Assembly: GCA_002763895.1 (NCBI GenBank)
Contig: NSLH01000003.1
Span: 62,001 to 126,000 of the forward strand
Length of the DNA stretch: 64,000 nucleotides
Direction of reading: 5' to 3'
DNA from: [Chlorobium] sp. 445
GTDB lineage: Bacteria > Bacteroidota > Chlorobiia > Chlorobiales > Thermochlorobacteraceae
The notes under the pieces: generated by a model
Databases searched by the model: none
Seen by the model: only the letters and a program-made list of their open reading frames with translations
Told to the model about the DNA's origin: nothing
Position numbers and translations under genes: made by a program
Shown: positions 1-64,000 of the stretch, in pieces
How positions within the stretch are numbered: position 1 is the stretch's first letter
How the letters are laid out: each line of letters starts with the position of its first letter

Positions 1-242
1 TCGACCGGCGTGCAGTGGAGCCGTTTGCCTTAGGTGTAGCAATTCTACTAGCGTTGAAACGCACGCATCCAAACGAGCTACAATGGCTCAGCAGTGGACA
101 GTCTCTCGACAGACTTGCAGGGACAGGTCGCTTGCGTCAGCTCGTAGAGCAAGGCGCTTCATTGCAAACGATTCTTGAGGAGAGCCGAAGAAGCTACGCA
201 GAGTACGAGCAAAAATGGAAAATGTATTGGCTTTATGAGTAG
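1..242 (+). CDS. C-terminal end of a DUF1343 / NamZ-like exo-muramidase (partial)
   Basis: Only the last ~80 codons are in the window; the reading frame is open from the left edge and ends at the TGA/TAG after 'YWLYE'. The tail resembles the C-terminus of the DUF1343 family: a hydrophobic helix 'GVAILLALKRTHP', then 'LAGTGRLRQLVEQG', then a final 'W...YWLYE' that matches the family's usual '...YLLYE' ending. Members studied in Bacteroidota (NamZ) are exo-beta-N-acetylmuramidases that act on peptidoglycan fragments, so the likely role is cell-wall recycling or turnover. The catalytic part lies upstream, outside the window, so activity cannot be judged. The internal GTG at 15 is not the start. 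Confidence 0.6.
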   Translation, partial: DRRAVEPFALGVAILLALKRTHPNELQWLSSGQSLDRLAGTGRLRQLVEQGASLQTILEESRRSYAEYEQKWKMYWLYE

Positions 243-308
243 TAAGACTTACAAGCCAATGCACAAATAGCATGGCAAGGGCATGGTAAGATTGAACAAG
301 CTAAGCAA

Positions 309-731
309 TTAGCGTTGCTCTAAGTAAGTTTGAAGCAAAATTGCGGCGGCGGCTTTATCGAGTCTGCCCTTGATGTGACGCTCTTTGCGAGAGACACCGC
401 TAGCAATCAGAATCTGCATGGCTTTTTTTGAAGAGCCAAATTCTGCAATGCGCTCAATTGGAAGCGTGGGGAAGTGCTGGTGCAAGCGCTCAATAAAAGC
501 ATTAACAACACTTGTCATTCGGTTAGCAGAACCATCGCCGCTGGTAGGATAGCCCACCAAGATTTTTTCAATGCCATCTTGATCAAGAATCAACTGGATT
601 TGCTTGTAAAGTTCAGATTCACTGAAGGTGCCGACAGGTTGCGCAAAGAGACAAAGCGGATCACTTTTGGCTAAGCCAATTCGTTTGGTGCCGTAGTCAA
701 TTGCCAGAATCCTTTTTTTGATTGTTGTCAT
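309..731 (-). CDS. ruvX: RuvX/YqgF-type putative Holliday junction resolvase / pre-16S rRNA nuclease
   Basis: A 140-aa protein of normal family length. The RNase H-like fold is marked by 'ILAIDYGTKRIGLA' with the catalytic Asp12, a middle 'ILVGYP' strand, and a C-terminal 'GRLDKAAAAILLQTYL' helix carrying the second acidic site. The usual 'DER' motif is replaced by 'AEF', which keeps the glutamate. Family members process the 5' end of 16S rRNA and have been proposed to resolve Holliday junctions. It lies directly downstream of the HU-family gene, whose coding end overlaps its start by 35 nt, so the two are probably co-transcribed and translationally linked. Confidence 0.9.
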   Translation of the reverse strand: MTTIKKRILAIDYGTKRIGLAKSDPLCLFAQPVGTFSESELYKQIQLILDQDGIEKILVGYPTSGDGSANRMTSVVNAFIERLHQHFPTLPIERIAEFGSSKKAMQILIASGVSRKERHIKGRLDKAAAAILLQTYLEQR

Positions 732-1086
732 GGAAATAGGTCGTAGGTGCGTCTTTTTGAAGAGAGCGCTTAATCAGCTTACTGGGTTTGAAATGCACTT
801 TGCGCCGCCGTCCTGAATACTCCACCACTTTACCTGTGCGCGGGTCTCTGATTGTAGCAGAAGGTCTCATATACTTGACTTCAAAGACGCCCAAGCCGCG
901 CAGCTCAATGCGAACCTCAGGATTAGCACTGCGAATAAGTTTAGAGAGTGACTCTAGCGTGGTATCAACAACATCTACCACTTCGGATTCAGATTTTCGA
1001 AGTCGCCGCGCTACATCGGCAACAAGGTCGCGTCGGGTGAGCGTACGCTCAATCTTCCGCGCATTGGATGGCTTATCTTTATTCAT
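697..1086 (-). CDS. HU/IHF-family DNA-binding protein
   Basis: A 129-aa basic protein with the HU/IHF fold: 'LTRRDLVADVARRL' helix near residues 15-28, 'VDTTLESLSKLIRSA' helix, 'VELRGLGVFEV'-like beta strand, and the arm 'RDPRTGKVV...RRRKVHFKPSK'. The arm lacks the standard 'RNP' and has 'RDP', but retains the proline that intercalates DNA in this family. About 20 residues follow the HU core. I chose the ATG at 1086 because the fold begins just after it; an open frame extends upstream to 1164 but the extra residues are not HU-like. It probably bends or compacts DNA as a dimer. The 3' end overlaps ruvX. Confidence 0.85.
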   Translation of the reverse strand: MNKDKPSNARKIERTLTRRDLVADVARRLRKSESEVVDVVDTTLESLSKLIRSANPEVRIELRGLGVFEVKYMRPSATIRDPRTGKVVEYSGRRRKVHFKPSKLIKRSLQKDAPTTYFHDNNQKKDSGN

Positions 1087-1401
1087 AGGGAAACTTCTAA
1101 GAAAGGGCATTTTATGAGACTGCAACTGCAAATCTGTCGCACAAAAATAGCAAACAAAAAACAAAACCGCCTGAATTTTCTCGGGAATCGCTGCTGCTGC
1201 CCCAGCGACTCAACCTATCAAAACTCAGGCGGAGACTTAAGCTAACTTTACTGCAAGCATACCCTTGTTGCAAGGGACGAACAACTACAACCATCTGAAC
1301 GCAAGATGCAGCGAAAGGTTTTATAGGAATGTGATTGTTATCACAAAGCGTGAGATTTGCCAACCGACCGAGCAAGTGCAAAAAGAAAGGAAAAGTCAAA
1401 T
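1087..1401. other. Intergenic region between miaB and the HU gene (non-coding)
   Basis: About 315 bases with no convincing gene. It holds the nested hairpin at 1167-1232 and the small hairpin at 1262-1276. Open frames that cross this stretch on either strand overlap miaB or the HU gene and resemble nothing; they are treated as chance. Confidence 0.6.
1167..1232 (-). terminator. Large nested hairpin with U-rich tail, downstream of miaB (terminator or small structured RNA)
   Basis: On the minus strand, a 13-bp outer stem (arms at 1220-1232 and 1167-1179, one G-U pair) encloses a 9-bp inner stem built from 'GAGTCGCTG' and 'CAGCGATTC'. A U-rich run follows (minus strand 1166 down to about 1150, 'TTTTGTTTTTTG'). 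Placed 170 nt after the miaB stop codon, it fits a rho-independent terminator, but the branched interior is more elaborate than a terminator needs. I do not recognise an RNA family. A second short hairpin 'CCCTTG-TTG-CAAGGG' sits at 1262-1276. Confidence 0.5.
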
Positions 1402-2832
1402 CTAGACACGCTCGCCGAAGAGTGTGGCAGAAGTTGCACCTGTAATTTTGACCGAAACCACATCTCCAACAGATTCTCCTGTTTTGGGAAAGACGACTAC
1501 TCGGTTCGTATCCGTGCGCCCCATCCAGTGCTCGCATGAGCGTTTGCTATCACCTTCAATCAAAACTTCATAGGTCTTGCCAATGGATTGCTGATAGAGC
1601 TCAAGTGAAATGCGCTGTTGCAGTTGAATAATTTCAGCAAGGCGACGCTGTTTGATGTCCAACGGCACATCATCTGCCAGTCTTTTGGCCGCAGGCGTGT
1701 TGGGTCGCTCAGAGTAGATAAAGGTAAAAGCGTAATCGTAGCGCACTTCATTTAGGAGCGAAAGTGTCTCTTGATGCTCTGCTTCAGTTTCGCCACAAAA
1801 GCCAGTGATAATGTCCGTTGAAAGTGAGCACTCTGGGATTTTGGCACGAATCATCTCAATTTTTTTGAGATAGTCCTCGCGCGTGTGGTTGCGGTTCATT
1901 CGGCTAAGCACGCTTGTAGCGCCAGACTGAACAGGCAGATGAATGAACTTGCACAGATTCGGACGTTCTCTCATCACCTGGATAAGGTCTTCAGAAATGT
2001 CCTTCGGGTGCGAGGTCGTAAAACGAATGCGCATGGCGCTATTGATAAGGCTAACACGATACATCAGCTCAGCAAAGTCTACACCACTGTCTGCATCGTA
2101 GTAGGAATTCACGTTTTGACCGAGTAAGGTTACTTCTTTGAAGCCCTCGTCAGAGAGTTGTTGAATTTCGTTTAGAATTGACACCACAGGTCGAGAGCGC
2201 TCACGACCGCGTGTGAAAGGTACGACGCAAAACGAGCACATGTTGTCGCAGCCGCGCATAATGGAGACGAAGGCACTGATGCCTTCACGGCGCACTGGCG
2301 TAATGTCGGCATAGGTTTCTTCAAGTGAGAGAAACACATTAGCGGCTTTTTGCCCTGTTTCAGCAAGTGCAAGCAGCTCTGGAATTGAGCGGTAAGCGTC
2401 TGGACCTGCAATAAGATCGACGATTTTTTCTTCTTCGAAGAGCTTAGCTTTCAGTCGCTCTGCCATACAGCCGAGGACGCCAATAACCAACTTCGGATTG
2501 CGCCGCTTGTAAGGCTTAAGCGCATTGAGCCGATGATGAATTTTAAGCTCGGCATGCTCACGAATCGCACAGGTATTAAGAAAAATGACATCGGCTTCCT
2601 CAATGCGGTCGGTGGTGCTGTAGCCATCTTGATAGAGCACAGAGGCGACAATTTCCGAATCAGAAAAATTCATCTGGCAGCCATAAGTTTCAATGTAGAC
2701 TTTACCTTTTGTACCATCATACACTGAGCGCTTAGAGAGCGCTACGAAAGTCTCTTGCCCATCAGGCGCGACTTCGCGTGAGCCAGCAACGATGTTGAGC
2801 GTAGGCAACCGAAGTTCTGACATAAGTTCCAT
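1402..2832 (-). CDS. miaB: tRNA-2-methylthio-N6-dimethylallyladenosine synthase
   Basis: Radical-SAM methylthiotransferase that adds the 2-methylthio group to i6A37 of tRNAs reading codons that begin with U. From the ATG at 2832 it is 476 aa, the usual length. The N-terminal UPF0004 domain carries the auxiliary cluster cysteines (about C52, C88, C122, in 'YGCQMNF', 'NTCAIRE', 'LGCMAE'). The radical-SAM core has 'RGCDNMCSFC' (about C195, C199, C202). A TRAM domain ends the protein. The frame is open to 2898, but the fold starts after 2832; ATG at 2823 is an alternative. A minus-strand 'TATCTTTG' at 2854-2861 could be a -7 element. It diverges from ndh. Confidence 0.95.
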   Translation of the reverse strand: MELMSELRLPTLNIVAGSREVAPDGQETFVALSKRSVYDGTKGKVYIETYGCQMNFSDSEIVASVLYQDGYSTTDRIEEADVIFLNTCAIREHAELKIHHRLNALKPYKRRNPKLVIGVLGCMAERLKAKLFEEEKIVDLIAGPDAYRSIPELLALAETGQKAANVFLSLEETYADITPVRREGISAFVSIMRGCDNMCSFCVVPFTRGRERSRPVVSILNEIQQLSDEGFKEVTLLGQNVNSYYDADSGVDFAELMYRVSLINSAMRIRFTTSHPKDISEDLIQVMRERPNLCKFIHLPVQSGATSVLSRMNRNHTREDYLKKIEMIRAKIPECSLSTDIITGFCGETEAEHQETLSLLNEVRYDYAFTFIYSERPNTPAAKRLADDVPLDIKQRRLAEIIQLQQRISLELYQQSIGKTYEVLIEGDSKRSCEHWMGRTDTNRVVVFPKTGESVGDVVSVKITGATSATLFGERV

Positions 2833-2967
2833 GAAAGTTTTATAGCGAAAATGCAAAGATACAACTTGGTAAATCTTCCCCATACGGGGCATGCACAAGT
2901 TGGCTGAGACTAAAAATCTTTTTACACCCTATTGCGTTTCAAGTGTATCATTAAACGACATTTTTTA

Positions 2968-4205
2968 ATGAAGCCACGACTTGTTGTTCTTGGAACGGGA
3001 TTCGGCGCATTGAGTTTGCTCAAAGACCTCTCGCCAAGTCGCTATGCCGTTACAGTCATTAGCCCGCGCAATCATTTTCTTTTTACACCGCTTTTGCCGA
3101 GCACAACGGTGGGTACAATTGAATTTCTAAGCATTGCTGAGCCTATTCGCCTAGCTGCAAAAGGCACCATGTTTGTGCAGGCATCGGCATTTGCACTCGA
3201 CCCATTGCGGAAAGCAGTCTGTTGCAAAGACCCATTCAGCGGCAAAGAATTTGACATGTATTACGATGTGCTGGTCATTGCCGTGGGTGCAGTCAGTAAT
3301 ACCTTCGGCATTGAAGGCGTAACGGAGCATGCACTTTTTCTCAAGGAACTCTCTGATGCGCGCTTGATTCGCCAAAAAGTCATTGACAATTTTGAGCAGG
3401 CGTCGTTGCCAACGGTAAGTGAGTCGGAGCGCAAGCGATTGCTGCATTTCGTCGTGGTTGGCGGTGGACCAACAGGCGTAGAATACGCAGCAGAACTTGC
3501 CGACTTTTTTGACGATGAAGTCAAAGTGTATTTCCCAAACCTCATCCAAGATGCACGCATCACACTGGTCGAAGCCGGCAAGCAAATTCTGAGCTCATTT
3601 GATGAAAGGCTTGCAAGCTACACCTTGAAAGTCTTCCAGCGCCGGCGCATCAAATCCATACTGAATGCGCCTGTAAAAAAGTCGAAGCCGGCAGAGTGCA
3701 TTTAGCCACAGGTGAGGTGCTGGAAACAGGGCTGATTGTTTGGTCGACCGGCAACGGTCCTACGCCTTTCGTGAAAGCCTTGCCATTTCAGAAAGATCGA
3801 GTGGGTCGGATTCTCACAGATCGGTATTTGCGCGTGCTGGGGCAGACGGACATCTTCGCGCTCGGTGATTGCGCTACAATTGAAGGCTACTCACAACCAG
3901 CAACAGCGCAGGTGGCTATGCAAGCCGGTAAATATCTTGCAAAACTCTTAAATCGTGTGTCGTCGCCAAGTGAAGCTGAAAAAAGTATCGCACCGTTTGA
4001 ACGCCAAAACTTCGGAATGCTTGCTTACATTGGTGATGACAGAGCCCTTGCAGATTTGCCAAATGTAAAGTGGAAAGGATTTTTGACATGGCTATTTTGG
4101 CGCGCCGCCTATCTGACAAAACTTGTCAGCATCAAAAACAAAATGCAAGTGCTCTTCGACTGGATTAAATCTCGCCTATTCGGGCGCGACCTCAGCCGAT
4201 TTTAA
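2968..4205 (+). CDS. Type II NADH:quinone dehydrogenase-like FAD oxidoreductase, interrupted by one frameshift
   Basis: The combined product is 412 aa. It has two nucleotide-binding folds: FAD site 'GTGFGA' at the N-terminus and NAD site 'VVGGGPTGVEYAAEL' near residue 160, then 'ALGDCATIEG' for FAD, and an amphipathic/hydrophobic C-terminal tail ('WKGFLTWLFWRAAYLTKL') like the membrane anchor of NDH-2. It likely feeds electrons from NADH to quinone without proton pumping, consistent with aerobic respiration. The frame breaks in the A6 run at 3675-3680: adding one A joins '...APVKK' to 'VEAGRVHLATGEV' seamlessly. This is more likely a sequencing error than a pseudogene, since both halves are otherwise intact. 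Other NDH-2-like sulfide:quinone oxidoreductases are possible but the tail favours NDH-2. Confidence 0.85.
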
Positions 4206-4237
4206 GCCCCAAGCAAAACACCGATGTCGTTAGGCTT

Positions 4238-5218
4238 TTAGGGTAGGTGCTTTTTGTAAGAAAAAATTTTGTCGCCTCGCCAGATGACTTCAAGGCGCGG
4301 ACTGACTACAATTTTTCTGCCCGATTGTCTTTCAAGTAGCCCAGCCAGACGGTCTAATAATTGTGCAGACGGTGCAACACCACAGCATTGCAAGGCGCGC
4401 TTAAAAATCTCTTTTTGCTCAAACTTGGTCAAAGCCTTCAAAGCGCGAACATCAAACGCATGATTCTTAAACGATAAGCCTCTCTTTCGCATCAGTTTCT
4501 GAATATGCCCGTCGACAAACTCTGAAAGTTCTGCTACGTGCTTCGAAAAACGCAGCAAACTGGGCACGAGCTTATGCTCAAAGCGTTCCTCAATGAGCGG
4601 AATAACTTTATGGCGAATGAAATTGCGGTCAAAGCATAGCTCAAAATTGGTCCGATCGGTGCGGTATGAAAGATGCTTATCGTTGAGGTAAGCAAGAATA
4701 TCAGCACGCTCAAAGTTCAAGAGAGGACGAAGAATGTACTCTCGCCGTTCAGGAATGCCCGATAAGCCCAGCAGCGAGGTGCCACGAAAGAAATTGAAAA
4801 GCACGGTTTCAGCATTGTCCCCAGCATGATGTGCTGTAACCAGTTTGTCGAACTGATGGATTTGTATCAGGCGCGCAAAAAAGTCGTAACGCAAGTGACG
4901 AGCAGTTTCTTCGAGCGATAGCTTTTTAGTTTTTGAAAGTTCTTTGGTGTCGAATCGTTCTGTGAAAAGTGTGATGCCCAGTAAGGCGCAGGTCTGTTGG
5001 CAGAAGTGTTCATCACCTAAGCTAGCGCGTGCACGCAGTTGAAAATTGCAGTGTGCCGCGGCAATCTCGATTTTTAGAATGAAACGCACTGCAGCAAGCA
5101 AATGAAGCAGCGCCGTGGAATCAGCGCCACCTGAAAAGGCGACTAAGATGCGCTCGCCTTTCTGAAAAAATTTGCGAGTTTGACAATGCTCCAAAAATTT
5201 CTTTTCAAAGGCATGCAT
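4238..5218 (-). CDS. tilS: tRNA(Ile)-lysidine synthetase
   Basis: Modifies C34 of the CAU anticodon of tRNA-Ile2 to lysidine, using ATP and lysine, so that AUA is read as isoleucine. The N-type ATP pyrophosphatase motif 'SGGADST' lies near residue 29 counting from the ATG at 5218, and the conserved 'AHHAGDNAET' and 'RPLL' motifs follow, as in TilS. About 326 aa, with a shortened C-terminal region compared with the E. coli enzyme but similar to minimal TilS forms. The frame opens at 5263; I favour 5218, which leaves a 45-base gap to the divergent psd start. Confidence 0.9.
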   Translation of the reverse strand: MHAFEKKFLEHCQTRKFFQKGERILVAFSGGADSTALLHLLAAVRFILKIEIAAAHCNFQLRARASLGDEHFCQQTCALLGITLFTERFDTKELSKTKKLSLEETARHLRYDFFARLIQIHQFDKLVTAHHAGDNAETVLFNFFRGTSLLGLSGIPERREYILRPLLNFERADILAYLNDKHLSYRTDRTNFELCFDRNFIRHKVIPLIEERFEHKLVPSLLRFSKHVAELSEFVDGHIQKLMRKRGLSFKNHAFDVRALKALTKFEQKEIFKRALQCCGVAPSAQLLDRLAGLLERQSGRKIVVSPRLEVIWRGDKIFSYKKHLP

Positions 5219-5262
5219 GCATTCAACGATTTCTATTAGTTTTGCGCCAAATTTTTTGCACA

Positions 5263-5901
5263 ATGATTACAAAATACGGATACTCCACCTTCGCAAAAGT
5301 TGGTGCTCTATCGCTTGTGCTGCTTGTGCTTGCCTTCGCTTTGCCGCTGTCGCTGGCAATGCTCTCTGCAGGCTTAGGGTTGTTTCTGATTGCCTTCACA
5401 CTGCAATTTTTTCGTGACCCAGAACGTACGCCACCCAGAATCGAGCGCGTCATTCTTTCGCCCGCCGATGGGAAAATCGTGCTGATTAAAGACACCGAGC
5501 ATCCCTTTTTCAACGGTGCTGCAAAATTAGTCAGTATTTTTATGTCGCCCATCAATGTGCATGTCAATCGCAATCCGATTTCAGGTAAGGTCGTGCATCT
5601 GCGGCATATTGAAGGCGAATACATCGCAGCATTTGATCATCAGTCAGGTGAGCGCAATGAGCGTACGGAAATTGGGATTGAAAATGCGCATATCAAGGTT
5701 TTCTTCAAGCAAATTTCAGGCTATGTGGCGCGGCGCATTATCTGTGAGCTTGAAGCGAACGACACGGTGAAAATTGGTGAGCGCTTCGGGATGATTAAAT
5801 TTGGCTCTCGCGTTGATGTGTTCATGCCCCCCGAAGTCAAACTCTGCGTCAGAGAAGGTGAGCGCGTAACGGCAGGCGAAACCATTTTAGCCGAATACTA
5901 A
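5263..5901 (+). CDS. psd: Phosphatidylserine decarboxylase proenzyme (short, archaeal-type)
   Basis: Makes phosphatidylethanolamine from phosphatidylserine at the membrane. The 212-aa protein has an N-terminal hydrophobic hairpin (two segments within residues 12-50), 'FFRDPER', 'SPADGKIV', 'FMSPINVHVNR' and the self-cleavage site 'FGSRVD' (Gly181-Ser182), where the serine becomes the pyruvoyl cofactor. This is the compact form common in Bacteroidota and Chlorobiota. The ATG at 5263 is preferred; an in-frame ATG at 5242 adds seven residues. A 'TAGTTTTG' at 5237-5244 could serve as a -7 element. No pssA neighbour is visible. Confidence 0.93.
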   Translation: MITKYGYSTFAKVGALSLVLLVLAFALPLSLAMLSAGLGLFLIAFTLQFFRDPERTPPRIERVILSPADGKIVLIKDTEHPFFNGAAKLVSIFMSPINVHVNRNPISGKVVHLRHIEGEYIAAFDHQSGERNERTEIGIENAHIKVFFKQISGYVARRIICELEANDTVKIGERFGMIKFGSRVDVFMPPEVKLCVREGERVTAGETILAEY

Positions 5902-5958
5902 ACGCAGTTAAGTCGACGCACTTAAAACGTTTTAGTTCAAAAACTTATTGCAATTTTG

Positions 5959-5989
5959 TTTGCAAAAAGGGGGAATTGTGCTAACTTTG
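5959..5989 (+). promoter_or_regulatory. Bacteroidota-type sigma-A promoter for dacB
   Basis: TTTG at 5959-5962, a 19-nt spacer, and TAACTTTG at 5982-5989. This matches the known Bacteroidota consensus TTTG / 19-21 nt / TAnnTTTG exactly. It lies about 95 bases upstream of the dacB start. The same layout recurs upstream of rpmG. Confidence 0.65.
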
Positions 5990-6084
5990 CCAAGTTTTTG
6001 ATGCAGTGTACCTGAACCAGCGTTGCTAGAGCAGCAATACGGCAGCGCCAGAAGTTGTTGTGCCAAAAAACCGCTTACACAGAG

Positions 6085-7506
6085 ATGAGGCAACAGACTA
6101 AACTTTCTTGCTACCTTTACGTGCTCACCAGCATCATGCTGGTCAGCACGCTTCTTGTTGAGACCGCAGACGCCAACGTATACAAACGCCGACGACCAAA
6201 AGTGTTGTCCGCCGTTTCGCTGAAACTCACTGGCACAAGCCAAGCGGAGCGTATGGCTGAATGCGCCGAAAAAATTGAGCAAATTCTGCAAGCACGCAAG
6301 CGCGGCATCATGGGCGTATGCATTCAAACCACAGACAATGAAACCATTTTTGCCTACCAACAAAATCAACTCTTCAAGCCGGCTTCAAATCTTAAACTGA
6401 TCACATCCGCTGTTGCGATTGAAACACTTGGAGCAGACTATCGCTACCGCACCGACTTCTTCATTGATGGCACACTCAAAGATGGGGTACTGCATGGTAA
6501 TCTGGTCCTGATTGGCAGCACAGACCCGATGCTTTCTGGATACTTTGATAAAACGATCAACGAGGTTGTGAATGCATGGGTCGATACGCTGCGTCGGTAC
6601 GGCATTATGAAAATCGAGGGCGACCTAATTCTCGATAATAGTTACTATGTTGGCAATCGATATCAACCGATCAGTGCAGAAGAAATACGCTTTGCTACCG
6701 TTGCCAATTTTAGCCGTGCAAACGAGCAGCAATTAAGTAAAGTCTCGCGTGTGCGTGTTATCAAAACGAAAGATGGCAAAAAGCGTGTGGTGCGTCGAGG
6801 CTTTCGCAGAAAAAGTCGCTTGAAGATGGTTACAATTGAGCCGAATGTCTATTGCGCAAACACGCTGCTGGCGGCACTCCAACAGGCTGGCATGATGCAC
6901 AAAGATGCCCATGTCGAGAAAATCTCTTATAGCCGAAAAATCGATAGAACCAGATGGAAGTATCTTTACTCACACTACTCGATTTCTCTAGCTGAAGCGC
7001 TCAAAGCTACAAATAAGCGTTCGGATAACTTCTATGCCGACCAATTGCTTCGCACACTGGGTGGTGAATATTATGGTGAAGGCTCAATCGAAAAAGGGCT
7101 CGAAGTGGTAAAAGAGTTTTTGAAGAACGAAGTGAAAGTTAGCTCGAAAGAGTACAAACTCACGGATGGTTCAGGACTGTCGCATGAGAATTTTGTAACG
7201 CCGCATCTGATTGTGGAGACGCTGCGCTACATGCGCGAGCATAGCAAAGCCTTTCATGAATACTATGAATCGTTAGCCATTCCTATGACCGATGGCACAC
7301 TTGCAGGCAGAATCAATCATGCACTGGCGCACAACATTCGTGCAAAGACAGGGTCAATTACAGGCGTCGTGTCGCTCTCTGGATACTTGAAGAGTCGCAG
7401 CGGTAAAGAGATGTATTTTTCTATCATTGCAAACGGATTAGGTCGGCGCTCTAGACATGCAAAAGCCTTAGAAGATACGATTTGTAAACTCCTGCTTGAG
7501 ATTTAA
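6085..7506 (+). CDS. dacB: D-alanyl-D-alanine carboxypeptidase/endopeptidase (PBP4, peptidase S13)
   Basis: Periplasmic penicillin-binding protein that trims or opens peptidoglycan cross-links. About 473 aa from the ATG at 6085, with an N-terminal signal segment 'YLYVLTSIMLVSTLLV'. The active site motifs are all present: 'SNLK' (Ser101, Lys104), 'SDN' near residue 310 and 'KTG' near residue 420. The region between them is the S13-specific insertion, here with a basic stretch around residues 230-250 ('KTKDGKKRVVRRG'). The open frame begins at 6055, but the signal peptide begins after 6085. A good promoter lies upstream. Confidence 0.92.
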   Translation: MRQQTKLSCYLYVLTSIMLVSTLLVETADANVYKRRRPKVLSAVSLKLTGTSQAERMAECAEKIEQILQARKRGIMGVCIQTTDNETIFAYQQNQLFKPASNLKLITSAVAIETLGADYRYRTDFFIDGTLKDGVLHGNLVLIGSTDPMLSGYFDKTINEVVNAWVDTLRRYGIMKIEGDLILDNSYYVGNRYQPISAEEIRFATVANFSRANEQQLSKVSRVRVIKTKDGKKRVVRRGFRRKSRLKMVTIEPNVYCANTLLAALQQAGMMHKDAHVEKISYSRKIDRTRWKYLYSHYSISLAEALKATNKRSDNFYADQLLRTLGGEYYGEGSIEKGLEVVKEFLKNEVKVSSKEYKLTDGSGLSHENFVTPHLIVETLRYMREHSKAFHEYYESLAIPMTDGTLAGRINHALAHNIRAKTGSITGVVSLSGYLKSRSGKEMYFSIIANGLGRRSRHAKALEDTICKLLLEI

Positions 7507-7560
7507 CGCCTCACCTGAAGTTTTCCCCACATCTTTATCGGCTCTCTATTTTGCACCTAA

Positions 7561-7591
7561 TTGGATTATGAGAAGAGCTTGTGTATCTTTC
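7561..7591 (+). promoter_or_regulatory. Possible promoter for the bchH-type gene
   Basis: TTGG at 7561-7564, a 19-nt spacer, then TATCTTTC at 7584-7591, one base off the TAnnTTTG consensus. A strong ribosome-binding site 'AAAGGAGA' lies about 10 bases before the ATG at 7654. Weaker than the dacB and rpmG cases. Confidence 0.4.
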
Positions 7592-7653
7592 AAGAAAATG
7601 AACGGCTTGAACACAAGCTGGCACTGAACATTTGAAGTAAAGGAGAAGTAAGT

Positions 7654-10073
7654 ATGAATGCACAAAAGCACATCACCCTCGTGCTTGGCATGGAGCGCTA
7701 CAACGCCGAGCTATTTGAGCACATCAAATCACAAATCCGCGCACGCTGTCCTCAATTACGCTTGCATGTGTTTTTCGATAACGACGTGCTCGAGCGTCCA
7801 AAAAAAGTTGAAGCGGCAATTAGTGTGAGTGACGTGGTCTTCACGGCACTTATCGTCTTAGACGATGCCGCAAATGCCATGATAGAGATGCTCAAAAACA
7901 CAATCCGAGTTTCATCTTTGCGTTCGAATCGCTGCCGCCACTGATGATGATGAATAAAGTGGGGAGCTATCACTTTTCAGGCGGTAAGGGTGAGATGCCA
8001 AAACCCGTCAAAGCGCTAGGCAAAATTTTAGGTGGCGGCAGAGAAGAAGATGCTTTCTATGGGTATGTGCAGATGCAGCGCCTTGCCAATCGAGTGATGC
8101 GCTTCCTGCCCGAACACTTCGGTGGCGAAAAAGTCCACGATGCGAGAATCTGGATGACAGTCAGCACTTACTGGTCGAACAGCGGCGAAGACAATGTGCT
8201 CAATATGCTGCTCTACATTGCCGAAAAACTCTTGCATTTACCTGTAAAGAGCGAGGCACCGAAAGAAATTGGGACAATGGGAGTTTATCACCCCGAATAC
8301 TACAATGCCACGAAAGAATTCTTCCCTGATCTCAAGCATTACTTGAAATGGGAAAAGAAAACAGGGCGCGACAGAGGCGATAAACCAAAAGTTGGATTGC
8401 TTTTACCACGTAAGCATGTGCTCTCAGGACAAAGTTATGCAGGTGAGATTATCACGGCGCTCGAGGCACAAGGGTTACGCGTGTATGCTTGTTATGCGAT
8501 GGGCATTGAACTGCACATTGCTGTGCGCACATTCATGAAAGAAGCAGGGATTGAATTGCTCATTAATCTGTTTGGCTTCCCCTTGGTGGGCGGTCCAGCA
8601 GGCTCTACCAAAACAGGCATTGCACATCCTGCCGCATCGGAAATTTTGTCGGGACTGAATACCCCTTACATTGTAACACAGCCGCTGTATGTGCAAACCA
8701 AAGAAAGTTGGCGCCAGCATGGCGTCAATCCGATTCAGGCAATGATTATCTATTCACTGCCTGAAATGGATGGCTCAATTTGTCCTGTGGTCCTAGGAGC
8801 ATTGGAAAACAATACGCTCAAACTCGATCAGTCACGTCTGGTGCGGCTAAGCAAACTGGTCAAGCGTTGGATTGCGCTAAAGCACAAGCACAATGCTGAA
8901 AAGAAGATTGCAGTGGTGCTCTACAACTACCCACCAAATCAAGGTAAGCTAGGCACGGCGGCACTGCTCAATGTGCCAAAGAGTTTAGTCAATTTTGTGC
9001 GCGAACTGCATCGGCAAGGCTACAACACCGGTGACTTTTTAGAGCGTTATGCTGCTCACCCTGATACGCTGACGCATGATTTAGCAAAATCTATTGAAGC
9101 CGATACAGTAACCGAAACGGCCACCATGCAAGACTATGCCAGATGGGTTGCACCGAATGAGCAAGAACGCATTGAAGCGCGCTGGGGTAAAGCCCCGGGC
9201 GACATTGCTGTGGCAGGCAAAGATCGATTCATTATCGGCGGCTTGCGCTTTGGCAACCTCTACATCGGCGCACAACCGCAACTTTTTATTCAAGGCGACC
9301 CAATGCGACTGCTCTTCGACAAAGAAAACACGCCACATCACCAATTCGTCATGTTCTACAAGTGGCTTGTCTATGGGCTCGGAGCAGATGCACTGGTGCA
9401 TTTCGGTATGCACGGCACTGCAGAATGGATGCCCGGCTTGCAACTTGGACTCACACAAGAGTGTTGGTCTGACATCTTACTGGGAGAACTGCCGCAGTTT
9501 TACATCTACCCGATGAATAATCCGTCAGAAGCTAATATTGCCAAACGCCGAGGCTATGCCACCATCATTTCACACGCTATCCCGCCGTATGCGCGTGCTG
9601 GACTGTACAAAGAGTTTCAAGCCCTGCGCGATTTGCTAGGCGACTTCGAAAACGGCAGAGATTTTCCCGAACTGCGCGATGCAATTGTCCAAAAAGCCGC
9701 TCTGCTAAATTTGAACGATGATGTCCCGCCAAACGATGATTTTGCAAAATATGCCAGCGATCTTGCAGCCTACCTCAAAGAAATGGAAAACCGCTTAATT
9801 TGCGGCGATTTGCACACGCTGGGTGAAAATCCTGATAAAGCCACGCAGGTTGAACTCATCACCGAAGCCTTGAAAAATCATAGCGACTTGAAGTTGTTGG
9901 ATTTTGCGGCAGAATGCTTAGGCACGGAACCCTATGCGATACTCAGTCAGCGTGCAAAAGCAGGGGATAAAGATGCACAACTCAAGAAGGAAAGACTTGA
10001 AGAGTTTTGCCGAAGTATTGTTAGACAATATGTGATTGAAGAAAAACCAATCACACACACTCTTGAAGTATAA
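7654..10073 (+). CDS. bchH: Magnesium chelatase large subunit (BchH-type), C-terminally truncated and with one frameshift
   Basis: BchH binds protoporphyrin IX and, with BchI and BchD, inserts Mg2+ as the first committed step to bacteriochlorophyll. The N-terminal DUF3479-like domain ('ITLVLGMERYNAELFEHI') and CobN/Mg-chelatase core are clear: 'GGPAGSTKTGIAHPAA', 'TPYIVTQPLYVQT', 'VVLYNYPPNQGK', 'ALVHFGMHGTAEWMPG', 'MNNPSEANIAKRRG'. One A is missing in the A5 run at 7894-7898; restoring it joins the frames into 806 aa. The family is normally about 1,200-1,300 aa. Here a TAA ends the protein after 'THTLEV', and no downstream frame continues it, so the conserved C-terminal third is absent. It could be a decayed or specialised paralogue (Chlorobiota usually have BchH, BchS and BchT) or half of a split subunit. 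No bchD or bchI is nearby. Confidence 0.88.
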
Positions 10074-10085
10074 TCGCTCATAAGT

Positions 10086-10250
10086 ATGCTAATCGGAGTT
10101 GTTTTCCTTTGGCTAATGGGCGTACTGACGGTGGCGGCACTGGGTATCACAGCCTATCAATATCTGCGATACAAAGTGCGAACGCACCAATACCTCTCGC
10201 TCAAAAAACTCTCTGAGCAAGCCTTGCGCGATTCCTTTCGCTTGAATTGA
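10086..10250 (+). CDS. Small single-pass membrane protein, 54 aa, function unknown
   Basis: ATG at 10086 starts 12 bases after the bchH stop. The product has one hydrophobic segment (residues 2-25, 'LIGVVFLWLMGVLTVAALGI') followed by a short basic tail with 'YLRYKVR' and 'LKKLSEQALRD'. The spacing suggests translation with bchH. I do not recognise a family. A coding origin is supported by its position and the clean TM-plus-basic-tail layout, which predicts a cytoplasmic C-terminus, but its small size limits confidence. Confidence 0.5.
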   Translation: MLIGVVFLWLMGVLTVAALGITAYQYLRYKVRTHQYLSLKKLSEQALRDSFRLN

Positions 10251-10283
10251 TTTCAGGTGAAAGGAGCAAGCGTATCGGGCGCC

Positions 10284-11321
10284 TCACAAGTTTTTCTTAG
10301 AACTGGTGGGGATAGTCTTCTGCAAAGACGCCGTGCTCGAAGTAGGTGAAGCCTGCTGCATCTGGCTGAGAATTAGTTCAGCGGTGCGTTTGGGCAGTTC
10401 CAGCGTAATCAGGTGCCCACACTTTTTGATGAGTTCAAAGCGTCCATTGCGTGCATATTCATAAAGCGCCTTGGTATGCTTCCAACTCACCACCTGATCG
10501 CCTTTGCCAGCGACAAGCAAAACAGGAATGGAAAGATTTGCAATTTGCTTTGGCAAGTTCTCAGTAACCTCGCGCTTGGCTAAGGCTTTTGCGGTCTCAC
10601 GGATAGCCTTGCCGGAAATGAAGCGCAAGCTATTGACCCCAACCAAGATGTTTTCTTTGCTGGTATGGTTGCGCGCCAGCGTGAGTCGGGCATAAGCATA
10701 AATGAGCCACCAGATTTTAATCTTGCGCAGGATTTTGTCGAAGATAAACGGGATAACCGTTGGAATAACTTTTTCGAGTTGCGCACTGTTTGGAAAGATG
10801 CCAAAGTTGAAAAAGGTCAGTGAGCTAATCTCATCTTCGAAGCGCTGTGCATAATTGAGCGCAACAAATGAACCCAGTGAGAAAGCCGCAATGTGATACT
10901 GCTTCAAGCCGAGATGTTGCACCAACGCATGCAAATCAAGCGAGAGTGCAGAGAGAGAGTAGTCTTCACCTTCGTCAGACCAGCCATGTCCTTTGAGATC
11001 ATAAGCAATTGTGCGTACGCCACTTTGATTGAGATAGGCGATAACTTCATGCCACCACATCCACCAGCAATCCCAGCCATGAATCAAAATGATGGTAGGC
11101 ATATCCGCTGGTGCATCTGGATGAGAATCGTGATAGTGATGAACGGCACCATTCAGTCGAATAAAATGACTTTTTTGAATGAGCGATTGTTCGTAGCGCG
11201 CATAGCGCTGTGTGCGTAGGTTACGACTCTGCAAGCGTGCAGTAATTTCTCGTTCGTAGAGCAAAAATTTTTCTGTGGGTGAAGCGTCAGTGCAGATTTG
11301 CGGCGTCATAGTTACTCCCAA
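10284..11321 (-). CDS. Alpha/beta-fold hydrolase
   Basis: About 340-345 aa (start at 11321 or ATG 11309). Oxyanion-hole motif 'LIHGWDCWW', nucleophile elbow 'AFSLGSF' with the catalytic Ser, catalytic acid in 'VAGKGDQVV', and His in 'KCGHLITLE'. No signal peptide, so probably cytoplasmic. The substrate cannot be read from sequence. It is convergent with the bchH gene; BchO-type alpha/beta hydrolases accompany magnesium chelatase genes in purple bacteria, but the similarity seen here is only at fold level. The first ~75 residues before the hydrolase core are not recognised. Confidence 0.75.
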   Translation of the reverse strand: MGVTMTPQICTDASPTEKFLLYEREITARLQSRNLRTQRYARYEQSLIQKSHFIRLNGAVHHYHDSHPDAPADMPTIILIHGWDCWWMWWHEVIAYLNQSGVRTIAYDLKGHGWSDEGEDYSLSALSLDLHALVQHLGLKQYHIAAFSLGSFVALNYAQRFEDEISSLTFFNFGIFPNSAQLEKVIPTVIPFIFDKILRKIKIWWLIYAYARLTLARNHTSKENILVGVNSLRFISGKAIRETAKALAKREVTENLPKQIANLSIPVLLVAGKGDQVVSWKHTKALYEYARNGRFELIKKCGHLITLELPKRTAELILSQMQQASPTSSTASLQKTIPTSSKKNL

Positions 11322-11351
11322 AAAGTTAGTTTTGGCAAAGTATAGCGCAAT

Positions 11352-11783
11352 TTACTGCGGAGAACTTGGTTGACTCGGCAGTGTTGGCGGCAAGGCAGGC
11401 GGAACATTCGTGCGTCTGACCGCGGTGATAAAATACTTGGTGTCACCGCGCCAAAAGAATTGAACATATTTTTCTTCGTATTCCAAGCCAACTCGCTCGC
11501 CCGTGAGAGCCGCTTCTTTTAAGGCTTTGATAACATCTTGTCGATCGCGTTCAACCGAAAAGTAAAACATATTTTGCTGCGTACTGCCAACTGCGCCCGG
11601 AATCAGCGTGTTGAGTTGTCCTTCAAACGTCTTAAAAATGTAGCCCTTCTCAGTAATTTTGACAACCACACCACCGCGCTCACCTTTGCTGTATGTGCCA
11701 TGATAAAGAAAAAGAAAGACGAGCAGAAAGAGCACAAAGAAAGAAACACCGCCAATGATACCGAACTTCTTGACTGTGGTCAT
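11352..11783 (-). CDS. Conserved small membrane-anchored protein
   Basis: A 143-aa protein with one N-terminal transmembrane segment ('IIGGVSFFVLFLLVFLFLYHG') and an exposed domain containing 'YSKGERGGVVVKITEKGYIFKTFEGQL'. This pattern is typical of a widespread Bacteroidota/Chlorobiota family that is often mislabelled '6-phosphogluconate dehydrogenase'; it shows no dinucleotide-binding fold, so that name is not supported. The C-terminus is proline/serine-rich (last ~17 residues). Function unknown. It lies 30 bases upstream of the alpha/beta hydrolase on the same strand, so the two may be co-transcribed. Confidence 0.75.
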   Translation of the reverse strand: MTTVKKFGIIGGVSFFVLFLLVFLFLYHGTYSKGERGGVVVKITEKGYIFKTFEGQLNTLIPGAVGSTQQNMFYFSVERDRQDVIKALKEAALTGERVGLEYEEKYVQFFWRGDTKYFITAVRRTNVPPALPPTLPSQPSSPQ

Positions 11784-11924
11784 ACATGGTCATTTTTAAC
11801 GAAATTGCAGATTTCTGTGGCGAAATCAAAATGCAATTGAACTTGCCGAAGGTAAAAACAAGTCGTAGTTTTTCGCACAGAAATGTGTTGTAACAACATC
11901 AGACAACAAACCTCATCAAATAGA

Positions 11925-13652
11925 ATGAAAGCCATTTTATCACATCTTTTCTTGTCATGCATTTTCTTTTGCACGGTATTTTTGATGCTGAGTAAGACGC
12001 TCATAGCGCAGATGCGTCCCACCATAGCACAAAAAGCAATGGTGGTATCGGCGCAGAAACTTGCCTCAGAAGCAGGCATTGCGATACTGAAAAAAGGCGG
12101 CAATGCGATTGATGCTGCCGTAGCAACTGAACTGGCGCTTGCTGTGACACACCCAATTGCTGGAAATCTGGGGGGCGGCGGGTTTATGCTCATTCGCTTG
12201 GCAAATGGAGAAGTCTATGCGCTGGACTACCGCGAAAAAGCCCCGCTGAAAGCCACACGCACCATGTATCTGGACAGCGCAAGCAATCCGTTGCCTGACA
12301 AAAGTAAAATTGGACACTTGGCAGTAGGCGTCCCCGGCACCGTGGCAGGTATCGTGGAAGCGCACCGCCGGTTTGGCAAACTGCCTTTCAAGATGCTCGT
12401 GCAGCCAGCAATTGACCTTGCTGAAAAAGGCTTTCTACTCACACGCTTCAAAGCTGAACAGCTCAATCGATTTGCGGCACTCTTCGCTCGCTTTGAAGGC
12501 TCACGCAAGTATTTCACCAAAGGCGACACCAGCAAAAAGTGGCAAGAAGGTGATTTGTTCATACAAAAAGACTTAGCAGAAACACTCAAACGCATTCGCG
12601 ATAAAGGGCGCGAGGGCTTCTACAAAGGCAAGACCGCTGAACTCATCATTGCAGAAATGCAACGCGGCGGTGGACTAATCTCACAAGAAGATTTAGACAA
12701 GTATGAAGCAAAGTGGCGAGAGCCTATCAAAGGAAATTACCGTGGCTATGAAGTCATTTCAATGTCGCCACCCAGTGCAGGAGGCATTGGGCTCATTCAG
12801 TTGCTCTCATTCGTTGAGCCTTACAACCTTAAAGAAATGGGCTTCCAAAGTTCTGAGACTATTCATCTCTTTGGTGAAGCGATGCGACGCGTTTATGCCG
12901 ATCGAGTATTGCTCGGCGATCCAGACTTTGTCAAAATTCCTGTGCAAGCCATGCTAAACAAAGCATACTTGCAAGAGCGTTGGAAATCGTTCTCACCCGA
13001 CACCATCACGCCAAGTTCTGCAATCTCATACGGTAAAATGCTCACGGCAGAATCCACTGAAACGACACACTATTCTGTAGTGGATGCTGAAGGAAATGCT
13101 GTGGCAACGACAACCACACTCAACGGTGGGTTTGGCTCGTTTGTCGCTGTAACAGGTGCAGGGTTTTTACTCAATAACGAAATGGATGATTTTAGTTTGA
13201 AACCCGGCTTTGCAAATCCGGGCATTCAGGGCTATGTGGGATTGATGGGCAGCGAAGCCAATAGCATTGTACCACAGAAGCGAATGCTGAGTTCAATGTC
13301 GCCCACAATCCTAACAAAGGATGGCAAACTCTTTATGGTGCTTGGTACACCCGGCGGTTCTACAATTATCACGCAAGTCTTTCAAGTGATTACAAATGTG
13401 ATTGATTTTGGAATGAACATTCAAGAAGCAGTCAGTGCAAAACGCATTCATCACCAATGGCAGCCTGACGATATGCGCTATGAAAAAGATGCACTGCGCA
13501 AAGATGTCATTCGTGCTCTTGAACGGCGAGGCTGGAAGTTGCGAGAATTGCCCGGTTACTTTGGTGCAGCTGATGCCATCATGGTCGGTGCAGATGGCTT
13601 GCTGTATGGCGGTGCAGACCCCAGAAATGAAGATGCCGCAGTCGGATTTTAA
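11925..13652 (+). CDS. ggt: Gamma-glutamyltranspeptidase
   Basis: Periplasmic N-terminal-nucleophile hydrolase that cleaves gamma-glutamyl bonds of glutathione-like peptides. About 575 aa from the ATG at 11925, with a signal peptide ('LSCIFFCTVFLMLSKTLIAQ'). Family motifs: 'GGNAIDAAVA', 'GNLGGGGFMLI', 'DYREKAP', 'VGVPGTVAG', and the autocleavage site 'TTHYSVVDAEGNAVATTTTLN' region near residue 380, where Thr becomes the nucleophile of the small subunit. 'SSMSPTI' and 'GTPGGSTIIT' complete the active site. It may act on gamma-glutamylcysteine-type thiols. A possible promoter (TTG, 20 nt, TAGTTTTT) lies at 11843-11873. Confidence 0.93.
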   Translation: MKAILSHLFLSCIFFCTVFLMLSKTLIAQMRPTIAQKAMVVSAQKLASEAGIAILKKGGNAIDAAVATELALAVTHPIAGNLGGGGFMLIRLANGEVYALDYREKAPLKATRTMYLDSASNPLPDKSKIGHLAVGVPGTVAGIVEAHRRFGKLPFKMLVQPAIDLAEKGFLLTRFKAEQLNRFAALFARFEGSRKYFTKGDTSKKWQEGDLFIQKDLAETLKRIRDKGREGFYKGKTAELIIAEMQRGGGLISQEDLDKYEAKWREPIKGNYRGYEVISMSPPSAGGIGLIQLLSFVEPYNLKEMGFQSSETIHLFGEAMRRVYADRVLLGDPDFVKIPVQAMLNKAYLQERWKSFSPDTITPSSAISYGKMLTAESTETTHYSVVDAEGNAVATTTTLNGGFGSFVAVTGAGFLLNNEMDDFSLKPGFANPGIQGYVGLMGSEANSIVPQKRMLSSMSPTILTKDGKLFMVLGTPGGSTIITQVFQVITNVIDFGMNIQEAVSAKRIHHQWQPDDMRYEKDALRKDVIRALERRGWKLRELPGYFGAADAIMVGADGLLYGGADPRNEDAAVGF

Positions 13653-13670
13653 CAACTCACACTAAGCAAA

Positions 13671-13702
13671 AGAAAAGGCAGTCTTTTCAGACTGCCTTTT
13701 CT
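13671..13702. terminator. Bidirectional rho-independent terminator between ggt and katG
   Basis: Perfect 14-bp inverted repeat (13671-13684 and 13689-13702) with a TTTC loop. The arms carry 'AAAA' and 'TTTT' runs, so each strand ends in a short U stretch. It lies between the convergent ends of ggt and katG. Confidence 0.85.
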
Positions 13703-13759
13703 TGCTGTGCAAGAGCACGAAGTCATGACTTGCTCATACAAGCAAAGACTGAGCTCATC

Positions 13760-16084
<2,325 letters not shown>

Positions 16085-16270
16085 TCAGATAACTGAAAGA
16101 TAAATCAATAATAATAACGATTACTAATAAGCTAGAAGATAATCTAAAAAGCACTTGAATGCAAGCTTGAGGTGAATTTTTTTGTATGCTGTGCTGTATA
16201 GACAGGATGTGATATAGCGCAAACTACCTAACAAGCAAGAGTAATAGGTTGACTAAAACAAATCTCAGTT

Positions 16271-18715
16271 ATGATACCTTCATCTAAAAGCCCGTCTACT
16301 TCATCCACAGATACAGCGAGTCGAGAGCGGCAACTCTTGACAATGATTGAAATTGAACGCTTTTTGCTCATGGAGCGCAATCTTAACCGAAAGAATTGCC
16401 TGCCTCTACTCAAACTGTGTGCAGAACTTGCGGAAGTTGATCGCATCACCGTGTTCCAATATCATCCGAGTGAAAGTGGCATCGAGGCTCTAAGTGTCAT
16501 TGCTGAATGGTGCGCTGAGGGTGTGGAAATGCAAACGCAATGGCAGAACCTCAACTTGCAAGGTGAGCAATACCAAACTGTACTTGAACGAGCTCGACAA
16601 ATGCTCAACACAGGTGAGATGCTAATGTGCCATGTCAAAGAGTTGACGATAGCTGAACAGATGCTCTCTTCATCAGGTGGTGTGCAAGCACTTTTACTCA
16701 TCCCCATATCGGTAAAAAATAGGTTTTGTGGCATTGCGGCATTGCAAAGAGTGAAGTCATCGGCACTGTGGGACGAGGAGATACGAAATTTTCTCAAATC
16801 GACAGCTGTAGCGGTCTCGATTGCACTGGAGCGTAAGTATGCTGAACAGGATTTGGTCGAAGCCAAAGAGCAGTTTCAAGCGGTTTTAGATGCGGTGCCC
16901 GGTTTTGTCTCATGGGTTGATTCCAATCTCACTTATCTGGGACTCAATCAATACTTAGCCTCAATGCTGGGAAAGCCTGTCGAAGAATATATTGGCAAAA
17001 AAGTTGGGTTTCTCAATCCAAAATTTCATGATTTTCTCAAGCGTCTGTTTGAATCGCCGTATCAAGGGAGCATTATGGAAGATACTGTAACAATTGGTGG
17101 TCGGCGCATGCAGCATTTGATTGTAGCACAAAAGTATCACCATGGCAAAGCGGCAGTGTGTGTGGGCATTAACATTACTGACCGAAAGATTATGGAAGAA
17201 AAATTGCGTGAGCAAGCAGCGCTTTTGGAGATTACACGTGATGCGGTGATTCTTCAAGAGCTTGATGGAAGAGTGCTTTATTGGAATGCGAGTGCAAAGC
17301 GCATTTACGGCTGGACAAAAGAAGAAGTGCTAGGCAGAAATATCAAGTACGACCTTTATTCGGAATCTGATATTGCTGAAGATGAGGTGCGCAGGCAAAT
17401 CTTGTTTGAAAAAGGGGAGTGGTCAGGGGAACTGCGTCAGCGCACGAAAGATGGCAATGTCATCATTGTAGAAAGTCAATGTGTGCTTGTGCCTAATGAA
17501 AATGGAGAGCCTGACAAAGTGCTCATCGTCAATACGGATATTACTGAGAAGAAAAACTTAGAGAGTCAGATGCTGCGTAATCAGCGCATGGATAGCATCG
17601 GACTGCTCGCCAGCGGCATTGCACACGATATGAACAACGTGCTGGCGCCAATTCTTGCAGGCTTACTTTTGCTGCGTCAGTACAATCCTGACGAACAAGC
17701 AAGGCGCTGGATAGATATGCTTGAGCAAAGTGCAGAGCGTGGCAAAGAGTTGATGAGACAAATTCTAAGTTTTGCGCGCGGCGAAAGTGGTGAAAAGACA
17801 GTTTTGAATCTGAGCCAACTGGCAAAAGATGTCTACCGTTTTGTCTCGCAAACATTCCCGAAAGAAATTGCAGTACAGCTTGAGGCTCCTTCTACGATCT
17901 GGATGATTTTAGGTGACTCAACGAAGCTGTATCAAGCCATCTTGAACCTCTGCGTAAACGCTCGCGACGCCATGCCGAATGGCGGCAAACTTACGCTTGA
18001 AGTCAAGAACGTCGTTCTTAGTGCAAAGCAAGCGGCACTCTATGTTGATGCAAAAGAAGGTGAGTATGTGCAGCTGACGGTAACGGATACAGGCACAGGT
18101 ATTTCGCCCGACGTGCTCGACAAAATTTTCGAACCTTTCTTTACGACAAAGGAAGTCGGCAAAGGCACGGGGCTTGGGTTATCCATCGTCTATTCTGTAG
18201 TGAACAGTCACGGTGGATTTCTTGATGTGCAGACCAAAGTAGGACATGGCACGTCGTTTATGCTTTATTTTCCTGCAACAAAAGCCCAGCAGACGCAGGT
18301 AACAGAAGAACCAATTGAAGCTATGGTGGGCTGTGGCGAAGTCATTCTGCTTGTTGAAGATGATGTGGGAGTGCGTGAAGTAGCTAACGCGGTTCTGCTT
18401 AGCATGGGCTACACTGTGCGCACAGCCAATAATGGGGCAGAAGCGGTAGCAGTCTTCGCAAAGCATCAAGATGAAATTAATCTGGTTTTGACTGACATTA
18501 TGATGCCGATTATGGACGGTATTGCCTGTGTGCATGCCATTCGCGCCATCAAGCCGAGTGTGCCTGTGGTAATCATGACAGGGCTAATGGATGGCGAAAA
18601 GGTTGCAAAGTTAAGTACCGTTGGCATTCAAGGCTCAATCAATAAACCATTTCGTGCTGAAGCACTTTTGCAGACGGTGTTTCGTGCGCTAAAACAGACT
18701 GAGGTCAGAACATAG
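16271..18715 (+). CDS. Hybrid sensor histidine kinase: GAF - PAS - PAS - HisKA - HATPase - REC
   Basis: An 814-aa soluble protein with no membrane segment. Order: GAF-like domain (about 30-190), PAS (about 200-310, 'GFVSWVDSNLTYLGLNQYLA'), PAS with PAC (about 320-440, 'RVLYWNASAKRIYGWTKEE'), HisKA with His452 ('GIAHDMNN'), HATPase_c with 'TDTGTGISP' and 'GTGLGLSIVYS', and a C-terminal receiver with Asp742 ('LTDIMMPIMDG') and Lys in 'INKPF'. It probably senses a cytoplasmic small molecule or redox cue and feeds a phosphorelay. No partner regulator is adjacent. Its last 11 bases overlap the end of the convergent DASS transporter gene. Confidence 0.88.
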   Translation: MIPSSKSPSTSSTDTASRERQLLTMIEIERFLLMERNLNRKNCLPLLKLCAELAEVDRITVFQYHPSESGIEALSVIAEWCAEGVEMQTQWQNLNLQGEQYQTVLERARQMLNTGEMLMCHVKELTIAEQMLSSSGGVQALLLIPISVKNRFCGIAALQRVKSSALWDEEIRNFLKSTAVAVSIALERKYAEQDLVEAKEQFQAVLDAVPGFVSWVDSNLTYLGLNQYLASMLGKPVEEYIGKKVGFLNPKFHDFLKRLFESPYQGSIMEDTVTIGGRRMQHLIVAQKYHHGKAAVCVGINITDRKIMEEKLREQAALLEITRDAVILQELDGRVLYWNASAKRIYGWTKEEVLGRNIKYDLYSESDIAEDEVRRQILFEKGEWSGELRQRTKDGNVIIVESQCVLVPNENGEPDKVLIVNTDITEKKNLESQMLRNQRMDSIGLLASGIAHDMNNVLAPILAGLLLLRQYNPDEQARRWIDMLEQSAERGKELMRQILSFARGESGEKTVLNLSQLAKDVYRFVSQTFPKEIAVQLEAPSTIWMILGDSTKLYQAILNLCVNARDAMPNGGKLTLEVKNVVLSAKQAALYVDAKEGEYVQLTVTDTGTGISPDVLDKIFEPFFTTKEVGKGTGLGLSIVYSVVNSHGGFLDVQTKVGHGTSFMLYFPATKAQQTQVTEEPIEAMVGCGEVILLVEDDVGVREVANAVLLSMGYTVRTANNGAEAVAVFAKHQDEINLVLTDIMMPIMDGIACVHAIRAIKPSVPVVIMTGLMDGEKVAKLSTVGIQGSINKPFRAEALLQTVFRALKQTEVRT

Positions 18716-20120
18716 TTGTAACCAGCGCAACCCAAAGCGTGATAACAGGTGGACCAAAAAGAGCAAGAAACCCGCCCAGACGGCGAAAGTCGTGTTGTTC
18801 CAAGAGACCAGTGCTGAAAGCAATTGCATTAGGTGGTGTAGAGACAGGCAAGAGCAGGGCAGTTGAAGCGCACAGCCCGATAACCATACCAGTTTGAAGG
18901 GCATGTTCAGGTGAGAGCAGTGCACCAACAGGAATTAAGACGCTTGCTGCAGCAGTATTGCTCATGACATTTGAAACAAGTGTTGTAACATAACCCAGCA
19001 AAAGAATAACCAGGTAAGGATTTACGTCTTGCAAGCGTAAGAAACTGGCGGCATACTGTGCCAGACCTGACTTTTCTATAGCAAGTCCAAGTGACAGACC
19101 GCCTGCTACCAGCATCAAACTATCCCAAGCCAAGGCGCGTAAATCTTTAGCACGAATAATCCCGCTCATGGTCAGCACGACAATTGGAATAGCGCCGACG
19201 GCTGCGACATGAATTTTGTGCAGGGTAGAGGTCATCCACAGTAAAAGCGTTACGACAAGTGTGATGCCAACCGTCCAGCGAGGCAGGCGCATGAGTTTTG
19301 CATGTTCCTGACTAGAAGGTGTCGGTAGGCTAATTTCAATTGTCTGGCTGACAAGCGAGCGCGAGAGCAAAAACCACGAGGCTGCCAAAAAAATGAGTGC
19401 GATAGGCAAGCCATAGAGCATCCACTCAGCAAAACTTACATTGATGTGATTGGTTGCCAGTGCCCCAACAGTAATTGCATTCGGCGGTGAGCCAATGATT
19501 GTAATCATTCCGCCCAACGATGCTGCAGCAGGAATGCCCAGCAGCAAATCTTTCGAGAGCATATTCTCTTTTTGGGCACGATTGAGAAACGGAAGAATGG
19601 CGGCAATCATCATCGCTGTGGTTGCCGTGTTCGACATGATGGCTGAGAGAACTGCAGTCATCAGCATCATGCCCATAAGCAGGCGAGGCGCAGCATTGCC
19701 AAAAGATTTGAGCGCAAAACTAAAAATGACTCTATCCAAACATGTGCGTCGCATGCCTTCGGAAATGAAAAAGCCACTGAGCATAAGCCAAATCACAGGG
19801 CTCGACCATGTATTGACATACTGCATCACATCAACTGGCACACCCTCTGCCTTAAGGCTTCCCATAGCAAAGACAAGGTAAGCCATAATCAAAATGCCAA
19901 CTGCAAAGGGTGGTATGGCTTCAGTAATCCAAAGCGAGACGGCAACAGCGAGCATAAAGAGCGTGTAGAGTGCAGGCTTGCCGAGTTGATCAGCAGGCGC
20001 AAGCCAAACCACAAGAAAGCCGATGGCAATTGAGAGCAGAAATAAAGTGGCTTGTCGCCCAAAGGGCCAGATTTGTCTCAAGGAATGTTGTGCGACAGCG
20101 TAGCGGGAGTCGTTTTCCAT
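18705..20120 (-). CDS. DASS/SLC13-family sodium-coupled anion transporter
   Basis: About 471 aa from the ATG at 20120, with 11 or more hydrophobic segments. Family marks are 'ITEAIPPFAVGIL' near the N-terminus, the paired SNT motifs 'SNTATTAMM' and 'SNTAAASVL', which bind Na+ and substrate carboxylates, and 'PPNAI' after each. Likely imports dicarboxylates or sulfate with Na+; the exact anion cannot be assigned. The frame opens at 20162. It is convergent with the upstream hybrid kinase gene and overlaps it by 11 bases, with no separating terminator. Confidence 0.88.
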   Translation of the reverse strand: MENDSRYAVAQHSLRQIWPFGRQATLFLLSIAIGFLVVWLAPADQLGKPALYTLFMLAVAVSLWITEAIPPFAVGILIMAYLVFAMGSLKAEGVPVDVMQYVNTWSSPVIWLMLSGFFISEGMRRTCLDRVIFSFALKSFGNAAPRLLMGMMLMTAVLSAIMSNTATTAMMIAAILPFLNRAQKENMLSKDLLLGIPAAASLGGMITIIGSPPNAITVGALATNHINVSFAEWMLYGLPIALIFLAASWFLLSRSLVSQTIEISLPTPSSQEHAKLMRLPRWTVGITLVVTLLLWMTSTLHKIHVAAVGAIPIVVLTMSGIIRAKDLRALAWDSLMLVAGGLSLGLAIEKSGLAQYAASFLRLQDVNPYLVILLLGYVTTLVSNVMSNTAAASVLIPVGALLSPEHALQTGMVIGLCASTALLLPVSTPPNAIAFSTGLLEQHDFRRLGGFLALFGPPVITLWVALVTTMF

Positions 20121-20278
20121 ACTACTTACTACTAATGTTACAAAGACTGCGTAATTTAACACTTTTTGCGCAATTTATATGGCACAACCGCAAGCAGGGC
20201 AAGCAAATCTTTGCAAATGCAAATTCGGGATTAGTGCTGCAAATAAAACCTAACACAATACTTTTGACGCTACGATGC

Positions 20279-21589
20279 TCATTCTATTACATCAAAATGT
20301 GTGTAGGGACGAAGCACTTCGGGCACAATAACTTTGCCATCTTTGGTTTGATAATTTTCCAACAGCGAGACCATCAGGCGCGAAGTAGCTACGCCCGAGC
20401 CATTGAGCGTATGTACAAATTCGGGTTTGGACTTTTCATCGCGCTTGAAGCGAATCATTGCGCGGCGAGCCTGATAGGCTTCAAAGTTAGAGCAACTTGA
20501 GGCTTCCAAAAACCGCTGTTCAGCTGGCGACCACACTTCAAGGTCGTAACACTTTGCAGCATTTGCGCCGATATCGCCTGAGCAAAGCAGCAAAACGCGA
20601 TACGGTAACTTCAAAGCCTCTAAGATGGCTTCAGCATCGGCACGCAGTGATTCAAGTTCATCATAAGATGATTCGGGCAACGTGAATTTTACCAATTCAA
20701 CTTTATTGAACTGGTGCACACGCAAAAAGCCCTTGACATCTTTACCATAGCTGCCAGCCTCACTGCGAAAACAAGCTGAATACGCTGCGTATTTGATAGG
20801 CAAGTCTTTAGCTCGGAGCGTCTCTTCGCGGTGCAGGTTGGTAACGGGCACTTCCGCAGTTGGAATCGCAAAGAGTTGTAGTCCACTCTCCTCATATCGC
20901 TCTTGTTCATCGTAGCCAACACGATAGACTTGTCCGACAAACTTCGGGAATTGTCCTGTGCCACGCAGCGAGGCTTGATTGACAAAGAACGGTGGAAAAA
21001 CTTCCGTGTAGCCATGCTTTGAGATATGCGTGTCGAGCATGAAATTGATAAGCGCACGCTCCAGTGTAGCGCCCTTGCCGACATAGACCGGAAATCCTGC
21101 GCCTGTAATTTTTGCACCACGCTCAAAATCTAAAATGCCCAGCGCCTTACCAAGTTGCAGGTGGTCTTTAACAGGGAAATCAAACTGGCGTTGATGCTCT
21201 AAGACTTCTTTATAGACCTTGTTTTCACTTGCATCTTTGCCAATCGGTACACTCTCATGCAACATATTTGGGAGTGCAAGCAAAATGGCTTCTTGCGCCG
21301 CTTCGTTGGCACGAATCTCGCTATCTAAGGCTGCAATTTTATCCGACACACCTTTCATCTCAGCGATTTTATCTTCCGCGTTGCCTTTATTTTTCTTGAT
21401 AGCAGCAATTTCGTCAGAGACTTTATTACGCAAGGCTTTGAGCGAGTCGGCTTCAGCAACCATAGCACGGCGGCGCTGATCAAGTGCAAGCAGTTCATCG
21501 ACTTTCGAAACTTCGCTGGGCATCTGCCTTGCAGCAAGCATGGCTTTGACAGTGTCGGGGGATTCACGGATGAGTTTAAGGTCTATCAT
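20279..21589 (-). CDS. serS: Seryl-tRNA synthetase
   Basis: Charges tRNA-Ser in the cytoplasm. From the ATG at 21589 it is 436 aa. The N-terminal coiled-coil arm (about residues 30-100) precedes the class II catalytic core, with motif 2 '[22 protein letters not shown]' region and motif 3 '[13 protein letters not shown]'. The frame opens at 21682 but the protein fold starts with 'MIDLKLIRE', the family's usual N-terminus. A minus-strand 'TATTTTTG' at 21626-21633 could be a -7 promoter element. It lies 107 bases downstream of the membrane kinase gene. Confidence 0.96.
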
Positions 21590-21696
21590 CAGAAATGAAC
21601 GAAATAGTTGTAGTGTTTTTGGGCGCAAAAATAACACAAAATGCAGCCTTTGTGAAGGGAGCAAGGAAAGGAAAAGCAACAATCAACAAAGTGAAG

Positions 21697-24246
21697 TCAG
21701 GTGTGCAATCGGTTAGCTTCGGCAGCAAGCGGCAGCAGCAGCGTAAAAGTGCTACCTTTTCCAAGTTCGCTCTGCACATGGATTTTCCCGCCATGCGCTT
21801 CAACGGTTTGCCGCACCAGTGAGAGCCCTAAGCCTGTCCCGCCAACTTGCTTTGCGGCAGGATTCGATGAACGATAAAATGGCTCAAAAATTTGCGTCAA
21901 TTCATCTGCAGCAATACCTATGCCTGAATCCGTGATGCGCATGCCTGCATAGCTATCTTGCCGAAAGACTTCTACCTTTAGCTTCTTTTCGTTGGGAGAG
22001 TATTTGATGGCATTAGAAAGTAAGTTGTCTATGGCTTGAGTAAGTGCATCATGATCGCCATAGATATTCAGCGGATCGTCAGTGATATGTTTTTCTACGA
22101 TACAGTTCTGACTTCTGAAGTATGCCGCTGTGTTTACTAAGATTTTGTGCGTAAGCACAGCTAAGTCAAGTTCTGAAAAATTGTATTCCAGTGTGCGGTT
22201 TTCGTGTCTAGCAAAGGTGAGAATATTTGCAATCATTCGTTCTAGTCGGGCAATTTCTTCTTGAATGATGTTCAAATAGTCTTGTGCAGCAGGATTTTCT
22301 GCAGAAACTTCACTTTGCAAGAGCTCAGCAAAGAGTTTGATGGAGGTGAGCGGTGTGCGCAAATCGTGTGAGACACCGGACACGAAGCGAACTCTCATGT
22401 CTGCAAGCTCTTTGAGGCGTCCTGCGATAGCGCTTTGAAGAATTAAGGCTTTTTGAAGTTTCATTTTCTCAATAAGTGCACTGGCTTGTGCGGTAAGTGC
22501 ATCGAGTAAATCGAGGTCTTCATTACTGTAAGGGTTTTGAGATTTTTTTTCACCGAGTGCAAACCAGCCAATTATCTTCTGTTGCTCTGAGCGCAACGGA
22601 AAAATCAAGGTTACACCCGACTCAATCAATTTAGCATTGTCCAGCGGTATGATGGCTGAGCCTGGCTCTACTTTTTCTGGATGGGCAAGCGGTATGCTGT
22701 CTTCTGCATGAAGCGATGCAAAAGGCTGTAAGTCTATCGCTTCTGTCTCTGGCTGTTGTGCGAGCACATCCAAGTGTGCTTCATCATTTTTTAACAGAAG
22801 GAGCAAAAAACGGGGTTTCAAGAAATTGTCAATCTGCATCAGTAGCTGATGGGCAAGATGCTGAGGGCTAACGGCATGGTTCATGTCGTTAAGCGTGCGT
22901 CGTGCAACCTCACGGTAGTTATACTGCACACGGAAGAATTGCTTATCGACAAAAGCTTGAATACGCTGACGCACAGGCTCAATTAACAAAGCAAGCACAG
23001 CAATCAGCGATGCAACCCAAAACGACTTTCCCCAATCCGCTATATCGCCTACCACCCACGCAATCAAATTGATGAGCAAAATGTATGCGAGGGTTACCAT
23101 GCCCAACATTAAGGCATAGACTGTGCCACGGTTGAAAATGAAATCGATATCCATCAAGCGGTAACGCACGATGGAAATTGCAAAAGTCAGCGGCGTGAGC
23201 GTCAAAGCCAGCATCATCACTTCTCGTGCTAAGAGCGCTTCCCCTAAGAGTTGCTTTGGCAAAAGCCAGAGCAGGGCAAACGTCAAAGGTCCTGCAAGAA
23301 GTCCCAGCAGTATCCAGCGCAGTTTGCGTCGGTCAGATTCTTCATCTGCCATGATGTAATGATGCAAGAAATTGGCAACGCCCCAAATGATACAGATAGC
23401 AAAGAACCAGTGCGAGGCTGTGGTGAGCCATGCAAGCCACCCAAGAAGTTGTAAGGAGAGAATTTCACCCCAATCTACCCAAGCAAGCATGATGCACCAC
23501 AGCAGCAGCAAGGCGCCTGCAAGCGCATACAGTGCAATCCAGCGGGCTTTATCGTGTTGAGCGGTCTGACCAAAATATCTTTTCGCAGGAAAACGATAAG
23601 TAAAATGCAAAAACATCACAGGCATAATCAATAAAGCAGATGCGCTAAGCAGGCTAGAGAGTTGCCGCAAAGGTGTGGGCAAAGCAAGGTAAAAATGTGA
23701 AGCTGTAATCATCAAGGCGGTCAGGACACTTGCACTGTGAAAGAGTTGTGCAGCTTCGTCATTGGGCTTTTTTAGATAGACAATAATTCCTACGACAAAA
23801 AATAATCCAGCGCAGAGCGCCACGACCAGCAAGTCCCACACTGAAAAGCGAGGCATGAGTTTGACTTGCAGAACTTTTTGCAGCTCGACTGGAACAATCT
23901 GGCTGGTGATATGCTCACTGTGAAACGGATTGATGATGCGCTGCAGTGTGTCACGTGCAAGACGCAGTGTTACCCATTCATTCGGACGTTTTTGCTCCAA
24001 GACTAACTCTACTTCACTAAGCCATCTGACAGGTAGCGCACTTAGCACTTGTAGTTTGTCACCTTCCTTGATTCCATAGCGCAGCCCATCAGGAGATACC
24101 TGCGAGATTACTGGAGCATATTGCGAGAGTTTTAGTGAAAAGGGTAGGTCAGCTTTGTGCGTAAGTTCAACAATGCCCATAGCACCTACGAAAAACGCGA
24201 TGATATCGAAGCCTATCACAACAGTCTGCCGAAGAGAAAAACGCAT
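21697..24246 (-). CDS. Membrane sensor histidine kinase with PDZ-like, multi-TM and GAF-like regions
   Basis: 849 aa from the ATG at 24246. Order: one TM (about 8-28); an extracytoplasmic segment with a PDZ-like core ('YGIKEGDKLQVL', 'WVTLRLARD'); seven or eight TM helices (about 125-430); a GAF-like domain (about 470-590, 'LIFPLRSEQQKIIGWFALG'); HisKA with His627 ('VSHDLRTPL'); HATPase with 'NLLSNAIKYSP', 'DSGIGIA' and 'GTGLGLSLVR'. The upstream PDZ-plus-TM array suggests it senses envelope peptides or lipids, which is inference. No response regulator is adjacent. The frame opens at 24336. An alternative reading of the PDZ part as an unrelated beta domain is possible. Confidence 0.82.
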   Translation of the reverse strand: MRFSLRQTVVIGFDIIAFFVGAMGIVELTHKADLPFSLKLSQYAPVISQVSPDGLRYGIKEGDKLQVLSALPVRWLSEVELVLEQKRPNEWVTLRLARDTLQRIINPFHSEHITSQIVPVELQKVLQVKLMPRFSVWDLLVVALCAGLFFVVGIIVYLKKPNDEAAQLFHSASVLTALMITASHFYLALPTPLRQLSSLLSASALLIMPVMFLHFTYRFPAKRYFGQTAQHDKARWIALYALAGALLLLWCIMLAWVDWGEILSLQLLGWLAWLTTASHWFFAICIIWGVANFLHHYIMADEESDRRKLRWILLGLLAGPLTFALLWLLPKQLLGEALLAREVMMLALTLTPLTFAISIVRYRLMDIDFIFNRGTVYALMLGMVTLAYILLINLIAWVVGDIADWGKSFWVASLIAVLALLIEPVRQRIQAFVDKQFFRVQYNYREVARRTLNDMNHAVSPQHLAHQLLMQIDNFLKPRFLLLLLKNDEAHLDVLAQQPETEAIDLQPFASLHAEDSIPLAHPEKVEPGSAIIPLDNAKLIESGVTLIFPLRSEQQKIIGWFALGEKKSQNPYSNEDLDLLDALTAQASALIEKMKLQKALILQSAIAGRLKELADMRVRFVSGVSHDLRTPLTSIKLFAELLQSEVSAENPAAQDYLNIIQEEIARLERMIANILTFARHENRTLEYNFSELDLAVLTHKILVNTAAYFRSQNCIVEKHITDDPLNIYGDHDALTQAIDNLLSNAIKYSPNEKKLKVEVFRQDSYAGMRITDSGIGIAADELTQIFEPFYRSSNPAAKQVGGTGLGLSLVRQTVEAHGGKIHVQSELGKGSTFTLLLPLAAEANRLHT

Positions 24247-24536
24247 ATGCCTTATTTTAGAGAGAGCCAAGAAGTAACAACCCCCAAGCGACTTGCAAGT
24301 TGCAGGACATAAATAAGAAAATTTGATGAAGAACAATCTGCATGTGCAAGTTGCTAAATTTACAACATCTCGTAGCCGATTGCAGAGAGAGCATGTGTGT
24401 TAGAACGTCTGAGCGCAGGTCTGGCTTTTTCTGAAAGATTTCTTTAGCTTTGTATCCGAGTTTTTCAAGTAAGTAAAGCCAAGTGGGAAAAGCGCATACC
24501 AAGCGTTATCTCCCGATTAGAGACGAAATCAATTCT

Positions 24537-25427
24537 ATGCGAATCATTGAGGCACGCGCACTGACCAAGATATATGGTAAAGTGCGTGCGGTCGACGAAG
24601 CGACTTTCCATGTGCAGCAAGGACAAGTCTTCGGATTCTTAGGTCCTAATGGCAGCGGTAAGACGACGACGATTGGCATGCTCCTTGGCATCATCAATGC
24701 TTCAGGCGGCGAGATTTGGCTCTTTGAGACACGCGATCTTAATGCGGCACGACGTCGCATTGGAGCAACACTCGAAACCCCGAATTTTTATCCCTACCTT
24801 AGCGGTTATGATAACCTTCGCATTGTGGCTAAAATCAAAGGCGCAACAGAGGCGCAAATTCAAGCGGCGTTAGAATTGGTCGAGCTTTCAAGTCGGCAGA
24901 AAGATAAATTTTCAACCTACTCACTTGGCATGAAGCAGCGACTGGCGATTGCTGCCGCAGCACTATCCAACCCCGAGCTCATCATCTTAGATGAACCCAC
25001 CAACGGTTTAGACCCGGAAGGCATCCGTGATGTGCGTCGCATCATTAAATCGCTTGCTGCCGCCGGCAAAACGGTGTTTCTCTCAAGCCATCTGCTGAGC
25101 GAAGTCGAGCAAACCTGCACGCACATTGCAATCATCAAAAAAGGCAAAATTTTGAAGCAAGGCAGTTTGCGTGAGATTGTCAGCAATAACCTCTTTGCGC
25201 TCATTCGTTCGGAGGATATGACAGCGCTCAAATCTGTGGTCAGCCAGTATGATAAATTCGTTTCTGCAACTACAGAACCCGATGGGCTATTGGTAGAACT
25301 TGCAGACAATGATCTTGCAGCCCTCAATCGTTTCCTATTCGAGAAAGGTATCTCACTTTCACATCTTGCATCGCGCCAACAAACACTCGAAGAAGCCTTC
25401 TTAGAACTGACTGAAGCACAATCCTGA
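24537..25427 (+). CDS. ABC transporter ATP-binding protein (DrrA/CcmA-like)
   Basis: 296 aa from the ATG at 24537. Walker A 'GPNGSGKTT', Q-loop, signature 'YSLGMKQRLAIA', Walker B 'LIILDEPTNGLDPEG', and H-loop 'LSSHLL'. A C-terminal ~80-residue extension ('TLEEAFLEL') is like that of DrrA/NatA exporters, so it most likely powers an ABC-2-type export pump. No permease gene follows: the next gene begins 10 bases later and encodes a methyltransferase. The partner must be elsewhere. A 'TAGCTTTG' -7-like element sits at 24445-24452. Confidence 0.88.
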   Translation: MRIIEARALTKIYGKVRAVDEATFHVQQGQVFGFLGPNGSGKTTTIGMLLGIINASGGEIWLFETRDLNAARRRIGATLETPNFYPYLSGYDNLRIVAKIKGATEAQIQAALELVELSSRQKDKFSTYSLGMKQRLAIAAAALSNPELIILDEPTNGLDPEGIRDVRRIIKSLAAAGKTVFLSSHLLSEVEQTCTHIAIIKKGKILKQGSLREIVSNNLFALIRSEDMTALKSVVSQYDKFVSATTEPDGLLVELADNDLAALNRFLFEKGISLSHLASRQQTLEEAFLELTEAQS

Positions 25428-25437
25428 TTGCCTTCAC

Positions 25438-26379
25438 ATGGAATACATTGCTTGTCCGATTTCAGAAGCCACTGACTTTGATGTGCGTTATGAAGTGCCG
25501 AATCGCTTTGAGGTGGCAAAAGGCGATGAATGGCATATAGTGGTATCGCGCGCGTCAGGGCTTGCAATGCTCAACCCGCGCCCACCACAAAGCGAGATTG
25601 CAAAATTCTATGAAGCGCTGGATTACGACCCTTTCATCTCACTCAAACACGCAGCATCGCTGCAAGACAAAGTCTATAAGTTTATCCGACGGTTTATTTC
25701 ACTGCGCTACAAAGCACGTGCGGTGTTGAAACGGATGCAATTTGAGGCGAACCAAACTTACAACGTGCTCGAAATTGGTTGCGCAACAGGCGATTTTCTC
25801 TTAGAACTGCGTAGGCAAAGCCCTGCCTCACTGAATCTGATGGGCATTGAGGTGTCAGAAAAAGCTGCACGCTATGCGCGTCAAGAAAACGAACTCAACG
25901 TGTCTCAAGGCGAGTTGCTGACAGTGGATGTCTCAGAACAACAAGATTTAATCGTGATGTGGCATACGCTCGAGCATATTCATCGATTGAATGAGACGCT
26001 CGATAAAATTTATACGCTGCTCAAGCCAAATGGTACTTTTATGACAGCAATGCCAAACTTGGATAGTCTGGACGCTGCACACTATGGTAAGTATTGGGTT
26101 GGACTTGATGCACCGCGTCATCTGTATCACTTCACACCGAAAAGTTTTGCAGCACTTCTCAAAAAACACGGTCTTGCTATTGTAGATATGCACGGGCTAG
26201 TGCTGGATAGTTACTACAATGCTTTGCTAAGTGAGCAACTTTGTGCAGCCGTGAAAGGCAAGGCGGGAGGTATGCTTACGCTGCTGAAAGCGCTGTTTTG
26301 GGGCTCGCTGGCGGCTATTCACGGAGTTACACCTGAAGTCGCCTCCAGCGTCTGTTACTATGTGCGTAAAATTCGCTGA
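25438..26379 (+). CDS. Class I SAM-dependent methyltransferase
   Basis: 313 aa. The methyltransferase core is in the middle: motif I 'VLEIGCATGDFLLEL' near residue 105, 'LMGIEVSEKAARYA' (motif II acidic residue binding the SAM ribose), 'DLIVMWHTLEHIH' and 'LLKPNGTFMTAMPN'. This is the methyltransferase type often acting on sugars, quinones or polyketide-like substrates in cell-surface clusters; substrate unknown. An N-terminal ~85 residues with no recognised fold precede the core ('GLAMLNPRPPQSEIAKFYEA' is typical of this subgroup). Co-directional with the ABC ATPase, 10 bases apart, so likely one transcript. Confidence 0.82.
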   Translation: MEYIACPISEATDFDVRYEVPNRFEVAKGDEWHIVVSRASGLAMLNPRPPQSEIAKFYEALDYDPFISLKHAASLQDKVYKFIRRFISLRYKARAVLKRMQFEANQTYNVLEIGCATGDFLLELRRQSPASLNLMGIEVSEKAARYARQENELNVSQGELLTVDVSEQQDLIVMWHTLEHIHRLNETLDKIYTLLKPNGTFMTAMPNLDSLDAAHYGKYWVGLDAPRHLYHFTPKSFAALLKKHGLAIVDMHGLVLDSYYNALLSEQLCAAVKGKAGGMLTLLKALFWGSLAAIHGVTPEVASSVCYYVRKIR

Positions 26380-26493
26380 ACAGTTACCTAAATGTTGATA
26401 CAACCAATCAACTAAAAAGCGCTCGGCTATCGTAGAGCAAGGCGTTCCGCGTAAGGTTTTCAATAAGACATATAAACCTCAATTCCTTTTACA

Positions 26494-27723
26494 ATGAAGC
26501 GACGAGAGTTTCTTTTGGGAGTACTGGGCTCTACTCTTCTTCTGCCTACAAGCACGACAGTTGGCAAAAAGCCACGCTATGATGTGGCTGTAATTGGCTT
26601 GGGGGGAATGGGAAGTGCAGTCGCCTATCAGCTGGCGAAGCGTAAGGTAAAGGTATGCGGTATTGAGCAATTCGGTATTGCTCATCAAGAAGGCGGCTCG
26701 CATGGTGAGACGCGCATCATTCGTAAAGCCTACTTTGAGCATCCAGACTATATTCCCTTGCTGAATCGTGCTTATGAACTCTGGCGCGCCTTTGAAGCAG
26801 AGTCGGGGCAAACACTCTTTGTGCAAAACGGCTTAGTGATGGCTGGTCCGATAGAAGACCCGAATATCAAAGGCACACTGCAGTGCTACGAAAAGTATTC
26901 GAGCTTGCCGCACGAGATTCTGTCCGTCGCTGAAGCACAGAAGCGTTTTCCACAATTTGCTTTCCGTGATGGCGATACAATTATTTATGATCCTATTGGA
27001 GGAAGTTTGATGGTAGAGAAAGCCATTCAAACCTACATTGATGCAGCTCGCAAAAGTGGAGCCACACTTTTTTTCAATGAACCGCTGCAAGCATGGAAAG
27101 CGCATCGTGAGGGCTTTGAGATTCAAACACAGCGTCAAAAAATTTATGCCAAGCAGCTGATTCTAACAACGGGAGCATGGCTCAAACCGTTGCTGGCAGA
27201 ACTGAACATCAAACTTGACATTTGGCGCAAATGTCTGTTTTGGTATCGCTCTAGCGCGTTAGCGACGGCGCGCAAACTTTCTGAACATGATTTTTCAAAC
27301 GAGAAGATGCCAAACTTTTACATGGCAACAGCATTAGGAGCCTTCTACGGTTTGGCAGCCGCCAGTGCACGAGGAGTCAAAATTGGTGAGCATATACGCA
27401 ATGAATCAGTGGCAACACCCAAAGATACTAAGCGCCCAGTTGACAGCAGCGATGAATCGCCTTTTCTGACTTTTATCCAAACTGCTTTTTCCTGCAGCAC
27501 CCCAGAGCGCAGTGCAGCGGCAACCTGCATGTACGACATGTCGCCCGATGGAAACTTCATCATTGATGAACATCCAAACTACAAAGGCTTATTTTTCGCT
27601 GGTGGGTTTTCAGGACATGGCTATAAGTTTGCTTCACTCATCGGTGAAATAATGGCAGAGCTTGCCTTAGAAGGACGGACCTCACAACCAATTAACTTCC
27701 TGCGTTTGAGTCGTTTTTCCTAA
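26494..27723 (+). CDS. FAD-dependent sarcosine oxidase / N-methyltryptophan oxidase-like enzyme
   Basis: 409 aa of the DAO superfamily. The FAD-binding fold is 'VAVIGLGGMGSAVAYQLAKR' (about 33-50), followed by 'GSHGETRIIRKAYFEHPDY', a hallmark of the MSOX/SolA subgroup, and the C-terminal 'FFAGGFSGHGYKFASLIGEIMAEL'. In monomeric sarcosine oxidases FAD is covalently attached to a Cys near the C-terminus ('CMYDMSPDGNF'), and that Cys is present here. The N-terminus 'MKRREFLLGVLGSTLLL' looks like a twin-arginine-type signal, which is unusual for this family and suggests periplasmic export of the folded flavoprotein. Substrate not assignable beyond a secondary N-methyl or cyclic amine. Confidence 0.82.
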   Translation: MKRREFLLGVLGSTLLLPTSTTVGKKPRYDVAVIGLGGMGSAVAYQLAKRKVKVCGIEQFGIAHQEGGSHGETRIIRKAYFEHPDYIPLLNRAYELWRAFEAESGQTLFVQNGLVMAGPIEDPNIKGTLQCYEKYSSLPHEILSVAEAQKRFPQFAFRDGDTIIYDPIGGSLMVEKAIQTYIDAARKSGATLFFNEPLQAWKAHREGFEIQTQRQKIYAKQLILTTGAWLKPLLAELNIKLDIWRKCLFWYRSSALATARKLSEHDFSNEKMPNFYMATALGAFYGLAAASARGVKIGEHIRNESVATPKDTKRPVDSSDESPFLTFIQTAFSCSTPERSAAATCMYDMSPDGNFIIDEHPNYKGLFFAGGFSGHGYKFASLIGEIMAELALEGRTSQPINFLRLSRFS

Positions 27724-27748
27724 GTCCTGTTATTAGATCAGACATAAA

Positions 27749-27780
27749 AAAGCGGAGAGGCTAGTCTGCCTCTCCGCTTT
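27749..27780. terminator. Rho-independent terminator, likely bidirectional
   Basis: Perfect 12-bp inverted repeat (27749-27760 and 27769-27780) with an 8-base loop. A-rich before and T-rich after the stem. It separates the convergent SolA-like and susD genes. Confidence 0.85.
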
Positions 27781-27828
27781 AAGTCAAGTAACTTCAAGCC
27801 AAACACTAAGAACGGTCTGCGCGACGCT

Positions 27829-29225
27829 TTACTGGCGCGGTACGTCAGCGATTGGGCGCTCAAAATTCACGACAATTCTATCGCCGGTGCGGTCAATTGG
27901 TAATTCGTTGAGCCGACCGGGCAAGTTATTAGGATTCGGTGAGCCCGGTCGTGTAGGGAAGCGGCGCATATCAATCCAGCGATGCCCTTCGCAAAAGAGT
28001 GAGTAGCGGCGCTCGTAAATGAGGCGGTCGAGTGCATCGTCTCTATTGGCTAAGACTGGAATTTCTGGTACGCCAGCGGCACGGCGCACACGGTTAATGT
28101 CTGCTGTTGCAGCTGCCAGATTTTGCGTACTGCCAAGGATATTGGCTTCAGCACGCAGCAGCAAAAGCTCTTCATTTCGGATAATTGGAATAGGTGCCAC
28201 GTTGCTTGGAAATACCGAAACAACAAATGTGGAAGAAACACCATAGGCAGAAGTCAGTGAGCGACGGAACAACTTGGTTTGAATCCGGCGATCGGTAGCC
28301 GTGTCTTGATTCTGCTGATAAACACTGGGATGTGCCCACCAGCGCACGGCTTGTGCAGGTGGCTCAAAAAGTGGGTTGAGCGCATCGCCGGGAGCCGTGC
28401 TAAAGACATGATAAACACCAAGGTTCATATCATCTGGAGTATCGCCTTCGCGCAGGAAAGACTGGCTAAGTGCGCTAAGGCAGGTGTTGTAATCGCCTTG
28501 GTAGGCGGCTACGCGGGCACGCAAGGCACGATTGAAACGCGCAAAAGTTGTAGGTGTATTAAAATTGGCAAAACCGTTCGAAAGACGGAAGTTAAAGCGT
28601 GTACCAGCTGCAGTCAAGGCAGCATGAGCTTCATCTAACAAGCGGTTGATTTCGCGAAAGCCCTCCGCCTTGGAAACAAAAGGATGAGCAGACGGATCGG
28701 GTGAGAAGCGGATTTTAATACCGTTCTCGTTGAGTTGATTGAGCACGATCAGCAGTTGATAAGCGATTATTGTCTTTGCAAAGCCTTCTACACCACGTTT
28801 TTCTTCTGCGGGTAGGTTCGCTGCCACATCCAGCAAGGCATTGGCGGTTGCAATTACATTGTATCGCTGAATGTAGTTGTTGTTGTTGAACGGACCACCT
28901 GGATCCAAAGCGCCGCCTTTGTATTCAGCCATGTAGCGTGGGTCGTCGCCGCCGAAGTAGTAGGCTTCTCGTCCGATGATCGAGGTGCCATAGAGATAAA
29001 TCCTACAGCGTTTCGCATGGAGGACTCGACGCCAGTAACCAGACTTTGCACGCCTGCTGTGGCTGGATCAGCAGAGTTAGGATTCGGAAAATTCCGATCG
29101 GGGCAACCGTAGAAGACAAACAGTGATGAAATTAGGAGTGAAAATAAGCCAAATCGGCATAAAGCGGTTGATACCGCTGCAAGTGTATTCATAGTTTGAA
29201 ACTTGTTCTTGGTTAGAAAGTTCAT
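27829..29225 (-). CDS. SusD/RagB-family outer-membrane lipoprotein, interrupted by one frameshift
   Basis: Surface lipoprotein that acts as the lid of a SusC-type TonB-dependent importer. Combined product 465 aa. A strong 'GGAGGAG' ribosome-binding site 8 bases before the ATG at 29225 fixes the start. The lipobox ends at 'VFYGC', so the mature protein begins at that Cys. The SusD fold is seen in TPR-like helices and the C-terminal signature 'YERRYSLFCEGHRWIDMRRF'. The frame breaks at the A3 run 28998-29000: adding one base joins 'MRNAVGF' to 'LYGTSIIGREAYYFGGDD'. The gene begins 15 bases after susC, so both are one operon. The ligand is not predictable; no glycan-degrading enzyme is adjacent. 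Confidence 0.88.
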
Positions 29226-29239
29226 TTCTATCTCCTCCT

Positions 29240-32200
29240 TTACAGTCCAAATGAAAGGTTGAAGTAGAAACTACGTGCTGAAGGAAATGGGGTTACATCA
29301 ACAGAACGTCCGATAGCGATATTGCCGAAGTTGCTGACCTCAGGATCGTAACCGGCGTAAGGTGTGAAGAGCAGCAGGTTTCTACCCGTCAGTCCGATAC
29401 GCAAGTAAGAAATCGCGCCACCAAATAAGCTATTAATCAAGTTACGGTCAAAGGTATAGGTAAGTGCTAGCTCGCGCAAGCGCAAGAAAGTACCATCTTC
29501 AATCCATGGTGTCCCAAGAGGCTGATTGGTTGGCTGTCCTGTGACAGGATTTCTCCCAGTGCGCAGTGCGGTGCGTTGAATTTCACCGTCTAAGCCAGCG
29601 TCAGGTGAGGTGCCGCCAAGATCGGTTAGGAAGCGAGTGAGATTAATGACATTGCCGCCTTGTTTCCAATCTAACAGAAAGTAAAGTTCAACGCCTTTGA
29701 AGCGCAGAGAGTTCGAGAACCCAACGCGAAAATCAGGTAGTTCATTACCCAGCACTAAGCCATTAAACCGTCCCGGTGCAGCATTCGGGTTCGGGGCATT
29801 AGGATTCGGTCCGAAACTCTCACGACCGACAATAGTTGTTGGCGAATAGCCCTTGCCAATGTAGTAGGCGCCTAATGCAACGCCGAATCCACCAGTCGTG
29901 AAGTCTGGCACTTTGAGTTCAGTGATTTCAGCTGTGGTTCGGAAGAAATTCAGTCGTGCATCCCAGCTGAAGTCGGCCGTGCGCACAGGGCTGAGGTTAA
30001 GTGCCACTTCAATGCCGTTGGTGACCATGTCGCCACCATTTTCAAAGCGGGTGGTTCCCCCAGAGGACGGCGCAATCTGGGCTTCAACGACAAGACCAGA
30101 GATTTGGCGCAGGTAGTATGAAAATTCAAGTGAAGCAAAGCCGCCAGCAAGACCGAGGTCGAAACCAAGTTCTATTTCGGTTACGCGCTCGGGTTCAATG
30201 TCGGGGTTGCCCGGGCGAGAGGGAAGGGTCAAGCCACTTAGTCCGCTAATGTTACCCGCACCAAGAGTCGTGAACTTAGCAATTGGCGGTGCAAATGTAC
30301 CCGCTTGACCTGCCGCCACACGAATCTTTGCGGATTCAACGGTTGTGCGCAGACTTTCCCATAAGGGAAGTTTAGACAGCAGCAACGAGGCCCCACCTTT
30401 GGGGAAGAAGTAAAACTTATCGACATCACCATTAGCACTGCTTCGGTCCGCACGCAAACCGAGGGTGAGGAAGACCAGACCTTCTATGTCAACATCTTCC
30501 TGAATATAGAGCCCTTGGTCGTACTGTTTCGTAACAATTTGCAGTTGCTGTACGTTAGCAACTTGGTTAAGATTGTTTGAGATGGAGGGCAAGCCCCTTG
30601 TTACCAGCAGCAAACTATTGATATCACGGTTTTCTAACTGCAAGCCCGCTGAGGTGGTAAAAGAAATTCCGCCAGCCTGCAGATTGTGTATCAGACTTGT
30701 ATAAAGATTGTTGTAGAAGGTTGGGGTATTGTTTTTGAGACTTCGTCCGGGCAGAGGCGCAAGCTGTTCGTGAATCGTGTTAATCGGTGAAAAAATAGTA
30801 TTGACTTGTGTAAAGTAATCTGCGCCACCTTGCGCCACAAAACTCAAGCGCTGAGTCTCTGTGCGAAAGAGCGTCCAGTCTAATTTGACGGAGCCGACCA
30901 CTCGGTCAATGCGCTCATTATTGGTCACTTTATCAATAATCTCAAAAGGGTTGGCGCCGTTGTTGGTCGGATCAGAGTAGCTACCGCCTTGTGGACGCAC
31001 ATCTATAAAACTTGGAATAAACGCAGCAAGATATGGCAGACTCACATTGTTGTTCGAGTTGCCGGTGGCGCTACGATCCGAGTTCGTGTTGATATAGTTT
31101 AAGCCGACATCTACGAGCAGGTTATCGGAGAAGCGATGCGAAAGGTTAAGCCGTGCGCTGTAGCGGCTATAACCTGTGTTGCGAATAATGCCTTGCTCGG
31201 TGCGCGCTGTACCACTGATTGAAAAATGGTATTTGCACTGCCGCCGCGTACATTGAGGTTCGTTTCACTAATGAACCCTGTCTGACCGTAGAGTTCATCC
31301 TCGTAGTCGATAAAGGGCAGGTTAGCAGGTGCTGGACGTCCAAAAAAGCGGAAGTATCCAGTCGTATCTGCTGACCAGTTACGCGTACCTTGCTTTTTGA
31401 GGATACGGGAAAAACCAGTCTGCTGTGAAAAATCAATGGTCGCTTTGTCAGCGGGTCGTCCTTGCCTTGTTGTGATTAAAATTACGCCAGCAGCTGCCTT
31501 TGCCCCATAGACCGCAGCGGCCGTTGGACCCTTCAGAATCTGAATCTCTTCAATATCATTCGGGTTAATATCAGCCAAGCGATTTGACGGTTGGCTTTGT
31601 GGTCTGGGACTGCCTACGCCCGTCGCAGCCGTTAGTGCGTCTAACCCACTTTGGATTTGGTCATTGCTAATAATGACACCATCCACAAAAATGAGCGGTT
31701 GCGAGTTGCCAACCAGCGTGGAGACACCGCGCAAGTTGATGCTGATACCGCCGCCCGGTGCACCAGTGTTCTGGCTAATTGAAAGACCAGGGATTTTCGC
31801 GGCAAACGTTTGCTCAATAGTCTGAGCAGGTGCCGGCAGAAGCTCTTCGGCTTTGAGGGTGCCAATAGCCGTCGGTGAGTTTTCGCGTCGAATCCCAGTT
31901 GCAACACCTGTAACGACTAACTCTTCTGCACGTAAAATGTCCTCTTGCAACTCGATGACCAAGTTATCCGTGCTTTCTGTAACGACCACAGTCCTTTCCT
32001 TATAGCCTACAAGTTTGACAGAAAGCGTTGCTGTGGACACTTTCAGCGTCAGTCGAAACCGCCCTAATGCATCGGTAAGTGTGCCGCCGCCCGTTTCTTT
32101 GACGCGTACGGCTGCACCTAAAAGCGGCTCAGCGGTCTTGGCATCGACGACTTTGCCAGAGATGCTCAATTCTTGCGCCATTGCAGAATTGCTCATAACA

Positions 32201-32247
32201 AGCAGGCCTAGGTATAGCCCTAGCCATAATGCGTATCGTTTTTTCAT
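29240..32247 (-). CDS. SusC/RagA-family TonB-dependent outer-membrane receptor, interrupted by one frameshift
   Basis: Combined product about 1,002 aa. Signal peptide 'LWLGLYLGLLVMSNSAMAQ'; a carboxypeptidase-like regulatory domain ('ISGKVVDAKTAEPLLGAAV', about 28-105); a plug with 'EELVVTGVATGIRRE', 'PQPLIFVDGV'-like 'QPLIFVDGVII' and 'DIEEIQILKGPTAAAVYGAKAAAGVI', the SusC hallmark; then a beta-barrel ending with aromatic Phe ('SFYFNLSFGL'). One base is missing at about 31217-31219 ('CAA' for 'CAAA'): restoring it joins 'GGSANTIFQ' to 'ISGTARTEQGIIRNTGYSRY', open to the end. It imports a ligand driven by TonB together with the downstream SusD. Glycine/asparagine-rich; ligand unknown. Confidence 0.9.
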
Positions 32248-32489
32248 GTTGCTTTTGTGATTTGTTTTGTTGTTTGTGGTTTATGCTGTGAAATGCATAC
32301 ACCTAAGCATGCACCTCTATCGCATTGATGTGTTGCATAGAATGAAGAATAGAATATATATAGTTCCCAGAGAGGTACTACTCTGAGAGAAATAAGGTAA
32401 GTACTAAATACACAGAAGAAAAGTATTTTTAGGCATATTTGCAAATGCCAACTTCAAATTTTACAGCGTTTCAAAAAACCACGCAACAA

Positions 32490-33272
32490 ATGCCTGTTTT
32501 CGCACCCTGCCTGAGGTCGTTCTCTACACTGTGTAGTCTGTTGCTGATCGCTACAATCGCTTGCGCGCAGGTTAATACCGAATCGTTACTGCGCAGTACG
32601 CGCGCTGGATTTGCAGCACGGCTTGGTTTTGGCTTTGGCTTGAATGCCGGCAACTCAGAATTTTTTCGATGGCAAGCTGATGCGCGCCTTGATTATCAGG
32701 CAGACTTTTTTTATGCCTTTGCCGTGGGCAACATTGAGCGCGGTACAGCAAATGAGCAGGTGTTTCTCAATCGCGGGTTTGCACATCTGCGCCTCATTCT
32801 CAACGTGGATACACTTTTTCATCCTGAAGTTTTTGCACAGCGAGAGTTCAATGAATTTATTTTGCTCAAAGAACGCACACTAGCGGGCGCAGGAGCGCGT
32901 CTGAGTCTGCTATATCTCTCCCCCAACGATTCTGTAATGTCACTACGGCTCACGCTGGGCATTGGAGCCATGTGGGAAAATGAAAAATTCACGAGCGAAA
33001 ACCTCGAGACTAAACTCTTACGCTCGACCAACTATCTTGCAGTGTGGTGGCGTATCACAAAGAGTACATCGCTACAAATCATCGGATATTTTCAAGTTGA
33101 TATCATGCGACTCAGTGATCACCGCATTTTGATCGATGGCTCACTGAGCGTGGGCATCACAGATGCGCTTGCACTTTCACTAACCTTAAACTATCGCTAC
33201 GACAATGAACCGGTGCCAACGGTCAGACCTTTCGATATTGATCTGCGCAACACAGTAACTTTTTCCTTTTAA
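32490..33272 (+). CDS. DUF481-like outer-membrane beta-barrel protein
   Basis: About 260 aa from ATG 32490 (frame open from 32439). A signal peptide ('SLLLIATIACAQ') precedes alternating hydrophobic strands ending in 'DLRNTVTFSF', a C-terminal aromatic residue as in outer-membrane barrels. Sequence features such as 'GLNAGNSEFFRWQADARLDYQ' and 'NEFILLKERTLAGAGARL' match the general pattern of the DUF481 (YdiY-like) family, whose function is not established. Divergent from susC with ~190 bases between them; that spacer contains no promoter I can define. The start is uncertain: ATG at 32439, 32445 or 32490. Confidence 0.65.
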   Translation: MPVFAPCLRSFSTLCSLLLIATIACAQVNTESLLRSTRAGFAARLGFGFGLNAGNSEFFRWQADARLDYQADFFYAFAVGNIERGTANEQVFLNRGFAHLRLILNVDTLFHPEVFAQREFNEFILLKERTLAGAGARLSLLYLSPNDSVMSLRLTLGIGAMWENEKFTSENLETKLLRSTNYLAVWWRITKSTSLQIIGYFQVDIMRLSDHRILIDGSLSVGITDALALSLTLNYRYDNEPVPTVRPFDIDLRNTVTFSF

Positions 33273-33300
33273 TCAGATCCTAGACTTGCTGGGAATAGTA

Positions 33301-33323
33301 AGGGCGAGTCTGCAACTCGCCCT
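33301..33323. terminator. Probable bidirectional terminator hairpin
   Basis: Perfect 9-bp stem (33301-33309 and 33315-33323) with a 5-base loop, G+C-rich, between the convergent DUF481 and desaturase genes. It lacks a clear U-tract on either side, so termination would be weaker or of another kind. Confidence 0.55.
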
Positions 33324-33351
33324 CATGCTAGCTGTTTAGTTGCAAGTGTTC

Positions 33352-34488
33352 TCACGCTAACTTGCCAAGCCCATTTGCCATAGCTTTCCACATCGCTACG
33401 CTTTGCTTGAACTCACGCTGAGCTTGTTCAAACTTTTGTTTGGCTTCTTCGAGTTGGTGCGCGAGTGCTTCACTTTTTTGGGCTTTCAAGCTCTGATACT
33501 GCTCGCGCAAATGTGCAACGCGTTCGGCAGCAGCACTAAAATGTGCTTTTGCTGATGAGATGGTCTGTAGCGCAAATGAAGCAACCGCAGGTGAGTTAGC
33601 CGAAAGTTGCTCCTTCAATTTTTTCTCTTGCAGGGCAATGCGACGCTCTAAAATACGTTCAGGACTCATGCGATGCAGATTCCAAGTAAGACCAACATGA
33701 GAAAGTCCGTTAATAACCCACTTGGTCGGGTCGTAGTCGAACCAGCGTACCCCATTGCGGTAATCACCTGGAAACGCATGGTGAAAGTTATGGTAGCCTT
33801 CACCGTAAGTGAAAAGTGCGGTTACCCAGTTATCGCGTGCCGTAATTTTGTCCGAATATGGGCGTGTGCCAGCATAATGACAGAGCGAATTGATAAACCA
33901 AGTGAAATGATGATTGAGCACTAAACGTAGTGCGCCTGCAATAAATAATCCCCCAAAAGCATCGCCCCATGTTGCCCCAAGTAGCATAGGCAAGACAAAA
34001 CACATAAACGTGGCAATTGGAATGTAGTGGTTGTGTTGAAAACGCAGCAAGGGGTCAGCCCAGAGGTCTTTGACTTTCGTAACATCAGCACGCCAATTTT
34101 TTGTGAACAACCAACCGACATGCGCAAACCAGAATCCTTTATGAATCGCGTAAGGATCTTCTTCACGATCTTCATAGCGGTGATGAATGCGGTGGTCATA
34201 ACTCCAATCAATAATAGTGCCTTCAAAAGCCGCAGAGCCGAAAAAGACAAAGAACCACTTGACAGGTGCTGCAGCTTCATAACTTCGGTGCGAAAACAAA
34301 CGATGATAGCCTGCAGTGATAGAAATGCCAGTCGCATAGAGGTAAAAGACAGCTAAAGCAACTGTTGCCCAGTTGAAACTGCCGCTCCAAATCCAATACG
34401 CTGTGCCAACAATGGCAGCAAGCGTAGTACCTATAATAAAGGTTACATTTATCCAGTTATACTGAAGTTGTGGTGCCGAGGCTTGCAT
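33352..34488 (-). CDS. Acyl-CoA / fatty-acid delta-9-type desaturase
   Basis: 378-aa membrane di-iron enzyme that introduces a cis double bond in acyl chains using O2. The three histidine boxes are 'HRLFSHRSYE', 'DHRIHHRYED' and 'GYHNFHHAFPGDYRNG', and four or more TM segments surround them. The C-terminal ~100 residues form a charged coiled coil ('LREQYQSLKAQKSEALAHQLEEAKQKFEQAQREFKQ' region, about residues 300-360), which is longer than usual and might mediate binding to a partner. O2 dependence implies an aerobic or microaerobic organism. Probably starts at ATG 34488. Confidence 0.92.
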   Translation of the reverse strand: MQASAPQLQYNWINVTFIIGTTLAAIVGTAYWIWSGSFNWATVALAVFYLYATGISITAGYHRLFSHRSYEAAAPVKWFFVFFGSAAFEGTIIDWSYDHRIHHRYEDREEDPYAIHKGFWFAHVGWLFTKNWRADVTKVKDLWADPLLRFQHNHYIPIATFMCFVLPMLLGATWGDAFGGLFIAGALRLVLNHHFTWFINSLCHYAGTRPYSDKITARDNWVTALFTYGEGYHNFHHAFPGDYRNGVRWFDYDPTKWVINGLSHVGLTWNLHRMSPERILERRIALQEKKLKEQLSANSPAVASFALQTISSAKAHFSAAAERVAHLREQYQSLKAQKSEALAHQLEEAKQKFEQAQREFKQSVAMWKAMANGLGKLA

Positions 34489-34653
34489 AAATTGTGCGGT
34501 GTTAGTCGTTTTTTTAAGCTTGTATAGTTGAAATTGAAAAAACTGAAGCCTTGCGAAGTAAATTGAGATGCACTAAACCTTAAAGATAGCGCATTTGTTT
34601 TGCTCTACCAATACGTGCCGAAAGTTTTTGTCAAAAGTCAGTCAAAATTTCCC

Positions 34654-35119
34654 TTACCTCTCAAGCCTATCGAGATAGTTAGCAAAAGTCTCAACCAGTC
34701 GATCGTAGTGCTGTGCAATGAGTGGGGAGGAGATAATAAAATCAGCGGTTGCACGATTGCATGCGACAGGAATATTCCATACAACGGCAATGCGCAGCAG
34801 CGCTTTGACATCAGGGTCATGTGGTTGAGGCTCAAGTGGATCCCAAAAGAAAAGGAGCACATCAATTTCATGTTCTGAGATTTTTGCCCCGATTTGTAAG
34901 TCGCCGCCCAGAGGACCGCTTTTGAACTTATGCACCGCAAGTCCAATCTGTTGCTCAATCAAATGTCCTGTTGTGCCTGTAGCATAGAGGATATGCTGCA
35001 AAAGAGAGCCACGATTAAAAACGCACCCATTCCAGCAGGTCTTGCTTGCGGTTATCGTGTGCGACGAGTGCAATACGCTTTTGAGCAGGAAGCGCAAGGT
35101 GTTGCCAGCGTGAAGTCAT
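34654..35119 (-). CDS. mgsA: Methylglyoxal synthase, interrupted by one frameshift
   Basis: Converts dihydroxyacetone phosphate to methylglyoxal and phosphate, bypassing lower glycolysis. Combined product 154 aa from the ATG at 35119. Active-site motifs: '[11 protein letters not shown]' near the N-terminus, 'ATGTTG', '[12 protein letters not shown]' with the catalytic Asp, and '[17 protein letters not shown]' with the catalytic His. One extra base in the A5 run at 35017-35021 (T5 in the gene) breaks the frame at 'LLEWVRF'; removing it restores '[18 protein letters not shown]'. It begins 3 bases after the dut stop codon, so both are in one operon. Confidence 0.92.
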
Positions 35120-35122
35120 AGT

Positions 35123-35581
35123 TTATGATATGTTAGGCGTCGAGATACCAGTATGACCAAATCCCCCAGTGCTGCGTGCAGTGTCCGAGAGCGTATTGAC
35201 TTCAATCAACGAGGCACGTTCAACTTTAGCGATAACCATCTGCGCAATACGGTCGCCATGATGCACTTGAAATGGCTCTTTGCCATGATTGATAAGAATC
35301 ACCTTGACTTCACCTCTGTAATCGGCATCAATCGTAGCAGGTGCATTTGCAAGTGAAATTGCATGACGCAGAGCAAGACCGCTGCGCGGACGCAGTTGTG
35401 CTTCATATCCTTCTGGAAGTTCAATTGCAAAGCCTGTTGGAATTAGCACAGGGACTTGCGGCTCGAGTGTAATCGGGTCGCTAAGACAGGCGGCAATGTC
35501 CATACCTGCTGCTTGTGCAGTAGCATAGTGCGGGACAATGGCGCTGGCGTGAAGCCGTAAAAATTTGACCGTAATGCTCAA
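35123..35581 (-). CDS. dut: Deoxyuridine triphosphatase
   Basis: Trimeric dUTPase that hydrolyses dUTP to dUMP, keeping uracil out of DNA and supplying thymidylate synthesis. 152 aa, normal length. Motifs 1-5 are present: 'AGMDIAA', 'RPRSGLALR', '[21 protein letters not shown]' (with the catalytic Asp), 'GDRIAQMVI', and the C-terminal '[10 protein letters not shown]' arm that closes over the base. Part of a dut-mgsA pair. Confidence 0.96.
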
Positions 35582-35594
35582 TGGCTTGCAGTGC

Positions 35595-36581
35595 TCAGTT
35601 CCAGTTGGGATTGGTGATAAGTTGTGCTAAGTCAAGCTGAGCATCATGGGTAGTCGCAGCGTAGATAATTTCACCCCACTTCCAGACCACAACTTGATGA
35701 CCTTGACTAGTATGCATAGTCCGAAAACAACGACCATCGGCGCTAATGGCTTGCATAACTTCATGCGGCACGGTCAGACGCCCTTGCATATCTTTCTCGT
35801 TGATGACATAGACAGCAACCACACTTTCGGCATTCTCTGCATTCTTTTTGCCTTTACTGTTTTTGAAGACAATTTCACCAGCATTAAGTGAGCCAAGCGC
35901 CGTGAGGCGAGCCGTAGCAAGCGAGAAGCCTTTCACTTTAGGTATAACGGCTTGAATGCCGGCAATTTTAGCAAAGTAGTTTTCAACGACTTGCGCCTCA
36001 GAAGTATGCATATCTGCTCGTTCTTGTTTCGGATCAAACGTGAAGGCAATAATTTCACATAAGTTTGGAGCAGCGCTATGCACAACTGTTCTTGCAGTAT
36101 CAAACAGACCAGTCTCACTATTTGTGCGCACAAAGCCTGCAAAAATCAGCATGGCTAAGACAGTAAAAGCAAGCCCAGCAGCAAAGAACGAGTTTGCGCG
36201 ACGACTTGCACCTGTATCAACAAAGAGCCAACTTGAGAGCATTTCATACCATGAGTCTGCTCGATGTACTTCTTGCTGTGGCAGAGCAGCAGGCGAGAGA
36301 GAAGAGAACTGAGAAAATTGGCTCATGCTGGGATTGCCTATCGTCTGGCGTTTGATGGCATCTACAAGACTTTTCGGAGCTTTCACGCGCTTTAAGCGAC
36401 TTTTCAGAATCGCTTTTGTAGCTTTTTCAGCTTCAAACTCAGCTCGGCATGCTTCGCAGACACGAATGTGCTCGAGGAATTCAGATAGCTTGGGTTCATG
36501 AAGTTCGCCATCAACAGCGGCGCTCATCAGACTCAGGGACTCTTTGCAATCCATCTTACTACTTTGGTTTGCGTTGGTCAA
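35595..36581 (-). CDS. Membrane anti-sigma factor with zf-HC2 zinc finger
   Basis: 328 aa (an internal ATG at 36554 is an alternative start). The N-terminal zinc-binding anti-sigma domain has '[18 protein letters not shown]' followed by '[12 protein letters not shown]' (His-x3-Cys-x2-Cys). One TM segment ('[20 protein letters not shown]', near residue 130) separates it from a ~180-aa periplasmic part with no recognised family. It lies 80 bases downstream of the ECF sigma factor gene, as expected for a sigma/anti-sigma pair, and so probably holds that sigma factor inactive until a signal, possibly redox since the finger is zinc-cysteine, releases it. Confidence 0.82.
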
Positions 36582-36661
36582 AAACGCCTTGCTCTGTCAC
36601 TGTCAAAGGCGAGTATAAAAGCTTATGCATCATAGACTGCTCTTGCTTACGCCGTAAAGTC

Positions 36662-37552
36662 TCAGTCGTCCAGCCAGTCTTCGGGGTTAATTTTATAGCC
36701 GTGTTGCTTTGCATATTCCATTAGTTTATCGCGCAGAATTTTCCTGCCACGATGCAGTCTTGAACGCACTGTGCCAATCGGACAGTCAACCATATTGGCA
36801 ATTTCTTCGTAGGTGAAACCCTCGATATCGCAAAGTTGCACGACCTCCTTGAAATCTTCGGGCAGACTCTCCAGCGCTCGGGCAACTTCATCATCAAGCA
36901 ATTCACCAAACATCTTCTCTTGCATATCGTTGGAATCCAGAGAACTGTGCTTAACCGTATGATAAAACTCTTTTATCTCGTCGTAATCGACTTTGTCAGG
37001 CTCTTTGGATTCCTTGCGATACTTGTTAATGTAACTGTTCTTAAGAATACGAAACAGCCATGCTTTGCAGTTCGTTCCTTTCTCGAAGGATTCAAAGAAG
37101 CGATAGGCTTTCATGTAAGTCTCTTGCACCAGATCGTTGGCATCTTCAGGGTCGCCAGTCATACGCAGGGCAAAGTTGTAGAGCGAATCAATATGCACCA
37201 TCGCCTCTTTCTGGAAATCCATTTGCTTTTCAATTTCTGCGCGCGTAAGCTTTTCAGGCGCTTTACGCTGTGCCGCTTCGCTTTGCATTAAGTCTAAGTC
37301 TTCATCAGTAAGTGCTTCAACTGCATCGAAATCAATCGCTTCTTCCTGCAAAGCTAAATCTGCCGGCAAAACACGAGACTTGGGAGTGGAGCGATGTTCT
37401 AATTCTGACTTGCCGTGTGCGGCAGCCTTCGATGATGTGTCAGCAGACTTTGTCGACTGCTTTGTGGATTTTGCCTTCCGAGACTTGGCTTTGTCAGAGA
37501 CCTTAGCCGATGGAACTGATTTTTTGTTAGACTTGATGATAAGTATAATCAT
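36662..37552 (-). CDS. ECF-type RNA polymerase sigma factor with a long basic N-terminal extension
   Basis: 296 aa from ATG 37552. Sigma region 2 spans about 117-190 ('[27 protein letters not shown]', '[20 protein letters not shown]') and region 4 about 235-285 ('[26 protein letters not shown]', '[14 protein letters not shown]'). The first ~55 residues are Lys/Ser/Ala-rich and unlike a sigma factor, followed by an acidic stretch (about 65-90, '[16 protein letters not shown]'). A shorter start (ATG near residue 89) would give a more usual ECF length. The gene is upstream of its likely anti-sigma factor on the same strand. Confidence 0.88.
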
Positions 37553-37664
37553 ATAGGGTGATCCTTTTCACGATTGGCGTCACAACGTGTTGCGACTCGT
37601 TCGTTTTCAGCACTGCACTACTTCTTCGCAAAACAAGCTATGAAGTTTTACCGAGAGTTGCAAC

Positions 37665-37850
37665 CTAAACTTTACGCTGCGATTTTCTGCATGCTAATCT
37701 GCGGCGCTGTTGCGATTTCTTAGCTGGCTTTTTAGGCTTCGGCATAACGCCTAATCGGTAATCTGCACTTTGCGCTAACCTGTAGATCTCTTGGAGAGTC
37801 GCGGTGTAGTCGGGATGCTCATCGGGGATGAAAAGCCACTTTTTGAGCAC
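37665..37850 (-). CDS. Small hypothetical protein, possibly translated after pabBC
   Basis: 61 aa from a GTG at 37850; the frame is open upstream almost to the pabBC stop, but that stretch has no ATG. The N-terminal half reads as plausible protein ('LKKWLFIPDEHPDYTATLQEIYRL'), the tail is very basic ('PKPKKPAKKSQQRRR'). It lies 41 bases after pabBC on the same strand. No family is recognised, and it may be a chance frame. Confidence 0.35.
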   Translation of the reverse strand: MLKKWLFIPDEHPDYTATLQEIYRLAQSADYRLGVMPKPKKPAKKSQQRRRLACRKSQRKV

Positions 37851-37891
37851 TGGATGTTGCTTTGAAGCTATTTTGGTTTGTATGTGCAGCC

Positions 37892-39748
37892 CTATAAATA
37901 AACCTCACAGAGCTCAACTTGACGCAAGCCGCGCACAGAGTTGCATAGCCACACTTCATCAGCTGTAAGTAAATCGCTCAAAACAAGCACATGTTCCTTC
38001 GCATTAGAGTGCGTTTGCAAAAAGTGCTGGCGATAAATTCCGTTCAAGACGCCACAAGAAAGCGGGGGTGTCAGATACCATTCACCTTTTTTGATGATGA
38101 CATTGTGAATTGCACCCTCGGTAAGCTCACCACGCTCGTTGAAGAAAAGTACATCGACAAAGCCTTGCTCCAGAGCTTTGCGATACATCGTGTCATAAAG
38201 CCTGCGCTGCGTGGTCTTATGCCGATAAAATTTATCCTGAGACGATGTATGCTCGTGCGCCAGTGCAACTTTGTAGCAAGTGTCGGTATCTTGTGCTAAC
38301 TCGTTGTGTTGGCAAAAGCACTGTCCATGCTGGTTTAGACGCAAGCGCACGCGGTAGGCTTTTTCGGGCAAGAAAGAACGTGCAAGCGCTGTAAGGTGCT
38401 GCTCAATTTCAGCTTGGTTGAATGCAAATCCAAAATAGCGTGATGAATCGGCTAAACGGGCAAGATGTTCAGCAAGAAATACATAACGCCCGTCCCAAAG
38501 TATGGTCTCAAGTAGCTCAAAGTCTTGAGCTGGCACTGTAAAAAACTTAGCTTTGAGCATGCATTCCTCAAACTCTTGACGCGCATCGGAATCCCACACA
38601 ATACCGCTACCGACACCAAATTCACCATGATGCTTATGCAAAACTGCGGTACGAATCGCCACATTGAAGAGCGCTTCGCGCTCTGGTGAAATGAATCCAA
38701 TTGCGCCTGTATAGCTTCCACGCGGTGATTGTTCCAATTCATGAATGATTTGCATGGCACGAATTTTAGGAGCACCTGTAATTGAGCCACATGGAAAAAT
38801 GGCTTTGAAAAGCTCCAGGTAGGTTGTGCTCTCGTGCAACTCCGCTTCTAGTGTTGAAGTCATCTGCAAGAGTGTTTCGTATCGCTCTACTTCAAATAGA
38901 CGTGGGGCACGAACGCTACCGAGTTTGGCAAGCCGACCTAAGTCGTTACGAATCAGGTCCACAATCATCAAGTTTTCAGCACGATTTTTGGCATCGCTTT
39001 GCAGAGCGAGTGCAAGTGTGTCGTCTTCGTCATTGGTTAAGCCCCGCTGACTTGTACCTTTCATGGGCTTGCAGAAAAGACGTGTGCTGCATCGACGAAA
39101 GAAAAGTTCAGGCGAAAACGATAGCGCTGTGATACAGCGTATTTGAACAACGGCACTGTATGCAACGCGCTGCTTTTGTTTGAGCGATTGATAGAGCGCA
39201 AGCGGCGAGCCTTCAAAATGAAAACGAAACTTCGTCGTAAAATTGATTTGATAGACATCGCCGGCGCAAATGTAAGCCTGAATGCGTGCGATATTTTGCA
39301 AATAAGTTTGCTCTAATGTCTCAAGGTGAAAGTCACGAACAGCAAAACACGCATCGAGCGGTGCAGCAGTTAGACGATGCGCATGACTTGCACATGTGCC
39401 TGTGTGGTGATTGAAAATGATTGGCGACGCATAGACCTCAAACCAGACAAGCGGATACGGCAAATGCACTTGCACATGTTGAAACTGTGCTTCAAAAGCA
39501 AAGCCAGCTTCGTAGGCTAAGTAACCAGCAATGAAATAGCCCTGATGTAGGAAATCTTCGAGTTGAAGAAGAAGTGGCTCAACTTCATGGAGTTGGTAAG
39601 CTGCAAGTGTGGTCAGCGGTTCAATGAAAAGAAAAGAACGGAAGTTTTCGCTGTCGAATCGCGTGGTCTCCAAGAGCACAGCATCGGGTGCCGCTCTGAG
39701 TGTGGAATAGAACGCATCAGGAAGTGCGGTGTAGTGGGTGCTGTTCAC
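37892..39748 (-). CDS. pabB: Fused aminodeoxychorismate synthase component I / 4-amino-4-deoxychorismate lyase
   Basis: 618 aa from a GTG start at 39748. The N-terminal ~390 residues are a chorismate-binding PabB-type domain: 'YQINFTTKF', 'SPELFF', 'KPMKGTSQRG' (the Lys of 'PIKGT'-type motifs distinguishes ADC synthase from anthranilate synthase, which has Ala), 'MIVDLIRNDLGR' and 'GSITGAPKIRAM'. The C-terminal ~220 residues are a PLP class IV aminotransferase fold typical of PabC ('LRLNQHGQ', 'DVLFFNERGELTEGAIHNVII'). It makes 4-aminobenzoate for folate from chorismate. The GTG start overlaps the stop codon of the DUF420 gene (GTGA), so it is translationally coupled to an oxidase-assembly operon. 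Confidence 0.9.
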   Translation of the reverse strand: MNSTHYTALPDAFYSTLRAAPDAVLLETTRFDSENFRSFLFIEPLTTLAAYQLHEVEPLLLQLEDFLHQGYFIAGYLAYEAGFAFEAQFQHVQVHLPYPLVWFEVYASPIIFNHHTGTCASHAHRLTAAPLDACFAVRDFHLETLEQTYLQNIARIQAYICAGDVYQINFTTKFRFHFEGSPLALYQSLKQKQRVAYSAVVQIRCITALSFSPELFFRRCSTRLFCKPMKGTSQRGLTNDEDDTLALALQSDAKNRAENLMIVDLIRNDLGRLAKLGSVRAPRLFEVERYETLLQMTSTLEAELHESTTYLELFKAIFPCGSITGAPKIRAMQIIHELEQSPRGSYTGAIGFISPEREALFNVAIRTAVLHKHHGEFGVGSGIVWDSDARQEFEECMLKAKFFTVPAQDFELLETILWDGRYVFLAEHLARLADSSRYFGFAFNQAEIEQHLTALARSFLPEKAYRVRLRLNQHGQCFCQHNELAQDTDTCYKVALAHEHTSSQDKFYRHKTTQRRLYDTMYRKALEQGFVDVLFFNERGELTEGAIHNVIIKKGEWYLTPPLSCGVLNGIYRQHFLQTHSNAKEHVLVLSDLLTADEVWLCNSVRGLRQVELCEVYL

Positions 39749-40305
39749 TGCGAGAAGTTGTAATATGGCGAAATCATCACATAGACCAGCACGCCAGTTA
39801 CGGCGACATAAAACCAAAGCGGCAGTGTCCAGCGTGCGATTTTCTTATGCTTGTCAAATTCGCCACGCCATGAGCGTGCAATCGTAAAGAGAGCAAGCGG
39901 TAGGATAATTGCAGCTAAAACAATGTGCGTGATGAGCACAAAGAAATAGACATAGCGAATTAGCCCTTCGCCTCCGAACTTTGTTGCAGGCGCTTGCGAG
40001 TGATAAATCACGTATGAGATGAGAAAGATACTCGAGAGCACAAAGGTGCTAACCATCAAGGTTTTGTGCAGTGCGATGTTTCTACTGCGAATGGCAAGGT
40101 AGGCAGCAACTAAAAACACGGCGCATGTGCCGTTGATAAACGCATGAAATTTTGGCAAGTATGCGACATTGATGCCACTTTCAAATGCCAGAGCTTGTGG
40201 GAAAAAAATAAGGAACGCTACAAGACTGACAACCACAAGTGAAAGTGTATAGACAATCAGCGAGAGCGTTTTTTCACTTGCTTGCTTGAGATTCAAAGTT
40301 GGCAT
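39745..40305 (-). CDS. DUF420-family membrane protein, likely oxidase assembly
   Basis: 186 aa with four or five TM segments ('LIVYTLSLVVVSLVAFLIFF', 'FINGTCAVFLVAAYLAI', 'LMVSTFVLSSIFLISYVIYH', 'FFVLITHIVLAAIILPLALF', 'LPLWFYVAVTGVLVYVMI'). The 'PKFHAFING' and 'HKTLMVS' histidines on helix ends are typical of DUF420 (YozB) proteins, which occur next to cytochrome oxidase and SCO genes and are thought to help assembly. It lies 18 bases after sco1 and its stop overlaps the pabBC start. Confidence 0.88.
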   Translation of the reverse strand: MPTLNLKQASEKTLSLIVYTLSLVVVSLVAFLIFFPQALAFESGINVAYLPKFHAFINGTCAVFLVAAYLAIRSRNIALHKTLMVSTFVLSSIFLISYVIYHSQAPATKFGGEGLIRYVYFFVLITHIVLAAIILPLALFTIARSWRGEFDKHKKIARWTLPLWFYVAVTGVLVYVMISPYYNFSQ

Positions 40306-40323
40306 TGGCTTTACTTCGTTTGG

Positions 40324-40971
40324 TTAGTTTTGCGATTCAGTCATCTTGTGTGCTTTCTGACGCGCTTCAGCTTCTTCGGCAATGAAAGGCTTTGCAAGTT
40401 CGCGCACTTGCGTCTTCAAAACCGAGATACTGGCGTTGTCATTGTAGCTAAAATATCCACGAATTTGTCCATCTTGATCAATCAGAATCAGTTTTGTACT
40501 GTGTCCTGACGGCAAGTTTTCTGCAGGGAGCATAAAGCCTTTTTCTGAAAGTGCAATGACACTATCAATTGGACCATGCAAGAATTTCCAGCGCGTGTCG
40601 GTTACGCCATGTGCGGCAGCGTATGCTTTGAGCACTTCGAGCGTATCATGACCGGGATCGACTGTAACGGAGACGAACTGAATTCGGTTGGAGGCCGCAT
40701 ACAGGTTGTAGAGTTCAGCCATTTGCTTGGTCATGATTGGGCAGGCGCCGGGGCAGCGTGTAAAGAAAAAATCAAAAATGGTGATTTTGCCAAGCAAGTC
40801 TTTTTCCGTAAAAGGCAAGCCATCCTGATCACGCATAGTAAAAGGTGGCACTTTAGCTATGACTGGAATTTCTTGGCGCGAAAAATTTGCGCTTTGAATA
40901 GCAAATACGGCAATGCCCGTGATAGTGACAACGCTAATGCCAAGAAAAAGAACCGTGCGATTGAGGTTCAT
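40324..40971 (-). CDS. SCO1/SenC-family copper chaperone
   Basis: 215 aa with an N-terminal signal anchor ('TVLFLGISVVTITGIAVFAI') and a periplasmic thioredoxin-like domain. The copper-binding 'RCPGACPIM' motif (CxxxC) and the downstream His in 'SGHSTKLILID' match SCO1, which delivers copper to the CuA site of cytochrome oxidases. The 'TVDPGHDTLEVLKAYA' segment is typical. It leads the sco1 - DUF420 - pabBC operon. The oxidase itself is not in the window. Confidence 0.92.
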   Translation of the reverse strand: MNLNRTVLFLGISVVTITGIAVFAIQSANFSRQEIPVIAKVPPFTMRDQDGLPFTEKDLLGKITIFDFFFTRCPGACPIMTKQMAELYNLYAASNRIQFVSVTVDPGHDTLEVLKAYAAAHGVTDTRWKFLHGPIDSVIALSEKGFMLPAENLPSGHSTKLILIDQDGQIRGYFSYNDNASISVLKTQVRELAKPFIAEEAEARQKAHKMTESQN

Positions 40972-41025
40972 ACTACTGAGTTTATACTGATGACTGATGT
41001 ATTGCGTTAGAGCTCAAATTTAACT

Positions 41026-41056
41026 TTTGTGGAAAAATTAAGAAAGACTATATTTG
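41026..41056 (+). promoter_or_regulatory. Bacteroidota-type sigma-A promoter for rpmG
   Basis: TTTG at 41026-41029, a 19-nt spacer, and TATATTTG at 41049-41056. This is a perfect match to TTTG / 19 / TAnnTTTG and lies 52 bases upstream of the rpmG ATG. Confidence 0.7.
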
Positions 41057-41071
41057 ACGCTCATTTTTGAG

Positions 41072-41093
41072 ACCAACACCAAACCAACACCAA
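41072..41093 (+). repeat. Exact tandem duplication of an 11-bp unit in the rpmG leader
   Basis: ACCAACACCAA occurs twice in direct succession, between the promoter and the rpmG start codon. It lies in the expected 5' UTR. No function is evident. Confidence 0.7.
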
Positions 41094-41107
41094 ACTAAGC
41101 AATAACT

Positions 41108-41290
41108 ATGGCTGCAAAGAAAGGCAACCGTGTCGTCATTACGCTAGAGTGCACAGAGGCTCGCAAGGAAGGCAAGACGCCGTCGCGCTACACAACTGAG
41201 AAAAACAAGCGTAACGACACCGAGCGGCTTGAACTCATGAAATACAATCCTTACCTCAAGCGCCGCACGCTGCACAAAGAAGTCAAGTAA
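41108..41290 (+). CDS. rpmG: 50S ribosomal protein L33
   Basis: 60 aa, full length ('[19 protein letters not shown]', '[11 protein letters not shown]', '[18 protein letters not shown]'). It has one cysteine only, so this is the zinc-free form of L33. It usually sits next to rpmB, but here it stands alone with its own promoter and terminator. Confidence 0.96.
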
Positions 41291-41342
41291 GCACAGGTCA
41301 AGTATGCATAGCAAGTTTGTAAAAGCTTACTAGAACCGTGAT

Positions 41343-41370
41343 AGGCGTAACACTCTACGCCTTTTTTTTT
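41343..41370 (+). terminator. Rho-independent terminator of rpmG
   Basis: 7-bp stem AGGCGTA / TACGCCT (41343-41349, 41356-41362) with a 6-base loop, followed by a run of T to 41370. It lies 53 bases after the rpmG stop. A 'TACATTTG' (41370-41377) directly after it may be the -7 element of the following subtilase gene. Confidence 0.85.
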
Positions 41371-41406
41371 ACATTTGCTCAATTTTACTGTTTATCATCG
41401 CGCCGT

Positions 41407-44290
41407 ATGCCACGTCGAGATACGCAATCCCCAATCGTTCCGATTTGTTTTGCGATACTTGCCCTTGTGCTGCTTTTTTCTACTCCACAGTTTGCACAGG
41501 ATGTTCAGCCGCCGCGCAAAGTCGATAAGCTCAGCTTTATTTCCAAGACCACATGCGGTGTTGATGCATTTTTGGAAAAGCGACCAGAGGCTGATGGACG
41601 AGGCGTAATCATCGTCATTCTCGACACAGGGTCGATATGGGGATTGAAGGTTTGAAGAAAACATCTCTCGGTACAACCAAAGTCATTGATGTGCAAGATT
41701 TTTCGGGTGCAGGTGATGTACGACTCATCAAGGCAAAAGTCGTAGAAAAAGCAGGTACACTTGAGGTGCTGGATACTTTGAGTGGCTTGCGGCTCAGCGG
41801 CATTGAAGCCTTGCCAAAACCAAGTGATGGCGCTTATTTGATTGGGGCGTTCAAGGAACTGCGGTTGCAAAATGGGGAAGTGCCAGATGTGGATGGCGAT
41901 AGTAAGTCGGAGACGGTGTTTGGGGTGCTAGCCTATCGTGTTCAAGATGGTGCAATTGCTTTCGTGGATACCAATGCAGATGGCAATCTTGCTGATGAAA
42001 AACCACTGCGGAGCTACAAAGAACGCTTCGATACCTTCACGTTTGCCCAGAAAGACACAACGAAACTGCCTGTTATGACCTGTGCATTGAACATTTTTCT
42101 TGATGAGTTGCGTGTTGTCTTACACTTTGATGATGGGGCACACGGCTCACATGTGGCAGGCATTGCTGCGGGGTACAACATTTATGCAACGCCAACGCAG
42201 CCGGGCTACAACGGCATTGCGCCGGGTGCGGAATTGGTGAGCTTGAAAATCAGTGACGGGGCAATCGGTCAGCTGAGCACAACAGGCAGTATGAAGAAAG
42301 CCTACGACTATGCGGCGCGTCTTGCGCTGTTGCAGCCTAAGCCTGTGGTGGTCAATATGAGCTTTGGTGTGGCATCGGAACTTGAGAGCAATGCGGACAT
42401 GGAAAAGTATTTGGATTCGCTACTGGAAGCTACGCCAAATCTATATGTTGTTGTCTCAAATGGCAATGAAGGTCCGGGCATTTCATCGACGGGCTTACCT
42501 GCAGCTGCCTCACGGGTGATTTCAGTTGGGGCGTTACTCAACCGTGATATTGCGCGTGATGCGTACAATTTAGACCAGCGAGAGCATAGCATTTGGAATT
42601 TTAGCAGTCGTGGCGCAGAGACGGCAAAGCCAGACTTAGTGGCGCCCGGCTCAGCATTTTCTACGGTGCCGAACCATTCGCAAATGCCGCTGATGAGTGG
42701 CACAAGCATGGCGTCACCGCATGTAGCAGGCGCAATTGCACTATTGCTGAGTGCCTTGCTTAAAGAAGACCCTGAGGGTGTACGCGCAGGGTACTATTCC
42801 CAACGCGTCATCAAACAAGCCTTGCGTGCGTCGGCGCGTCCGTTGAGCGCAGCACTAGCGTACAGCGAACTTGACTATGGGGCTGGATTGCTTAATGTGC
42901 CACGTGCGCTGGAAGCCTTGCAGAGCTATCGCAAGAGTGGCTTTGCTGAACAGATGATTGATTACACCGTGCGTGTGGCTTCAGCGGTTCATGGCACAGA
43001 ATACGCTACGCCTGCTGCCTATCACCGCAGCACAGTAATTCCCGAAGCCGAAGTCTTTCAAGTTCTGCCGAAATTTCCGCCGAAGGTAAGGACAGTTGAA
43101 CAAGAAAATTTTTTCCGCATCTTCGAACTTCGCTCTACTGCGCCATGGCTAAAACTTCCACAAAAAATGTCGTGATGCGCGGCAGCGCTGGAACAAACAT
43201 TCGCGTCATCTACGACCGCACAAAACTCAAAAATCCTGGCGTCTATCATGGCAAAGTCATAGCAACACGACGTGCAGCGAATTCCAAATTTCCCGAAGTC
43301 GAGTTCGAGCTGCACAATACGCTGGTTGTGCCCTACACCTTTGGCGATGAAGGCTTTATGAGTTTTTCACGACAAACGCTCAGAGCGGGTGAAATTCGTC
43401 GATATTTCTTTGCTGTACCAAAAGGGGCATCTGCACTTAATGTTACAGTGCTAAGCGAGAAAGGGTTTGCGTGCGATGTCTCAGGCGCGGTGATTTCGCC
43501 AAGAGGTGCCGTTGTTACGCCCATTCCACGCATTGGCGACGGTGAGACACAGTCTGGCGTGAGTGTCGTGCGAGAGCTTGAGGCAGGCGTCTATGAAGTC
43601 GTCTTGCAAGCTGATGCTGATGCAAAAACTGCATCACGCTTTTCCTTGGAAGTTGAAATTGAGCGTGTAACATTCGACATTCAAACGCTAACCCCAACAC
43701 TGTTGCAAGCCAGTGTCATAAACTCCAACACCAGCATTTCACGCGGCAGCGTTAGCGCAAGAATTGGCAGTTATGTCAAAACCGTTGTAGATACGATTTA
43801 CGCAGGAAAAATCTACCGTATGCCTGTTCTGCTCGATGAGCGAGATGGCTCTCTGACCATGCGCATTTCAATGAGCAAAGAAGATTACAACAAAAACACA
43901 GATATCGGACTTTTGATTGTCGATAGTCTTGGCAGAAAACTTGTGTCACAATCTGTTGATGCAGCAACCGAAGCTGTGCGTCTTGTAAATCCGTATGACA
44001 AAGCAGCGCAAGTATTTTTTGAGATTCACTACGGGTTTGCTCATGACACACCTGACACTTATGCGCGACTTGTTATCACAGAAACTCACGGGATTACACC
44101 GGTGCTGCTTGAAGCAAGCACAAACACTTCGGTTGAACTGTTGCCCTTTATTCCACAGCGTTTTGAGTGGTGCATTCCTCAATTGCCGCCCCTGCCCAAG
44201 GGCTATGTCTATCGTGGCGACCTGCGCTTTGAAGATTTATTCAATCGCTTGAAATCTATACAGCCTTTCACATTACCAGCTTTGCCATAG
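41407..44290 (+). CDS. Secreted subtilisin-family protease resembling tripeptidyl peptidase II, with two frameshifts
   Basis: Combined product about 961 aa. Signal peptide from ATG 41407 ('VPICFAILALVLLFSTPQFAQ'). The catalytic Asp is in 'VILDTGVDMGIEGL', His in 'GAHGSHVAGIAAGY', Ser in 'SGTSMASPHVAGA'. About 180 residues separate Asp and His, including 'KVIDVQDFSGAGDV', a layout seen in TPP II and not in ordinary subtilisins, where the gap is ~30. The C-terminal ~400 residues are beta-rich and resemble the TPP II after-catalytic region only generally. Frame breaks: one G missing at 41629-41631, one A missing at the A4 run 43151-43154; both repairs restore continuous family sequence. It would degrade peptides in the periplasm or outside the cell. 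Confidence 0.82.
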
Positions 44291-44293
44291 TGC

Positions 44294-44938
44294 TCATGCC
44301 AGCAAGCCTTTGGTCGAGGCGATTTGATGAGAAGAGATGCGTACAGCCGCACGCATTGCAACAGCAAAGGCTTTAAAGAGCGCTTCAATTTTGTGATGTG
44401 TATTTTTGCCGTAGAGAATCTCGAGGTGGATGTTGGCTTTCAAATGCTCCGCCAGGGAGAGAAAGAAGTGTTCAACCATCTCTGTTGCCATATCACTGAT
44501 TTTGGCGCGAGCAAATTTTGCATTAAAGACAAGATAACTGCGCCCGCTTAAATCCACGACAGCACGCGCAAGCGTCTCATCCATGGGAATGTAAGCGTAG
44601 CCATAGCGTTCAATGCCGACCTTATCGCCAAGTGCTTGAGCAAGGGCACGACCTAAAACGATGGCAACATCTTCAACCGTATGGTGGTCATCGACATGCA
44701 CATCACCAGCGCAAGTCAGTTCAAGGTCAATGTGCGAGTGCTTGGAGAAGAGCTCCAGCATGTGATTGAGAAAATTAATTCCGGTTTGAATCTTGTAGTG
44801 CCCTTCGCCATCGAGATTGAGTGAGAGAGAAATATCGGTCTCTTTCGTTTTACGCGAGACTGTAGCGCAGCGCAAGGCGTGAGTGTCTTTGCCGTTTTGT
44901 GCAAGTGCTTTGCGAGAAGTTGTATGTGTTGAGTTCAT
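44294..44938 (-). CDS. hisB: Imidazoleglycerol-phosphate dehydratase
   Basis: Sixth step of histidine synthesis, IGP to imidazole-acetol phosphate. 214 aa, monofunctional HisB. The metal-binding motifs '[12 protein letters not shown]', '[14 protein letters not shown]', '[10 protein letters not shown]' and '[13 protein letters not shown]' are intact. Its ATG overlaps the stop codon of the AAA+ ATPase gene by 4 bases (ATGA), so the two are translationally coupled. Three bases separate it from the convergent subtilase gene. Confidence 0.96.
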
Positions 44939-46122
44939 GGATATGTAGGTGAATGACGAGAATCTAAGACTTTACGCTTTTGGTCCAAAATGATGCGCAT
45001 AGCGCTGGCTAAATCGTCGAAGCGCACAATGTGTTCGCTTTTTGGTCGTGCAGCAACCGTAGCTACAGCAAACAGCAAGGCGTTTTTGACATCTCCGCCC
45101 GATGCACCAAGCGAAAGTTCAGCGAGTGTTTCAAAATCCAAATTGGGCTCGAGCGGCAATTGCGGCGGGATGTGAATGCGCCAAATCTCTTTTAGTTGTG
45201 CTTTTTCGGGCAGACGAAATTCAATGTGAGCAAGCATGCGGCGCAAAAAAGCAGAATCGTAATTGCCAACCAAATTTGAAGCAAAAATCACCAGACCATT
45301 AAAACGGTCAAGTTCGATGAGCGTTGTGCTTCGTGTCAAATTGACACTATGGTCAGCTGATTGCGAGACCTGCGTCAGACGCTTTCCCAAAATTGAATCG
45401 GCTTCATCGAAGAAAAGTACAGCGCCTGTGCGCGCAGCTTGGGCAAACGCAGCTTTGATGTTCTTAGGTGTTTCACCCACATACTTAGATTCTAGCTCCG
45501 CATAGCTAACCATCAAAATCTCTTTACCCAATGAATTTGCAATGGCTTCAGCGGCAAGCGTCTTGCCTGTGCCGGGCAAACCATAGAAGTTGAGGGCAAC
45601 TTTTCGCCCTGTTCGATCAATCGATTGCAAATTCCATGTCTCATAAATCAGGCGCTGCTGGTTAATAAGTGTAAGCACATCTTGTAAGGCTCTGCGTGTG
45701 GCATCATCTAAGATGAGGCGATCGAGGGAGTAAAGCGGCTTTTGCGGAATGAAATTTTCCAAGCGTTTTTTGATTTCTTCATCAAGGGCTTGAGACGTAC
45801 CGTTTTGCGCCACCGTGCGTTTTTCTGCAAGTCCGCTTTGTTCCAAGCGGGCTTTGTGCGGATTAAAGTTAAAGGTCATTTCAGGGCGATGAAAGTGCGC
45901 ACTGAACGTCGCTTTATCCAGCATTTTGCGTAAGCCTGCAACAAAAGCATTCGTGAGTGCACTTTCCAATTCGCGCGATGAATCCTTGCCTTCAGCAGCA
46001 CAAGCTGGACAATACAGCATCGGTAAGCCTTCAAGCTTTGCGTTCAGGTCGGCAATGTGCTTAACACCACGATAGGAAAGCACCAGCGGCACCTTGTGGA
46101 TTGGACAAATCTCAGCAGACAT
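44935..46122 (-). CDS. AAA+ ATPase with N-terminal zinc-finger-like motif
   Basis: 395 aa. Residues 1-50 carry 'CPIH' and 'CPAC', a possible Cys/His zinc site. The AAA+ core (about 165-380) has Walker A '[13 protein letters not shown]', Walker B '[12 protein letters not shown]', sensor 1 'FASN' and an arginine finger 'FLRRML'. This is the FtsH/Cdc48-type AAA class, consistent with a protein-remodelling role. No protease domain is fused. Coupling with hisB (4-base overlap) is odd. Function not assignable. Confidence 0.8.
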
Positions 46123-46196
46123 TCATTATGCGCTTCAAAGTTTTTCTTTAGACTCTAAAAAAAACCTAACCTGTTCGTTAAAGGTTGCGACGCTCG

Positions 46197-49100
46197 TCAC
46201 TTTATCAGCACCATTTTTTTGGTTTCCACAAAATTTCCGGCTTGCAGTCGATAGAAATATACACCGCTTGAGAGAGCTTTGTTGCCAGCAGAAAACAGCA
46301 CGCTGTATTGACCTGCAGCTTGTCGAGCATTCACTAGTGTGGCAACTTCACGACCTAAGACGTCAAAGACTTTCAAGCTTACTGTGGTGGCTTGTGGCAG
46401 TTGATAGCGAATGGTTGTTGTCGGATTGAAGGGATTGGGATAATTCTGCTCCAACACAAAGGCTTGCGGTACAGTTTTGGTGTCTTGCTCTGCCGAGAGT
46501 GGATTTTGAATAACCACGGCATCGGGCGTTGTGGAGAGCGTAAAAATTGCTGAGCCAAACGGAGCGAGAGTAATTGTAACTGCACTAAGCTCTGAGCCTC
46601 GCACTTCTCGGCGCGTATTGTCGTAGAGATTGTTGAGAAAATAGGTTGCATTGTCTTGAATGCCGCCGGTGAAAAGGACGGCACCAGCTGTGCGCAGGTT
46701 GAGCGTTGCAGTTTGCGCTTGGTCAGAGAAATTGACGACCGTGAGCCCGTTTTGATTTTCAAAAGGACGTGTGAAAGCGTAGATAAAATTGTTGTTGTTT
46801 GTGGGAATGAGTCGCTGCAAGGATTGGGTCCAGAATGCAGGGAATTGTGCGCGAATATGCGCTAAGCGTTGGTAGTGCGGCATGAGCAAGGTGCGTCCAA
46901 AGTGATTCCAGTTGACGACACCACGACGACGCACGTTAAGATCGGGCTCACCTAAGTTGGTAGCAGATGTGGGAAAGCCTGCGCCGACTTCTTGACCAGT
47001 GTAGAGCAAGGGATGTCCGGGTGCTGTAAAGATTACGCTTGCCATAGCCATGGTGCGCCGATATGCCGTGAGCGTGTCGGGTGTGCGATATAAAAACGCA
47101 ATGCGATCTTCATCTTTGTTTTCCAAAAAGCGCATGTAGTAAGAATTAGGTCCGGGATAGAACCCGTTGTTGAAGAGTTCGTTGTGTAGTGTGTTAATGG
47201 CTTGCGGTGTGAAGTTGAAGGGGCGAATTGCGCCGCCATAGAGTTTCCAGTCATAGCCGGCATCAGCGCCGCCACGCAAGCCCCCCGATTCATGATCTGC
47301 AAAGATGGTCTCGCTGCCAATTCCTGTACCATCTGACTCAGCAAGTAAGTAAATGTCGCCTTTAATGCGCTTGAGTTCTCGGCGGAGAAACTCATCAAAG
47401 TTTGCTCTACCATTTCGCCGATGCGGTCCCCAATAGATATCAAAACGAAAGCCATCGAGATCAAACTCTTTGAGCCAATACTTATAGACATCAAGCATAG
47501 CGTGGCGCGCATCGAGATCGCTCCACTCGAAATTGAGCAAGGCTTGACTAAACCCGCCATAATACACGAAGCCTGCAGCGTCAGTGCCCCAGCCTAATCC
47601 GTTGGTGTTCGTCCCCGGTCCTGAAGTTGGAATCGTGCGTTGATACCATGTAAAGTAGGGTGAGCGTCTGCCCAAGGTGCGTGCACTGACCGCCCAGGGA
47701 TGATTGCGTCCTGTGTGGTTTGGCGTAACATCAACAATAACCTTCAAGCCTAAACGGTGAGCTTCTGTGACAAAGTCTTTGAAATCTTGTAGTGTGCCGT
47801 AGGTGGAGACAACTGAGTAAAAATCGACGATGTTGTAACCAATCCCGATGCCATTGTCAATGCGGTCGTTGTCAGTTTTCATGACAGGCATAATCCAGAT
47901 AACATTGAAGCCCATGTTGCGAATGTATTCCAAGCCGCCGGGCGCGCTGCCACGTGCAAGAAGGTCGCGCAAGATGCCCAAGTTTTGATTTGAGGCGGCT
48001 TTAGGAAAGAGCAAATAGAGCCGCATTTGGCGTACCCAATCTGGTGAGGTTTCGTAGCGCGGCAAGATCACTTCACCGTTTGCGCGCACAGTAAAATACT
48101 GCCGCACGGTATCAGCATTGCCATCTGTATCGCGTGCAATAAGAATGAAAGGATAATCGCCTGCACGCGTCGGCTTAGGAATCGTAACGCTCGCATCGGT
48201 TCTGCCCGATAAACCAAGCGCTACGCCGTCAACGTCGCGCCATAAGAACGTAAGCGCCTGACCTTGCGGATCGGTGCTGGCACTTGCCGAAAGCGTAATG
48301 CTATTGCCCGAGACGCTTACAGTTGCAACAGCAACCGGCACTTGTGGCACAAATTTCGTTACAACCACACTATCAACAAAAGTCTCGTTGTCAACGCTGG
48401 CGCTGACGCGAATGACATTGCGTCCATTTTGCAGTGCAACTGTTCTATCAAAAGAGCCCATGACAACCGCTTGCACTTGTGCTGATGCATTGTTGACGCT
48501 GATTTGAACAGTGCTGATGCGATTGTCTGTAACAACACCACCGACATGAAACGAATCTTTGCGCGTTACAAAACTTGGTGATTCAATTTGGATAGGGCGG
48601 GCGCGCACTTCAAATTGAATCGAGTCGGTTTGTGTTGCGCCATTTGAAGCGGTTGCAGAAATGCGAAACGTATGCAAGCCATCGGATAAATTGCTCTGTG
48701 GCTGATAGGAAAAAATGCCTGTGGCGGCATTGTAGAATGTGTTGGCGTTAGCGATTGGTTGGTTGTCAAGGCTAGCAGAGAGGGAGGTCAGACTAAGATT
48801 GCGCGCAAGAAAAATTCCAGCACTTAGCGTTGGACGAGCTACGCGAACGACAAAGCTCTGATTAAAAGGCTGCGAACCACTGGCGTGTGGAAACACTGCA
48901 ACTTGAAATAAGGTAAGCGGCTCAACGGTGAGAATCGAGTTGTCATTGTCGGCAGCGTTAAAACGTCGGTTGAGCGGATCGGTGCGCCAGCCAGTTACCA
49001 CACCATTTTCATTGATTTTGTATTGATATGTACCAAGTGGCAGACGAATGACTTTTTCCCACAGTCCAGTCACTGAATTAAACTCTGCTTGTGAGGGCGC

Positions 49101-49289
49101 GCCAGCGGCGATATTCCCATTTGTGTTAGGTCCCCAGTTGTTGAATTGTCCAGGAAAATGCACACGCGAAGGCGCTGGTGTGCTAAGCGATTGATAACGA
49201 AAGAAAATACTGACAGAATCCTGTGCATGTGCAGCAGAAAGGGCAAGAAGAATAAAAAACAGTAGAGCAGAAAGATGAGACCATCGCAT
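46197..49289 (-). CDS. Secreted alpha-amylase (GH13) with starch-binding and Ig-like domains and type IX sorting domain
   Basis: 1,030 aa from ATG 49289. Signal peptide 'LLFFILLALSAAHAQ'; CBM48/AMPK-like domain (about 25-120, 'VHFPGQFNNWG'); two or three Ig/PKD-like beta domains (about 125-400); GH13 barrel (about 430-830) with region I 'VDVTPNHTG', region II 'DGFRFDIYW' (nucleophile near 615), region III 'LLAESDG' (acid/base near 649), and 'YTGQEVGAG'. The last ~80 residues, 'VLEQNYPNPFNPTTTIRY' to 'GVYFYRLQAGNF', are a T9SS type A sorting domain, so export by the Por system is expected. Region IV ('FLENKDEDR') has NKDE where NHD is usual. Extracellular alpha-glucan breakdown. Confidence 0.88.
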   Translation of the reverse strand: MRWSHLSALLFFILLALSAAHAQDSVSIFFRYQSLSTPAPSRVHFPGQFNNWGPNTNGNIAAGAPSQAEFNSVTGLWEKVIRLPLGTYQYKINENGVVTGWRTDPLNRRFNAADNDNSILTVEPLTLFQVAVFPHASGSQPFNQSFVVRVARPTLSAGIFLARNLSLTSLSASLDNQPIANANTFYNAATGIFSYQPQSNLSDGLHTFRISATASNGATQTDSIQFEVRARPIQIESPSFVTRKDSFHVGGVVTDNRISTVQISVNNASAQVQAVVMGSFDRTVALQNGRNVIRVSASVDNETFVDSVVVTKFVPQVPVAVATVSVSGNSITLSASASTDPQGQALTFLWRDVDGVALGLSGRTDASVTIPKPTRAGDYPFILIARDTDGNADTVRQYFTVRANGEVILPRYETSPDWVRQMRLYLLFPKAASNQNLGILRDLLARGSAPGGLEYIRNMGFNVIWIMPVMKTDNDRIDNGIGIGYNIVDFYSVVSTYGTLQDFKDFVTEAHRLGLKVIVDVTPNHTGRNHPWAVSARTLGRRSPYFTWYQRTIPTSGPGTNTNGLGWGTDAAGFVYYGGFSQALLNFEWSDLDARHAMLDVYKYWLKEFDLDGFRFDIYWGPHRRNGRANFDEFLRRELKRIKGDIYLLAESDGTGIGSETIFADHESGGLRGGADAGYDWKLYGGAIRPFNFTPQAINTLHNELFNNGFYPGPNSYYMRFLENKDEDRIAFLYRTPDTLTAYRRTMAMASVIFTAPGHPLLYTGQEVGAGFPTSATNLGEPDLNVRRRGVVNWNHFGRTLLMPHYQRLAHIRAQFPAFWTQSLQRLIPTNNNNFIYAFTRPFENQNGLTVVNFSDQAQTATLNLRTAGAVLFTGGIQDNATYFLNNLYDNTRREVRGSELSAVTITLAPFGSAIFTLSTTPDAVVIQNPLSAEQDTKTVPQAFVLEQNYPNPFNPTTTIRYQLPQATTVSLKVFDVLGREVATLVNARQAAGQYSVLFSAGNKALSSGVYFYRLQAGNFVETKKMVLIK

Positions 49290-49367
49290 AGTGTAATTAG
49301 AAATTCTTTTTTGAATTTTTGCTAATCTACAACACAAGCATGTTCGGCAGCAATACGTGCGTGCTTT

Positions 49368-50285
49368 TTACCCGAGCCTACTGCGTTTTTTGAGGTAAGC
49401 TAAAAGCGCAAGGTCAAAAGGCTGATCGGTGCTGATAGGCACATAGTCAATGGCGCTATCGATCAAATTTTGTTTTAAGGCTCGTTCGCGTGCCTCAAAG
49501 GCAGCTTTGTAAGCACTTTGCAGTTGGCGCGGGCTTGTCATCAAGCGCTCGCCTGTCTCAAGGTCAATAATTTCTGCATCGCTATCGAAGCTAAAGTCGC
49601 GCTCTCTAGGATCAAGAATGTGAAAGGCAATGACTTCATGATGCCGATGTCGGAAGTGTTTGAGTGCAGCGATAAGTTTTTCGGGTGTGTCCCAAAAATC
49701 GCTGAGCACCACAATGAAACTACGCTTTTCCAAATACTCTGCAAATTTTTGCAGTGCGGCTGCAGTATGAGTGGTGTTACCGCGTGCTTGCTGTGTAGCT
49801 TGGCTGGTTTGATGTAAAATTTTTAGAATCAAATTCTGGTGCGAAGGTTTCAAGCTAGGTGGTAAAAAAGTGTGTAAGGTATTGCTGTAAGTTGTCAGGC
49901 TTACCGCATCACGCTGACTGGTCATAAACACAGTGAGTGCGGCAGCAAGATAGCTGGCGTATTCAATTTTCGGCAAAGACACTTTGGACGATGAAAACGC
50001 CATTGAACTGGAGACATCGAGCAAAATGTAGCAACGCAAATTTGTCTCTTCTTCATACTGCTTGATGTAATAGCGTCCGGTTCTGCCATAGACGCGCCAA
50101 TCAATGTGCCGGGTTTCATCGCCGAATGTATATTGGCGATGCTCAGCAAACTCGACGCTAAAGCCGTGATACGGACTTTTGTGTAGCCCTGTAATAAAGC
50201 CTTCGACAATCATCTTTGCTTTGAGCTCAATTGTACTCAAGCGTGAGATGACGCTAGGCTGCAAGTATTTGCGATAATCTTCCAA
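49368..50285 (-). CDS. DUF58 domain protein (vWA-like)
   Basis: 305 aa. N-terminal 'VEGFITGLHKSPYHGFSVEFAEHRQYTFGDETRHIDWRVYGRTGRYYIKQYEEE' region is the DUF58 signature, followed by a MIDAS-like 'LDVSSSMAF' and a C-terminal Rossmann-like part with 'FIVVLSDFWD'. DUF58 proteins are usually paired with a MoxR AAA+ ATPase and are thought to help assemble or activate enzymes. No moxR is adjacent here; the upstream gene is sppA. Confidence 0.85.
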   Translation of the reverse strand: MEDYRKYLQPSVISRLSTIELKAKMIVEGFITGLHKSPYHGFSVEFAEHRQYTFGDETRHIDWRVYGRTGRYYIKQYEEETNLRCYILLDVSSSMAFSSSKVSLPKIEYASYLAAALTVFMTSQRDAVSLTTYSNTLHTFLPPSLKPSHQNLILKILHQTSQATQQARGNTTHTAAALQKFAEYLEKRSFIVVLSDFWDTPEKLIAALKHFRHRHHEVIAFHILDPRERDFSFDSDAEIIDLETGERLMTSPRQLQSAYKAAFEARERALKQNLIDSAIDYVPISTDQPFDLALLAYLKKRSRLG

Positions 50286-50308
50286 CTGCGTCTAAGTTTT
50301 GCTTGGCG

Positions 50309-52121
50309 TTACTTAATAATGATCTCGCGCGGCAATTGTGCAAGCGGCTTAAGCGCAGCACTAAGTGCATTGCTTAACTTGTGCAAGAGACGCTGAAGTT
50401 CATCAGCAATATCACTCTGTCCAAAAATTTCCGAAAATAACTGCGCCTTTGCATTAGCTTGCAGGTAATGCCACAGCTGTGCCTGCACATTGTCTTCTTC
50501 TGCGTCATCTGCACCAAAAAGCACATCAAAAAACGAAATGCGCTGCGGATATTCAACCAACACGACACTTGCACTTGCATCCAGTTTCGCAAGGTCTTTA
50601 GCAACTTCAACAGCGCGATTAAAGCCGCCAAGTTCATCAACCAAGCCAATTTTTTGGGCACTCTCGCCAATCCAGACTCGACCTTGTGCAATAGAATCAA
50701 CATCTGAGACGGTCATCTTTCGACCTTCGGCAACACGCGCTAAAAAAACGCTGATACCCTTCATTGATTAAGGCATCGGCTTTTTGATAGGCTTCAGGAG
50801 AGAGCTTTTCAAACGCATTGAGTGCATCGGCAAACTTGCCGCGTACAAGCACTTGGCGTTTGAGTCCAATATCTTCCTGCAGCTTTTTAATGTTCGGCTT
50901 TATTGCAAAAATGCCGATAGAGCCTGTGATGGTCAGTGGGTGCGCAAGAATTTTGTTTGCATCGGCTGAAATCCAATACCCACCTGAAGCAGCGACGCCA
51001 GACATTGAAACCACAACCGGCTTTTCAGCTTTAACTTTCAGAATCGCTTGTCCCATTTTATCTGACGCAGTAACAGACCCGCCCGGACTATCCACGCGCA
51101 AAATCACGGCTTTGATCGTGTTATCTTTGCGAACACGCTCGAGCGCTTTTTCAATGACTTTATCGCCCACATTATCCTGTCCATCAGGCTGCGGTGAGCC
51201 TTTGCCATCGACAATAGTGCCTTGAACATAGACGACTGCAATTTTCTCGCCCTTTTGTTTTTCTGCTGCAGCTTCGAAGGCACGTTGTGAGACAAAGATG
51301 TCTTCATCGCGCGTTGCAGAAAACTTTGCTTTGAGTTGCTCTTTGAGATCTTTCATGTAGACAATGCTATCGGCGAGTTTGAATTCAATGCACTGCTTTT
51401 CGGAGAAAAATGCTACATCGTTGATGAGGCGACGCACGTCGCTCTCGGAGAGATTGCGCCCCTTACAAATTGCGTCGATGTAGGCTTTGTCAAAAGCATT
51501 GAGCAAGGCTTCATCTTGCTCTCGGTCAGCATCGCTTTGGCTATCGCTGATAAAAGGTTCAACGGCACTTTTGTACTTGCCGCGCCGGATAGCTTCAACT
51601 TCTACACCAATTTTTTCTAGCGCTGTCTTGAAGTAAAGACTCTCAAAGCTCAAGCCATCAATGAAATAGACGCTGTATGGCTCGAGATAAATTTTGCTGC
51701 AAGCTGACGCAAGGTAATAGTCTTTATCGCTGCCGCCGCTGAGATATGCCCAAACTTCTTTGCCCGACTGACGCACGGCGGTGATAGCATCACGCAATTC
51801 TGCGAGCTTTGAAAACGGTGCTGAAAGCGCAGAAATTTCCAGTACAATCAACTGAATGCGATTGTCATCTTTCGCACGGTTTAGTGTGCGCAGCGCACTT
51901 TGAAATGTAGAAATCGGTTTTTGTGAGCCAAAGGGAGGTACATCAACAAAAATGCGCTCTGGCAACGCCCCACCGATGGACATCATCAGCACGGCTGTTT
52001 TTGGAATCTCGGTCTTAGGTTGCAAGGCACGAATAAAAGTGAGCACGCCGAGAAGTCCAAGCAAGATTAAGACAATGAGGAGAATGCGACGAGAGCCACG
52101 CTTTGCTGTTTGTTCTGCCAT
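50309..52121 (-). CDS. sppA: Signal peptide peptidase, 67K type, interrupted by one frameshift
   Basis: Membrane serine protease that degrades cleaved signal peptides. Combined product 603 aa from ATG 52121. One N-terminal TM ('RILLIVLILLGLLGVLTFI'), then two tandem crotonase-like SppA domains; Lys in 'RRGKYKSAVEPF' and Ser in 'SMSGVAASGGYWIS' form the Ser/Lys dyad. One extra base in the A7 run at 50742-50748 breaks the frame after 'NEGYQRF'; removing it restores 'LARVAEGRKMTVSDVD'. The C-terminal part then reads cleanly to the stop. Confidence 0.92.
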
Positions 52122-52169
52122 ATTGCTAAAAAGTTGGATTAAAGTTTGAAAAATTCTCAATGCACACTG

Positions 52170-53227
52170 CTACTTTGCAGATACTGAGGCACTGATTTGC
52201 ATGTCCGGCAAACTTGTTTCATAGAGTAAGCAGCTGACATAGTGTGTGGGATGGTTTGGCAATGCTTGCAACTGTGGCTCAGTGTGTTGGCATAGCGCTT
52301 GAGCTTTTGGGCATCTTGGGTGAAAGCGACAACCACTCGGCACGTTGGCTGGACTTGGAATATCGCCAACAAGCACAATGCGCTTGCGCTTGAGCTTAGG
52401 GTTTGGTATCGGCACAGCTGAAAGCAGAGCTTCAGTGTAAGGATGTTTGGGCATCTGATAGAGCGTATCGCAGTCGGCAAGTTCAACCAGTTTGCCCAGA
52501 TACATCACCGCCACACGGTCAGAGATGTGTTCTACAACAGAAAGGTCATGCGCAATGAAGAGATAAGTCAAGCCGAGTGCTTTCTGCAAATCTTGCAAGA
52601 GATTGATAATCTGCGACTGAATCGAGACATCGAGTGCGGAGACAGGTTCATCGCAGATGATGAATTTCGGCTCTACAGCTAAGGCACGCGCAATACCCAA
52701 GCGCTGACGCTGACCGCCAGAAAATTCATGCGGATATCGATTCAAATACTGCGGGCTAAGTCCGACTTGCTCCAAGAGTTGTGCTGCGCGTTTTTCAGCA
52801 GCTTGACCTTCTGCAAGCTGATGCACTTCTAAAACCTCGCGCAGCATTTGTCCTACGGTCAAGCGCGGGTTGAGTGAGCTGAAAGGATCTTGAAAGATGA
52901 TTTGCATGTCCTTGCGCAGGTGGCGCAATTCTTTGCGACTCAGGGCACGAATGTTTTTGCCCTCAAAGTAAATTTCGCCATCGGTCGCTCAATGAGCCGA
53001 AGCAAGCTGCGTCCGACCGTCGTTTTGCCGCAGCCTGACTCACCAACTAAGCCAAGCGTTTCGCCACGCCGAATCGAGAAGGAGACACCATCGACGGCTT
53101 TGAGATAGCCAACGGTTTTGGAGAAAATCCCACGACGAATAGGAAAGTAGGTCTTCAAATTTTTGACAACGAGCAAATCGGCTGTGTCTGGTGCCTGTGC
53201 CTTCGGTAAATGCGTCAATTCAGACAT
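52170..53227 (-). CDS. Oligopeptide/dipeptide ABC transporter ATP-binding protein (OppF-type), one frameshift
   Basis: Combined product 352 aa. Walker A 'GESGCGKTT', Q-loop '[12 protein letters not shown]', signature '[15 protein letters not shown]', Walker B '[11 protein letters not shown]' and the Opp C-terminal Fe-S-like motif 'GCRFHPRCP...LC' are all present. One base is missing at the GG at 52983-52984 (minus strand 'CC'): restoring it joins 'LIERP' to '[14 protein letters not shown]'. It energises uptake of peptides; partner permeases are not in the window. The egtD gene follows upstream on the same strand, 102 bases away. Confidence 0.9.
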
Positions 53228-53329
53228 TTAACTGAGAACTAAGATGCCATTGATTGGTTAGGAGAAAAATAAAGCATTTGGCACAACTTTGTATAGGAGA
53301 AGAAACAACTGGCATCAAAGAGTACAAGA

Positions 53330-54334
53330 TTAGACGGCGCGCCAGAGCGAATCGACAAATTGACGTTTGCTGTCGTAGAAATTCTCAATGCGTGCAAAGC
53401 CAGCGGCTTTGGCAAAATGGTCAATATCACGCTCAGAGTATTTAAACGAGTACTCAGTATGAATAGGCTCAAAAGCATCGAAGGTGAATGATTGCCTGGC
53501 AGTTTCAATCCAGACGGTCTGCGCGATTTTGCTGATAAGATAACTTTCCATAGCGCCAAGCGTGGGATTATAGGTTGCATAATGCTCAAAGGTGTTGAGA
53601 TCGAAGGTGGCACCAAGTTCGCGGTTGAGTCTTCTTAACAAATTGAAGTTAAACTCGCGTGTAACGCCAGCACTGTCACTGTAGGCGCGAATGAGTGTAG
53701 GAATATCTTTTTTGAGATCGAAGCCAATGAGCAAATCATCTCCGGTTTGCAACGAGCGACGCAAGTGTTTGAGAAATCTCAGTGCCTGCTCTTGGGTAAA
53801 ATTGCCAATGTTAGAGCCCAAGAAGAGTACAACCGTTCTTTGTCGTGTCAGTTTGTGTAACTGTCTCAAACCGTGAAAATATTCGCCGGCAATGCCGTGA
53901 ATATGCAGTTTTGGAAATCGTGTAGAAAGGCTTTGTGTAAGTATCTCGAGAGCATGCTCTGAGATGTCGATAGGAGCATAAAAGAATTTTTTTTGTTCTT
54001 GCAGCAAGTATTCAATAAGCAGGCTTGTCTTGCTACCATCACCGGCGCCAAGTTCTACGAGTGTGAAAGGTGCATTAGCCACGAGCGAGACAATGCGTGC
54101 GCGATGTTGCTCTAAAATTTCTGCTTCAGCACGCGTTAGGTAATACTCTGGCAGCGACATGATTTTCTGAAAAAGTCGGCTGCCTCTATCGTCATAGAAG
54201 TATTTGCTAGGCAGGCGTTTAGGTGAAGCGGAAAGTCCTTTGAGGACATCATAGAGCAGCTTACTTTGGGCGTGTTGCTCGTGCTGCGTTTGCGTGGCAG
54301 CGATTTTGCGAATCGTGTTAGCAGAAGTATTCAT
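53330..54334 (-). CDS. egtD: L-histidine N-alpha-methyltransferase (EgtD)
   Basis: 334 aa, normal length for EgtD. It trimethylates histidine to hercynine, using three SAM, the first step of ergothioneine synthesis. Motifs: 'LPSKYFYDDRGSRLFQKI', 'EYYLTRAEAEILEQH', SAM site 'LVELGAGDGSKT', 'LFLGSNIGNF', and 'YSFKYSERDIDHFA'. It lies 9 bases downstream of egtB on the same strand, so the pair is an operon. Confidence 0.94.
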   Translation of the reverse strand: MNTSANTIRKIAATQTQHEQHAQSKLLYDVLKGLSASPKRLPSKYFYDDRGSRLFQKIMSLPEYYLTRAEAEILEQHRARIVSLVANAPFTLVELGAGDGSKTSLLIEYLLQEQKKFFYAPIDISEHALEILTQSLSTRFPKLHIHGIAGEYFHGLRQLHKLTRQRTVVLFLGSNIGNFTQEQALRFLKHLRRSLQTGDDLLIGFDLKKDIPTLIRAYSDSAGVTREFNFNLLRRLNRELGATFDLNTFEHYATYNPTLGAMESYLISKIAQTVWIETARQSFTFDAFEPIHTEYSFKYSERDIDHFAKAAGFARIENFYDSKRQFVDSLWRAV

Positions 54335-54343
54335 GCTTAGTGA

Positions 54344-55621
54344 TTAAAGTTTATCGGCTAAACGAACTCCTGAGAACTGCCATCGTTTGTCGGGTTGAAA
54401 AAAGTTGCGGTATGTGCGTCGAATGTGGCTCGTCGGTGTAGCGCAGGAGCCGCCGCGCAAGGTCATTTGATTGACCATAAATTTGCCATTGTATTCACCG
54501 AATGCGCCTGCAGCGTGTGTATAGTTTGGGTAGGGCAAGTATGCACTCATGGTCCATTCCCACACATCACCAAACATTTGGTGAAGCAGCGATGTCGTAT
54601 CTGCTGCGCGGGTTTGAATTGGCATTGGAGCAAGCCAGTTGCGCTCAAGAAAATTGCTGTCATCGAGCAAAAGAGGTGCACGTTGTGCCGCAACTTCCCA
54701 CTCAAATTCAGTAGGTAAGCGCTTGCCGCTCCAGCTAGCAAACGCATCGGCTTCGTAGTAACTGATATGTGCAACGGGCGCATGTTTGCGCAGCGGCACC
54801 AGCCCGCTCATCGTAAACTCAAACCACACGCCATCTATTTTTTCCCAGTACAACGGTGCGTGCCATTGCTCACGCTGCACAATATCCCAGCCATCTGACA
54901 GCCAATGCCTAAAATCTTGATAGGCACCACTTTCAACAAACTCCAGAAATTCGCCGTTTGTAACAAGCCGATTCATTAACTGAAAGTCGCCCAGAAAGAC
55001 TTGGTGAGGAGGTTGTTCATTATCGAAACAGAAGCCTTCACCTTGATGTCCGATGCAATAGACACCAGCAGGAAAGGGCACAAACTGAGTCTCTGGGATG
55101 ATGCTCTCAGTAGCGTGATCAACAGGCACGGAGTGATAGGCAGGGCGCAGCGGATTGGTGTAGAGAATAAACTTGATGTCCGTTACCAGCAACTCTTGAT
55201 GCTGCTGCTCATGATGAATGCCGAGAGTAATAACCGAGGCGAACTCATCCCACACGGCTTCATCAATCGTGAAGATAAGTGCGTTGAGCTGTTCGGTAAT
55301 AGCATGGCGATAGGCGTAGACTTCCTTTACAGTTGGGCGTGAGAGATGACCGCGCTCGGAGCGCAAGGTGCGTGCGCCGACCGAATTGTAGTAAGAGTTG
55401 AACAAGAAATTGTATAAAGGATGAAACAGCTTGTAAGAAGGCAGATAGCGTTGCAGTGCAAAGGTTTCAAAAAACCATGTGGTATGCGCAAGATGCCATT
55501 TGGGTGGACTGACATCCACGATAGGTTGAACGACATAGTCTTCAATTTCTAACGGAGCACAAAGACGCTCAGTTTGCTCTCGCACAGTGAGAAATTGCTC
55601 CGATAGCCGATGTCTTGTCAT
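54344..55621 (-). CDS. egtB: Hercynine oxygenase / sulfoxide synthase (EgtB)
   Basis: Non-haem iron enzyme that joins hercynine to a cysteine or gamma-glutamylcysteine thiol with O2. 425 aa from ATG 55621 (frame open from 55720; start uncertain). DinB-like N-terminal domain with 'PPKWHLAHTTWFFE' and the iron ligands 'HHEQQHQE', then a formylglycine-generating-enzyme-like domain ('GFCFDNEQPPHQVFLGDF', 'GDVWEWTMS', 'RGGSCATPTSHIRRTYRNFFQPDKRW'). Which thiol it uses cannot be told from sequence; no egtA is present here, so cysteine is possible. No EgtE was seen. Confidence 0.93.
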   Translation of the reverse strand: MTRHRLSEQFLTVREQTERLCAPLEIEDYVVQPIVDVSPPKWHLAHTTWFFETFALQRYLPSYKLFHPLYNFLFNSYYNSVGARTLRSERGHLSRPTVKEVYAYRHAITEQLNALIFTIDEAVWDEFASVITLGIHHEQQHQELLVTDIKFILYTNPLRPAYHSVPVDHATESIIPETQFVPFPAGVYCIGHQGEGFCFDNEQPPHQVFLGDFQLMNRLVTNGEFLEFVESGAYQDFRHWLSDGWDIVQREQWHAPLYWEKIDGVWFEFTMSGLVPLRKHAPVAHISYYEADAFASWSGKRLPTEFEWEVAAQRAPLLLDDSNFLERNWLAPMPIQTRAADTTSLLHQMFGDVWEWTMSAYLPYPNYTHAAGAFGEYNGKFMVNQMTLRGGSCATPTSHIRRTYRNFFQPDKRWQFSGVRLADKL

Positions 55622-55891
55622 CTCGTTGCTCTTTCGTTTCTGCGAATTTGCTGATACTTGATAAGTGTCAGACTTGAAAGCTGCAGGACTGCCATGTTTT
55701 GCAGCAGAGTAACTCCTCATAGTGTGTAATTCAATTCGGGCTTATTTCGTTTTGCAATGTGCCTGTTTGCTGAGCTAATGTGTTTTTGACAATCTGAAAA
55801 GAATTGCAATGACGTGCGGCAGTGGCAATATCTGCTGACGAAGCAGAGCACGCTAAGCAATTCATGAGCAAATAAGCGATAAGAGTAGAAT

Positions 55892-55923
55892 TTTGCGCAG
55901 CGCAGCACAGCGATTTATATTTC
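55892..55923 (+). promoter_or_regulatory. Bacteroidota-type promoter for the ICMT-like gene
   Basis: TTTG at 55892-55895, a 20-nt spacer, and TATATTTC at 55916-55923 (one base off consensus), about 35 bases before the ATG at 55958. A good ribosome-binding site 'AGGGAGAA' follows. Confidence 0.55.
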
Positions 55924-55957
55924 TTGTAATCATTCAAACCTTGAAGGGAGAATTTCT

Positions 55958-56629
55958 ATGTCGCACATTTTTCGTCTTGTGCTTTTGCTTTTTGCCTTAG
56001 CGCTTGCGGTTGCAAGTCTGACCATTGTGCCTGCCGGGCTTTGCGGTATGCTTGAGGCACCATCGGTCTGGATTGCTTCACTGCTTTACTTCGGCTTTTT
56101 CCTAAGCACAATCAACCGTGTGCGTGTGCATGGCAATTTCACGGCAAGAGAGAAAGATGCGCAGGTTAAAAGCGCTTGGGGCAAAGTAGCCTACCCGATT
56201 CAATTTCTGGGATTAGGTGGTGCGCATTGGCTTGCTGTCTACGACTATTCACAGAATGCGGCACCTGAGTTGCTCTGGAGCATCGTAGGGTTGGTGCTGA
56301 TGCTGGTGGCGCTGGTGGTGAATCGCTTGGCGGCGCGTGAGCTCGGACGCTTCTGGGACAGGCTGGTGATTCAAGAGCAGCATCGACTGGTGACGAGTGG
56401 AATCTACAGTGTGGTGCGTCATCCTATTTACACAAGTTACCTTTTGCTCTTTTTCGGACATATGGTCTTTTTTCAAAGTCTGTGGGCGAGTTTGTTGCTG
56501 GCAGTGGTCTGTGCTGTGTGGTTTGGCACGCGTATTAAAATTGAGGAAAGCCTGCTGCTGCGTAAATTTGGTGAAGACTACGCGCAGTATATGCGTCAGA
56601 CAAAGCGGCTTGTACCGTTTCTGTTTTGA
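55958..56629 (+). CDS. Isoprenylcysteine carboxyl methyltransferase-like membrane methyltransferase
   Basis: 223 aa with about five TM helices. The C-terminal motif region 'LGRFWDRLVIQEQHRLVTSGIYSVVRHPIYTSYLL' and 'KIEESLLLRKFGEDYAQYMRQT' is the ICMT/PEMT signature that forms the SAM and acceptor site. In bacteria these proteins methylate lipids or isoprenoid-linked groups; the substrate is unknown. It has its own promoter and is not in an operon with its neighbours. Confidence 0.85.
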   Translation: MSHIFRLVLLLFALALAVASLTIVPAGLCGMLEAPSVWIASLLYFGFFLSTINRVRVHGNFTAREKDAQVKSAWGKVAYPIQFLGLGGAHWLAVYDYSQNAAPELLWSIVGLVLMLVALVVNRLAARELGRFWDRLVIQEQHRLVTSGIYSVVRHPIYTSYLLLFFGHMVFFQSLWASLLLAVVCAVWFGTRIKIEESLLLRKFGEDYAQYMRQTKRLVPFLF

Positions 56630-56673
56630 GCTTGCGGCATTGAGCCAGTGTGGTGTGCAGAATCGGTGAGTGG

Positions 56674-57495
56674 CTACTCGCTAGTGACGCCCGCAAGTTC
56701 TTCGAAGAGCCGCTCATGCACCACGATTCTACCGCAGGTTTCACACGAGTAGAATCCACCTTGAAAGATGAAGGCGTGGCGACTGGCAGGCACACGCGTG
56801 TTGCACCCGCTGCACGCATTGCGGCTGAATTTTACCACGACGTTTTGCACATTGCCGCGCCGCAGTTGGTCGTATTTGACAAGAACATGCTTGAGATGTG
56901 CTTGAACAACCTCACGCTGTTTTTTGATTTTCTTTCTGAGTTCATCAACCTCAGCCTGAGTGTTTTTGATGATGGTGTTGAGTTCCTTTTGCTTGCGTTT
57001 GTGTTCAGCTTCAGCTTCGGCAAGATGTTTTTTGAGCTCGTCGGTGGGATACATGTCGGGGGTAAGTTCATCGTAGCGGTTCTCAGCGAGAAGTTCCTTG
57101 CCTTTCTGCTCGAGCTGCTCAAATTGTTCTTCTAAGGCTTCAATAGCACGGATTTGCGATTCGGCACGCTTGATTTCTTGTTCTTCAAATTCAATTTGCT
57201 TGGAGAGCGCATCGTACTCTTTGTTATTGCGCGCTTTGGTTTGGGCGTCTTTGTACTTTTTGATTTTCTCTTGTGCGTCTTTTATCTCGGTGCGCAGGGC
57301 AATGCGTTTGGCTTGATTCTCTTCAAGGCGTTTTGCACGCTGCTCAAGCTGACGAGAAAGCTCAGCAATTTGTGCTTCTAATGCACTGATTTCTTCGGGC
57401 AGACCTTTCTGTTCGCTTAAAATAGCGTCAAGTTCATCGTCAAGAAGTTGCAGTTTGATAATGTGCAACAAGGGGTTCTTTTCCACAGTTGTCAT
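56674..57495 (-). CDS. Coiled-coil protein with C4-type zinc ribbon (DUF164-like)
   Basis: 273 aa. A long coiled coil (about residues 25-200) rich in Glu/Lys/Gln precedes a C-terminal zinc ribbon with 'CSGCNTRVP' and 'CETCGRIV'. This is the CT398/DUF164 family seen in many bacteria; its proposed role is as an adaptor to RNA polymerase or the export apparatus, not established. Full length, with no frameshift. Confidence 0.9.
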   Translation of the reverse strand: MTTVEKNPLLHIIKLQLLDDELDAILSEQKGLPEEISALEAQIAELSRQLEQRAKRLEENQAKRIALRTEIKDAQEKIKKYKDAQTKARNNKEYDALSKQIEFEEQEIKRAESQIRAIEALEEQFEQLEQKGKELLAENRYDELTPDMYPTDELKKHLAEAEAEHKRKQKELNTIIKNTQAEVDELRKKIKKQREVVQAHLKHVLVKYDQLRRGNVQNVVVKFSRNACSGCNTRVPASRHAFIFQGGFYSCETCGRIVVHERLFEELAGVTSE

Positions 57496-57718
57496 TTGGT
57501 TTAAGTTTGAGGAAATAACATGACACTACTCGTCTCAAGAAACTACTATTCGGTTGAGGTTGCCTTAACAGCATTGGTTTAAGGACAAAAAAGGCTGAGC
57601 GACCTACTGACCCTACCATTCTTAGAGAGTCGGCAGTCGCACAAAAGAAATCTATGACGACTTGAGCTAAAGGCAGTTTAGGTTGTTTGATGTGTTGCAT
57701 GGACTTGCTGATTCGTTG

Positions 57719-57800
57719 TGCCCAGAAGGAGACTCGAACTCCTATGCCTTGCGGCGCTCGCACCTGAAACGAGTGCGTCTACCAATTCCGCCATCTGGGC
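57719..57800 (-). tRNA. tRNA-Leu (anticodon CAG)
   Basis: Acceptor stem GCCCAGA/TCTGGGC, D-arm 'GGCGGAATTGGTAGACGC', anticodon loop TTCAGGT giving CAG, a long variable arm (GCGCCGCAAGGC), and 'GGAGTTCGAGTCTCC' T-arm. Discriminator base A, with no encoded CCA. Five prime end at 57800. 82 nt, all class II tRNA features present. Confidence 0.95.
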
Positions 57801-57813
57801 AAAAATGCATTTA

Positions 57814-57844
57814 TGAACGTAAGGCTTTTTTAGCTATTTTCAAA
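57814..57844 (-). promoter_or_regulatory. Likely promoter of tRNA-Leu
   Basis: On the minus strand, TTTG (57841-57844), a 19-nt spacer, and TACGTTCA (57814-57821), two bases off TAnnTTTG. It ends 14 bases upstream of the tRNA 5' end, the distance expected for a short leader. Confidence 0.45.
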
Positions 57845-57985
57845 ATGCCCTTGCCCTGTGCTGCGCCGCTGTCTCTACACAGAAAGGTCGTCAATCTGCT
57901 GGAAGTTCTACGCAGATGCTATGAAAAGAAAAATCGCTCGATTTTGCTTACCTTTGCAGCTAAAAATTTTAGCGGATTTACTCGA

Positions 57986-59385
57986 ATGGTGGTGATGAAA
58001 TTTGGCGGCACATCGGTCGAAGATGCCGCAGCAATGAGAAACGTCATTGAAATCGTACGCCGTGAATGGCAGGCTGCACAAAGCACTGGGAACGGTGCGC
58101 CACTTGTGGTAACCAGCGCCTGCGCAGGCATTACCAACAAACTCTTTGCACTCGCCGAGCTTGCAGCATCGAACAAGTGCGCGGAAGCCAAAGAGACGCT
58201 TAAAGCCATCAAAACGCATCATCAAAGACTGATGAGCGAGTTACTTTCTGGCAACGCTCCTGCACTGAGCGAACAAATCGCAGAACTCTTTGAGGAGCTT
58301 TCAAGCATTGTGAAAGCGCTCTATGTCATTGGTGAACTTACGCCGCGCCTGCTCGATACAATCGCGTCAAATGGGGAATTGCTCTCCTCGCTCATTCTTG
58401 CACAAGCTATGAATGAAGCGGGCATCCCGACAGAGTGGAGAGATGCACGACAGATACTAATCACCGATAACAGCTTCGGCAAAGCACAACCTTTGCAAGC
58501 ACTCATTGAGGAACGCGTGCGCATTCATCTTTTGCCGTCGCTGAAGGCGGGCAAGGTGATTGTTACACAAGGCTACATTGGCTCAACGCAGCAAGGACAG
58601 ACAACCACACTGGGACGTGGTGGTTCAGATTACTCGGCTTCCATTTTCGGTGCGGCGCTTCATGCTGAGAACATACAAATCTGGACCGATGTCGATGGCG
58701 TGATGACCAGCGACCCGCGCCTTGTGCCCGAAGCCAAACGGCTCAAAGTGATGACCTTCCGTGAAGCAGCAGAACTGGCTTACTTCGGCGCAAAAGTTTT
58801 GCATCCTTCCACCATCCGTCCAGCCGTACAGCAAAATATCCCCGTCTATGTGCTGAACTCAAAGCGCCCGCACATTGAAGGCACACTTATTACATCGTCC
58901 ATTCAGTCGTTTGATGGCATGGTAAAATCGATTGCACACAAAAAGGGCAGGTGATTATCAACTTGACCTCAACGCAGATGCTCGATGCCTTTGGGTTTCT
59001 CTACAAAGTCGCACGCATTTTCGCGGAAGCAGAAACACCAATTGATATGATTTCTACCAGTGAGGTTTCGATTTCGCTCACGATTGGTGATACAACGCGC
59101 CTTGCGCACTTAGAGAAACAGTTGTCTGAAATTGCTGAAGTCGATATTGAGCGCAATGTCGCAATTATCTGTGTCGTTGGCGATAATCTTCGTGCTGCGC
59201 CCGGGATTGCTGGAAGAATTTTCTCAACATTGGCTACCGCAGGCATCAACATTAAAATGATTTCGCAAGGAGCTTCGGAAATCAACATCGGCTTTGTTGT
59301 GGCTGAACAAGATGCGCCCAAAGCTGTTCGGGCACTGCACCATGAGTTTTTCTCTGAGGTGCACGAGAGTGCTATCTTCGCCTGA
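57986..59385 (+). CDS. lysC: Aspartate kinase, interrupted by one frameshift
   Basis: First step of lysine, threonine and methionine synthesis. Combined product 466 aa from ATG 57986 (or the ATG at 57995). Kinase motifs: 'KFGGTSV', '[25 protein letters not shown]', and '[13 protein letters not shown]'; two ACT domains in the last ~150 residues ('[21 protein letters not shown]', '[22 protein letters not shown]') give feedback control. One base is missing at about 58949 (expected AAG for AG) between 'AHKKG' and '[10 protein letters not shown]'. A 'TACCTTTG' (57949-57956) fits a -7 element. Confidence 0.92.
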
Positions 59386-59422
59386 TAGCCTGATGCGCTG
59401 CCAATTTTTTGACAAAAGTCTT

Positions 59423-60420
59423 ATGCAAGAAATGAACTATAAATTAGCAGGTGTCGACATCGACGCCGGCGAAGAAGTAGTGCGGCGCATTAAGCCGCTG
59501 GTGCGCCAGACTTTCACGAAAGGGGTCTTGGGCGACATTGGCGCATTCGGGGCATTTTTGAGATTGATACTTTTGGCTACAAACAGCCGGTCTTAGTTTC
59601 AAGTGTAGATGGCGTAGGCACAAAGCTTAAAGTCGCAGCAGCGCTGCAAAAGTATGATACTGTGGGTCAGTGCCTGGTCAATCACTGTGTAAATGATATT
59701 CTTGTCTGCGGCGCAAAGCCTCTTTACTTTTTGGACTACTACGCAACAGGCAAACTGATGCCTGACCATGCAGTGAGCGTTATTGCGGGCATGGTGAAAG
59801 CCTGCAAGGAAAATGACTGCGCGCTAATTGGCGGCGAGACAGCGGAAATGCCAGGGCTCTATGATGAAAATGATTTTGATCTTGCAGGTACAATTGTCGG
59901 CATTGTCGAAAAAGAAAAAATTATCAACGGTCGCGCCATTGTCGCTGGCGATGTATTGCTGGCACTAAGTTCAAGCGGGTTGCATACAAATGGCTATTCA
60001 CTAGCACGCAAAGTCTTGGGGCATCGTTTAGGCGACTATGTCGATGCACTCGGTAGCACAATCGGTGAGGCGTTGCTGCGCGTACATCGTTCTTATTATC
60101 CACTAATCTATCCGCTGCTGTCTCACTTTGAGCTCAAGGGGCTGTCGCATATTACGGGCGGTGGACTTGTTGCAAATACGATGCGCGTGGTGCCCAAAGG
60201 ACTGGAGTTGCGCATTGATTGGCAAGCGTGGCAGATACCCCCGATTTTCGAACTCATTGAGCGCGAAGGAAATGTCCCAATTGAGGATATGCGGCGCACA
60301 TTCAATTTGGGGGTAGGATTAGTCATCATCGCTTCGGCGCGTGAGGCGGAGCGCCTGCTGACACATTTCAAAGTGATCTCTGAACCTGCTTGGATAATCG
60401 GAGAAGTGGTCGCAGCGTAA
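59423..60420 (+). CDS. purM: Phosphoribosylformylglycinamidine cyclo-ligase, interrupted by one frameshift
   Basis: Fifth step of purine synthesis, FGAM to AIR with ATP. Combined product 332 aa from ATG 59423. Motifs: '[15 protein letters not shown]', '[13 protein letters not shown]', '[26 protein letters not shown]', 'GGETAEMPG', '[13 protein letters not shown]' and '[10 protein letters not shown]'. One T is missing in the T5 run at 59555-59559; restoring it gives '[20 protein letters not shown]'. As purM is needed for purine synthesis, a real frameshift would be costly, so this one supports sequencing error. Confidence 0.95.
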
Positions 60421-60456
60421 GCTGTGCTGTGCAAGCTGCGCCATGCTAGACCGCAA

Positions 60457-60487
60457 TTGGATTGCAGCAAATCGTAGTCTATATTTG
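60457..60487 (+). promoter_or_regulatory. Bacteroidota-type promoter for the 97-aa protein gene
   Basis: TTG at 60457-60459, a 20-nt spacer, and TATATTTG at 60480-60487, a full match to the -7 consensus. It lies about 50 bases upstream of the ATG at 60539. Confidence 0.55.
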
Positions 60488-60538
60488 CGATGCTTCACTT
60501 GCCCAAAGCATTCAGAACAACAAAAACGCCAAACACGT

Positions 60539-60835
60539 ATGTCGGAAAACAACAAAGCGCAATTCGGCGGCATCGAATCGCGTATTCTTGAAGCCGTTCG
60601 TAAACTCAAAACGCGTTACCCACTCGGACGCTACGAAATGTCTTTTCATCTCGATGCCTATCGCGGCGAAGCCTTCTACGACCGTGTGGTTGAATCTATT
60701 GAAGATGTCGGCGCGTTTCGCGTGCGCTTCATGGACAAGAGTACAATTGATATTCCTCTTGCTGCGCTTAAAGACGTCGATAGACCGGACTTTGTAGAAA
60801 AGTGGGGTGAGACTATCTACAAATCGCGTCGGTAA
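60539..60835 (+). CDS. Conserved hypothetical protein, 98 aa
   Basis: ATG at 60539; the frame is open from 60443 but the first ~30 residues of that longer version are unlike the rest. The protein is small, mixed-charge and soluble ('IESRILEAVRKLKTRYPLGRYEMSFHLDAYRGEAFYDRVV', 'FVEKWGETIYKSRR'), with no signal or TM segment and no domain I recognise. Its own promoter and tidy start argue for a real gene. No neighbour suggests a role. Confidence 0.7.
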   Translation: MSENNKAQFGGIESRILEAVRKLKTRYPLGRYEMSFHLDAYRGEAFYDRVVESIEDVGAFRVRFMDKSTIDIPLAALKDVDRPDFVEKWGETIYKSRR

Positions 60836-61252
60836 GCCGTTGACATCGCTCTATACATTATACATGATATCTTGCCGTACCAAACGATTTGTTGATGAGT
60901 CTGTTTCTAATTTTGCATCATTTTAGGGCTGCTACATACGCCTCCTTGTCTATCTTTGCGCCTATCGTGCGTCAAGGTGTTAAAAGATGTATTAAGAATT
61001 TATGGTGAAGTGACACAAACCTGTTCCTGATGCGTAGGGGCAGCTCGTAACGCTCTGCAAGACTCACCTGATTTTGTCTCAGCAATATCTTGCTTGCCAT
61101 CGCAAGAACACAAGTCGGATATAGCACTCGCTTCTACAACGCTTCTGCAGAAAATCATGATGACTAAATTGTGCAAGGTTAAGTTCGGACGTGCTCAGAG
61201 CGTAAAAAGTTTTTTTGCTATCTTTTTTCATCTATGATCGAAACCTCAACCA
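60836..61252. other. Gene-free stretch upstream of the GH13-like gene
   Basis: About 417 bases with no convincing gene. A 'TATCTTTG' at 60951-60958 and a 'TATCTTTT' at 61219-61226 resemble -7 elements but lack a well-spaced TTTG. A weak 6-bp hairpin (61088-61107) is the only structure noted. A 52-codon frame on the minus strand at 61000-61158 was judged to be chance. Confidence 0.5.
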
Positions 61253-64000
61253 ATGAGTATGGCAGTCTACGAATTTCATCTTTCCAGAAAAGCACGGGAT
61301 ACTTACCAATTCAGCGAGACCTTCTTCACGCTGCGAGGTGATATTCTTTTTGAAAATTTTCGTGCCGCACAGCTTTTTACCGAAAAACTCAATGCTGTAC
61401 GCCGTGCCGAAGGGGTGCCAAGTTCCGCACTTGCTCGAGCCGCTGACATCTATACGATGGGGCTAATGCACGAGATTTTTCACTTCGTTGTGCGTGTCTA
61501 TGAGCGCGACTACAATCCTGAAGCATTACAAAAGTGCGACAATTACCTCAAAGTCGTGCTCACAACGCCAGCGTTGCAAACGTTCCTAAGGCAATTTAGT
61601 TACGACTTCCCGTCGCAGAGCGTTTATCGTGGCGTCGAATCAGTAGAAAGCTATCTTCAGGGCAAGACCGACCAGACGCCCAACCGTAGTATTGTGCTCG
61701 AAGAAGTCATGCTGCTTTTCCTTGAAAATGAGAACCCTGCCTTCGCCACAATCCGCGACCTCATTGATGATCGTGAGTTGCGTGCAACGTCACTCTACGA
61801 AAGCACTGTAACGCAAATTGATAATTTCTTTGAGACTCAGCCGCGTTTTGGACCGGACAATCAATCGCTATTCAAACTGCTGTATGCACCGATGCTTGCA
61901 GCACCTAATTCCATCATGGGGCAGTTAGAGTTCATCTTCAAAAATTGGCAAGCCATTCTTGTGGGCTCGCCGTTCTTGGAGAGAATTCTCTTTGCGATGG
62001 ATGTCATCAAAGAAGAAGGCAAATACTTCAAGATGCTGGCTGAGGCAGCAGCTGACAAAGCCAAACACCCTCTTGAGGTCAGACAAGTTGAGTTCTTTGG
62101 ATGGGGTGAAAAAGAAACACCCCCGGTGCCGACGTACCGCGAAGAGGGCGAAGCGCCCGAAGGCTTTAGCCCTGACCTGAATTGGATGCCTCGGCTGGTG
62201 TTGATAGCCAAAAATACTTATGTCTGGCTCGATCAGCTCTCTAAGAAATATCAACGCGCGATGACACGGCTCGATCAGATTCCTGAAGAAGAACTTGCCA
62301 CGCTTGCTGCGCGCGGTTTTACAGGGCTCTGGCTGATTGGAATCTGGGAACGGAGTGTGGCCTCCAAACGCATCAAGCATCTTAATGGCAACATTGACGC
62401 TGTGGCTTCGGCGTATTCGCTCTATGACTACGATATTGCGCGCGACTTGGGCGGTGAAGAAGCGCTCTACACGTTGCGTGAGCGTGCTCGGCGCTACGGT
62501 ATTCGGCTTGCCAGTGACATGGTTCCTAATCACACTGGCATAGACTCTCGCTGGGTGATTCAGCATCCGGATTGGTTTATCTCTACAGACTATCCACCAT
62601 ATCCGAATTACACCTTCTACGGACCTGACCTTTCAAGCGATGAGCGTGTCGGCATTTTCATTGAAGATGGATACTGGCGCAAAACCGATGCCGCCGTTGT
62701 CTTTGCGCGATTAGACCGATGGACTGGCGATGTGCGCTACATCTATCACGGCAATGATGGCACAAACATGCCCTGGAACGACACGGCACAACTCAACTTC
62801 CTCAAAGCTGAAGTGCGTGAAGCCGTAATTCAAACTATTTTGCACGTGGCGCGTCTTTTCCCCATCATTCGCTTTGATGCCGCTATGGTGCTGACAAAGC
62901 AACACATTCAACGGCTATGGTTCCCTGAGCCCGGCAAAGGTGGCGCAATTGCCTCACGTGCAGCTTTTGCGATGACAAAAGAACAGTTTGATGCCTTGAT
63001 GCCAAACGAATTCTGGCGCGAGGTCGTCGACCGCGTTCAAGCTGAAGCGCCTGATACACTCTTGCTTGCTGAAGCCTTCTGGCTGCTCGAAGGCTACTTT
63101 GTGCGCACATTAGGCATGCACCGTGTCTATAACAGCGCGTTCATGCATATGTTCAAAAAAGAAGAGAACGATAAATATCGCACGCTGATTAAAAACACAC
63201 TCGAGTATGATGCGCGCATTCTCAAACGCTATGTAAATTTCATGAGCAACCCCGATGAAGAAACTGCGGTCAATCAATTTGGTAAAGACGACAAGTACTT
63301 CGGTGTCTGTGTGATGATGGTGACCATGCCCGGCTTACCAATGTTTGCGCACGGACAAATCGAGGGGTTCTCGGAGCGGTATGGCATGGAGTATCAACGT
63401 GCCTACTACAACGAAACGCCCGATGAATATCTCATTGCACGACATGAGCGAGAAATTTTCCCGCTGCTCAAGCGCCGCTATCTCTTTGCTGAAGTCGACA
63501 ATTTCTATCTCTACGACTTTATTACGCTCGAAAATAAGGTCGATGAAAATGTCTTTGCCTTTAGCAATCAATATGGCAATGAAAGAGCACTTGTGATTTA
63601 TCACAATAAATTTGCGACAACGCGCGGATGGATTCGCACGTCAGTGGCTTTCCTTGAAGAGGGGCAGCTCACAAAGCGCACACTTGCCGAAGCCTTGCAC
63701 CTAAGCCAAAAGCCAAACACCTACACCATCTTCCGCGATTTTATCTCAGGGCTTGAATACATTCGTGCCAATTCTGAACTCAGCGAGCAAGGCATGTATT
63801 TTGAACTGCAGGCTTACAAGTATGCAGTCTTTATGGAATTTCGTGAAGTGGTACCGACAAAACTCAAGCCTTACGATGAGCTTGCAAGACTGCTCAATGG
63901 TCAGGGCGTGCCATCGATTGAAGATGAAGTGATGCACCTTAGCTTGCGCCCTGTCCATCAAGCTATTGCAGAGGCAATCTGCCCGGATGTGCTCAAAGAG
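61253..64000 (+). CDS. Large GH13-like glycosidase with unusual region IV (partial, continues past the window)
   Basis: At least 916 aa; the frame is still open at the right edge. The first ~340 residues are helical and unlike known GH13 N-terminal domains. The barrel begins near 'LTRGFTGLWLIGIWERSV'-like sequence (about 350); region I 'LASDMVPNHTG' (~421), region II 'IIRFDAAMVL' (~540, nucleophile Asp), region III 'LLAEAFWLLEG' (~605, acid/base Glu). Region IV reads 'FMSNPDEETA' (~666), with NPDE where NHD is normal: the Asp transition-state stabiliser is present but the His before it is Pro. No signal peptide, so likely cytoplasmic glycan metabolism. Substrate cannot be given. ATG 61253 chosen; no strong ribosome-binding site. 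Confidence 0.72.
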   Translation, partial: MSMAVYEFHLSRKARDTYQFSETFFTLRGDILFENFRAAQLFTEKLNAVRRAEGVPSSALARAADIYTMGLMHEIFHFVVRVYERDYNPEALQKCDNYLKVVLTTPALQTFLRQFSYDFPSQSVYRGVESVESYLQGKTDQTPNRSIVLEEVMLLFLENENPAFATIRDLIDDRELRATSLYESTVTQIDNFFETQPRFGPDNQSLFKLLYAPMLAAPNSIMGQLEFIFKNWQAILVGSPFLERILFAMDVIKEEGKYFKMLAEAAADKAKHPLEVRQVEFFGWGEKETPPVPTYREEGEAPEGFSPDLNWMPRLVLIAKNTYVWLDQLSKKYQRAMTRLDQIPEEELATLAARGFTGLWLIGIWERSVASKRIKHLNGNIDAVASAYSLYDYDIARDLGGEEALYTLRERARRYGIRLASDMVPNHTGIDSRWVIQHPDWFISTDYPPYPNYTFYGPDLSSDERVGIFIEDGYWRKTDAAVVFARLDRWTGDVRYIYHGNDGTNMPWNDTAQLNFLKAEVREAVIQTILHVARLFPIIRFDAAMVLTKQHIQRLWFPEPGKGGAIASRAAFAMTKEQFDALMPNEFWREVVDRVQAEAPDTLLLAEAFWLLEGYFVRTLGMHRVYNSAFMHMFKKEENDKYRTLIKNTLEYDARILKRYVNFMSNPDEETAVNQFGKDDKYFGVCVMMVTMPGLPMFAHGQIEGFSERYGMEYQRAYYNETPDEYLIARHEREIFPLLKRRYLFAEVDNFYLYDFITLENKVDENVFAFSNQYGNERALVIYHNKFATTRGWIRTSVAFLEEGQLTKRTLAEALHLSQKPNTYTIFRDFISGLEYIRANSELSEQGMYFELQAYKYAVFMEFREVVPTKLKPYDELARLLNGQGVPSIEDEVMHLSLRPVHQAIAEAICPDVLKE

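Follow-up and report, generated by a model that had tools for sequence, protein, structure and literature searches.

The window, a stretch of 64,000 nucleotides from the draft genome of [Chlorobium] sp. 445 (G000), carries on its forward strand a gene, bchH-N (positions 7654–10073), whose product is most probably the N-terminal half of a magnesium-chelatase H subunit encoded in two pieces. The gene is spread over two overlapping ORFs, 7654–7944 (96 aa) and 7944–10073 (709 aa), which give a product of ~806 aa after repair of one indel. Relatives' proteins match bchH-N in frame 1 to about position 7896, with the match continuing in frame 3 from position 7893, and the corresponding one-nucleotide frameshift, from frame 1 to frame 3 as judged against three relatives, lies in the short A run CTCAAAAACAC (7893–7896, forward strand). 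The repaired length of 806 aa given in the preliminary description is confirmed, because the gene is unbroken in three other genomes at 806 (G001), 805 (G003, Candidatus Thermochlorobacteriaceae bacterium GBChlB) and 813 (G005) codons. Likewise, the stop codon at 10071–10073 is the natural end of the gene, since the alignment places the ends of the other genomes' N-halves at this position too. The ORFs, the unbroken genes of the relatives and the alignment end all bear out the earlier claim of a BchH-like gene that ends early at ~806 aa; the full-length homologues in Chlorobiales, up to three per genome, have frames of 1,254–1,377 aa and proteins of about 1,270–1,313 aa.

How is the frameshift to be read? 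Two further genes of the window are frame-broken relative to G001, at about 50739–50761 and 52985–52988, which makes indel errors in the G000 assembly likely. The break near 7896 is probably an assembly error of this kind or a very recent mutation. Programmed frameshifting was also considered and was rejected because the relatives have no frameshift there.

Directly 3′ of bchH-N, the ORF at 10086–10250 (forward strand) encodes the 54-aa single-helix membrane protein reported earlier downstream of the gene. Counterparts occupy the same place in G001, G002 (a separate assembly from the same genus as G000) and G003, such that four of the five genomes that have both halves carry the protein directly after bchH-N; in G005 the two are not close together. 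It ends in (D)..RLN (window 10086–10250; L140–L142; L143–L146), matches no Pfam family, and has weak relatives in genomes without the split pair, where they adjoin a histidine phosphatase. The 54-aa protein may be a partner of the bchH-N product.

Upstream lies the leader ACATTTGAAGTAAAGGAGAAGTAAGTATG with a Shine-Dalgarno site and the bchH-N start codon (7628–7656, forward strand). This leader, ACATTT...AAGGAG, precedes both halves in G000–G003 with small changes, and it may serve as a leader or in regulation. Further sites are found at G000:C14:15977–15992, G003:C40:11943 and C36:28715, and G000:C1:219032 and C2:128395, and the leader also stands ahead of an FrhB-type gene, DUF169 genes and a Rieske gene. 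Its enrichment over reversed-pattern controls is modest (11 versus 3 in G000; 4 versus 3 in G003), and neither bchI nor bchD was seen to have such a leader ahead of it; for these reasons a pigment regulon marked by the leader was kept only as a lead.

The complementary half and its distribution

A whole-genome search of G000 with PF02514 returns exactly two matches, bchH-N at model positions 2–658 and a 473-aa frame, bchH-C (G000:C14:14629–15915), at positions 676–1089, such that the two jointly cover the 1090-position model end to end. The C-terminal third that the preliminary description held to be lost is instead encoded here, in a genome where a second ORF with only this part was found and a complete bchH was not. 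bchH-C is complete at ~470 aa, has an AAGGAG and an ATG of its own, and lies on a different contig from bchH-N; it sits inside contig C14 with neighbours of its own, and is likewise interior in G002. Both halves have their own start codon, with a Shine-Dalgarno site that is clear in most genomes.

Neither half reaches the curated TIGR02025 cut-off of 829 bits, which was set for whole proteins: the 709-aa frame alone, which lacks the first 97 model positions, scores 684 bits (model 97–800) and bchH-C scores 647, the corresponding values for the halves of G003 being 738 and 659. BchH is still the best family for every half. A CobN identity was rejected because TIGR02257 gives only 263 and 321 bits for the same two proteins.

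Both halves occur in G000, G001, G002, G003 and G005, which represent three genera of one family, and this shared arrangement, together with the C-half ORF of G000, supports the earlier suggestion that bchH-N is half of a split subunit. Each of the five genomes with a complete N-half also has a C-half, and conversely every genome with a C-half (5/5) has both. A full-length BchH occurs in addition to the split pair in G001 and G005 and as the only copy in G004, G006 and G007, while in G008 the sole match is partial and lies at the end of a contig. No full-length H subunit was found in G000, G002 (99% complete) or G003 (100% complete), which leaves the split pair as the sole H subunit identified in these three genomes, although a full-length bchH could be missing from the G000 assembly, a draft in 81 contigs that is 96.6% complete. 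In a search of 98 genomes of the order with an N-half profile, the top matches (1034–1673 bits) came from the five split-pair genomes and G010, whereas full-length homologues scored at most 844 bits; identity to the nearest full-length Chlorobiales BchH is 42–45% for the N-halves and 53–58% for the C-halves. In G010, a member of another family (f3), the N-half-type bchH (L062, G010:C335) is cut by the contig end, and the fragment stops before the equivalent of ChlH residue Y651.

Could bchH-N be a truncated paralogue that has taken on a new role, such as porphyrin binding or regulation, independently of the C-half? The full-length BchH of G001 and G005 leaves room for the pair to act otherwise in those two genomes. 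However, the halves co-occur in 5/5 genomes and are the sole H subunit found in three, the N and C trees match, and the catalytic positions are all kept across both halves (see below), which makes this other suggestion of the preliminary description very improbable. Still less credible is an assembly artefact, that is, a full-length gene broken by a deletion or misassembly near 10,070. The draft state of G000, in 81 contigs, would allow for such an event, but the same break is found in five genomes, in G000 and G002 the C-half has its own start and is flanked by other genes within its contig, and the order downstream of bchH-N (N-half stop, small ORF, alpha/beta hydrolase) is the same in G002 as in the window. 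None of the relatives examined has a full-length gene at the bchH-N locus; thus neither the deletion or misassembly at about 10,070 nor the full-length gene in relatives that had been held against an early stop was found.

The flanks of both halves vary between genera, with the exception of the small ORF beside the N-half and of hemF (oxygen-dependent coproporphyrinogen oxidase), which adjoins bchH-C in G000 and G002 only (L049:8665–9390, L053). A conserved neighbourhood was for this reason rejected as a functional clue.

Break point, catalytic residues and selection

In alignment with the Chloroherpeton-type protein L065, the N-halves run to about residue 807, past a conserved helix, and the C-halves start at a helix near residue 830; absent between them is a linker of ~20 residues that is variable among full-length proteins. 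A phmmer alignment maps the break to about residues 860–888 of Synechocystis ChlH, and the nearby stretch 852–888 of that protein is described in a review as basic and possibly membrane-facing (PMC13297055). Solved laboratory fragments that fold alone begin slightly beyond the break (6YS9 and 5EWU, and 9FPC for CobN). AlphaFold2 models were made for each half alone from shallow alignments of 20–21 rows, with mean pLDDT of ~77, and show low-confidence active-site loops at residues 541–554, 583–587 and 617–648 of the N-half and 47–72 and 294–299 of the C-half. Such loops fit a packing of each half on the other, and the shallow alignments could also cause them. By Foldseek, the C model matches ChlH fragments at a TM of ~0.92 by target; the match of the N model to ChlH is weaker (TM 0.52 by query, E 3e-38).

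A single protein encoded as two unlinked halves is a typical feature of split-intein hosts, and on this ground a split intein that joins the halves after translation might be proposed. However, a split intein takes up well over 100 residues when both of its parts are counted, and the ~10 residues after the conserved N-half and ~20–30 before the conserved C-half leave no room for one, so that this route has a negligible probability.

In Synechocystis ChlH, H621, E660 and H1174 are essential, and E625, Y651 and Y653 lie in the channel (PMC13297055). The equivalents of H621, E625, Y651, Y653 and E660 are found in BchH-N and that of H1174 in BchH-C, and they are kept in every split pair, such that neither half alone has all six positions. 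This division of the catalytic residues implies that both halves would have to come together to work. Separately, one group of full-length Chlorobiales BchH paralogues, each adjoining another paralogue gene, has Arg in place of the essential His1174 of ChlH (L064:6386–10198, L070:5774–9619, L069:7065–10904, L073:346–4479, L076:1689–5630 and L078:5768–9832).

Nei-Gojobori dN/dS values, which are rough because dS is near saturation, are 0.06–0.10 for the N-halves, pairs with G000 included, 0.04–0.10 for the C-halves and 0.05–0.09 for full-length BchH; these values indicate strong purifying selection on both halves. They also bear on the proposal that bchH-N is a young, decaying pseudogene, inactivated by its frameshift in a genome where another chelatase makes Mg-protoporphyrin IX. 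The N-half of G002 is frameshifted too, at a different place from that of G000, which speaks for decay. Nevertheless, selection remains strong in pairs that include G000, the N-half ORFs are intact in G001, G003 and G005, no other H subunit was found in G000, G002 or G003, and the other frame-broken genes of the window point to indel errors in the assembly. A pseudogene is for these reasons improbable, with a small chance left to real decay in the genus of G000 and G002, in neither of which another H subunit was found.

Separate trees of the N and C proteins each give the split proteins as one clade and agree in its inner order, G005 branching in both outside G003 and the genus of the window. 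In a concatenated tree the split clade adjoins the order's full-length BchH-type groups, at an exact position that is unsure owing to long branches. In G003, bchH-N lies between the genes for a histidine phosphatase and for the small membrane protein, and in a genus that has only full-length BchH, relatives of these two genes are adjacent, with no bchH-N between them. This arrangement is in line with an ancient fission and later loss of either form, and a single such event, as read from trees and gene order, fits the observations best.

A proposed two-chain H subunit and its relation to known systems

The H subunit is the large protein at the start of bacteriochlorophyll synthesis, and the hosts of the split pair are phototrophs akin to the Chlorobi of hot springs. 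Its partners are present in G000 as a 408-aa BchI-type and a 617-aa BchD-type frame, and a PscA-type reaction-centre frame is found in G000 at C4 and in 8/9 other genomes. BchM, searched for as PF07109, was without a match in 10/10 genomes, including those with full-length BchH. G003 (GBChlB) has been described as an aerobic photosynthetic member of Chlorobi with fmo, chlorosome and bacteriochlorophyll genes (PMC4161750).

The two halves exist as separate genes, complement each other, are conserved, evolve under purifying selection and between them retain the catalytic residues. We hypothesize, with a probability of roughly 0.87, that bchH-N and bchH-C encode a naturally split magnesium-chelatase H subunit that assembles non-covalently and chelates together with BchI and BchD. 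Judged from sequence, the split pair would be expressed, would associate and would have chelatase activity. BchH-N and BchH-C would fold separately and then associate into one H subunit, with the catalytic chamber at their interface, where BchH-N would contribute the equivalents of H621, E625, Y651, Y653 and E660 and BchH-C that of H1174. The assembled subunit and the BchI/BchD AAA+ motor would then insert Mg2+ into protoporphyrin IX. A further proposal, that both halves and the 54-aa protein form an obligate membrane-associated chelatase complex in which control of the C-piece switches chelation in aerobic phototrophs, is speculative and on present indications doubtful.

Liu et al. 2012, which is said to be the first description of Ca. 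Thermochlorobacter, lay outside the scope of our literature search, and the search returned no description of a split bchH, chlH or cobN. Within the order Chlorobiales as searched here, and with a mention in Liu et al. 2012 possible, the two-chain form would be a new variant of a known enzyme, the magnesium-chelatase H subunit. Its interest lies in an H subunit that evolution has cut at one point, with both pieces kept across several genera and catalytic residues on either side of the cut. Natural halves that can be produced separately would make domain movement, porphyrin entry and the roles of each part testable. Moreover, a search for a single full-length bchH can overlook the chelatase in the genome of a phototroph.

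The closest known system is BchH/ChlH itself (TIGR02025, PF02514; 4ZHJ, 6YSG), in that the halves match complementary regions of this protein, the catalytic residues are kept and the BchI/BchD partners are in the genome. In place of the continuous chain of about 1,200–1,330 aa found in BchH/ChlH, however, two genes of ~806 and 470 aa were found; where known BchH/ChlH is one chain of ~1,270–1,330 aa, the H subunit is here divided between two unlinked genes. The full-length BchH proteins of Chlorobiales are the nearest relatives, but they are single chains and the split proteins form a separate clade. CobN (cobaltochelatase) and HmuS (heme dechelatase) have superfamily and fold in common with the halves, but their scores are far below those of the BchH models, and the equivalent of ChlH H1174 is not His in CobN-like rows. 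The laboratory C-terminal fragments of ChlH, namely the Thermosynechococcus T_926 truncate (6YS9) and that of Arabidopsis (5EWU), comprise nearly the same C-terminal unit and fold by themselves; those fragments were cut by design, whereas the present cut arose in nature, with a second gene providing the other half.
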